Shown here one piece after another: positions 1-36,871 of a DNA stretch of 36,871 nucleotides (the stretch's first letter is position 1; each line of letters begins with the position of its first letter). The DNA comes from an uncultured Mycoplasmatota bacterium (GTDB lineage Bacteria > Bacillota_I > Bacilli_A > RF39 > UBA660). Under the pieces are notes generated by a model that searched no databases, was not told where the DNA came from, and worked only from the letters and a program-made list of their open reading frames with translations. The DNA lies in contig USNG01000013.1 in assembly GCA_900556025.1 (NCBI GenBank), forward strand, positions 1 to 36,871, given 5' to 3'. A program made the translations under genes and the position numbers.

Positions 1-1813
1 CATTAACTTTCTTTTCAGCTTCAACTATATCATTGTTTATAATATTTAAACTATTTTTTAGCTTTTCTAACTCATATTTATCAGAGATGTATGAACTATT
101 AGTTTTAATGCTTCCACCAGTCATAACACCACCAACATGAATAAGCTCACCATCTAAAGAAATAACTCTATATCTATGATTTATTTTCTTACTTATAGCT
201 ATTGCTGAAGTAATATTATCAGTAACAATTATATTTCCAAGTTGATTCATAACAATATTATAATATTTATTATCATATGTCACTAAATCACTTGCTATTC
301 CTATAAAACCAATTATATTACTAATATTCCTAAGTATTTCTGGTTCAATACTTTTAGGTTTAATAACATTAAGTGGAAAGAATGTAGCTCTACCTTTATT
401 TTGTCTCTTTAAATAATCAATTGCTTCTTTAGCACAAGCTTCATCATTAACAACAATATTATTAGAAGAAGCACCTAAAGCAACATCAAGCATAGTCACA
501 TACTCACTCTTAGTATTAACTAAATTACCTAAAATATCATGAATTCCTCTTAAAGTAGGATTATCAATAACTGATCTAACACTATAAGGTATTTTATTCA
601 TATTAGATATATTATTTTCAAGAATATCAATCTTATTATTTCTATCAAGTAAATCTTTTCTTTTAGAATTAAGTTCAAAAGTTGCTCTTTCTTTTTCTCT
701 ATTAACACTATTATATTCATTATTTAATGAACTTAATTTTTCATTTAAATTATTAATTTCATCATTTAAATATTTAATATCTAAATTGCTAGAAGATATA
801 TTATTTCTTAAAGAACCTTCCCTATCCTTTAAAGCAATTAAATTATTTTTAACTGTTTCACTTTCTTTATCATATTTATTTCTTTCAGTTATTAAAGTCT
901 TTTTATTACTTAAAGCAATTAAACTCTCATTAATTTTAAATATAGAAGCACTAGTAGATTTAATATTTTCATCAATATTTAAAAGTCTAACTTTTATTTT
1001 TTCTGCTTCTGTTTCTTCATTAGTAGAATTAGCTTGTAATTTAGATAATTTTTCTTCTAATTTAAGTTTAGCATTAGAATCATTCTCAACTTTAGTACTT
1101 AAAACAGTTATATCATTAGCAATTAAAGCTATTTCAACACTTTCAAGTTCACTAGTAACTTCTTTATATTCACGTGCTTTTCTAGCAGCTTCTTCAAGTG
1201 GTACTAAATTTTCACTATTCTCATTTATTATTAAATTTATTCTTTCTATATTATCTTGTGTTTTATATAGTTTAGATAAACTTTCTTCTTTTCTCTTCTT
1301 GTATTTTAACACACCAGCAGCATCTTCAAATATAACTCTTCTTTCTTCTGGTTTTTCACTTAATATTTGATCTATCTTATTTTGAGGAACAATATTAAAT
1401 GATTCTTTAGAAGATCTTGAATCTAAAAATAAATTAGTTATATCTTTAAGTCTACATTTTTCATTATTGATATAATATTCATTTTCTCCAGTTTTATATA
1501 CAACTCTTTTAACAGATACATCATTATAATCAATATTAAGCGTCCTATCAGTATTATCAAAAGTAATCATAACAGATGCAAAATTAGCAGGATTACGTGA
1601 AGAAGAACCATTAAATATAACATCAGTCATATTATTAGAACCTCTAAGTGTCTTAATACTTTGTTCTCCTAAAACCCATTTAATAGCATCAACTATATTA
1701 CTTTTACCACTTCCATTAGGACCAACTATTCCTGTAAAAGTAGGATCTAATTCTATAGTTAATTTATCAGCAAACGATTTAAAACCATTAATTTGTATTT
1801 CTTTAATATACAC
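1..1813 (-). CDS. smc: Chromosome segregation protein SMC (partial, C-terminus off the left edge)
   Basis: The minus strand reads an SMC ATPase N-terminal half of about 604 residues. SMC dimers, with ScpA and ScpB, compact and segregate the chromosome. The protein opens with a typical SMC start (IKEIQINGFKSFADK) and the Walker A motif GPNGSGKSNIVDAIKW. A long charged coiled coil follows (roughly residues 170-410), then a hinge-like region (about 415-575) ending in GGVMTGGS. The second coiled coil, signature motif and Walker B lie outside the window. I chose the GTG at 1813 because AGGA lies 10 nt upstream; the ATG at 1824 is followed at once by TGA, and the GTG at 1822 almost touches the AGGA. 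It lies downstream of rnc, the usual Firmicutes order, and has its own extended -10 at 1844-1852. Identity is secure; the start is less so. Confidence 0.95.
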   Translation of the reverse strand, partial: MYIKEIQINGFKSFADKLTIELDPTFTGIVGPNGSGKSNIVDAIKWVLGEQSIKTLRGSNNMTDVIFNGSSSRNPANFASVMITFDNTDRTLNIDYNDVSVKRVVYKTGENEYYINNEKCRLKDITNLFLDSRSSKESFNIVPQNKIDQILSEKPEERRVIFEDAAGVLKYKKRKEESLSKLYKTQDNIERINLIINENSENLVPLEEAARKAREYKEVTSELESVEIALIANDITVLSTKVENDSNAKLKLEEKLSKLQANSTNEETEAEKIKVRLLNIDENIKSTSASIFKINESLIALSNKKTLITERNKYDKESETVKNNLIALKDREGSLRNNISSSNLDIKYLNDEINNLNEKLSSLNNEYNSVNREKERATFELNSKRKDLLDRNNKIDILENNISNMNKIPYSVRSVIDNPTLRGIHDILGNLVNTKSEYVTMLDVALGASSNNIVVNDEACAKEAIDYLKRQNKGRATFFPLNVIKPKSIEPEILRNISNIIGFIGIASDLVTYDNKYYNIVMNQLGNIIVTDNITSAIAISKKINHRYRVISLDGELIHVGGVMTGGSIKTNSSYISDKYELEKLKNSLNIINNDIVEAEKKVN

Positions 1814-1843
1814 GATACTCACATCCTATTTTATTACTTAATT

Positions 1844-1852
1844 ATTATAGCA
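1844..1852 (-). promoter_or_regulatory. Candidate smc promoter (extended -10)
   Basis: The minus strand reads TGCTATAAT, a full -10 box with the extended TG element, about 30 nt before the chosen smc start. No convincing -35 is seen, as expected for extended -10 promoters. It sits just downstream of the weak hairpin after rnc. Confidence 0.5.
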
Positions 1853-1854
1853 TA

Positions 1855-1894
1855 ATAAAAAGAAAAGCGCATTAGTCAAAAATGAATTTACGCT
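1855..1894 (-). terminator. Possible weak terminator after rnc
   Basis: On the minus strand AGCGTA (1894-1889) can pair with TGCGCT (1871-1866) across a 17-nt loop, followed by TTTTCTTTTTATT. The stem is short (6 bp with one wobble) and the loop long, so partial read-through into smc is likely. It overlaps the rnc stop codon. Confidence 0.4.
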
Positions 1895-2532
1895 CTTTTG
1901 TTATATGCTTCTTTAGCTGCATTTTGTTCAGCTTCTTTTTTAGAAGAACCACTTCCAACTCCATATATAAGTCCATCTATAATAACTTCTACTTTAAATG
2001 TCTTATTATGAGCAGGTCCACTTTCATCTATTAATTTATATTCAACACTCTTTTTAACTGTTTGAACACTTTCTTGAAGTAAACTCTTATAATCCATTAA
2101 GAAATCTTCTTGTCTATCAATATATGGAACAATTAATTCATGAAATACTCTTTTAACTGCATTAAGACCATTTTCTAAATATATAACAGCCATAGTAGCT
2201 TCAAATACATCAGCAATAATAGTTTTATTTGCTTCACTCATTCCATTACCTAAATAAATATATTTTTTTAAATCTATTTCCTTAGAATATTCATATAAAG
2301 CATTCTCACAAACATATAAACTTCTAAGTCTACTCATTTCACCTTCAGGATAATTAGTATTATTATATAAATAATCACTACACACTATTTCTAAAACAGC
2401 GTCACCTAAATATTCAAGTCTTTCATAACATTCACCACCATGTTCATTAGAATAACTTGAATGAGTTAAAGCAGTACTTATTAGCTTCTCATCTTTAAAT
2501 TTAATACCATATTTTTTATATATATTCTTCAT
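1888..2532 (-). CDS. rnc: Ribonuclease III
   Basis: Double-strand-specific endoribonuclease that matures rRNA and processes structured RNAs. The signature ERLEYLGDAVLEIVCSDYL lies in the N-terminal catalytic half, followed by the second acidic motif ADVFEATMAVIYLENG; these supply the Mg2+-binding Glu and Asp residues. From about residue 150 the C-terminus is a double-stranded RNA-binding domain, ending with the Lys/Ala-rich helix SKKEAEQNAAKEAYNKRA. The length (214 residues from the ATG at 2532) is normal. A GTG at 2541 would add three residues, but it falls about where transcription should start from the -10 at 2548-2556, so ATG is preferred although no strong ribosome site is visible. It is divergent from yidD and upstream of smc. 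Confidence 0.96.
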   Translation of the reverse strand: MKNIYKKYGIKFKDEKLISTALTHSSYSNEHGGECYERLEYLGDAVLEIVCSDYLYNNTNYPEGEMSRLRSLYVCENALYEYSKEIDLKKYIYLGNGMSEANKTIIADVFEATMAVIYLENGLNAVKRVFHELIVPYIDRQEDFLMDYKSLLQESVQTVKKSVEYKLIDESGPAHNKTFKVEVIIDGLIYGVGSGSSKKEAEQNAAKEAYNKRA

Positions 2533-2547
2533 ACTTATCACTACTCA

Positions 2548-2556
2548 ATTATAACA
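2548..2556 (-). promoter_or_regulatory. rnc promoter (extended -10)
   Basis: The minus strand reads TGTTATAAT. Transcription would begin around 2541, leaving a leader of only about 9 nt before the ATG at 2532. Confidence 0.55.
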
Positions 2557-2627
2557 TAATAAAAATATAATAGTAAATGAACAAGTAATATTTTCTTTAT
2601 AATATTTATTTTTTTTAATTAATATTA

Positions 2628-2633
2628 TATAAT
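2628..2633 (+). promoter_or_regulatory. Candidate yidD -10 box next to the start codon
   Basis: TATAAT lies only 6 nt before the yidD ATG at 2640, so a transcript from it would be almost leaderless. A second TATAAT at 2598-2603 could give a normal leader. Neither has a clear -35, and no Shine-Dalgarno sequence is seen before yidD. Confidence 0.35.
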
Positions 2634-2639
2634 TGTAGT

Positions 2640-2852
2640 ATGACAAAATTATTGATAAAGTTAATTGAAATATATCAAATAACTCCTCTTCATAGTCATC
2701 AAATGTGTAGATTTACTCCTACATGTAGTGAATATATGAAAGAATGTTTGAATATTTATGGATTAAAGGGAATATTTAAAGGAATAAAAAGAATACTTAG
2801 GTGTCATCCATTTGGTAAGATTGGTTATGACCCAGTAATAAAAGGAGAATAG
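2640..2852 (+). CDS. yidD: Membrane protein insertion efficiency factor YidD
   Basis: Small (70 residues) amphipathic membrane-associated protein of the YidD family, which assists YidC/SRP-dependent insertion of membrane proteins. The family Cys pattern is intact: [11 protein letters not shown] near residue 23, then [16 protein letters not shown] near the C-terminus. In many Firmicutes yidD stands alone, as here, with a lipoprotein gene starting 2 nt after it. The stop region carries AAGGAG, which serves as the ribosome site of that next gene. No Shine-Dalgarno precedes its own ATG, and the nearest -10 is 6 nt upstream, so translation may be leaderless. Identity is firm from the motif and size. 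Confidence 0.95.
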
Positions 2853-2853
2853 A

Positions 2854-3711
2854 ATGAAAAAATTTAGTATTTTATTAATAGGTATACTATTACTTAGTGG
2901 ATGTAGTTTTAATGATGACTTTAGTGACAAACTTATTTATACAACATCTTATCCAATTGAATATGCAACAAGTATGTTATATGGCGATTATGGTAAGATA
3001 TCAAGTGTTTATCCTAACGGAGCTGACACTAAATATGAAGTAACTGAAAAGAAAAAAGATATTTATTCTAAAGGTGAAAAATTTATCTATTCAGGTATTG
3101 CAAACGAAGGATATCTAGCAAGAGACTTACTTAATAAAAATGGAAATCTTCAAATAATAGATGCTACTAAAGGATTACAAGCATCAACAACAATTACTTC
3201 TTCTTGGTTAGATCCTTCAAACTATTTAATGCTATGTAGTAATATTAAATCTGGATTAATCGATTATACAAGTAATGTTTATAAAAAAGAAAATATAGAA
3301 AAGAATTATAACTTATTAAATGAAAAAGTATCAGAATTAGATGTAGCTTTATATGATATAGGTAAAAATGGTAACTATAACACTATTCTTACTACAAGCA
3401 ATGTATTTAATTATTTAACTAAATATAATATAAACGTTATATCACTTGATACTAACAACGATGCAATAGATAGAGCTTATTCAGATGCTAAAAAAGCAAT
3501 ATCAGATAAAAGTATTCAATATATTTATTATATCGAAGGTGACGAATTTAATGAACAACAAGAAAAACTAGTAACAGACAATAGTTTAGTTAAAGTAGCT
3601 ATAAATAATTTATTTACACTAAGTGATGAAGAAAGAAATGAAAATAAAAACTACATTACACTTATGAATGAAATAATAGAAAATTACAAAAAAGAATTAT
3701 ATAAAAAGTAA
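2854..3711 (+). CDS. ZnuA/TroA-like lipoprotein lacking the usual metal-binding histidines
   Basis: Secreted lipoprotein of 285 residues with a type II signal peptide (lipobox LSGC, Cys17) and the overall pattern of ABC-transporter zinc/manganese-binding proteins of the ZnuA/TroA class. Family landmarks can be placed: YPNGADTKYE where GxDPHxYEP is usual, SSWLDPSN where DPHxWLDP is usual, and TSNVFNYLTKY where SHxAFGYL is usual. At each place the metal-ligand His is replaced by Lys or Ser. It therefore probably does not bind zinc conventionally; it may bind another ligand or be a degenerate paralogue. No ABC permease or ATPase gene is nearby. It is translated from AAGGAG inside the end of yidD, so the two are coupled. 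Fold assignment is fairly sure; function is not known. Confidence 0.75.
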   Translation: MKKFSILLIGILLLSGCSFNDDFSDKLIYTTSYPIEYATSMLYGDYGKISSVYPNGADTKYEVTEKKKDIYSKGEKFIYSGIANEGYLARDLLNKNGNLQIIDATKGLQASTTITSSWLDPSNYLMLCSNIKSGLIDYTSNVYKKENIEKNYNLLNEKVSELDVALYDIGKNGNYNTILTTSNVFNYLTKYNINVISLDTNNDAIDRAYSDAKKAISDKSIQYIYYIEGDEFNEQQEKLVTDNSLVKVAINNLFTLSDEERNENKNYITLMNEIIENYKKELYKK

Positions 3712-3737
3712 AAAGTCAAACCAACTTTTTACTTTTT
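3703..3737. terminator. Bidirectional terminator between convergent genes
   Basis: A perfect 14-bp inverted repeat, AAAAAGTAAAAAGT at 3703-3716 and its complement at 3724-3737, has a 7-nt loop and T-runs on both strands. It contains the stop codons of both convergent genes (3709-3711 plus, 3716-3718 minus), so it serves both. Confidence 0.85.
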
Positions 3738-4867
3738 TTAACACATTTAATAATATTTAATAATTCATAATATTCACTTATGTGTTTTCTATCATTATTA
3801 GTATAATATAAATGACTAAATATTTCTAATACTCTTTCATAATATTCACCAAAAATATCTTCTAACATATCTATATACTCATCTTCATAACAAGAAAGTA
3901 TAAACCAATTCATAAAATCATATCCAAAAGCTTTATATATATGACAAGCAGCCTTAACATAAAGTCTTATTTGATTATCATGAATTACAGTATTAGCTTC
4001 TTCTTCTAGGTCAAACTCATCATAAAAACTAGAATTAAATATCATATTAGTTAAAGCTTCAGTAAGACCTTCTTCTATACCTCTTTGATTTGATATTCTA
4101 GTCCTAACAATTTCTTTTGGTTCATATATTTTATCATTTATACCTCTTTTATTATAAAAACTAGAAGATAAATAAGTTTCATCATCATAACCATATATTA
4201 TAGCGTCATCTATTTGATCAATAACATTACCATCAATAGACTTAATAATAAATAATTTAACACTAGGATTATAATAAACATCATAATTTTCTAGTCCTCT
4301 ACAAGAAGAAATTAATGTTTCATTAGTTAAATCACCAAGAGAATATAACTTTTCAACTTCACTTCTAAGTAAACCTACATTATATTTAAAATTAACAGAT
4401 TTTTCTTTTTCATCTGAAGCATAAATATAATCAAGATTATTTAAAGTATTATCATATTTTCTTAAAACAGCTCTATTCTCATGAATCATTTCATGAATAA
4501 TTGTTTCGCATAAAACAAGTATAGCACTTTTCTTTCTAGATTCACTTCCATCAACATACTCATTATATAAAGTTCTAAGATAATCATAATTAATCCATAT
4601 ACTATGATAACGTAAAGAATTACTATGTTCTAATTTTCTTTCTTCACTAGAACTTAAAGAATCATTAACAATATTACTATCATGATTATAAACAGCACTA
4701 GAGTCTTCATACGTAATAGTTCCCTTATAGTCAATATATATTTCTATATCAAATAAATGATTAAATAAATCACTATATCCAAGCCTACCAAAAAATAAAG
4801 CTAAAACATCTTTAGCTTTATTTTTACCTATTTCAATAAAACTATAATATTCACTTTCTTGAAACAT
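3716..4867 (-). CDS. Putative zinc metallopeptidase-like protein (HExxH), unknown family
   Basis: I do not recognise a named family for this 383-residue protein. It has no signal peptide or membrane segment, so it should be cytoplasmic. The central helix IIHEMIHENRAV (residues about 124-135) is a zincin HExxH motif. About 135 residues later GIEEGLTEALTNMIF (about 264-278) could give a Glu third ligand, as in gluzincins. The N-terminal part is rich in acidic and Tyr residues. The ATG at 4867 has AGG 9 nt upstream; a TTG at 4876 lies too close to that site. It is the last gene after ruvA, the nucleotidase and ruvB, with a 17-nt gap to ruvB. The peptidase assignment rests on two motifs and is inference. 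Confidence 0.6.
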   Translation of the reverse strand: MFQESEYYSFIEIGKNKAKDVLALFFGRLGYSDLFNHLFDIEIYIDYKGTITYEDSSAVYNHDSNIVNDSLSSSEERKLEHSNSLRYHSIWINYDYLRTLYNEYVDGSESRKKSAILVLCETIIHEMIHENRAVLRKYDNTLNNLDYIYASDEKEKSVNFKYNVGLLRSEVEKLYSLGDLTNETLISSCRGLENYDVYYNPSVKLFIIKSIDGNVIDQIDDAIIYGYDDETYLSSSFYNKRGINDKIYEPKEIVRTRISNQRGIEEGLTEALTNMIFNSSFYDEFDLEEEANTVIHDNQIRLYVKAACHIYKAFGYDFMNWFILSCYEDEYIDMLEDIFGEYYERVLEIFSHLYYTNNDRKHISEYYELLNIIKCVKKSKKLV

Positions 4868-4884
4868 AATTATCAACCTACACC

Positions 4885-5901
4885 CTATATATCATAATCA
4901 AATAAAGTTCTTTGTTCATTTATTTTAAATTTTTTATATGCTTTTGGAGTAACAATTCTACCCCTAGAAGTTCTTTTAACATATCCTTCTTGTAATAAGA
5001 AAGGTTCAATAACATCTTCAATAGTAGTCACTTCTTCACCAATAGATGAAGCAATAGATTCTATTCCTACTGGACCACCATTAAATTTATTAATGATACT
5101 AAGTAAGTAATCTTTATCAGCATTATCAAGACCACTTTCATCTATCTTTAATCTTTCAAGAGCCTTCTTAGTAATTTCTAAATCAATAATATCTTTTCCA
5201 TCAACTAATGCAAAATCACTAACTCTTTTTAAAAGTCTATTTGCTATACGTGGAGTCTTTCTACTTCTAATAGCAATCTCAAGAGCAGCATCATCATCAA
5301 TATTAAATTTAAGCACTCTAGAGCTTCTTTTAACTATCATAGCTAATTCTTCATCAGTATAGAATTCTAGCTTAGAAATGATTCCAAATCTATCTCTAAG
5401 TGGACTAGACAAGTCACCACTTCTAGTAGTTGCTCCAACTAATGTAAAAGGAGGTAAATCTATTTTAATACTTCTACTTTGTCCTTCACCACCAATAATA
5501 ATATCTAGCTTAAAATCTTCCATAGCACTATATAATATTTCTTCAATATATCTAGGTATTCTATGTATTTCATCAATAAATAAAACATCATTTGGCTCTA
5601 AAGTAGAAAGTATAGCAGCTAAATCTCCACTCTTCTCAATAGTAGGACCACTAGCAGTCTTAATATTACTACCAAGTTCATTAGCAATAATATGTGCTAA
5701 AGTAGTTTTACCAAGCCCAGGAGGACCATATAATAAAACATGATCTAAATTTGTACCTCTTAACTTAGCAGCTTTAACAAATACTTTTATATTTTCTTTA
5801 ACATCAGTTTGTCCAATATATTCATCAAAAGAGTCAGGTCTAATACTTTTCTCAAAAGTATCTTCTTCTAATTCATGATTAGTAACAACTCTCTCATCCA
5901 T
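4885..5901 (-). CDS. ruvB: Holliday junction branch migration ATPase RuvB
   Basis: Hexameric AAA+ motor that, with RuvA, drives Holliday junction branch migration in recombinational repair. The 338-residue length is standard. It shows Walker [12 protein letters not shown], Walker [11 protein letters not shown] and sensor region [17 protein letters not shown], with the C-terminal winged-helix DNA-binding domain at the end ([16 protein letters not shown]). The start ATG has AAGGAG at good spacing and overlaps the preceding nucleotidase gene by 8 nt, indicating translational coupling. Confidence 0.98.
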
Positions 5902-6469
5902 TATATTTCTCCTTAATATATTTTTCTACATCATACCAAGAATCAACTCTTTTAAATCTATTTTCATCATGATTATATTGATTAGTAAATAATAACACAT
6001 CAACTCCAGCAGCACTAACTTCTTCACAATGACTTTCTTTATCATCTATAAATAGATTAACTTCATTTTCAACACATTCATCAACCTTACTACCAGTATC
6101 AACATATATCTTATCATAATGAATACCATGTCTATCTAACCAATTCTTAGTAAGCATATATGGATCAGTAATATATTTGCCTTTTCTAAAAGATATAATA
6201 ATTATTTTAGCACCATCTTCATGTAATTTATTAATTACTTCTTTAGCACCTTCTTTTATCTCTGCATTATCCATAATATATTCAAGTCTATCAGCAAAGA
6301 ATTTACCTTTCATATCTTTTTCCCAATCCATCATTTCAGTAAATTCATAAGCATCTTTATCTTTAACACCACTGCCACCTAAAACTTCTTTATCATATTT
6401 ATCTGCTTCAACAAGTATTCTTTCATTAGTAGAACAAATAGTGTCATCCATATCAATTCCAATTATCAT
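5894..6469 (-). CDS. 5'(3')-deoxyribonucleotidase-like HAD phosphatase (NT5C family)
   Basis: Cytosolic HAD-superfamily phosphatase of 191 residues resembling the 5'-nucleotidase type C family, which dephosphorylates (deoxy)nucleoside monophosphates. Motif I is [14 protein letters not shown] near the N-terminus, with the nucleophile and general acid Asp residues. Motif II is probably IIIISFRKG (about 93-101, Ser where Thr is common) and motif IV is [13 protein letters not shown] (about 136-148). GAGG lies 8-9 nt before the ATG. It sits between ruvA (10-nt gap) and ruvB (8-nt overlap), an unusual insertion into a normally adjacent pair. The substrate is inferred from family resemblance only. 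Confidence 0.8.
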
Positions 6470-6479
6470 AATCTATACC

Positions 6480-7028
6480 TCACTTCAATAATAATTTTAA
6501 TGCTTCTTTAATTTGATTCTCTATACTTAAAGTCTTATCAACTTTAACAACAATATTTTTAATATCATTTGTTTTATAACCTAAAGCTTCAAGAGCTAAA
6601 ACTAATTCATCATTAGATTCACTACTTCCTTCACTCATAACAAGTTTTCCTTTTAAATCTAATATTATTTGTCTAGCTAACTTTTCACCAATCTTAGGAA
6701 ACTTCTTTAAATATAATATATTTTCTCTATCAATAGCGTCAATTATTCCATTAATAGATCCAGTTGCTAGTATTGGCATAGCCATTTTAGGTCCAAGTCC
6801 TTTAACATCTATAAGTCTTAAAAATAAATCTCTTTCATCTTCACTACTAAAACCATACAATGAATTTTCATCTTCTCTTATATGATTATATACATATACT
6901 ATAGTTTCTTCATTTTCTTTAAATTTATATGGATTAGGAGTATAAACTTTATATCCAACACCATTAACATCTATAACAATATAATTTGCTAATTGTTTAG
7001 TAATTTTTCCTTTTAAATAATCAAACAT
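6480..7028 (-). CDS. ruvA: Holliday junction DNA helicase subunit RuvA
   Basis: RuvA binds four-way junctions as a tetramer and loads RuvB. The 182 residues show the OB-fold start (YLKGKITKQLANYIVIDVNG), two helix-hairpin-helix segments (VKGLGPKMAMPIL and FPKIGEKLARQIILDLKGK) and a C-terminal RuvB-binding domain (LVLALEALGYK). It is slightly shorter than the usual roughly 200 residues, mainly in the linker. GAGG stands 8 nt before the ATG. It has its own extended -10 at 7049-7057, directly after the terminator of the upstream sigma factor gene, so it heads the ruvA-nucleotidase-ruvB-metallopeptidase unit. Confidence 0.96.
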   Translation of the reverse strand: MFDYLKGKITKQLANYIVIDVNGVGYKVYTPNPYKFKENEETIVYVYNHIREDENSLYGFSSEDERDLFLRLIDVKGLGPKMAMPILATGSINGIIDAIDRENILYLKKFPKIGEKLARQIILDLKGKLVMSEGSSESNDELVLALEALGYKTNDIKNIVVKVDKTLSIENQIKEALKLLLK

Positions 7029-7048
7029 AACATCATCCTCACTACAAA

Positions 7049-7057
7049 ATTATAACA
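7049..7057 (-). promoter_or_regulatory. ruvA operon promoter (extended -10)
   Basis: The minus strand reads TGTTATAAT about 20 nt before the ruvA start, immediately downstream of the preceding terminator. This supports a new transcription unit starting here. No clear -35. Confidence 0.6.
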
Positions 7058-7060
7058 TAC

Positions 7061-7084
7061 AAAAAGTTACTTTAAAAGTAACTT
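7061..7084 (-). terminator. Terminator after the sigma factor gene
   Basis: A near-perfect palindrome with arms AAGTTACTTT (7064-7073) and AAAGTAACTT (7075-7084) is followed on the minus strand by a T-run through 7061. It lies 2 nt beyond the sigma gene stop. Confidence 0.75.
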
Positions 7085-7085
7085 A

Positions 7086-7697
7086 TTATTTTTTATTCAT
7101 TAATTCTCGATATTTTTTACCAATTCTAAACATAGTATTCTCAACATACTTTTTACTTTTATTAATCTTTTCAGCAATTTCAGCATTTGATAAACCAAGA
7201 ACTTTATATTCAAATATTTCTTTTTCACCACTACTAAACATATCTTTAAGTTTATTAAGTAATACTTTTCCTTCTTCTTCTTCAAATAAAATATTTAAAG
7301 GATTACTTCTTTCATCACTAAAAACATCATAAAAGTCTAAATTAGAATCATCTATCATCTTATCTAAAGAATAACTATCATTTAATATTTTACTCTTTTT
7401 ACTAAAACTTTTTCTAACAGAAGATAGCATATTATTTTTAATACATTTAGTCGCATAAGTATAAAAAGTAGTATCTTTTGTTTCATCATAAGTATTAATC
7501 GCAGTCATTAAACCAATTAATCCTTCTTGATAAAAATCATTAATTTCGCTTCCAACAATATTTAATTCTTTCATATATTGTTTAACTGTACTAAGTATAA
7601 TAGGTTTATATTTATTAATTATAGTATTATAAGCTTCTTCACTATTTTCACAACAAAGATAAACTAATTCATTATCATTTAATTCTTTATAATCCAT
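7086..7697 (-). CDS. sigH: SigH-like RNA polymerase sigma factor
   Basis: Sigma-70 family protein of 203 residues with regions 2 and 4 and no region 1.1 or 3, as in SigH/ComX-type alternative sigma factors. Region 2 includes NDFYQEGLIGLMTAINTYD and TFYTYATKCIKNNMLSSVRK (core binding, -10 recognition). Region 4 is LGLSNAEIAEKINKSKKYVE (helix-turn-helix for the -35). In Bacillus subtilis sigH lies just downstream of rlmB (yacO) and yacP; here it follows rlmB by 7 nt with yacP missing, so synteny supports orthology. In relatives SigH controls early sporulation or competence genes; what it controls here cannot be seen. AGGTG precedes the ATG. Sigma identity is sure, the SigH assignment fairly so. 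Confidence 0.85.
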   Translation of the reverse strand: MDYKELNDNELVYLCCENSEEAYNTIINKYKPIILSTVKQYMKELNIVGSEINDFYQEGLIGLMTAINTYDETKDTTFYTYATKCIKNNMLSSVRKSFSKKSKILNDSYSLDKMIDDSNLDFYDVFSDERSNPLNILFEEEEGKVLLNKLKDMFSSGEKEIFEYKVLGLSNAEIAEKINKSKKYVENTMFRIGKKYRELMNKK

Positions 7698-7704
7698 CTT
7701 TCAC

Positions 7705-8403
7705 CTATTTATATTTCATTATTTCATAAATTAGTATTCCACATGCAACACTAGCATTTAAAGAATTTATTTTACCTTTCATTGGAAGACTAATTATTTC
7801 ATCACAATTCTTAGTTACTATTTGTTTAAGCCCATGCCCTTCACTTCCAATAACTAAACAAGTTTTAGTATCAAACTTTATATTAGAATAATTTTTTCCA
7901 TTAGCTTCAGCACCATATACCCAAAAACCTAAATCTTTTAATTTAGTAATAGTATTAGTAAGATTAACAACTTCAATAATTTTAACATTAGCTAAAGCTC
8001 CACAAGAAGTTTTATAAACAGTAGAATTAACACTTACACTTCTATTTCTTGGAATAATTATATAATCTACTCCAGCACATTCACATGTACGTATAATAGC
8101 TCCAAAATTATGAGGATCTTCAATAGAATCTAACATAACAACAAAAGATGCATCATTATCATTTTCAAGAGCTTTAATATCTAAATATTTATACTCTTCA
8201 ATATCAGCAGCAATACCTTGATTAGTACTATTACCACACATCTTATCTAATTTATTTTTATCCATATGAAACTTCTTTAAATTTCTTTTATTAATTCTAT
8301 TTAATAACAATTCATCTTTAAAATTATTATCTAAAAATACTTTATATATTTTAGTATTATTATTTAATATTTCATTTATAACATTCTTACCATATACTAG
8401 CAT
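7705..8403 (-). CDS. rlmB: 23S rRNA (guanosine-2'-O-)-methyltransferase RlmB (SpoU family)
   Basis: SPOUT-class SAM-dependent methyltransferase of 232 residues that in relatives methylates G2251 of 23S rRNA. All three SpoU motifs are present: LDSIEDPHNFGAIIRTCECAG (a few residues either side of 100), VIGSEGHGL, and LPMKGKINSLNASVACGI, which form the trefoil-knot SAM site. The N-terminal part (VYGKNVINEIL start) is the substrate-binding domain. GGAGG stands 4 nt before the ATG. It precedes the SigH-like gene, as in Bacillus. Confidence 0.95.
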   Translation of the reverse strand: MLVYGKNVINEILNNNTKIYKVFLDNNFKDELLLNRINKRNLKKFHMDKNKLDKMCGNSTNQGIAADIEEYKYLDIKALENDNDASFVVMLDSIEDPHNFGAIIRTCECAGVDYIIIPRNRSVSVNSTVYKTSCGALANVKIIEVVNLTNTITKLKDLGFWVYGAEANGKNYSNIKFDTKTCLVIGSEGHGLKQIVTKNCDEIISLPMKGKINSLNASVACGILIYEIMKYK

Positions 8404-8432
8404 AATTCCTCCAAAAAACTAAAAATATTTTA

Positions 8433-8813
8433 TCATACTTTTTTAATTTTATTTACAATAAATTTTAACAAATTCATAAGCAATAATATAACTATATAAA
8501 GAGCATCTATAATATAGAAAAACATAATACCTAAAAATGTAGCTAAAGCACCAATATCAGTACCTAAAGTATACTTTTCACTTTTTAATAATATATACAT
8601 CACGACAGCACTAACAAGAAATATCAAAAATGATGTAAGTATCACTTTATAACTAATATATTTCTTTTTATATTTAAACATATAAAATATAAAAAGTGAT
8701 ATAAATGAAAATATTTGAAATAAAAGTACTGCATCAGAATAATCTTTAACAAATATTATCATTAATATAAAATCAATAATACAAACTATACCAGTAACAA
8801 CTATCTCTAACAT
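8433..8813 (-). CDS. Small four-helix membrane protein, unknown
   Basis: I do not recognise this 126-residue protein. It has four hydrophobic stretches (about residues 4-22, 27-46, 55-75 and 84-117) separated by short Lys/Tyr-rich loops and ends in a basic tail (VNKIKKV), typical of an inner-face C-terminus. GGG lies 4 nt before the ATG, and the start is 6 nt from the stop of the thioredoxin reductase-like gene, so they are probably one transcript. There are no motifs that suggest a function. Confidence 0.75.
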   Translation of the reverse strand: MLEIVVTGIVCIIDFILMIIFVKDYSDAVLLFQIFSFISLFIFYMFKYKKKYISYKVILTSFLIFLVSAVVMYILLKSEKYTLGTDIGALATFLGIMFFYIIDALYIVILLLMNLLKFIVNKIKKV

Positions 8814-8819
8814 AATACC

Positions 8820-9698
8820 CTACTTTAAATCATTTTTTAATTGTATAGCAGCAATAGCTCCTTCACTTACACCAGTCACTATTTGATATACATCTTTTTT
8901 AATAATATCGCCACATGCATATACTTTATCAATATTAGTTTTCATTTTATTATTAACTATTATATATCCATTTATATTTTCTACACCAAGACTTCTAATA
9001 AACGAAGTATCAGATTCATATCCATAATATACAAAAGCGCCATCACATTCTAAGAATGAACCATCATCTAATATAATACCCTTTAAAGTATCTTCTCCAA
9101 AAAATTCATTAGCTCCATTATTAATAATATTAATATTTTTATCTTTAACTTCTTGAACTAGTTTTTTTTCTGCAGTTATTTCATATTTAGTAATAATAGT
9201 CACATCACTTGCAAACTTACTTAAATATAATGCTTCTTCAAATGCACTATTTCCTCCACCTAAAACACATATTTTTTTATCTTTAAATAATGGTGCATCA
9301 CAAATAGCACAATAACTAATTCCTTTTCCAATAAATTTATTTTCATTTATAAGACCACTCTTACGAGGTTTTCTTCCAGTAGCAATAATTAATCCTTTAG
9401 AAGTAAATTCTCCTTTAGTAGTAGTAACTTTCTTTATTCCATTTTCTTCTACAACATTAGTAACTTTAGCTAATTTAAATGGTACTTTTTCATTCAATAT
9501 ATGTTCAAACATATTAGAAGCTAAATCTGGTCCACTAATAGACTTAAATCCTAAATAATTTTCAACTATTGTTATTTTATTTAAAAGTCCACCAGGAGCA
9601 CTCTCATCAATCATTAATACATTTAGTCCAGCCCTCTTAGCATAAATTCCAGCACTCATACCAGCAGGACCCATACCAATAATTATAGCATCATACAT
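8820..9698 (-). CDS. trxB: Thioredoxin reductase-like FAD/NAD(P)H oxidoreductase
   Basis: Flavoprotein of 292 residues of the low-molecular-weight thioredoxin reductase family, which passes electrons from NADPH through FAD and a Cys pair to thioredoxin. It shows an N-terminal FAD fold (IIGMGPAGMSAGIYAKRAG), the redox-active SYCAICDAPLF (CxxC, Cys130/Cys133), an NAD(P)H-binding GGGNSAFEEALYLSKF and the terminal FAD motif VYACGDI. AGGGG is 9 nt before the ATG at 9698; the ATG at 9707 abuts that site, so the later start is chosen. It lies just downstream of lgt, as in the Bacillus yvlD-hprK-lgt-trxB neighbourhood. It could act on another disulfide substrate. Confidence 0.9.
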   Translation of the reverse strand: MYDAIIIGMGPAGMSAGIYAKRAGLNVLMIDESAPGGLLNKITIVENYLGFKSISGPDLASNMFEHILNEKVPFKLAKVTNVVEENGIKKVTTTKGEFTSKGLIIATGRKPRKSGLINENKFIGKGISYCAICDAPLFKDKKICVLGGGNSAFEEALYLSKFASDVTIITKYEITAEKKLVQEVKDKNINIINNGANEFFGEDTLKGIILDDGSFLECDGAFVYYGYESDTSFIRSLGVENINGYIIVNNKMKTNIDKVYACGDIIKKDVYQIVTGVSEGAIAAIQLKNDLK

Positions 9699-9713
9699 AA
9701 TATTCATCCCCTT

Positions 9714-10526
9714 TTAAAAGATAATTTCTTCATCAACACTATTATAAAGATCATCAAGTTTAGGCTTCTTAGCTTGTGTAAAGAATATATATACACCAGC
9801 AGATATCATAATAACACTTAATACTTGAGCAACTTTAACATTAGCAATCATTAAACTATCAGTTCTAAATGTCTCTATAATTCCTCTAACAATACCATAC
9901 CATATCAAATAAATAGACACAATTTGTCCTTTTTTAATATATTTTCTTCTTCTAATAATCATTAAAATAATAAAACCAATTAAACAAGCAATAGATTCAA
10001 AATAAAACATAGGTAAATGATAACTACCATTTATATACATATTATCTATTACAAATTGAGGTATTATTTTCATATTAACTAAAGTCTGATAGCTAACAGT
10101 ACTACCATAAGCTTCACTATTAAAGAAGTTACCCCATCTACCAATAGCTTGAGCAATTATCAAAGCAGGAGCAAATATATCAGTAATCTTTAAAATATCA
10201 ACCTTATATTTTTTACAATATAATATTAATGTAATAAGTCCAGCAATAATCCCACCATGAATAGCTAAACCACCATTCCATATTTTATATATTTCAGATA
10301 AATTCTTTGAATAATAATCCCAACTAAATATAATAAAAAATAATCTAGCTCCAATAATACCCATTATTAAAACCCAAAATATCAAATTAAAAATAAAGTC
10401 ATATTTAATTTTAAATCTATTAGCTTCTCTAATAATCAAATAGTACGCTACAAAAACACCAGCTAATATTAATGCACTATACCATCTAATTTCAAGTCCG
10501 CCTATTGAAAAAAGCACTGGATCCAT
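9714..10526 (-). CDS. lgt: Prolipoprotein diacylglyceryl transferase Lgt
   Basis: Integral membrane enzyme that attaches diacylglycerol from phosphatidylglycerol to the lipobox Cys of prolipoproteins. The 270 residues have about seven membrane segments, the HGG motif (NGGLAIHGGIIAGLI) and the Lgt signature AIGRWGNFFNSEAYG with the essential Arg and Asn. The lipoprotein at 2854-3711 is one expected substrate. AGAGGG precedes the ATG; the gene begins 4 nt after the YvlD-like gene and ends 15 nt before the reductase start. Confidence 0.97.
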   Translation of the reverse strand: MDPVLFSIGGLEIRWYSALILAGVFVAYYLIIREANRFKIKYDFIFNLIFWVLIMGIIGARLFFIIFSWDYYSKNLSEIYKIWNGGLAIHGGIIAGLITLILYCKKYKVDILKITDIFAPALIIAQAIGRWGNFFNSEAYGSTVSYQTLVNMKIIPQFVIDNMYINGSYHLPMFYFESIACLIGFIILMIIRRRKYIKKGQIVSIYLIWYGIVRGIIETFRTDSLMIANVKVAQVLSVIMISAGVYIFFTQAKKPKLDDLYNSVDEEIIF

Positions 10527-10530
10527 ATAA

Positions 10531-10935
10531 TTACCCTCTTCCTACATTCTTAGTAATAATATTATCTAAAAGTATTCTCATAAAACTAATAAATATAGCT
10601 ATAAAGAATGTTGCAAAAAAACCATGAATATTAAAAGCACTCCCCATCAAAATATCACATAATTTCAAAATAATCATATTCACAATTGGATAAGCTATTC
10701 CAAAACTCAATATACTAAGTGGTAATGTCCAATAAATAAGTACAGGTTTAACTGTATAATTTAATAAATCTAAAATAAACGCAGCTATTAAAGCATATAG
10801 AAAACTCTTTATCTCAATTCCTATAAATAAAGATTCAGTAATCATTAAAACAACAGCATAAACTATAAGTCCAACAACAAATTGAATAAAATCACTTTTC
10901 TTATTATATTTTTTATTAACTATATTATTTGCCAT
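10531..10935 (-). CDS. YvlD-like membrane protein (phage holin family 4 superfamily)
   Basis: Membrane protein of 134 residues with four hydrophobic segments matching the four-helix 'phage holin superfamily IV' group (YvlD in Bacillus). The family core VKPVLIYWTLPLSILSFGI is clear, followed by INMIILK-like and GFFATFFIAIFISF helices. Despite the family name it is chromosomal and not tied to lysis. A perfect AGGAGG lies 5 nt before the ATG at 10935; earlier in-frame codons would put that site inside the gene. It precedes lgt, as yvlD-hprK-lgt does in Bacillus, but hprK is absent between them. Function unknown. Confidence 0.85.
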   Translation of the reverse strand: MANNIVNKKYNKKSDFIQFVVGLIVYAVVLMITESLFIGIEIKSFLYALIAAFILDLLNYTVKPVLIYWTLPLSILSFGIAYPIVNMIILKLCDILMGSAFNIHGFFATFFIAIFISFMRILLDNIITKNVGRG

Positions 10936-10943
10936 AACTCCTC

Positions 10944-11375
10944 CTAAAAACAATCTAATTCATTTATCATATTATAATTTTCAGAAACATATTCTCCATC
11001 ACAATAAAAATACACAGCATGATTATAAACATCTTTCTTCTTTAAATAAACAAATCCATCACATGACACATTATTATATTTTACATCAACTATACTTTTA
11101 TATCTCTTCAAAGCATCAAAAGTAACACATAAATAATCATTATCAGAATGTTTTAAAACATATTCAGTCATAAAAGCACTCTTATATTTTGAATTAAGTT
11201 CATTAACATAATAAGTCTCAATAAAATTAACACTAGCAAATTTAACATTCTTTTCATTAGTCTTAATCTCTTCATTTAATTTAGTTTCTTCATTACTAGC
11301 AAAATTAGGATTTAAAATAATAACTATAAGAGCTATTATAATCACTACAATAAATATTGCTACACCATTTCTCAT
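10944..11375 (-). CDS. Pilin-like single-pass membrane protein without a prepilin signal
   Basis: Protein of 143 residues with an N-terminal membrane anchor (about 5-23) and an extracellular domain. From about residue 85 the C-terminal half follows the same pattern as the two prepilins at 14163-15769: CVTFDALKRYKSIVDVKY, then SCDGFVYLKKK, then YFYCDGEY, against CDGVVVWDSE...YLVCGSDY and CKGIIVYDGK...YLYCGDDG. The spacing of the two Cys and the preceding VK[YF] is preserved, suggesting the same disulfide loop. It lacks the GFTLIE prepilin cleavage site, so it should stay membrane-anchored. The ATG overlaps the ppa stop (TAATG) with GAGG upstream, so it is coupled to ppa. The pilin-like assignment is my inference from this comparison. 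Confidence 0.7.
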   Translation of the reverse strand: MRNGVAIFIVVIIIALIVIILNPNFASNEETKLNEEIKTNEKNVKFASVNFIETYYVNELNSKYKSAFMTEYVLKHSDNDYLCVTFDALKRYKSIVDVKYNNVSCDGFVYLKKKDVYNHAVYFYCDGEYVSENYNMINELDCF

Positions 11376-11863
11376 TATTTTTTCCTCAAATCATTATATC
11401 TTTGTTTAGATGACTCAATTACTTTAAATGCTTCTTCTTTTCCATAATAATCTAAAACATCAACTGGAATATTTTGTAATGTTTTATAATTTTCAAAGAA
11501 GTTTTTAATCTCATCAAGTACAAAAGAAGATAAATCATCTAAAGTATTTACATCATTATATCTTGGATCTACTGCTACTACAGAAATAATTTTATAGTCT
11601 TCTTTTCCATTATCAAACATTTTTAATGCTCCAATAACTTTAGCAGGAATAACACATCCTGGATAAGAAGGTTCACTACCAATAACCAATATATCAAGTG
11701 GATCTCCATCTTTAGCTAAAGTATTATCTATAAAACCATATTCAGCAGGATAAGACATAGAAGAATATAAAACTCTATCTAATTTAATCTTACCATCTTT
11801 AATCTCAAATTTATTTCTAGAACCATTAGGTATTTCAATAATTGCTTCTACAACATCTTTCAT
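11375..11863 (-). CDS. ppa: Inorganic pyrophosphatase (family I)
   Basis: Soluble family I pyrophosphatase (162 residues) that hydrolyses PPi and pulls biosynthetic reactions forward. The signature DGDPLDILVIG with three metal-binding Asp residues is present, with other active-site parts at IEIPNGSRNKFEI (Lys/Glu) and YPAEYGFI, and VDPRYND. Many Firmicutes use the unrelated family II enzyme, so this choice is mildly noteworthy. The gene heads the downstream run of minus-strand genes; AGGATG precedes the ATG and an extended -10 lies at 11884-11892. Confidence 0.96.
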   Translation of the reverse strand: MKDVVEAIIEIPNGSRNKFEIKDGKIKLDRVLYSSMSYPAEYGFIDNTLAKDGDPLDILVIGSEPSYPGCVIPAKVIGALKMFDNGKEDYKIISVVAVDPRYNDVNTLDDLSSFVLDEIKNFFENYKTLQNIPVDVLDYYGKEEAFKVIESSKQRYNDLRKK

Positions 11864-11883
11864 ATTATCACATCCTAAAAATA

Positions 11884-11892
11884 ATTATATCA
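11884..11892 (-). promoter_or_regulatory. ppa operon promoter (extended -10)
   Basis: The minus strand reads TGATATAAT about 20 nt before the ppa ATG and just downstream of the rpmF terminator. It probably drives ppa through the sigma factor gene. Confidence 0.6.
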
Positions 11893-11912
11893 AAAAAACA
11901 CTTAAATATAAA

Positions 11913-11937
11913 TAAAAAAGTCAACGTTTGTTGACTA
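11913..11937 (-). terminator. rpmF terminator overlapping its stop codon
   Basis: Arms AGTCAAC (11919-11925) and GTTGACT (11930-11936) with a 4-nt loop are followed on the minus strand by six T. The rpmF stop (11935-11937) is inside the stem. Confidence 0.85.
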
Positions 11938-12147
11938 CTTTTCTTCTTTATTAACTTTAATAGCTTCTTTTCCTTTATAGTAACCACACTTAGTACAAGC
12001 TCTATGTGGAGCAAGTGGAGCGCCACAATTACTACAAGTAGCTACAGTAGGAGCATCTTTCTTTAAATGAGTTCTTCTTTGTCTTTTAGCAGTTTTACTA
12101 ATTCTTCTAAAAGGTAAAGCACCAAATAAAGTAATATCTAATTTCAT
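11935..12147 (-). CDS. rpmF: 50S ribosomal protein L32 (zinc-binding form)
   Basis: L32 of 70 residues. The core ALPFRRISKTAKRQRRTH matches the conserved N-terminal region, and CSNCGAP followed by HRACTKCGYYKG is the four-Cys zinc ribbon. About nine residues (MKLDITLFG) precede the point where most L32 proteins begin (AVPFRR); there is no internal start codon nearer the core, and GAAGGAGG is 7 nt before the ATG at 12147, so the extension looks real. yceD, usually upstream, is absent; tmcAL, another usual neighbour, is close by but divergent. It forms a single-gene unit. I saw no convincing promoter in the divergent gap. Confidence 0.94.
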   Translation of the reverse strand: MKLDITLFGALPFRRISKTAKRQRRTHLKKDAPTVATCSNCGAPLAPHRACTKCGYYKGKEAIKVNKEEK

Positions 12148-12257
12148 TTTTATTCCTCCTTCACGCATCAACATTCGAGTTAATTTCTCATTTGCCTAGA
12201 TATTTTCTCATAAATAAATAAAAATATCAAGTAAATTTAACTATTTTCTTATAAAAA

Positions 12258-12286
12258 TTGCTAAAAAGAACCAATTTTGTTATAAT
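12258..12286 (+). promoter_or_regulatory. Promoter of the HAD-tmcAL operon
   Basis: TTGCTA (12258-12263), a 17-nt spacer and TATAAT (12281-12286); TG at 12278-12279 also makes it an extended -10. AAGGA follows at 12294, then the ATG at 12310. Confidence 0.75.
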
Positions 12287-12309
12287 CATGATGAAGGAAT
12301 GAAGATATT

Positions 12310-13002
12310 ATGAAATTATTAGTAAGTGATTATGATGGTACATTTGATACAACTGAATCTAGTGAAACATATAGAAACAGTATCGCAGTAGATAAATTTA
12401 GAAGAAAAGGAAATCAATTTGCTTTCGCAACTGGTAGAAGTTTTAGATCAATAAAACAGCAAACAAATTATTATAAAATCAGCTATGATTATTTAATATG
12501 TAGTAATGGACTCGCTATATTTGATAAAAAAGATAGATTATTAAAAAGTACACTTATTAGTAAAGAAGCAATATTAAAAACATTAGCATATTTAAATAAA
12601 CTAGGATATGTTAAAAAAATAGTATTATTAAATGTTTATGGAGAAGAAACAAAAAACTATGACGAAGTTATAGAAATATTATTTACTCTTCAAATAAGAA
12701 ATGCTAAAGAAGCAGAAAAAATAAAAAATGAATTATCATTTTTATCATCTATGTCAAAATTTAATAGTGTTTTAGTTAGTAGTGAAACTAATAAAGTAGA
12801 AGGAATACAATTTATAAGTGAAAGATTTAATATACCACATCAAGATATAATAACAGTAGGTGATGAAAAAAATGACATAGAAATGTTATTAGAATATGAT
12901 GGTTATAAAATGCTAATATCTTCTCCACTACTCTATAAACAAAAACTAAAAACAACTACTTCAGTAAGTGCATTAATTAAAAGAATAGGAAGATTTAAAT
13001 GA
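12310..13002 (+). CDS. HAD-superfamily (Cof-type) phosphatase
   Basis: Cytosolic haloacid dehalogenase-like hydrolase of 230 residues. Motif I is LLVSDYDGTFDTTES (nucleophile Asp) and motif IV is ITVGDEKNDIEML (metal-binding Asp residues), with a C2-type cap between them, as in Cof/YbiV sugar- or cofactor-phosphatases. It is somewhat shorter than the usual 260-280 residues, the cap being reduced. AAGGA lies 11 nt before the ATG. Its TGA stop overlaps the tmcAL start (ATGA), so the two are translated together. The substrate cannot be told from sequence. Confidence 0.88.
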   Translation: MKLLVSDYDGTFDTTESSETYRNSIAVDKFRRKGNQFAFATGRSFRSIKQQTNYYKISYDYLICSNGLAIFDKKDRLLKSTLISKEAILKTLAYLNKLGYVKKIVLLNVYGEETKNYDEVIEILFTLQIRNAKEAEKIKNELSFLSSMSKFNSVLVSSETNKVEGIQFISERFNIPHQDIITVGDEKNDIEMLLEYDGYKMLISSPLLYKQKLKTTTSVSALIKRIGRFK

Positions 13003-14144
13003 AAACAATTGGTATAATCGCAGAATATAATCCATTTCATAATGGACACTTATATCAAATAAACAAAATAAAAGAAAAATACCCAGATTCAATAATAATA
13101 GTATGCCTAACTACATCGTTTACTCAAAGAGGAGAAATATCTATACTAAACAAATGGGAAAAAACACAAATAGCATTACAAAATAACGTAGATATAGTTA
13201 TAGAATTACCATATATTTATGCAGTACAAAGTAGTGATATATTTGCTGAATCATCACTTAAATTATTAAATGAATTAAAAATAGAAGAATTATGCTTTGG
13301 AAGTGAAAATAATAACTTAGGCAATTTAATAAAATGTGCAAAAACAGAGCTGTATAACAAAGAATTTGATATCAAAGTAAAAGAATACATGCAAGAAGGA
13401 ATTAGTTATCCTACTGCTTTAAATCGTACCTTAAAAGGCTTAATAAACATAGAAATATTAGAGCCAAACGATTTACTAGCACTAAGCTACTTAAAATCAA
13501 TATACAAAAATAACTACAAGATAAAACCATTCATAATAAAAAGAACAAATAACTATCATGATTTAGAATCAAACGAAAACATCATCTCAGCATCAAACAT
13601 AAGAAACAAAATAAAAAATGATATAGATATAAAAAATAATGTACCACTCGCAACATATCAAATACTAAAAAACAAAACAATTCAAAATAAATACTTCAAT
13701 TATTTAAAATACAAAATAATTTCAGAACAAAACCTAGATAAATATGTAGATGTAGAAGAAGGAATAAATAATAGAATCAAAAAATATATTTACTCTTCTT
13801 CATCACTAGAAGAATTAATTCAAAATATAAAAACAAAAAGATACACATACAATAAAATATCAAGAATGTTAAACCACATCCTTTGTTCATTCACAAAAGA
13901 TGAAAATAGTTTATTTAAAACACCAGAATATATCAGAATATTGGGCTTTTCAAACAATGGTCAAAAACACTTAAGCAGTATTAAAAGTACATTAAATCTA
14001 CCTATATTAAATGTTTATGATACAACTAAGTACAAATCATTAGAAATAGAAAAAAGAGTAACTGACATCTACTCTATTATTTATGAAGATATAACTTTAA
14101 AAGAAATTCAAAATAAACCAATACAAATAAAAACGGAAAACTAA
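12999..14144 (+). CDS. tmcAL: tRNA(Met) cytidine acetate ligase TmcAL
   Basis: Nucleotidyltransferase-fold enzyme (381 residues) that in Bacillus uses ATP and acetate to make N4-acetylcytidine at the wobble position of elongator tRNA-Met. The N-terminus IGIIAEYNPFHNGHLYQI carries the HxGH-type ATP site; TTSFTQRGEISILNKWEK and IELPYIYAVQSSDIFA are family-conserved. The C-terminal half is the Lys/Asn-rich tRNA-binding part. It overlaps the HAD gene by 4 nt and ends in a strong bidirectional terminator. In Bacillus tmcAL (ylbM) lies next to yceD and rpmF; here it sits close to rpmF in the opposite orientation. Confidence 0.95.
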   Translation: MKTIGIIAEYNPFHNGHLYQINKIKEKYPDSIIIVCLTTSFTQRGEISILNKWEKTQIALQNNVDIVIELPYIYAVQSSDIFAESSLKLLNELKIEELCFGSENNNLGNLIKCAKTELYNKEFDIKVKEYMQEGISYPTALNRTLKGLINIEILEPNDLLALSYLKSIYKNNYKIKPFIIKRTNNYHDLESNENIISASNIRNKIKNDIDIKNNVPLATYQILKNKTIQNKYFNYLKYKIISEQNLDKYVDVEEGINNRIKKYIYSSSSLEELIQNIKTKRYTYNKISRMLNHILCSFTKDENSLFKTPEYIRILGFSNNGQKHLSSIKSTLNLPILNVYDTTKYKSLEIEKRVTDIYSIIYEDITLKEIQNKPIQIKTEN

Positions 14145-14155
14145 TTTTCCGTTTT
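14130..14155. terminator. Bidirectional terminator between tmcAL and the pilin genes
   Basis: An 11-bp stem, AAAACGGAAAA (14130-14140) with TTTTCCGTTTT (14145-14155), has loop CTAA, which holds the tmcAL stop. It can end both the plus-strand tmcAL transcript and the minus-strand pilin transcript. Confidence 0.85.
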
Positions 14156-14162
14156 ATTATAC

Positions 14163-14585
14163 TTAACATCCAGGATATTCACTATCAATATTAACAGTAC
14201 TATCAGTAGCATAGTCACTTCCACATACTAAATATGTTTTTTTAGTTCTAGCTTCTGAATCCCAAACTACTACTCCATCACAAGGTGAATTTTTAAATTT
14301 AACTTCATCTATAAGACTTAAGTTTTTTAATACTGAAAGTTTAACATAAGAAATTGTATCACTCTTAGTACATACTCCACAAGTACGATTACCAATTGGA
14401 TGAATACAATAGTCTTCATTATATAAGTTAGCAGCATCAGCTATAGTATTCTCTTGTGTAATCATAGCTTGTTCTTGACTAGTTTTTAAATATTTTAACA
14501 CATTAGGTACAGCTATCAAAGAAAGTATTCCAAGAATAGCTACTACAGCCAATATTTCAATTAAAGTAAATCCTTCTTTTTTCAT
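14163..14585 (-). CDS. Type IV prepilin-like protein
   Basis: Short prepilin (about 141 residues) with leader MKKEG and the N-methylation motif GFTLIE followed by a 20-residue hydrophobic helix (EILAVVAILGILSLIAVPNV). This is the substrate form for a prepilin peptidase and would assemble into a type IV pilus or competence-type pseudopilus. The extracellular domain has Cys pairs and the module CDGVVVWDSE...YLVCGSDY, ending in a Cys. Starts at 14591 and 14585 are both possible (AGGA 5 or 11 nt upstream); the later gives the shorter leader. It follows the longer prepilin gene with overlapping stop and start. The first 30 codons are nearly identical in DNA to that gene. No PilB, PilC or PilD gene is in the window. 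Confidence 0.88.
   Translation of the reverse strand: MKKEGFTLIEILAVVAILGILSLIAVPNVLKYLKTSQEQAMITQENTIADAANLYNEDYCIHPIGNRTCGVCTKSDTISYVKLSVLKNLSLIDEVKFKNSPCDGVVVWDSEARTKKTYLVCGSDYATDSTVNIDSEYPGC
14488..14575 (-). repeat. 88-bp perfect direct repeat, copy 1 (pilin N-terminal coding part)
   Basis: Identical base for base to 15669-15756, including all synonymous sites. It encodes the prepilin cleavage motif and hydrophobic helix. The flanks diverge at once, which points to recent duplication or gene conversion limited to this segment. Confidence 0.9.
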
Positions 14586-14593
14586 AAACATCA

Positions 14594-15769
14594 CTATCCT
14601 AAATTAGAAATTATATTTGTTATTAATGTTTTAGCATTTGTAGCATTACTACTAGTAGTCAAATTAGTACTATCTAATTTTAAAGAACTTGTAGAATAAC
14701 TACTATTTTCACTTATCTCAGCAATATGATTTAAAGCTTTAAAGAATGTAGTATATTCAATATTATATTCTTCTCTCTTCAAATCAGTAGCATTAATAGC
14801 ATTATTAGCATCTTGTAACATATAAGTTAATATGTTTCTAACTATAGTTTTTACACAATCTTCATCAGTACATTCAATAAAACCAGCTAACTCACCAGAC
14901 TCTAATATATTAGCATCAATACTAACTATATTTAAGTCCATTTTTCTTTTATAACTTTCAGCATATTTTAAATAATTACTATTATAACTAGTACAACTAA
15001 TACTCTCAAGATTACTATCACTTAAATCATAAATCATATAATCTTTATATGTTGAACTATCACTTAAAATAGAAACATTATTAAAGTGAGTTGTGGTTCT
15101 AGTAGCATCTATTTCTTGTATTAATTGAACGATCTCATCGTTAATTAGTTTCTTATCATCACTAGAATTAGTTGGGTTACTACAACTATTTAATAATTCA
15201 CTTATACGGCTAGATATTTGAACAACTTGTTCTAAACCACCCTTTGCAGTTTGCAACATAGATACCCTATCTTCCCATGTAGAAGAAGCTTCACTCTTAT
15301 AATCTGCAGATCCTATACCACATCTAGAATACATAGCTGGATTTAAACTACTATCAGTTATATAATCGTAATTTCCATCATCCCCACAATATAAATAAGT
15401 TTTTCCTTTTGAATTCTTACCATCATAAACAATGATACCTTTACATTCTTTTCCTTTATATTTAACTGTTTCAGCATAGCTATTAGATGTATTTTGTAAA
15501 TCACTTAAACAAATATATTTTTCACTACTTTCTTCATTATTTTCATAACTATCAGGACACATACCATCATGTAATTTAGTTGAAGAACAATAATCAGTTA
15601 TATATAAATTAGCTGCGTCAAGTATTGTATTTTCTTGAGTAATCATTGCTCTTTTTCTACTTTCGTTCAAATATTTTAACACATTAGGTACAGCTATCAA
15701 AGAAAGTATTCCAAGAATAGCTACTACAGCCAATATTTCAATTAAAGTAAATCCTTTTTTATTCTTCAT
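14594..15769 (-). CDS. Type IV prepilin fused to a flagellin-like domain
   Basis: Protein of 391 residues. Residues 1-150 are a prepilin: leader MKNKKG, cleavage motif GFTLIE, hydrophobic helix and a Cys-containing domain (CKGIIVYDGK...YLYCGDDG) ending at the Cys where the neighbouring pilin stops. Residues about 160-236 then match the flagellin N-terminal D1 helices: WEDRVSMLQTAKGGLEQ against QDGISLIQTAEGALTE of Bacillus Hag, then SRISEL, INDEIVQLIQEID and TTHFNNVSIL against the flagellin IQDEIxxLxxEID and TEFNxxxLL pattern. Residues about 315-385 may be the matching C-terminal helix pair (ANNAIN...), less certain. A strong GGAGG precedes the ATG and a promoter lies at 15793-15822. It starts the two-gene pilin unit. 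The flagellin-like identity is my reading of the motif order and is convincing but untested. Confidence 0.82.
   Translation of the reverse strand: MKNKKGFTLIEILAVVAILGILSLIAVPNVLKYLNESRKRAMITQENTILDAANLYITDYCSSTKLHDGMCPDSYENNEESSEKYICLSDLQNTSNSYAETVKYKGKECKGIIVYDGKNSKGKTYLYCGDDGNYDYITDSSLNPAMYSRCGIGSADYKSEASSTWEDRVSMLQTAKGGLEQVVQISSRISELLNSCSNPTNSSDDKKLINDEIVQLIQEIDATRTTTHFNNVSILSDSSTYKDYMIYDLSDSNLESISCTSYNSNYLKYAESYKRKMDLNIVSIDANILESGELAGFIECTDEDCVKTIVRNILTYMLQDANNAINATDLKREEYNIEYTTFFKALNHIAEISENSSYSTSSLKLDSTNLTTSSNATNAKTLITNIISNLG
15669..15756 (-). repeat. 88-bp perfect direct repeat, copy 2
   Basis: The same 88 bases as 14488-14575, in the same orientation and 1181 bp away, within the first codons of the longer prepilin gene. 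Confidence 0.9.
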
Positions 15770-15792
15770 ATATCCCTCCTACCTTCTACATT

Positions 15793-15822
15793 AGAATAAC
15801 ATAAATTACATAATTCTTTCAA
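15793..15822 (-). promoter_or_regulatory. Candidate promoter of the pilin genes
   Basis: The minus strand reads TTGAAA, an 18-nt spacer and TATTCT, about 24 nt before the start and followed by a strong AGGAGGG. No terminator is seen after polA, so read-through may add to it. A SigH-type promoter (AGGANNT...GAAT) was not found. Confidence 0.5.
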
Positions 15823-15843
15823 TATTTACACTAAAAATTGACA

Positions 15844-18417
15844 TTATTTAGCTTCATACCAATTCTTTCCATAATCAATTTCAACCTTTAATGGAACAGA
15901 TAATTTATATATATTTTCCATAATATCTTTAACTATAAATTTAACTTCTTCTAGTTCATTATCTCTTACATCTAAAATTAATTCATCATGTACTTGTAAT
16001 AATATTTTACTTTGTAATTTTCTTTCATTTAATTCTCTATATAATCTTACCATAGCTAATTTTAATATATCAGCAGCAGTACCTTGTATAGGTGTATTTA
16101 AAGCAATTCTCTCTCCATTAGCTCTAATTAAATAATTAGTGTTATTAAGTTCTTCAATAGTTCTAATTCTTCCAAGAAGTGTTCTAACATATCCGTCTCT
16201 ATGAGCAATAGAAACTATATTTTTCATATAATCATCAACTTCAGGATATAAAGTTAAATATTTCTCAATATATTTTTTTGCTTCACTAGCACTTATATCT
16301 AAGTTTTCACCTAATCCATATCCACTTATTCCATAAACAATTCCAAATATAACAGCCTTAGCAGTTCTTCTTTGATTCTTAGTAACATCACTTTCATCAA
16401 TGCCAAATATATCAGCTGCAACATGAGTATGAATATCTTCATTATTTATAAATGCTTTTTGTAAACTCTTAGATCCACTTATATGAGCAAGAACTCTTAA
16501 TTCAATTTGAGAATAATCACTACTTAAAAGTACTGAATCATCGCTTGGTAAGAATGCTTTTCTCATTTTTCTTCCTTCTTCACTTCTAACAGGTATATTT
16601 TGTAAGTTAGGTTCAACAGAAGAAAGTCTTCCTGTTCTAGTACCAGTTTGTTTATATATAGTATGAATTTTACCATCTTTTAAAATATAATTATTAAATG
16701 TATCTAAATAAGTAGTATATAATTTATTTAAATTTCTATATTCAAGTATCTCATTAATAATTGGATGAAAAGAAGCATTCTTAACTAATATATCATGAGC
16801 AGTAGAAGTAGCATTCTTTCCTCTTCCTTTAGGCATACCAAGTTTATCATATAATATTTCTCCTAATTGTTTAGGACTAGATATATTAAACTCACATCCA
16901 GCATAATTATATATAACATTAGTTAAATTATCTAATTTAACTTTAATATCTTCTTTTAAATCATCAATAACTTTACTATCACATTTAATACCTTCAATTT
17001 CCATACTAGATAATACTTCAATTAAAGGATGTTCTATATCATAATATAAGTTATATAACTCAGTATTTTCTTTAATTTTATCAAAATATTTATGATAACT
17101 ATCAAATAAATATTTAGCTTTACTACATATAACGGCTTCAATTTCTGCCTCACTTAATTTATTTTTAGTACTTATAATATTTTCATAATAAGGTAACTCT
17201 ACTCCATCACTTAATGCCAAAACAGCAATATCTTCTTTAGTATTATATTCAAGCAAATAAGTAGCAATCATAGTATCAAAATTACATTTAACATGAGCAC
17301 CATATGAATTTAAAGCAACATTATTTTTCTTATTATCAAAAGTAACCAAAACATTATTAAGTAAATCTTTATTTAATATTAAACTTACTTTATCAAAATA
17401 ATATTTTTTATTTCCATCATATATAGAAGCACCTATTATATTAGATGTATGATAATTATTACCATCAAGTTCAATATATAAACTATATTCACCACTAAGT
17501 TCTAATTTTCCTTTAACAATTTCATAATCATCACTTACTTCTTGTTTTTTAGGAACATTAATATTTTTTAAGAAAGAATTAAATTCTAATTCTTTATATT
17601 TTTCTATTAAAAGATTAATATTTGCTCCAGTATATTTAATAGATTCAAAATCATAATCAAAATCTATATCTTTATATATAGTAGCTAATTTATATGAAAA
17701 ATAAGCATTATCTTTATCATTAATTAATTTTTCACGAGTTTTACCACTAATCTCGTCTATATGTTCATAAACTCCATCTAATGTATCATATTTTTGTAAT
17801 AAACTTAAAGCAGTCTTTTCACCAATACCCTTAACTCCAGGAATATTATCACTAGCATCTCCCATTAATGATTTTAAATCAATCATTCTAATAGGTTTAA
17901 TACCATATGTTTCGAAGAATGTCTTCTCATTCATCATAATATAATCTTTTTGTTTTAATAATTTAACATCAACTTCATCACTAATTAATTGTAACAAATC
18001 TTTATCACTACTTATAATAGTAGCATTATAATTTCTATCTTCATCAGCCATCTTAGCAAATGTTCCAATTATATCATCTGCTTCATAATTATCTATTTCA
18101 ATATATTTAATACCAAGCAAAGTACATATTTCTTTAGCTACAGGAAATTGCATTTTTAAATCATTTGGAGTTTCAATTCTACCATCTTTGTAATTATCAT
18201 ATAAATCTTTTCTAAAGTTATGGCCTTTATCAAAAGCTACCATAATATATTCAGGTTTCTCTTCATTTAATATTTTATTAATCATATTAATAAACCCAAA
18301 TAATGCATTAGTTGGAAATCCTTTAGAATTCTTCATTAAATTTCCATTATATGCAGTAGCATAATAACTCCTAAATAATAAATTATTACCATCAATCAAT
18401 ATTGCTCTTTTTTTCAT
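15844..18417 (-). CDS. polA: DNA polymerase I
   Basis: Repair and Okazaki-fragment-processing polymerase (857 residues). The 5'-nuclease domain comes first (about 1-285, starting KRAILIDGNNLLFRSYY, with EADDIIGTFAK and SLMGDASDNIPGVKGIGEKTA). A proofreading-like domain follows whose DxE site is degenerate (YIELDGNNYHTSN where FDxET is expected), so it should lack 3'-5' activity, as in Bacillus Pol I. The polymerase domain has motif A LLSSDYSQIELRVLAH (about 630), motif B RRTAKAVIFGIVYGISGYG (about 680) and motif C QVHDELILDV (about 805). GGGTGAG precedes the ATG at 18417; two upstream in-frame ATG codons lack spacing to a ribosome site. It is preceded by a terminator and followed closely by the pilin unit. 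Confidence 0.97.
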   Translation of the reverse strand: MKKRAILIDGNNLLFRSYYATAYNGNLMKNSKGFPTNALFGFINMINKILNEEKPEYIMVAFDKGHNFRKDLYDNYKDGRIETPNDLKMQFPVAKEICTLLGIKYIEIDNYEADDIIGTFAKMADEDRNYNATIISSDKDLLQLISDEVDVKLLKQKDYIMMNEKTFFETYGIKPIRMIDLKSLMGDASDNIPGVKGIGEKTALSLLQKYDTLDGVYEHIDEISGKTREKLINDKDNAYFSYKLATIYKDIDFDYDFESIKYTGANINLLIEKYKELEFNSFLKNINVPKKQEVSDDYEIVKGKLELSGEYSLYIELDGNNYHTSNIIGASIYDGNKKYYFDKVSLILNKDLLNNVLVTFDNKKNNVALNSYGAHVKCNFDTMIATYLLEYNTKEDIAVLALSDGVELPYYENIISTKNKLSEAEIEAVICSKAKYLFDSYHKYFDKIKENTELYNLYYDIEHPLIEVLSSMEIEGIKCDSKVIDDLKEDIKVKLDNLTNVIYNYAGCEFNISSPKQLGEILYDKLGMPKGRGKNATSTAHDILVKNASFHPIINEILEYRNLNKLYTTYLDTFNNYILKDGKIHTIYKQTGTRTGRLSSVEPNLQNIPVRSEEGRKMRKAFLPSDDSVLLSSDYSQIELRVLAHISGSKSLQKAFINNEDIHTHVAADIFGIDESDVTKNQRRTAKAVIFGIVYGISGYGLGENLDISASEAKKYIEKYLTLYPEVDDYMKNIVSIAHRDGYVRTLLGRIRTIEELNNTNYLIRANGERIALNTPIQGTAADILKLAMVRLYRELNERKLQSKILLQVHDELILDVRDNELEEVKFIVKDIMENIYKLSVPLKVEIDYGKNWYEAK

Positions 18418-18454
18418 ACACTCACCCATATATATCATTTTACTATATTTTCTT

Positions 18455-18494
18455 TTTTAAATAAAGAAAGGAGTAATTAATAATTAACTACTCC
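18455..18494 (-). terminator. Terminator of the anchored extracellular protein gene
   Basis: GGAGTAGTTAAT and ATTAATTACTCC (18494 down to 18470 on the minus strand) pair with one wobble, followed by TTTCTTTATTT. The stop codon at 18477-18479 lies in the stem. Confidence 0.75.
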
Positions 18495-19187
18495 ATTATA
18501 TTTAATACCATTTATCATATCATCCTTATAATCAATGTGATACCATTTATAAAGTTGAAATCCTGATTTTACTAAATCAATAGTACACTTAGTTTCTTCA
18601 ACACCATTATCACCAGGTTCATAACATTTATCAGTAAAATTAACTATTTGTTTTTCATTTATTTTAAGTGCTTTTAATGCATCAATAACACTTATTTCTT
18701 TATTTTCTTTTAAATTGTAAGCATAATCATAATAGAAATTTCCATCACCATTTAATGGCCAAAAACTATATGTACCTACAGCACTTATCAAAAGAATATT
18801 ACCTTTTGTATAAGCTTTATAATTAAGTGTATAAGTATTACCATCACTATAATTTTTATTAATATAATCTAGTTTTAATTTTTCTTGTTGATACAACTCA
18901 ACCATTAATTTTTCATTAAAACTTTTAGCACCATTATTATTAAGATTTAGTTTTGGTACATGAACATTTTCTACTTTAATATCATCATCAATAACATTAT
19001 TAGCTTCATTTAATTTAAAAGGAATATATGTTTCATTTATAACTTCTTCGGGTGTTTTAACATCTTCGCCATTATTACCATTATTGTTATTATTTTTATT
19101 ATTAACATTTAATATTCCAAATATTACAATTGAAGCAAGAAGTAAAATACTTAAAATTATAATTATGATTTTATTTGTTTTATTCAT
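18477..19187 (-). CDS. Membrane-anchored extracellular protein, unknown
   Basis: Protein of 236 residues with an N-terminal membrane anchor (about 5-27), an Asn/Gly-rich linker (about 28-40) and an extracellular domain. The segment FYYDYAYNLKENKEISVID (about 150-168) recalls the DUF3298/RsiV-like fold, where a YxxxxDLxTGKxI strand is typical, but the match is weak. Two Cys near the C-terminus (CYEPGDNGVEETKC) could form a disulfide. It has its own strong promoter and terminator, so it is a single-gene unit. Function unknown. Confidence 0.75.
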   Translation of the reverse strand: MNKTNKIIIIILSILLLASIVIFGILNVNNKNNNNNGNNGEDVKTPEEVINETYIPFKLNEANNVIDDDIKVENVHVPKLNLNNNGAKSFNEKLMVELYQQEKLKLDYINKNYSDGNTYTLNYKAYTKGNILLISAVGTYSFWPLNGDGNFYYDYAYNLKENKEISVIDALKALKINEKQIVNFTDKCYEPGDNGVEETKCTIDLVKSGFQLYKWYHIDYKDDMINGIKYNGVVNY

Positions 19188-19213
19188 ATCTATCTCCTAT
19201 ATAATATATTTAC

Positions 19214-19242
19214 ATTATACTATCTAAATTATAATTTATCAA
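19214..19242 (-). promoter_or_regulatory. Promoter of the anchored extracellular protein gene
   Basis: The minus strand reads TTGATA (19242-19237), a 17-nt spacer and TATAAT (19219-19214), then AGGAG before the ATG at 19187. Confidence 0.75.
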
Positions 19243-19246
19243 CTCA

Positions 19247-19270
19247 TAAAAAAAGGAATTTTTATTCCTT
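19247..19270 (-). terminator. Terminator of the alr operon
   Basis: AAGGAAT (19270-19264 on the minus strand) pairs with ATTCCTT (19259-19253) across a 4-nt loop and is followed by a run of T. It overlaps the flippase stop codon (19262-19264). Confidence 0.85.
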
Positions 19271-20899
19271 AATTTTTATATGAAATTTACTCAATATATT
19301 ATTTATTGTTTCTCTACCAAGAGTATCAACTAATAATCCATTTTTATATGAAATAACTAAATATATAATTACTCCATACATACCATGAATAAATAATGAT
19401 ACAAATGATGTTAAATAACTATAATCATATTTAATAAATATTTTTGATAATAATATTGGTACAAATAAACATGTAATTGGTAATATCATTTTCTTAATAG
19501 TTTCTATTGATATTTTATAACTAAAATTCATATTCTTTTTTAAATAAACTAATGCAATTGTTATTGAAATAAAATATCCTATACAAGTAGAAACTATAGT
19601 TGCTATATAAGCAGGTAATCCAATTTTATCAAATAATAATATAAGCGGAATATCTAATATGGCATTAGAAACTAATCCAGCAACTGAATTAATATAAACT
19701 ACTTTAAATTTTCTCATACTTTGTAAGCAAGTATTAATTACACTCCATATTCCAAAAAACACATGACTAATAGCTGAAACTTTCAATATTAATGGACCAT
19801 AATTACTTTTACCATAGAATATAAAATATCCTTCATTAGAAAGTAATAATAACATTAATGCCATTGGAATAGTAATTAGTAGCATAGTAGATATTGCTTG
19901 ATTAAATCTTCTATTAACTTCTTTCATATCTTTTTTTATAAAACTAGAAGTTACATGAGGAATAATATTAGTAGTTAAAGCAATTGCAATAGCAACAATA
20001 ATAGTGCATATTTTAGGTGCCCAAGTTGATACAATACCAGACATCATTTCACTTTCAATCGCACTATATCCTACCATATTAAGTCCTTTAATAATTAGTT
20101 TAACATCAACTATAGTATATAAATTATCTACAACAGAAATAATTATTAAAGGTATACAATAAGATAAAATCTTTTTAACAATAACTTTATTACTAACAGC
20201 ATCTTTCTTTTCACTAACTGGAAATTCATTCTTATTATTTTTAACTTTTATACTTAAATATATATAAGCAACAAGTCCTCCAATAAATGCTCCAAGTAAT
20301 GATACAGCTACCCCAACATTAACTGGTTTCTTAAATACTTTAATTACTAAATAAGAACCAAATATTACTACAAATATACGAACTACTTGTTCAATTAATT
20401 GGCTATATGAAGTAGGGACAACATATTTATGTCCTTGTAAGTATCCTCTTAAAGCACTTAAGAATGGAATGATGATTAAGCAGAATGACATAGCCCTAAT
20501 AACATAAGCAATATCACTTACAGGATTTCCCCCACTCACATCACTAATTATAAATTTAGCAATAACATCTGCTCCTAAAAATACTATCAAGAAAGAAACT
20601 AAACTAAGTATTAAAATAATCTTTTTACCTATTTTATATGCTCTTTCTTTAGCATCATCCATATTTAAAGCTAAATATTCGCTAATAATCATCGCTATCG
20701 CAACAGGTATACCAGCAGTAGAAATATTTAAAAATAAATTATAAATATTATAAGCATAACTATATAATGTTCCACCATTAGATCCAATAATCTTATAAAA
20801 TGGTATAACATATAAAGCACCTAATATTTTAATTATAATAAGTATTATAGAAGTAATCAGTGTCCCCTGAATAAATGTATTCTTTTTTAATTTTTTCAT
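19262..20899 (-). CDS. Lipid II flippase-like polysaccharide transport protein (YtgP/SpoVB type)
   Basis: Integral membrane protein of 545 residues with about 14 hydrophobic segments, of the MOP flippase superfamily. The opening TFIQGTLITSIILIIIKILG and YVIPFYKIIGSNGGTLYSYAY are typical of the Firmicutes YtgP/SpoVB branch; YtgP is the Bacillus MurJ that exports lipid II. Other matches include STAGIPVAIAMIISEY and SALRGYLQGHKYVVPTSYSQ. Its ATG overlaps the ATP-grasp stop (ATGA), and alr is the first gene of the same unit, which supports a cell-wall role. Whether it moves lipid II or another lipid-linked sugar cannot be settled from sequence. Confidence 0.85.
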   Translation of the reverse strand: MKKLKKNTFIQGTLITSIILIIIKILGALYVIPFYKIIGSNGGTLYSYAYNIYNLFLNISTAGIPVAIAMIISEYLALNMDDAKERAYKIGKKIILILSLVSFLIVFLGADVIAKFIISDVSGGNPVSDIAYVIRAMSFCLIIIPFLSALRGYLQGHKYVVPTSYSQLIEQVVRIFVVIFGSYLVIKVFKKPVNVGVAVSLLGAFIGGLVAYIYLSIKVKNNKNEFPVSEKKDAVSNKVIVKKILSYCIPLIIISVVDNLYTIVDVKLIIKGLNMVGYSAIESEMMSGIVSTWAPKICTIIVAIAIALTTNIIPHVTSSFIKKDMKEVNRRFNQAISTMLLITIPMALMLLLLSNEGYFIFYGKSNYGPLILKVSAISHVFFGIWSVINTCLQSMRKFKVVYINSVAGLVSNAILDIPLILLFDKIGLPAYIATIVSTCIGYFISITIALVYLKKNMNFSYKISIETIKKMILPITCLFVPILLSKIFIKYDYSYLTSFVSLFIHGMYGVIIYLVISYKNGLLVDTLGRETINNILSKFHIKIKE

Positions 20900-21918
20900 A
20901 GGTTCATCTTCTTCATTTCTTCTTCACCAAGTATCTTTCCAATAGTAGCTAAATGCCCTTCATGTTCATCATTAAATAAATAATATTGAATTAATCCATA
21001 ACTAGGATATTCATTACCTTCCATAATAACTGGTCCTTTTGGTGTAATAGCTATATCCCATCCAATATATCTCATTTCAGGTACAACTAAAGCTGCTTTA
21101 AGTGCCATTTCATATGCTTCTTTTACAAATGGAACTTTAACAGTATCAAATTTAATTTTAGCCATTGGATGTTCTTCATAAACATTAGCTAAATCATCAA
21201 CTACTCTACTACTTATAGTTCCATCTTCATTAAGTCTCATATATGCATCGCTACATCCAATAGCAATAGCATCATCTATATTAATTCTAAGCGCATTACC
21301 AACTATATAAGATTTATTATCTTTTACAAGAGTAACTATTCTAAATGAATTAACAGCGTAAGGATTTAATTTATCTAATTCTTTATGCTGAATTATTTCT
21401 TCTTCAATTAAATTCAATTTTTTCTTTTTTAAACTCTTATATAAATCTTCAACATCTTTTATTTCACTAACTGTAATTTTTTTAATACCATGTCCTCCAA
21501 AAGAAATTGGTGGTTTAGCAAATACATGTTTTTTACCTTTAATAAACTTATTAAATTCACCTAAACTTGTAGTTCTTAAATCTATAAATTCTCTTCCAAG
21601 ATAATCTTTAAATATTTTATTAAAAACTAATTTATCACTCATAGTAGCAATATAAGTTTCAGAATTTAAATATTTAAGCATTTTATAATAAGATTTAGTA
21701 GTTAAGAAAGTTTTCTTTTGCTCTTTTGTTAAATTAATATAGTCACCTTTTAAATAATCAGTATAACCTATACCATATTTAATAAAGTTTAAAATCATAT
21801 CTCTTTTTACATAACTAGCACTTTTATTATTTCTTTTTCCTATATCACTAGCAAGTTTATTTAATTTATCATAATCTATTGCTCTGATTTTTCTAATCAT
21901 CATCCCTTTTAAACTCAT
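20896..21918 (-). CDS. ATP-grasp ligase-like protein (sugar-transfer-associated type)
   Basis: Protein of 340 residues resembling the 'sugar-transfer associated ATP-grasp' group. ATP-grasp enzymes join a carboxylate to an amine through an acyl phosphate. The nucleotide-binding loop is AKPPISFGGHGIKKI (about 138-152); later NSFRIVTLV and YIGWDIAITPKGPVIMEGN (about 290-308) supply the metal-binding Asp/Glu/Asn. An N-terminal basic region (about 1-60) is not typical of D-Ala-D-Ala ligase. AAGGAGG precedes the ATG, which overlaps the alr stop (TAATG); its own stop overlaps the flippase start. The tight link to alr and a flippase suggests work on a cell-envelope precursor. The substrate is unknown. 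Confidence 0.8.
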   Translation of the reverse strand: MSLKGMMIRKIRAIDYDKLNKLASDIGKRNNKSASYVKRDMILNFIKYGIGYTDYLKGDYINLTKEQKKTFLTTKSYYKMLKYLNSETYIATMSDKLVFNKIFKDYLGREFIDLRTTSLGEFNKFIKGKKHVFAKPPISFGGHGIKKITVSEIKDVEDLYKSLKKKKLNLIEEEIIQHKELDKLNPYAVNSFRIVTLVKDNKSYIVGNALRINIDDAIAIGCSDAYMRLNEDGTISSRVVDDLANVYEEHPMAKIKFDTVKVPFVKEAYEMALKAALVVPEMRYIGWDIAITPKGPVIMEGNEYPSYGLIQYYLFNDEHEGHLATIGKILGEEEMKKMNL

Positions 21919-23126
21919 TATTTTTCCTCCTTAATGAATTCTTCACTATAAACTATTTTATTATCTTTTTTATATATTCTTGGTAATACTTTACCTATAT
22001 TAACTAACGTATTATGTATTGATGTATTATTAAGTCTTGACATCATTCCAAGTGTTATTGAGTCACCCATAATTGTGACACTATCTCCAACTTTAACACT
22101 CTCATCTACTAATACACTCATCATACACATAGATATTTCACCAACAGCCTTATACTTTTTATTATTAATAAGTACATATCTATTCTCATGATTAATACCA
22201 ATTCCATCATCATACCCAATTGGTAAAGTCGCAATTATTTCATCTTTTTGAGCTTCATATAATATTCCATATCCAACTTTTTCATGTTTTTTAATCTTTT
22301 TGATTTGTATAACATTAGTTTTAACTTTAAAAGCAGGTTTTAAATCAATATCAACATTTTCATATGTTTTACTAATATTATATTTTTTAATCAAATAAGA
22401 ATTTCTAATTTTTCTAAGTATATTTTTAGGAGAATTATTTAATTTTTTAGGAGCAATATCATATCCAAATAATATTGTTCCACATCTAACTCCATTAGCT
22501 ATTTCAATTTTTGGATGAGCAAGCATTATAAAACTACTACTCAAATGTATAATATCTATTTTAGATAAATCAATATCACTAGTTATATATTTAAATTGTG
22601 AAATTTGATTATCATAGAATTTATCATTAACACCAGGTGTCGCAAAATGAGTAAATAATCCTTCTAAATAGATATTATCATTTTCTTTAATTAGTTTAAC
22701 TATTTCATTAAATTCATCTTTATCTTTTATACCAAGTCTATTCATACCAGTATCTATTTTAATATGAACTTTAATTTTCTTTTTAATTTGATCATTTATT
22801 TTTTTAAAGTAATCAATATCATGTATAGTAATAGTTACATTATTTTTAATCGCAACATCTATAGAATCAAGTTCAATTGGTTCAACACATAAAACTGGTA
22901 TATCTTTATTAAATCTTCTTATATCAAGTGCTTCTTCTAAATTAGAAACAGCTAAATAATTAATACCATTATTAATCATTTCATTTATAACATACATTCC
23001 ATGACCATAAGCATTAGATTTAACCATACCAATATAATATTTATAGTCAGGATACTTCTTAATTATATTTTTAACATTTTTTATAATATTATCTAAATTT
23101 ATTTCAATAAATGTTTTTCTATACAT
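21918..23126 (-). CDS. alr: Alanine racemase
   Basis: PLP enzyme that makes D-alanine for peptidoglycan. The 402 residues are a little longer than the usual 370-390. The PLP lysine is in GMVKSNAYGHG (Lys36), where ANAYGHG is more common. Other landmarks are KIDTGMNRLG, LFTHFATPG, NGVRCGTILFGYD, the second catalytic-Tyr region KVGYGILYEA (about 284) and LPIGYDDGI. GGTGA lies 7 nt before the ATG. It is the first gene of a three-gene unit with overlapping reading frames (ATP-grasp, flippase). The long basic stretch at about 235-270 is an insertion compared with most racemases. Confidence 0.95.
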   Translation of the reverse strand: MYRKTFIEINLDNIIKNVKNIIKKYPDYKYYIGMVKSNAYGHGMYVINEMINNGINYLAVSNLEEALDIRRFNKDIPVLCVEPIELDSIDVAIKNNVTITIHDIDYFKKINDQIKKKIKVHIKIDTGMNRLGIKDKDEFNEIVKLIKENDNIYLEGLFTHFATPGVNDKFYDNQISQFKYITSDIDLSKIDIIHLSSSFIMLAHPKIEIANGVRCGTILFGYDIAPKKLNNSPKNILRKIRNSYLIKKYNISKTYENVDIDLKPAFKVKTNVIQIKKIKKHEKVGYGILYEAQKDEIIATLPIGYDDGIGINHENRYVLINNKKYKAVGEISMCMMSVLVDESVKVGDSVTIMGDSITLGMMSRLNNTSIHNTLVNIGKVLPRIYKKDNKIVYSEEFIKEEK

Positions 23127-23144
23127 TTTATATTCACCAAAATA

Positions 23145-23153
23145 ATTTTAACA
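23145..23153 (-). promoter_or_regulatory. Candidate alr operon promoter (extended -10)
   Basis: The minus strand reads TGTTAAAAT, a one-mismatch -10 with the TG element, about 19 nt before the alr ATG and just after the upstream terminator. Confidence 0.4.
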
Positions 23154-23160
23154 TACTTAC

Positions 23161-23189
23161 AAATAAAAAGATAGATTTCTCTATCTTTT
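23161..23189 (-). terminator. Terminator of the Gly-rich repeat protein gene
   Basis: AAAAGATAGA (23189-23180 on the minus strand) pairs with TCTATCTTTT (23175-23166) over a 4-nt loop, then TATTT. The stop codon (23181-23183) is inside the stem. Confidence 0.85.
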
Positions 23190-25310
23190 GTTACGTATAA
23201 TTAGAATTCCACTTCCACCTCTAGCATTGACTCCACCGCCGCCGCCTCGGTTATCTGTTCCTGCTTGTCCTGAAGCGCCACCACCTCCAGCTGAAGCAGC
23301 TCCATTTCCAGAACCTCCTCCAGAGTAAGCATATGCAGCACCATTGTAACAGTATGATGTAGTTCCTTCTCCAAATTCACATGTTGTTCTTCCTTGACCA
23401 GCACCATTAGCATTAGCACCATAAGCAGCACCTGGATAGTAATAATAGCTAAATCCCCAGCTAACACATCCTGCTTGATCCCATCTTTCAGTACAAACCC
23501 AATCTCTACCAGTTAGTCCGCCGCCTGAACCTCCATTGCCCGCGTATCCTCCAGAACCTCCATTAGCAGCAAAGTTTTGATTGTTTCCGCTCATATAGGT
23601 CTGTTCGCCATTACCATTAGCACCGCCAAGGCCAATTCTTATTGTATAGGCAGCATCTTTAACAAGTGTTTGGGCTCTATAAGTATTTGTGTATCCTCCA
23701 CCGCCTGCGTTTCCACCTCCGCCACCTACGACGAATATGTCAGTATATGTATTGTCATAAAGGTAAAGAATTCCGCTCGTAATAAACTTAACTTTCCAAT
23801 TATTTTGATCGCCTTCTATGATAAACTGACCAGAATAATCTCCTAAAACTTTATTACCAACTTTGATTTCATTTACTTTCATCTTACGGATAATAACTGT
23901 TCCAGTACCACCAGGGGCATTTACGCCACCACCGCCACCTCGGCCATTAGTACCAGCAACATTTAAAGCACCACCACCTCCAGCAGTACCAGCTCCGTTC
24001 CCAGAACCTCCTCCAGAGTAAGCGTATCCATCTCCACTATAGCATCCGTAAATAGATCCTTCATTAAATTCACAAGTGACTTGTCCTGACCAAGGACCAT
24101 TATTAGAATAATATTGTCCTGTTCCATTTCCATTGTTTCCATAAGCAGCTCCGCCGCCGTTATAGTTTACAAATCCCCAGCTAACACATCCAGCTTGATC
24201 CCATCTTTCAGTACATTCCCAATTGTTGTAATTATATCCACCACCAGAACCACCTGTTCCTCTATGACCAGCACTGCCTCCATTAGCATAATAAGTAACA
24301 CTATTACTCTTAACATAGGACTGTTCACCACCAGAGCCTATAGAACCACCTCTACCAATTTTTATTGAATATGTAACACCTTTAGGAAAGCTTTGACGAC
24401 TATATGTAGTAGCATAACCACCAGCACCGCCATTTCCTCCACCTCCACCAACGACAAACACATCAGTTTTAGTAGTATCAACAAATTTTAAATCTCCATC
24501 AGTTTTAAATGTGATTTTCCAATTAGAAGAGTCACCACTTACATCAAAGTTTCCACTATATGTAGCAATAACTTTTCCATCAACAATTATATCTCTAGGT
24601 ATTTTACTTCTCATAATAACTACACCAGTGTAACCATTTTGAAAACAATTTCCACCTGCTCCAGAGTTATTTCCTAATAAACCAGTTCCATTTGTTCCAG
24701 GACCAGCATAAGCCATTCCAAGATAATTAGCATCACATCCCCCACCACCTGGAGCATATGCAGCACTATTTCCATCATAACATCCAGAAATTGTACCATT
24801 ATCAAATTCACATGTAGATTGACCAGACCATGGCTTACCAGATTGACTATATTGGTTCACACCATAGCTATTACCATTACCACCATGAGTAGTAACCCAT
24901 CCACCTACACACCAATTATCATTCCATTCTTGATTTGGATCACCTTTGCTACAAGTAGTAGAACCCTTATAACCACCATTGTTGCTTCCAGTTCCACCAT
25001 TACCATTTGTTCCGCCATCTGCATAGTAAACACTTGCATTATCATAATACGATTTACCACCATGATTAGCACTAGTTCCAGCAGCACCTATTTGAATATG
25101 TTTTTTAACACCAGCTTCCATCTTTATATTTTTAAACGTAGAAGCATAACCGCCGCCACCTCCGTTGTAGCCACCACCGCCGACAACGAAAAGATCAGTA
25201 TTAACATCAACATTAAAGGTTAAGTCACCACTAGTTAAATATCTAACTTTCCAATTCTTATATCCATTATCTAATACTTCGCAATCACCAGTATAAGTAA
25301 ATACATATGG
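23181..25310 (-). repeat. Three tandem Gly-rich protein repeats (about 235 codons each)
   Basis: Coding repeats: unit 1 about 24609-25310, unit 2 about 23883-24596, unit 3 about 23184-23876. Units 2 and 3 still match in DNA, e.g. over the WDQAGCVSWGF codons near 23455-23490 and 24175-24210, 720 bp apart. Unit 3 lacks the PWSGQ segment found in units 1 and 2. Bases are visibly richer in G and C here than in neighbouring genes because of Gly, Ala and Pro codons. Confidence 0.8.
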
Positions 25311-26573
25311 TTCACTACCTCTACTAATATTAGCACACATAAAACTATTTGAAATAGTATCATAGTCAATTACAGTAGATCTATATTGAGCATATAAAGT
25401 AATAACACTACCATCAGTACTACTTAAATTTTTAATTATTTGCTCATCAGTATAAGATTTTCCAGTATTATCGCTTTTAGTATTCCAATTATTAAAGAGA
25501 AAACCAGGCTTAGCATACTTATTTTTAGCCAATTTAACTTCTTTATCATATTTAACTTTTATATCACTAATTTTGCTACCAGTTCCTCCATTAGCATCAA
25601 ATTTAATAGTATACTCAATTGGTTTCCATCTTGCATATAACACTAAATCAGCAGTAGCTAAAACTACTTCATTTGATTCAATTTTAATTCCTTCTGTTTT
25701 ACTTGTATACCAACCTTCAAAAAAATATCCAACTCTACTAGTAGTAGGCAACACTGGATAATTATCTAAATATTTTAAATCATATGATTCACTAACTTCT
25801 TCACCACCATTAGCATCAAAAGTCAATTTAATATTTTTAAGATTATATAGTATTCTACATGTAATATCAGTAGTAACATTCTCAAAAGTTAAAACATCAT
25901 CAACAATCTTACATCCACATGTCTCTATAGTTTCTTTTTGATTAATAACATAACCGCTTTTAACATTTAAATTAAATATAGCATTTTTAGAAAACTCAAC
26001 AACTTGTGGATTCTTACTTGTTGTTGTAATAGGTTCAATCTCAATTTCATTATGCAAGTCATCATAATCTTTATGTTTACTTACAACTATTTTAACTAAA
26101 TTATTTTTAGAAATAACCCAAGGATTAGTATAAGTACCTTTTCCAGTAATTCTAGTTCCATTTCTAACATATTCAGTTACTCTAACATTACTATCACTAG
26201 ACTCACTTAAACTATTAACTCCTTTAAAATTAATAATATTTCTATTATTTCCATTTTTAGTCATTGTCCAATAACCATTAAGTTCATATAACCATGAACT
26301 TTCATTATTAGATTCTCTTTTAGACATTAAAAACTCTACTGAATTTAAAAGTCCTCCAGTCTTAAATCCGTCACTACTAGAATCAAAAACATTATATGAT
26401 GAATTTAATCCATATAATGAACTATCATTAATTATATATTTTGAATAATCGCTTTCAAATCTATTCTCCATATAACTATTAACTACATTTCTAGTATCAT
26501 TAAAATTTTTAGCACTAACAAAACAAGGAATTGAGACTAATAATATAATAATAAATTTAATTTTATTTTTCAT
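23181..26573 (-). CDS. Secreted repeat protein with InlB-type repeats and three Gly-rich domains
   Basis: Secreted protein of 1130 residues. A signal peptide (KNKIKFIIILLVSIPCFVSA) is followed by a 200-residue unique region. Two InlB B-type (Listeria-Bacteroides) repeats lie at about 248-316 and 322-398, each starting with FDANGG and including FFEGWYTS or LFNNWNT. Three related Gly-rich units of about 235 residues follow (about 422-655, 660-897, 900-1130). Each opens with a NWKVxF/TSGxL strand and (D)xFVVGGGG and closes with VIIR or LIIR. Units 2 and 3 share CTERWDQAGCVSWGF, and all three have TCEF...CY, probably disulfides. No LPXTG, choline-binding or C-terminal anchor is seen. AGGTGAT precedes the ATG; it is a single-gene unit. 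A surface or adhesive role is inferred from the architecture. Confidence 0.85.
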   Translation of the reverse strand: MKNKIKFIIILLVSIPCFVSAKNFNDTRNVVNSYMENRFESDYSKYIINDSSLYGLNSSYNVFDSSSDGFKTGGLLNSVEFLMSKRESNNESSWLYELNGYWTMTKNGNNRNIINFKGVNSLSESSDSNVRVTEYVRNGTRITGKGTYTNPWVISKNNLVKIVVSKHKDYDDLHNEIEIEPITTTSKNPQVVEFSKNAIFNLNVKSGYVINQKETIETCGCKIVDDVLTFENVTTDITCRILYNLKNIKLTFDANGGEEVSESYDLKYLDNYPVLPTTSRVGYFFEGWYTSKTEGIKIESNEVVLATADLVLYARWKPIEYTIKFDANGGTGSKISDIKVKYDKEVKLAKNKYAKPGFLFNNWNTKSDNTGKSYTDEQIIKNLSSTDGSVITLYAQYRSTVIDYDTISNSFMCANISRGSEPYVFTYTGDCEVLDNGYKNWKVRYLTSGDLTFNVDVNTDLFVVGGGGYNGGGGGYASTFKNIKMEAGVKKHIQIGAAGTSANHGGKSYYDNASVYYADGGTNGNGGTGSNNGGYKGSTTCSKGDPNQEWNDNWCVGGWVTTHGGNGNSYGVNQYSQSGKPWSGQSTCEFDNGTISGCYDGNSAAYAPGGGGCDANYLGMAYAGPGTNGTGLLGNNSGAGGNCFQNGYTGVVIMRSKIPRDIIVDGKVIATYSGNFDVSGDSSNWKITFKTDGDLKFVDTTKTDVFVVGGGGGNGGAGGYATTYSRQSFPKGVTYSIKIGRGGSIGSGGEQSYVKSNSVTYYANGGSAGHRGTGGSGGGYNYNNWECTERWDQAGCVSWGFVNYNGGGAAYGNNGNGTGQYYSNNGPWSGQVTCEFNEGSIYGCYSGDGYAYSGGGSGNGAGTAGGGGALNVAGTNGRGGGGGVNAPGGTGTVIIRKMKVNEIKVGNKVLGDYSGQFIIEGDQNNWKVKFITSGILYLYDNTYTDIFVVGGGGGNAGGGGYTNTYRAQTLVKDAAYTIRIGLGGANGNGEQTYMSGNNQNFAANGGSGGYAGNGGSGGGLTGRDWVCTERWDQAGCVSWGFSYYYYPGAAYGANANGAGQGRTTCEFGEGTTSYCYNGAAYAYSGGGSGNGAASAGGGGASGQAGTDNRGGGGGVNARGGSGILIIRNKR

Positions 26574-26592
26574 ATCATCACCTATTGTGAAA

Positions 26593-26601
26593 ATTATATC
26601 A
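26593..26601 (-). promoter_or_regulatory. Promoter of the Gly-rich repeat protein gene (extended -10)
   Basis: The minus strand reads TGATATAAT, about 20 nt before the start codon, just downstream of the polC-walJ terminator. Confidence 0.55.
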
Positions 26602-26604
26602 TAA

Positions 26605-26640
26605 AGAAAAAAATAATCAAAGACTAATCTTTGATTATTT
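26605..26640 (-). terminator. Terminator of the polC-walJ unit
   Basis: A perfect 13-bp stem (26628-26640 with 26611-26623) with loop TTAG, which includes the walJ stop, is followed on the minus strand by a T-run. Confidence 0.9.
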
Positions 26641-27373
26641 CACTTATTTTATCTTTGTATGCTAAATATATTGGAATCTCTAAATCAATTATTTGTCTAT
26701 TTGTATTATATGCTAAATCATATGTATTATCATGGTCACTTATATGCATTAATATTATAGCTTTTGTATTTTCTCCTACAAACTTTGATAAATAACTTGC
26801 ACATTCTTCATTAGATAAGTGTCCTTCATCACCTATATTTCTAATTTTAGTCCACTCATCCTTACTACCATTCATTTCCATTTCTACATCATGATTACTT
26901 TCAAGCAAATAATATGTTTTATTTAAAAGCCTATTATAATATTTATAATGTATCATACCAGTATCAGTCATATAAACTATAGATACTTTATCATTTTCAA
27001 ATACATATCCATATCCTTTTTTATCATGAGAAATAGGTATTTTAGTAAATCTTATTCCCATTATTTCACTTAAATTATCTACAAATTCATAATTTTTTAT
27101 TAAATCTTTTTTGGCATATTCATTAAATGTTTCTTCACCAATATATATTTTAGTATTATAAACTCTATTAAATGAATGAATACTTTTAACATGATCATTA
27201 TGAGCATGTGTCACTATAATAAAGTCTAATTTATCAGGTTCTTCACCTATATCAAACAATTTATTTTTTATATCATTAAATCCAAGTCCAGCATCAACTA
27301 GAAATCTTATTCCATCTAGTTCTATAAAAGTACAATTTCCACTACTGCTACTTGAAAGTACTACAATTTTCAT
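26624..27373 (-). CDS. walJ: Metallo-beta-lactamase-fold hydrolase, WalJ/YycJ-like
   Basis: Cytosolic MBL-fold protein of 249 residues resembling WalJ (YycJ), a nuclease-like partner of the WalRK cell-wall regulon in many Firmicutes. It starts with KIVVLSSSSSGNCTFIELDG and has the metal motif THAHNDHV (HxHxDH), later YMTDTGM and LESNHDVEM, which supply the remaining ligands. GAGGTG lies 7 nt before the ATG at 27373; a longer form would run into polC. The gene begins 4 nt after the polC stop, so it is cotranscribed with polC rather than with walRK as in Bacillus. Confidence 0.85.
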   Translation of the reverse strand: MKIVVLSSSSSGNCTFIELDGIRFLVDAGLGFNDIKNKLFDIGEEPDKLDFIIVTHAHNDHVKSIHSFNRVYNTKIYIGEETFNEYAKKDLIKNYEFVDNLSEIMGIRFTKIPISHDKKGYGYVFENDKVSIVYMTDTGMIHYKYYNRLLNKTYYLLESNHDVEMEMNGSKDEWTKIRNIGDEGHLSNEECASYLSKFVGENTKAIILMHISDHDNTYDLAYNTNRQIIDLEIPIYLAYKDKISEIIKD

Positions 27374-27377
27374 TCTA

Positions 27378-30300
27378 CTACACCTCAAAATCAAACAAAC
27401 TCAATTGAGAGCTTTCACTCATACCTTTAAATAATCCCATTGTTCTCATTTTATCTATTAGTGTTTGAGATACTTTGCATCTATTTTGGAAATCTTCTAC
27501 ACTAATAAATGGTCTTTTACTAGCTTCTGCTTCAATATTTTTAGCAACAACTTCTCCAAGTCCATCTATTGTTATAAATGGTGGTATTAATGTATTATCA
27601 TCTTCTACAGTAAATATTGTTCCTTTAGACTTATATAAATCAAATGGAGCAACTTTTATTTTTCTAGCAGCCATTTCAAGAGCAACATTTAAACACTCTT
27701 GTACACCACTCTCTTTATTAGTAGCATCATATCCTTTATTTTTAATTTCAATTATTCTTTCTTTAATAGCATCATATCCTTTAATCATAGCTTCTATATC
27801 AAAATCAGTTGCTTTTGTTGAAAACCATGAAGCATAGAAATATGCAGGCATGTGTACTTTATACCATGCTATTCTAAACGCACTTGTTACATATGCAGCA
27901 GCATGTGCTTTAGGGAACATGTATTTAATTTTTTGACAAGAATCAATAAACCACTCTTCAATACCAGCTTCTTCCATAGTTTCTCTATGTGTTTTCCACG
28001 TTTCTGGATCTTTACTAGCTTTTCCTTTACGAACAAATTCCATTATTTTAAATGCTTTAATTGGTTTAACACCATGATACATTAAATAAACCATAATATC
28101 ATCACGACATCCAATTACATCTTTAAATGGAACTCTAATATTTCCATCTTGATCAGGAGTACATAAATCTCTCGCATTACCAAGCCATACATCAGTACCA
28201 TGACTTAAACCAGATATTTTAACAAGTTCAGCGAATGTAGTTGGTTTAGTTTCAGCTACCATTCCAATAGTAAATGGAGTACCAAACTCAGGAATGCCAA
28301 GTGTACCAGTAGGACACATAATTTGTTCGTTAGTAACTCCTAAAACTTCAGTACTAGTAAATATACTCATAGTATCTTTATCATCAAGTGGTACATCTAA
28401 AACATTAGTCTTACTTTGATCTTGTATTTGTCTTAATTGAGTTGGATCAGAGTGACCTAAAATATCAAGTTTTAATAAATTATCTTCTAAAGAATGGTAA
28501 TCAAAGTGAGTAGTTCTCCATGCAGAAGTTGGATCTTCAGCTGGAAATTGATAAGGCGTAAAGTCAGAAACAGTCATATAATCTGGTACAACAACAATTC
28601 CACCAGGGTGTTGACCAGTAGTTCTTTTAACTCCCGTACATCCTTTAGCAAGTCTTTCGATTTCACAACTTCTCTTATCAAATATACCTTTATCTTCAAA
28701 ATAACCTTTAACAAATCCATATGCAGTCTTATCAGCAACAGTACCAATAGTTCCTGCCCTATAAACATTATCAACTCCAAACAATACTTTAGTATATTCA
28801 TGAGCACTAGCTTGATTTAAATCAGAAAAGTTAAGATCAATATCTGGAACTTTATCAGCATTAAATCCTAAGAATGTTGCAAATGGCATATCTTGACCAT
28901 CTTTTTTAAGTTTATGACCACACTTTGGACATAATTTATCTGGTAAGTCAAATCCACTTGAATATGTAGCACCTAACGCTTTACCTTCTTCATCTTCAAA
29001 TATACTATGTTGACAATTCTCGCATCTATAATGAGCAGGAAGTGGATTAACTTCTGTAATACCCATCATAGTTGCAACAAAACTACTACCAACACTACCT
29101 CTTGAACCAACCAAATATCCATCATCATTAGAGTGTTTAACAAGTCTTTGAGCAATTAAGTATATTGGGTCAAATCCTCCACCAATAATACCTCCAAGAG
29201 TCTTTTTAACCTTTTTAGCTAGACTCTTTTCATCCATCTCACCATCTTCTTCACTATTCCAATTATCTTTTACATAACCACTAATTATTTCTTTAACTTT
29301 ATCAGCACCAGCTAATATAGTTTCATGTAAATGATCAAATGTTTGATTTTCTAAATCTTCATCACTGATATTAGGATTTTCATTCTTTAATTTTTGATTC
29401 CAATAAGTATAAATTATATCTCCATATAATTCTTTAGAAATTCTCTCTTCAATATTATGTGGAAGAGGATCTCCATACCAACTCTTAGCTTTATCATAAA
29501 CCAAATCAGTAACCACTCTAGGGCAATCTAAATAACTTTGACCATCATCAGCTTTAACTCTTGGACTAAATGGAATACCTTTTGTATCCATTATAACTTC
29601 AAAGAATTCAACCATATCACATATCTTATTAGTATTTTCTACTACTATTCTATATGCAGTCTCTGAATCTAAAAAGTCAAAATCACTAAGCATTTCATTA
29701 GTAGTTCTAAAATGTTGTGATGGTATATTTTTAATATCGCTTTTAGCAAGAGGATGTCTTCCTCCACCAGGAACTTTTTGATTAACAATTATTTCTCTAT
29801 ATATTTTATCCTCACGAGTAAAATGGTGTACATCTCCCGTCGCAACAATAATTTTTCCTGCACTTTCTACAGCTTCAACTATTTTCTTAATATGATTTTT
29901 AAGTTCAAATATATTTCCAAAATCTCCAGTTTGAAGTAAATGATCATACACTTCTGGTGGTTGAACTTCTACATAATCATAGAAATTAATTATATTAGTT
30001 AATTCTTCACCATCTTTATTTCTAGCTTCAATAAATACTTCAGACTCATAACAACCACTACCAATTAATATACCTTCTCTAAGTTCATTTAATTTACTTC
30101 TTAATATTCTTGGAGTTTTATATAAATATGTAGTATTGGCAAGAGAAATAATTTTAAATAAGTTTTTAAGCCCAGTTCTATTTAAAGCAATAGCATTAAA
30201 ATGATATGTTCTACCAAACTTATGTATTTCTTCTTTACTAATAAGTCTTTCCAAATCACTTATTTTTTCATAATTAAGACCATCTAATTTTTTAAGCATT

Positions 30301-32000
30301 TTATCAAATACAAGAGCAGTTCCTTCAGCATCATAATCAGCTCTATGGTGACTTTCTTCATCAAATGGAACATTATATCTTTTAACTAATGCAGACAAAC
30401 TATGTCTTGCAAAGCCTTGATCAATAGCTCTTGATAGTTCTAATGTATCAATTACAGTATTAGTTAATTCTTCTAAACCATATTTCTTAATAGACATTTC
30501 TAAAAAGTTAATATCAAATTTAGCATTATGAGCTACTAACGGATCATTACCTATCCAACTTAAAAATCTCTTAGTGACATTCTCTTCACTATCACAATCT
30601 TTAACCATTTCATCACTAATTTCAGTTAATTCAGTTATTCTATCAGGAATATGTCTAAAAGGATTAATTAATTCATCAAATCTATCTATTATTACTCCTT
30701 CTTTAATTTTAACTGCTCCAATTTCAATCATTTGATCTCCAGCCGCAGCATTAAAACCAGTTGTTTCTGTATCAAATACAACATATTCACTTGATATTAA
30801 TGATTCATCTGTTGGTCTAATAACTATATTAACCATATCTTCTACAAGAGTTAATTCTGTTCCAAATAAACCTTTAAATTTCTTACTTGGATCTTCTTGT
30901 TTTTTATTGTATCCATTTATTATTTGATATGCTATTGGAAATGCTTGACAACCATTATGATCAGTTATAGCTACTCCTTTATATCCCATATCAATACACT
31001 TACTTACTAATTCACAAGTATGTTTTCCTAAATCAAGTTTAGTAATTCCATCCATTTGACTCATCATAGTATGAGCATGTAATTCTACTCTCTTAACAGG
31101 AGCATCATCAACCATTTGAATTTCTTTTCTATCAAAAACTTCAACATCATTAATACCATACTCATAATCATTACTTCTTGTATTAAATTTAACACTACCT
31201 CTAAACTTATACCATTTTCCCTCTTTAACATTAGCAAGCAAATAATTAAACTCGTCTACTTCTTTAGTAAATAAATTAGACATAATACTATCAGTATAAT
31301 CAGTAATCTTAAGAGTAATAATATACCAACCACTTTGAGTACTCTTAGATTCAACGCCAAATACTTTACCAACAATAACAACATTATTTTGATTAGTAAC
31401 AAGATTCTTAATCTGAGAAACTTCAGTAGCAACTATACTCTTTCCTTTAATAACTTTTTTAGTTTCGGTTTTAACTTCTTCTTTCTTAGTTTCAACTAAT
31501 AACTCTTGTTTAAATTTCTCACGCTCAACTTCATCTATAACAGCATTAACATCAACATTTTCAAATCCCATATCAGTCATAAATATAATAATCTTTTCTT
31601 TTAAAGATTTAATTTTATTAGCTTCAGCACTATTCAAAACAGAAATATTAATAATATTATCACTAAATGTTATTTTATTTCTATCAATACATTCAAGCAT
31701 TGGACATTTTTTAACTAAAATATCAAAATAATAATTAAAATAATCACCAAAAAAAGATTCACTACCATTAATAGTAAATTTATATCTAACAGAAGAAGCC
31801 CCATCTAAATTAAGTCCTTTAACACATAATTCATTAAATACATTTATTGGTACTTCTGTATCTAAATTGATTAATAAAGTCATTCTATTTAACTCTTTAT
31901 TAAGTCTAACATCCATTACTTTAGCATTAGTAAAGTACTCTTCATAATCTTTATTAAAATCAATTGCATTAAAAAATCTTTCAAGTTTATTATCTTTCAT
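27378..32000 (-). CDS. polC: DNA polymerase III alpha subunit, PolC type
   Basis: Main replicative polymerase of low-GC Gram-positives, with built-in proofreading (1540 residues). In order: an N-terminal domain, an OB-fold (about 205-295), the first PHP part (VELHAHTMMSQMDG, about 305), the DEDDh 3'-5' exonuclease inserted in it (YVVFDTETTGF, about 406; later AHNAKFDINFLE), the second PHP part, a four-Cys zinc module (CENCQHS...CPKCGHK) and the palm. Catalytic Asp residues lie in the DIDLNFS region, and RTTGQHPGGIVVVP is PolC-typical. GGTGA precedes the ATG at 32000; the promoter is at 32018-32046. The exonuclease insertion separates it clearly from DnaE. Confidence 0.98.
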   Translation of the reverse strand: MKDNKLERFFNAIDFNKDYEEYFTNAKVMDVRLNKELNRMTLLINLDTEVPINVFNELCVKGLNLDGASSVRYKFTINGSESFFGDYFNYYFDILVKKCPMLECIDRNKITFSDNIINISVLNSAEANKIKSLKEKIIIFMTDMGFENVDVNAVIDEVEREKFKQELLVETKKEEVKTETKKVIKGKSIVATEVSQIKNLVTNQNNVVIVGKVFGVESKSTQSGWYIITLKITDYTDSIMSNLFTKEVDEFNYLLANVKEGKWYKFRGSVKFNTRSNDYEYGINDVEVFDRKEIQMVDDAPVKRVELHAHTMMSQMDGITKLDLGKHTCELVSKCIDMGYKGVAITDHNGCQAFPIAYQIINGYNKKQEDPSKKFKGLFGTELTLVEDMVNIVIRPTDESLISSEYVVFDTETTGFNAAAGDQMIEIGAVKIKEGVIIDRFDELINPFRHIPDRITELTEISDEMVKDCDSEENVTKRFLSWIGNDPLVAHNAKFDINFLEMSIKKYGLEELTNTVIDTLELSRAIDQGFARHSLSALVKRYNVPFDEESHHRADYDAEGTALVFDKMLKKLDGLNYEKISDLERLISKEEIHKFGRTYHFNAIALNRTGLKNLFKIISLANTTYLYKTPRILRSKLNELREGILIGSGCYESEVFIEARNKDGEELTNIINFYDYVEVQPPEVYDHLLQTGDFGNIFELKNHIKKIVEAVESAGKIIVATGDVHHFTREDKIYREIIVNQKVPGGGRHPLAKSDIKNIPSQHFRTTNEMLSDFDFLDSETAYRIVVENTNKICDMVEFFEVIMDTKGIPFSPRVKADDGQSYLDCPRVVTDLVYDKAKSWYGDPLPHNIEERISKELYGDIIYTYWNQKLKNENPNISDEDLENQTFDHLHETILAGADKVKEIISGYVKDNWNSEEDGEMDEKSLAKKVKKTLGGIIGGGFDPIYLIAQRLVKHSNDDGYLVGSRGSVGSSFVATMMGITEVNPLPAHYRCENCQHSIFEDEEGKALGATYSSGFDLPDKLCPKCGHKLKKDGQDMPFATFLGFNADKVPDIDLNFSDLNQASAHEYTKVLFGVDNVYRAGTIGTVADKTAYGFVKGYFEDKGIFDKRSCEIERLAKGCTGVKRTTGQHPGGIVVVPDYMTVSDFTPYQFPAEDPTSAWRTTHFDYHSLEDNLLKLDILGHSDPTQLRQIQDQSKTNVLDVPLDDKDTMSIFTSTEVLGVTNEQIMCPTGTLGIPEFGTPFTIGMVAETKPTTFAELVKISGLSHGTDVWLGNARDLCTPDQDGNIRVPFKDVIGCRDDIMVYLMYHGVKPIKAFKIMEFVRKGKASKDPETWKTHRETMEEAGIEEWFIDSCQKIKYMFPKAHAAAYVTSAFRIAWYKVHMPAYFYASWFSTKATDFDIEAMIKGYDAIKERIIEIKNKGYDATNKESGVQECLNVALEMAARKIKVAPFDLYKSKGTIFTVEDDNTLIPPFITIDGLGEVVAKNIEAEASKRPFISVEDFQNRCKVSQTLIDKMRTMGLFKGMSESSQLSLFDFEV

Positions 32001-32017
32001 TACTTCACCATAAATCA

Positions 32018-32046
32018 ATTATACAAGCATTAAAAAAATATATCAA
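32018..32046 (-). promoter_or_regulatory. polC promoter
   Basis: The minus strand reads TTGATA (32046-32041), a 17-nt spacer and TATAAT (32023-32018), placing the transcript start about 10 nt before the polC ATG. Confidence 0.7.
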
Positions 32047-32054
32047 GAAATTAT

Positions 32055-32375
32055 TTATTTTATTTTTTCTTTCATTTTATCATATTGATAATACATCTTT
32101 TGAACAGAATTTTCCAAAAAATAATAATGAAAAATATAAAAAATAAACACTATCATCATAAGTAAAAAAGCATATACAAATAATGAATTTAATAGAGTTA
32201 ATATTAAAAATAATATAGCAAACACTCCACTAAACATAGTCACTATTAAATGAACTATTCTTTCATGAGAGAAAAAGTTAATTTTATTTAAATGGTTTTC
32301 AATATCATCAATAGTCATTTTTTTATTTAATAACTTATCTGTTTCTTCTAAATAATTAGTTATATATTTTTTCAT
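32055..32375 (-). CDS. Small two-helix membrane protein, unknown
   Basis: Protein of 106 residues with a soluble N-terminal helix pair (KKYITNYLEETDKLL), two adjacent hydrophobic segments (about 45-66 and 70-90) and a charged C-terminal helix (YYQYDKMKEKIK). AGGTGA lies 5 nt before the ATG at 32375; an upstream in-frame start lacks such a site. It lies between polC and the VirB2-like genes. I recognise no family and cannot give a function. Confidence 0.7.
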   Translation of the reverse strand: MKKYITNYLEETDKLLNKKMTIDDIENHLNKINFFSHERIVHLIVTMFSGVFAILFLILTLLNSLFVYAFLLMMIVFIFYIFHYYFLENSVQKMYYQYDKMKEKIK

Positions 32376-32439
32376 AATCTTCACCTGTAAATATAATATC
32401 AAAAATATAGTTAAAATTATAGTTAAAAAATGTATATTT

Positions 32440-32448
32440 TGTTATAAT
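32440..32448 (+). promoter_or_regulatory. Promoter of the VirB2-like gene pair (extended -10)
   Basis: TGTTATAAT, 16 nt before the ATG at 32465, with GGTGA at 32455-32459. The gap is shared with the divergent small membrane protein gene. Confidence 0.55.
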
Positions 32449-32464
32449 AATTTTGGTGAATGAA

Positions 32465-33781
32465 ATGATTTTAAGTTTATGTACAGACGGAAATGTCTTA
32501 AAAATAATAAGGTACATTAAAATAATAATTAATACTATATTTATAATCGTACCTATTCTACTTCTTGTTACTGCTTCAATTAGTTATTTAAAAGCTATAT
32601 CTAATGGTGATAATGACTCTTTAGCTAAAACAAATAAAGCTATGATATCAAAATGTATTGCAGCTGTAATAATATTTTTTATTCCATTAATTACAAAAAT
32701 GATAGTTAGACTAGCTAGTACTGATGAAAATGACTATATAAGCTGTATAGAAAATGCTACTCCTGATGGAATAAGTAATGCATATGTAATTAATGCAAAT
32801 GATGCAGTTAGTAAAGTTAAAAAAAGTTATAATATTAATGATTATAATACTGCTAAAGAAGCACTTAGAAATGTAGAAGATGAATTAGAAAAAAGAGCTT
32901 TAACTAAAGAATTAGAAAAAGCTAAAAAAATAATAGATTTAAAGCAAAATATTAATAAATTAAAGACAAGTTATTCAGAAGAAAAATATAATGAATATTT
33001 AAATAATGTAAATAATTTAGAAGCAAGTGATATTAAAAATGAATTATTAAAATTATTAAATGATATTAATGAAAATAAAAATGTATCATTAAATGTAGAA
33101 AGTGGTTTTAAAGAATTTAATGGTATTGGATCAGTTGGAAAATATACTTTATATACACCAACTAATGCAAAAGAAAATATGCCTCTAATAATAGTTATGC
33201 CTGCCAAATATGATGAATACAATACAGCAGTAAATGTCATAAAAGGTATAAAAAAAGATATAAATGATACTTTTATAGCTATTGTTAAACCAAACGGTAA
33301 CTATAGTAATACAGTATATAAAGATATAGTAAACGTTTCAAATTCACTAGTAGATAAATATAAAATTAATAATAAAAGAATAAGTGTTACTGGATTTAGT
33401 TCTAGTGGTAGTTATGTATTTAATTTAGTAGTTAATAATCAAAATTATTTCTCTGCTATCCTAGCATTAAGTTCAGGACTTAGTACAGATAGTCCAACTA
33501 TCCAAAATAACTTATCTTATTTAAAAAGTTTACCAATTAAAGGTTATGGAGAAAACGGTGGACAATATGATGCTAATGGTAAAAAATGTAGTGGATACAC
33601 AACTTGGTCTCCATCAACTATCATGACTGGTACATTTAAAATTTTGGGTAAAGAAAATAATTTCACTAACCTAGGAAAAATGTGTCATTCAGAAGTTAGA
33701 AATTATGTATTTAATTTAGATAATAACAATAATAATAAACCCGACGTAATCGAATGGATGATTAGTCAAAAAAGAGGGTAA
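32465..33781 (+). CDS. VirB2/TrbC-like membrane domain fused to an extracellular alpha/beta hydrolase
   Basis: Protein of 438 residues. Residues 1-85 hold two membrane helices (about 16-41 and 62-83) joined by a basic loop (AKTNKAMISKC) and ending IIFFIPLITKMIV, the pattern of T4SS pilin (VirB2/TrbC-like, Mbov_0395-type) proteins. Residues 85-205 are a charged helical stalk with Cys94. Residues about 222-438 look like an alpha/beta hydrolase of the poly-hydroxybutyrate depolymerase/feruloyl esterase kind: YTLYTPTNAKENMPLIIVMP, nucleophile elbow VTGFSSSGSYVF (Ser312) and a late MCHSEV with a likely catalytic His (408). The elbow has Ser where the second Gly of GxSxG is usual. The next gene is a paralogue of the first 205 residues. 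Domain calls are by pattern; the fusion is clear, the substrate unknown. Confidence 0.72.
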   Translation: MILSLCTDGNVLKIIRYIKIIINTIFIIVPILLLVTASISYLKAISNGDNDSLAKTNKAMISKCIAAVIIFFIPLITKMIVRLASTDENDYISCIENATPDGISNAYVINANDAVSKVKKSYNINDYNTAKEALRNVEDELEKRALTKELEKAKKIIDLKQNINKLKTSYSEEKYNEYLNNVNNLEASDIKNELLKLLNDINENKNVSLNVESGFKEFNGIGSVGKYTLYTPTNAKENMPLIIVMPAKYDEYNTAVNVIKGIKKDINDTFIAIVKPNGNYSNTVYKDIVNVSNSLVDKYKINNKRISVTGFSSSGSYVFNLVVNNQNYFSAILALSSGLSTDSPTIQNNLSYLKSLPIKGYGENGGQYDANGKKCSGYTTWSPSTIMTGTFKILGKENNFTNLGKMCHSEVRNYVFNLDNNNNNKPDVIEWMISQKRG

Positions 33782-33786
33782 AATAA

Positions 33787-34404
33787 ATGATATTAAGTTT
33801 ATGTTCAGATGCAAATGTATTAAAAATATTAAGATATATTAAAATAGTAATAAATATCATATTTTTAATTATACCTATTCTACTTCTTGTTACTGCTTCA
33901 ATTAGCTATTTAAAAGCAATATCAAATGCAGATAAAGATGGAATAGCTAAAACAAATAAAGCAATGATATCAAAATGTATCGCAGCTGTAATTATATTCT
34001 TTATTCCACTAATTACTAAAATGATAGTTAAACTTGCTAGTACTGATGAAAACGATTATATTAGTTGCATAGAAAATGCTACTCCTGAAGGAATAAGTAA
34101 TGCATACGTTAAAAATGCAAATGATACAGTCAAGAAAGTAAAAACAAGTTATGATATAAATGACTATAATAAAGCAAAAGATACTATTGGAAATATAGAT
34201 GATGAATTAGAAAAAAGAGCTTTAACAAAAGAACTAGAAGATGCTAAAGTAATAATAGATTTAAAACAAAATATTAATGATTTAAAAACTAATTATTCAG
34301 AAGAAAAATATAACAAGTATTTAAATGAAGTAAATAATTTAGATGCAAGTGATATCAAAACAGAATTATTAAATACTCTTTATAACATAAAGAATTCAAA
34401 ATAA
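33787..34404 (+). CDS. VirB2/TrbC-like membrane protein, paralogue without the hydrolase
   Basis: Protein of 205 residues, a close copy of the first 205 residues of the preceding gene: the same start (MILSLC), both membrane helices, the KTNKAMISKCIAAVIIFFIP segment, the DENDYISCIENATP segment with its Cys, and the charged stalk (EDELEKRAL-like and NYSEEKYNKYLNEVNN). It stops where the hydrolase begins in its neighbour. Parts of the DNA are identical, e.g. 33872-33905 with 32550-32583. GAGGG lies about 9 nt before the ATG, which is 5 nt after the upstream stop, so they form one operon. No other T4SS genes are in the window. Confidence 0.75.
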   Translation: MILSLCSDANVLKILRYIKIVINIIFLIIPILLLVTASISYLKAISNADKDGIAKTNKAMISKCIAAVIIFFIPLITKMIVKLASTDENDYISCIENATPEGISNAYVKNANDTVKKVKTSYDINDYNKAKDTIGNIDDELEKRALTKELEDAKVIIDLKQNINDLKTNYSEEKYNKYLNEVNNLDASDIKTELLNTLYNIKNSK

Positions 34405-34425
34405 AAAACGCATTTAGCGTTTTTT
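34403..34425. terminator. Bidirectional terminator between the VirB2-like pair and lysS
   Basis: AAAAAACGC (34403-34411) pairs with GCGTTTTTT (34417-34425) over loop ATTTA, with T-runs on both strands. It lies between convergent stops at 34404 and 34429. Confidence 0.85.
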
Positions 34426-34428
34426 TAT

Positions 34429-35901
34429 TTAGTTAATATTTTTCATTTGTGGGAATAGAACTACATCTCTAATAGATGGTTGATTAAACATAATCATCAT
34501 TAGTCTATCAATTCCAAATCCTAAACCAGATATTGGAGGCATTCCAGTTTCCATAGCTCCTAAGAATCCTTCATCCATATCCATAGTTTCATCATCACCT
34601 TGAGCTTTAGCTTTTAATTGATCTTCAAAAGCTTCTCTTTGAGTAATTGGATTAACAAGTTCAGAGAATGCTTTACATAATTCTGTACCTGCAGCAACTA
34701 CTTGGAACACATCTACTCTTCTACTATCTTCATCATTTCTACGAGCAAGTGGAATTAACACAGCAGGATAATTATAAATAATAGTAGGTTCATAAATATC
34801 AGCTCTAATTTTCTTCTTATAAACAAAATCAATAATTTGACTTAAAGACTTATAATCATTCAATTCTTCATAACTAAATAGTCCTTTATCAACTATAACT
34901 TTCTTTAATTCTTCTGGTTCTTCAATACTTAAGAAATCACAACCAAGAATTTCTTTCATAGTAGTAGCATAATCAATTCTAGGCCATTTTTCTTTTCCAA
35001 AATCTAATGTTTTACCTTGATATTCAATAGTAGTAGTACCAACTATTTCAGTAAGTAAATTCTTAATAAAGTTCTTATAGAATACAATTGTATCTTCAAA
35101 ATTCCAATAAGCCACATACCATTCAACTTGAGTAAACTCTTGTAAATGTTCTGTATCCATACCTTCATTTCTAAAACATTTAGCTAATTCATAAACTCTA
35201 TCAAATCCACCAGCAATACATTGTTTTAAATATGTTTCTGGAGCAATTCTTAAATTACAATCCATATCAAGAGCATTATGATGAGTATAAAATGGTTTAG
35301 CACTAGCTCCACTAACAGCATTTTGTAATATTGGAGTTTCAACTTCTAAAAAACCATTTTCACCTAAATATCTATGAATAAAAGCATATAATTTACTTCT
35401 TCCTAAAAATACACGTCTACTCTCTTCATTAATAATTAAATCAGTTGGTCTATTTCTATATTTAAGTTCAATATCAGTTAATCCATGAAATTTCTCTGGA
35501 AGTGGTTTTAAAGCTTTTCCTAAAAATTCAAAACTATGTACTCTTAAAGTCTTTTCACCAGTTTGAGTAGTAAATATTTCTCCTCTAGCACCAATAAAAT
35601 CTCCAGTATCAATTAGTTTCTTAAAGAATGCATATCTTTCTTCACCAACAGTATCAATTTTAATTTCTAACTGCATATCTGCTTCTAAATCACGGATTCT
35701 AACAAAACTTAATTTACCCATCTTTCTCATAAATATAATTCTACCAGCTATATTTACATCAGTTGTGCCATCTTCTAAATTTCTTGCTTCTTTTAAAGTA
35801 TGAGTTCTATCAAATCTGTCTGGATAAGGATTACAATAATTTCTTATTTCTTCTAACTTATCTCTTCTTACTTGTTCTTGTTCGCTTAATTGTCTTTCCA
35901 T
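34429..35901 (-). CDS. lysS: Lysyl-tRNA synthetase (class II)
   Basis: Class II synthetase of 490 residues that charges tRNA-Lys. The N-terminal OB-fold anticodon-binding domain (VNIAGRIIFMRKMGKLSFVRI, about 49-68) precedes the catalytic core with motif 1 (FLEVETPILQ), motif 2 (CFRNEGMDTEHLQEFTQ) and motif 3 (GLGFGIDRLMM). Insertions and length are normal. AAGGAG stands 8 nt before the ATG. It starts 13 nt after the stop of the miaA-like chimeric frame, so it is read from the same direction, and ends at a bidirectional terminator. Confidence 0.97.
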   Translation of the reverse strand: MERQLSEQEQVRRDKLEEIRNYCNPYPDRFDRTHTLKEARNLEDGTTDVNIAGRIIFMRKMGKLSFVRIRDLEADMQLEIKIDTVGEERYAFFKKLIDTGDFIGARGEIFTTQTGEKTLRVHSFEFLGKALKPLPEKFHGLTDIELKYRNRPTDLIINEESRRVFLGRSKLYAFIHRYLGENGFLEVETPILQNAVSGASAKPFYTHHNALDMDCNLRIAPETYLKQCIAGGFDRVYELAKCFRNEGMDTEHLQEFTQVEWYVAYWNFEDTIVFYKNFIKNLLTEIVGTTTIEYQGKTLDFGKEKWPRIDYATTMKEILGCDFLSIEEPEELKKVIVDKGLFSYEELNDYKSLSQIIDFVYKKKIRADIYEPTIIYNYPAVLIPLARRNDEDSRRVDVFQVVAAGTELCKAFSELVNPITQREAFEDQLKAKAQGDDETMDMDEGFLGAMETGMPPISGLGFGIDRLMMIMFNQPSIRDVVLFPQMKNIN

Positions 35902-35914
35902 CTTTTCTTCTCCT

Positions 35915-36871
35915 TTATTTTCTAGATCTTGTACTCATATTATTTCTTTTTACATAACTCATAAAATCATCTAAAAATTCATAATATTCATCTTGACCAT
36001 ATACATCATACATATCACATATAACATCTAAAGCACTTGAACCCATCGTACCAGTTACTTGAGATTGTACTGGATCAAGTTTAACTATCACTGAAGTAGA
36101 AAGTAAATATTCCATATATTTATTAGCTTTCATTTTAACTCTAATATCTTCATAATCACACTTTTTAGTTCCTTCATAATTATCATAAAAGAAATCTATT
36201 TGACTATATGATTGGCTAACTTTAATATATGATCTTATTCTTTTATTAATTTCTTCTAAAATTGCATTTCTTAAATCAATTTTTTCTATTTCAGCATACT
36301 CAATAAGTTGATTTATATTCAATTCAACTAATGAATCTATTTCCTTAATCAAAATTTTCTTTTGCTTGTTTTTACTGCTTGATAATTCGTTTATTCTATC
36401 TTTATTTATTTCTTTTTTTTCATTATTTTTATTTTCAATTTTTTCAAGCGCACGAATTATTTTTTTTGTGTCATTTGGATGAATTTTTTCTGCAATTCCA
36501 GGATTTTTTTCTTTTAAAATATTAAATAAATAATTATTTCCATATTTTTCTAATATATTTTGATATTTTTCACGAATTTTTTCGTCTTTTTCTGCATTTC
36601 CAAAATCATAATTATTAATTAATGCATTAATATAAAGACCTGTTCCGCCAGCAATTATTGGTTGTTTCCCTTTTTTAAAAATTTCATCAACTTTTTCGGT
36701 TGCAAGTTCAACATATTTTCCAACGCTAAACTCCTCCCAAGGCTGAGCAACATCTAAAAGATAGTGTGGAACACCCTGCATTTCTTCTTTTGTTACTTTT
36801 GCAGTTCCTTTGTCCATTTTTGAAAAAACCTGCATACTGTCGCATGAAATAATTTCGCCGTTAAGTTTTTT
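35915..36871 (-). CDS. Chimeric frame: MiaA N-terminal part joined to an unknown C-terminal part (start off the right edge)
   Basis: The frame is open to the right edge, so its start is outside. The upstream part is tRNA dimethylallyltransferase (MiaA): GEIISCDSMQVFSKMDKGTAK, VPHYLLDVAQPWEEFSV, PIIAGGTGLYINALINNYD and HPNDTKKIIRALE. After RALE (about 36444) the match stops; the rest of MiaA is missing. The last 140-150 residues (about 35915-36350) resemble nothing I know and are ordinary for this window in codon use. The MiaA part differs: Arg is CGT (CGT-GAA, CGT-GCG) where AGA is almost universal elsewhere, and CTT, GTT and GCA are commoner. The joint lies around 36340-36445 in a low-complexity Lys/Asn stretch. 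It may be a gene fusion, a foreign insertion or an assembly joint near a contig end; I lean to the last. Confidence 0.7.
   Translation of the reverse strand, partial: KKLNGEIISCDSMQVFSKMDKGTAKVTKEEMQGVPHYLLDVAQPWEEFSVGKYVELATEKVDEIFKKGKQPIIAGGTGLYINALINNYDFGNAEKDEKIREKYQNILEKYGNNYLFNILKEKNPGIAEKIHPNDTKKIIRALEKIENKNNEKKEINKDRINELSSSKNKQKKILIKEIDSLVELNINQLIEYAEIEKIDLRNAILEEINKRIRSYIKVSQSYSQIDFFYDNYEGTKKCDYEDIRVKMKANKYMEYLLSTSVIVKLDPVQSQVTGTMGSSALDVICDMYDVYGQDEYYEFLDDFMSYVKRNNMSTRSRK

Follow-up and report, generated by a model that had tools for sequence, protein, structure and literature searches.

Modular pilins consist of a pilin module and a grafted functional module that the filament presents, as set out by Raynaud et al. 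(PMC8179133), where 264 such architectures were counted and exposure at the tip is judged likely, a position in the filament body also being possible. One of them, PilC of Streptococcus sanguinis, is a lectin stabilized by the small pilin PilA (PMC9934059). Here we describe a modular prepilin of 391 residues, made of a pilin module and a flagellin D1 unit (N_methyl and Flagellin_N), which is encoded at 14594..15769 on the minus strand of the window, i.e., the whole stretch of 36,871 nucleotides analyzed from an uncultured Mycoplasmatota bacterium. Like PilB and PilC of S. sanguinis as described in PMC8179133 and PMC9934059, it has a prepilin signal, a short pilin module, and an extra non-pilus domain, and its gene is accompanied by other pilin genes of the system; unlike in those proteins, the module is a flagellin D1 domain and not a vWA or lectin domain. 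The architecture belongs to the published modular-pilin class, which is already known. The word "flagellin" occurs 0 times in the main text of either paper, and Dataset S1 of PMC8179133 could list such an architecture.

With the D1 domain of bacterial flagellin, the protein shares the ND1a, ND1b, and CD1 helices in the same order and fold. Unlike flagellin, it has no D0 at either end and no D2/D3, and it carries conserved cysteines, extra C-terminal helices, and a prepilin signal; none of the 18 nearest-genus genomes has FlhA or Flagellin_N. Sphingomonas sp. A1 has a flagellin homologue at its cell surface (PDB entries 2zbi and 3k8v) that binds polysaccharide, and for this protein we know of no pilin fusion. 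Like silent flagellins as presented in PMC11285207 (citing Clasen et al.), the protein keeps the nD1 motif for TLR5 without the activating cD0; unlike them, it lacks D0 wholly and its carrier is a pilin. No description of a flagellin D1 module on a pilin, of its tandem duplication, or of its presence in a lineage that seems to lack flagella was found in a search of papers open without subscription, preprints aside, and within the literature searched these three features are the new part.

Sequence and predicted fold of the fusion protein

An earlier note, made from the sequence alone, had proposed a prepilin joined to a flagellin D1-type bundle; its position for the reading frame holds, with the minus strand as the coding one, and the short flagellin-like words that it listed are all present in the order given. 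The first 26 residues (15692..15769, minus strand) form a class III (prepilin) signal and the start of alpha-1, MKNKKG|FTLIE, with a leader ending in Gly, F1, E5, and a hydrophobic alpha-1 (PF07963 at residues 1-26, E 1.4e-8; TIGR02532 above its cut-off). The pilin module spans residues 1-152 (15314..15769, minus strand), with a predicted long helix at 9-60 and beta strands at 83-137 that fit alpha-1 plus a beta-sheet head, although this part is modelled less surely by AlphaFold2; its six cysteine columns show zero substitutions among the family rows that reach them.

Beyond the pilin module, Pfam, which the note had named as a check, places Flagellin_N at residues 159-240 far above chance (E 2.1e-12; score 47.7 bits, cut-off 26.6), and this match, together with the D1 fold, identifies a C-terminal extra domain that is not peculiar to type IV pilus biology. 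The match opens at position 58 of the 139 in the profile, and Flagellin_C (PF00700), the other family named for that check, gives no match at E up to 10, so that the D0 helices of bacterial flagellin, which the start of Flagellin_N and Flagellin_C represent, are not found in the 391-residue protein. The D1 core of ND1a, ND1b, and CD1 is recovered by Pfam, predicted fold, and profile comparison alike. A sequence search of the PDB matched 92 distinct sequences at E up to 10; among the best 60 of these, flagellins and their homologues account for 57 (best E 1.2e-9), and the other three are pilins (two geopilins and one fimbrial protein) aligned to the pilin part. The family profile matches a Roseburia hominis flagellin with an E-value of 3.8e-29, the alignment covering ND1 to CD1 in the first unit of the long relatives.

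In the AlphaFold2 model, compared with solved structures over residues 153-300, the flagellin D1 core occupies residues 153-300 (14870..15313), with helices equivalent to ND1a at 162-196 (15182..15286), ND1b at 203-226 (15092..15163), and CD1 at 266-298 (14876..14974; the last by reference to 440-453 of Salmonella and its kin), all on the minus strand. The paired C-terminal helices had been sought at residues 315-385, which is too far along the chain, since the CD1 equivalent lies at 266-298. What follows CD1 is an extra helical piece outside the canonical D1 (residues 301-391; 14597..14869, minus strand), modelled as additional helices at 303-325, 329-353, and 373-388; these might stem from a further ND1 copy, an idea for which hhalign gives at best 22% and E 1.9e-4, in one pairing, and next to nothing for the C-terminal copy. 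Of five models, the one used has the highest mean pLDDT (78.5, compared with 62.6-66.8 for the others), and pLDDT falls below 50 at residues 1-36 and in the linker 153-160, so that the modelled placement of D1 relative to the pilin module is tentative. Foldseek E-values are weak (best 4.7e-4, with two matches at or below 0.001, for the window protein; best 1.1e-2, with none at or below 0.001, for its relative P0009), and the top 34 and top 16 rows, respectively, are flagellins.

The closest solved flagellin D1 domains are R. hominis 9hpz by profile and the Salmonella F41 fragment 1io1 by fold. A domain without D0 should resemble the monomeric F41 fragment and not a filament former, and since D0 is missing here, the D1 part is not expected to polymerize as in a flagellum. 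Judged from sequence and modelled fold, the outer half of this type IV pilus subunit is a genuine flagellin D1 domain; the Flagellin_N match and the predicted fold bear out the proposed fusion, and the outcome that the earlier note had named as fatal to it, no Flagellin_N match and a fold of another kind, did not occur. Base composition gives no clear signal of a foreign origin of D1 (GC 0.282, compared with 0.267 in the pilin part, 0.236 in the last part, and 0.26 in the window).

Relatives of the fusion protein

The nearest relative, P0001, has the same 391-residue form and is 99% identical; it differs at five residues only and is accordingly taken as the record of another strain, in a cluster of 10 members whose largest contig measures 248,093. 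Most relatives carry two D1 units, whereas the window protein has the second-type unit alone and P0082 the first-type unit alone; the ends of the unit missing from the window form fall on unit boundaries. In the long relatives, each unit contains a counterpart of the extra helical piece, and hhalign between the two copies gives 96%. When P0010 and P0015 are set against P0006, P0080, and P0011, the pilin head of one paralogue seems to be joined to the D1 body of another, which reflects either recombination between paralogues or assembly chimeras.

The earlier note had suggested looking for the same fusion in related genomes. Profile A2, built on seven rows of the D1 unit with its extra helices, found no pilin-D1 fusion in 291, 385, and 243 species genomes (overlapping family and order groups), and at E 1e-3 the D1 profile had no match among 80 of 276 loci. 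The only genomes matched by A2 were G129 and G161 (three matches, one of them the locus L086); the two matches inspected are an ordinary flagellin cut by a contig end and a protein that begins as a flagellin, and both are taken for bin contamination because their contigs are shorter than 9 kb. In G161, the locus L085 shows a flagellin N-terminus running into an HEMTH stretch, presumably flagellinolysin-like, on an 8.1-kb contig that is perhaps bin contamination. The lack of the fusion in the genomes and loci searched means that it is rare or that its lineage is poorly represented.

Gene pairing and the surrounding window

A Shine-Dalgarno-like AGGAGG stands ahead of the ATG (15775..15780, minus strand, read from the sequence), and directly downstream lies a partner prepilin of 143 residues as called (14163..14594, minus strand; N_methyl E 9.8e-7), whose start overlaps the stop of the first gene. 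It is followed by a terminator-like hairpin (14130..14155, minus strand; two found against 0.2 in shuffled sequences, the same hairpin being seen on both strands), and with the gene overlap this makes the two prepilin genes look like one short operon. Scanned by pattern, the window shows exactly two prepilin signals, those of 14163-14594 and 14594-15769. From a shared point just past the leader, the two genes are identical over 84 of 84 nucleotides and then diverge, with 131 of 150 matching over a longer stretch; the identity suggests that the alpha-1 segment was recently duplicated or underwent gene conversion. The promoter scan was uninformative (17 sites against 14.2 in shuffled sequences), and no pilus machinery genes adjoin either prepilin.

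Nothing else in the window had seemed to indicate flagella, and this holds: apart from the Flagellin_N of 14594-15769, Pfam detects no flagellar family in the 36 open reading frames of at least 100 residues. The "Flg_new" match in 23181-26573 was rejected as a flagellar domain, as it is the Listeria-Bacteroides repeat; this minus-strand frame encodes 1130 residues, which begin with a signal-like N-terminus and contain Listeria-Bacteroides repeats as well as Gly-rich ones (three by eye). A further minus-strand gene at 10944-11375 encodes 143 residues that match the globular pilin domain of the family (E 2.2e-7 within the window) without a prepilin signal, and its product, on this sequence match, is a headless pilin-like protein. 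It occupies the slot in which a prepilin stands, beside a holin-like gene and before lgt, in 10/10 fetched loci that show lgt. polA is present in 14 of the 20 fetched loci, with tmcAL downstream in 13 of those 14; a conserved prepilin slot between polA and tmcAL was considered and rejected, because the pattern holds in only one of the 14 polA loci (L123).

The nearest genus

Among eight genomes reached through the loci, the nearest is G003 (PolA 74%). Within the nearest genus, 17 of the 18 genomes have a PolA match, of which 14 are full-length at 73-77% and one stands at 64%, the remaining two being a match in two pieces (71-72%) and a 111-residue fragment at 89% in G299. This fragment (contig C13, positions 1-333) contains one internal TAG, and on its identity G299 may be the closest relative of the window's genome among those compared; neither a D1 fusion, among the family-profile matches listed, nor Flagellin_N, by direct search, was found in it.

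Pilus families are general in the genus: T2SSE occurs in 18/18 genomes (full-length in 17, with the shorter type only in G303), as do T2SSF (18/18) and Peptidase_A24 (18/18). FlhA, which stands here for the flagellar type III export apparatus, and Flagellin_N occur in 0/18, each being found in 4 of 14 control genomes. These counts, from genomes whose completeness is not stated, serve as a proxy for the window's own genome, which we infer to resemble the genus in pilus machinery and flagellar markers. The family profile yields 6 to 45 matches per genome across the 18, nearly all through the pilin part among the matches listed; G003, with 45 in about 1.1 Mb, has a large dispersed prepilin set.

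Ten large proteins chosen from the fetched loci were scanned for domains, and nine carry N_methyl. Further domains above cut-off are DUF285 (in two), Dockerin, Glug, and LRR_5 with FNIP; the one protein without N_methyl has the Listeria-Bacteroides repeat, also above cut-off; FGE-sulfatase (two) and UPF0552 remain below their cut-offs, and Flagellin_N is found in none of the ten. The variety of domains on N_methyl proteins suggests that this lineage grafts different modules on pilin heads, flagellin D1 among them.

Function of the D1 module

We consider it probable that the protein is a modular type IV pilin, i.e., a pilus-anchored pilin module bearing an outer D1 rod (153-300) and an extra helical piece, and that the D1 domain, its flagellin D0 parts being gone, is displayed and not polymerized as a flagellum. 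The evidence in hand consists of sequence homology, predicted fold, gene pairing, family-wide conservation, and a nearest genus with pilus families and without the two flagellar markers. By analogy with the modular-pilin logic of S. sanguinis, which fits the architecture, prepilin peptidase would remove MKNKKG, the pilus ATPase and platform would place the protein in the pilus, probably in a minor or tip position and in company with the partner pilin of the adjacent downstream gene, and the D1 rod would be held outwards as a putative ligand-binding (adhesin-like) module. Incorporation, tip position, and ligand binding of the fusion subunit are thus proposed by analogy.

The D1 units could instead serve only to extend the subunit as a rigid spacer or stalk without a specific ligand, a role suited to helical rods and to a copy number that varies from two units in most members to one in the window protein and P0082. 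We regard this as rather unlikely, since the protein stops with the unit and carries nothing beyond it, and since R188 and E212, which correspond to surface residues in flagellin's TLR5 complex, are well kept.

A further and unlikely proposal is that the D1 unit is a flagellin mimic without D0, borne on the pilus of a non-flagellated gut bacterium, whose weak or silent binding to TLR5 would act as a tolerance signal, a decoy, or a host-cell anchor. The TLR5 hot spot of flagellin comprises R89/R90, L93/L94, and E114, as given in PMC5247705. In an ungapped alignment to 3v47 with its chain numbering, R188, L192, and E212 (within 15134..15208, minus strand) fall on R90, L94, and E114 of Salmonella flagellin. 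In the set reduced at 90% identity, the second-type unit, which is that of the window protein, keeps R in 14/17, L in 16/17, and E in 15/17 members (28, 30, and 29 of the 31 rows with a letter before reduction), and the first-type unit in 13/18, 18/18, and 17/18 (17, 28, and 25 of 28 before). Among 81 positions ranked by conservation, L192 is tied at 5-10, E212 is 11th, and R188 is tied at 12-17. According to PMC5247705, the flagellins of Helicobacter and Campylobacter, in which T and D replace R89 and E114, escape TLR5. The best PDB profile match is the R. hominis flagellin, in an entry silent on which flagellin gene it represents; FlaB of that species is presented in PMC11285207 as a key silent flagellin, of a kind that keeps nD1 binding and lacks the cD0 site, and a D0-less D1 on a pilus would, as a hypothesis, be an extreme of that kind. 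However, E114 also supports R89 within flagellin (PMC5247705), so the residues may be conserved for structural reasons; R is replaced in 3/17 and 5/18 of the reduced members, its helix varies at positions 181 and 184, and D0, which contributes to activation, is absent. The fuller scenario, which we hold to be slightly less likely still, is that non-flagellated, probably gut-dwelling bacteria acquired from a Clostridia-type flagellin the part that TLR5 recognizes, lost D0, made a tandem duplicate of the remainder, and came to carry it on their type IV pili, where it would engage the host receptor or the flagella of neighbours.

D1 domains pack laterally in flagella. With the D1 fold kept, the units might pack in the same way along the pilus as a flagellin-like sheath, which would be the new filament design raised by the earlier note; this is very improbable, as D0 is missing, the Flagellin_N match begins only at profile position 58, and the architecture lies within the published modular pilins, for which PMC8179133 favours tip exposure and also allows the filament body. 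A true flagellin gene was rejected on the missing D0 and on FlhA and Flagellin_N in 0/18 nearest-genus genomes. An artefact of assembly or reading frame, or a pseudogene in decay, to which the window form's lack of one unit relative to most relatives might point, has a negligible likelihood and is contradicted by the 391-residue P0001 with its five differences and by the family, given the open frame, the fully kept cysteine columns, and a missing unit that ends at unit boundaries.

Implications

On the preferred reading of a displayed D1 module, one subunit family joins two unrelated bacterial filament systems, and the display modules of pili gain a domain that a host receptor recognizes in flagellin. 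A testable question follows, namely whether a D0-less D1 on a pilus binds TLR5 or another ligand. When metagenomes are scored for Flagellin_N, some of the matches may come from bacteria that have no flagella. The nearest sequenced relatives of this bacterium seem to have no flagella, so its pili may display part of a flagellin in the absence of a flagellum.
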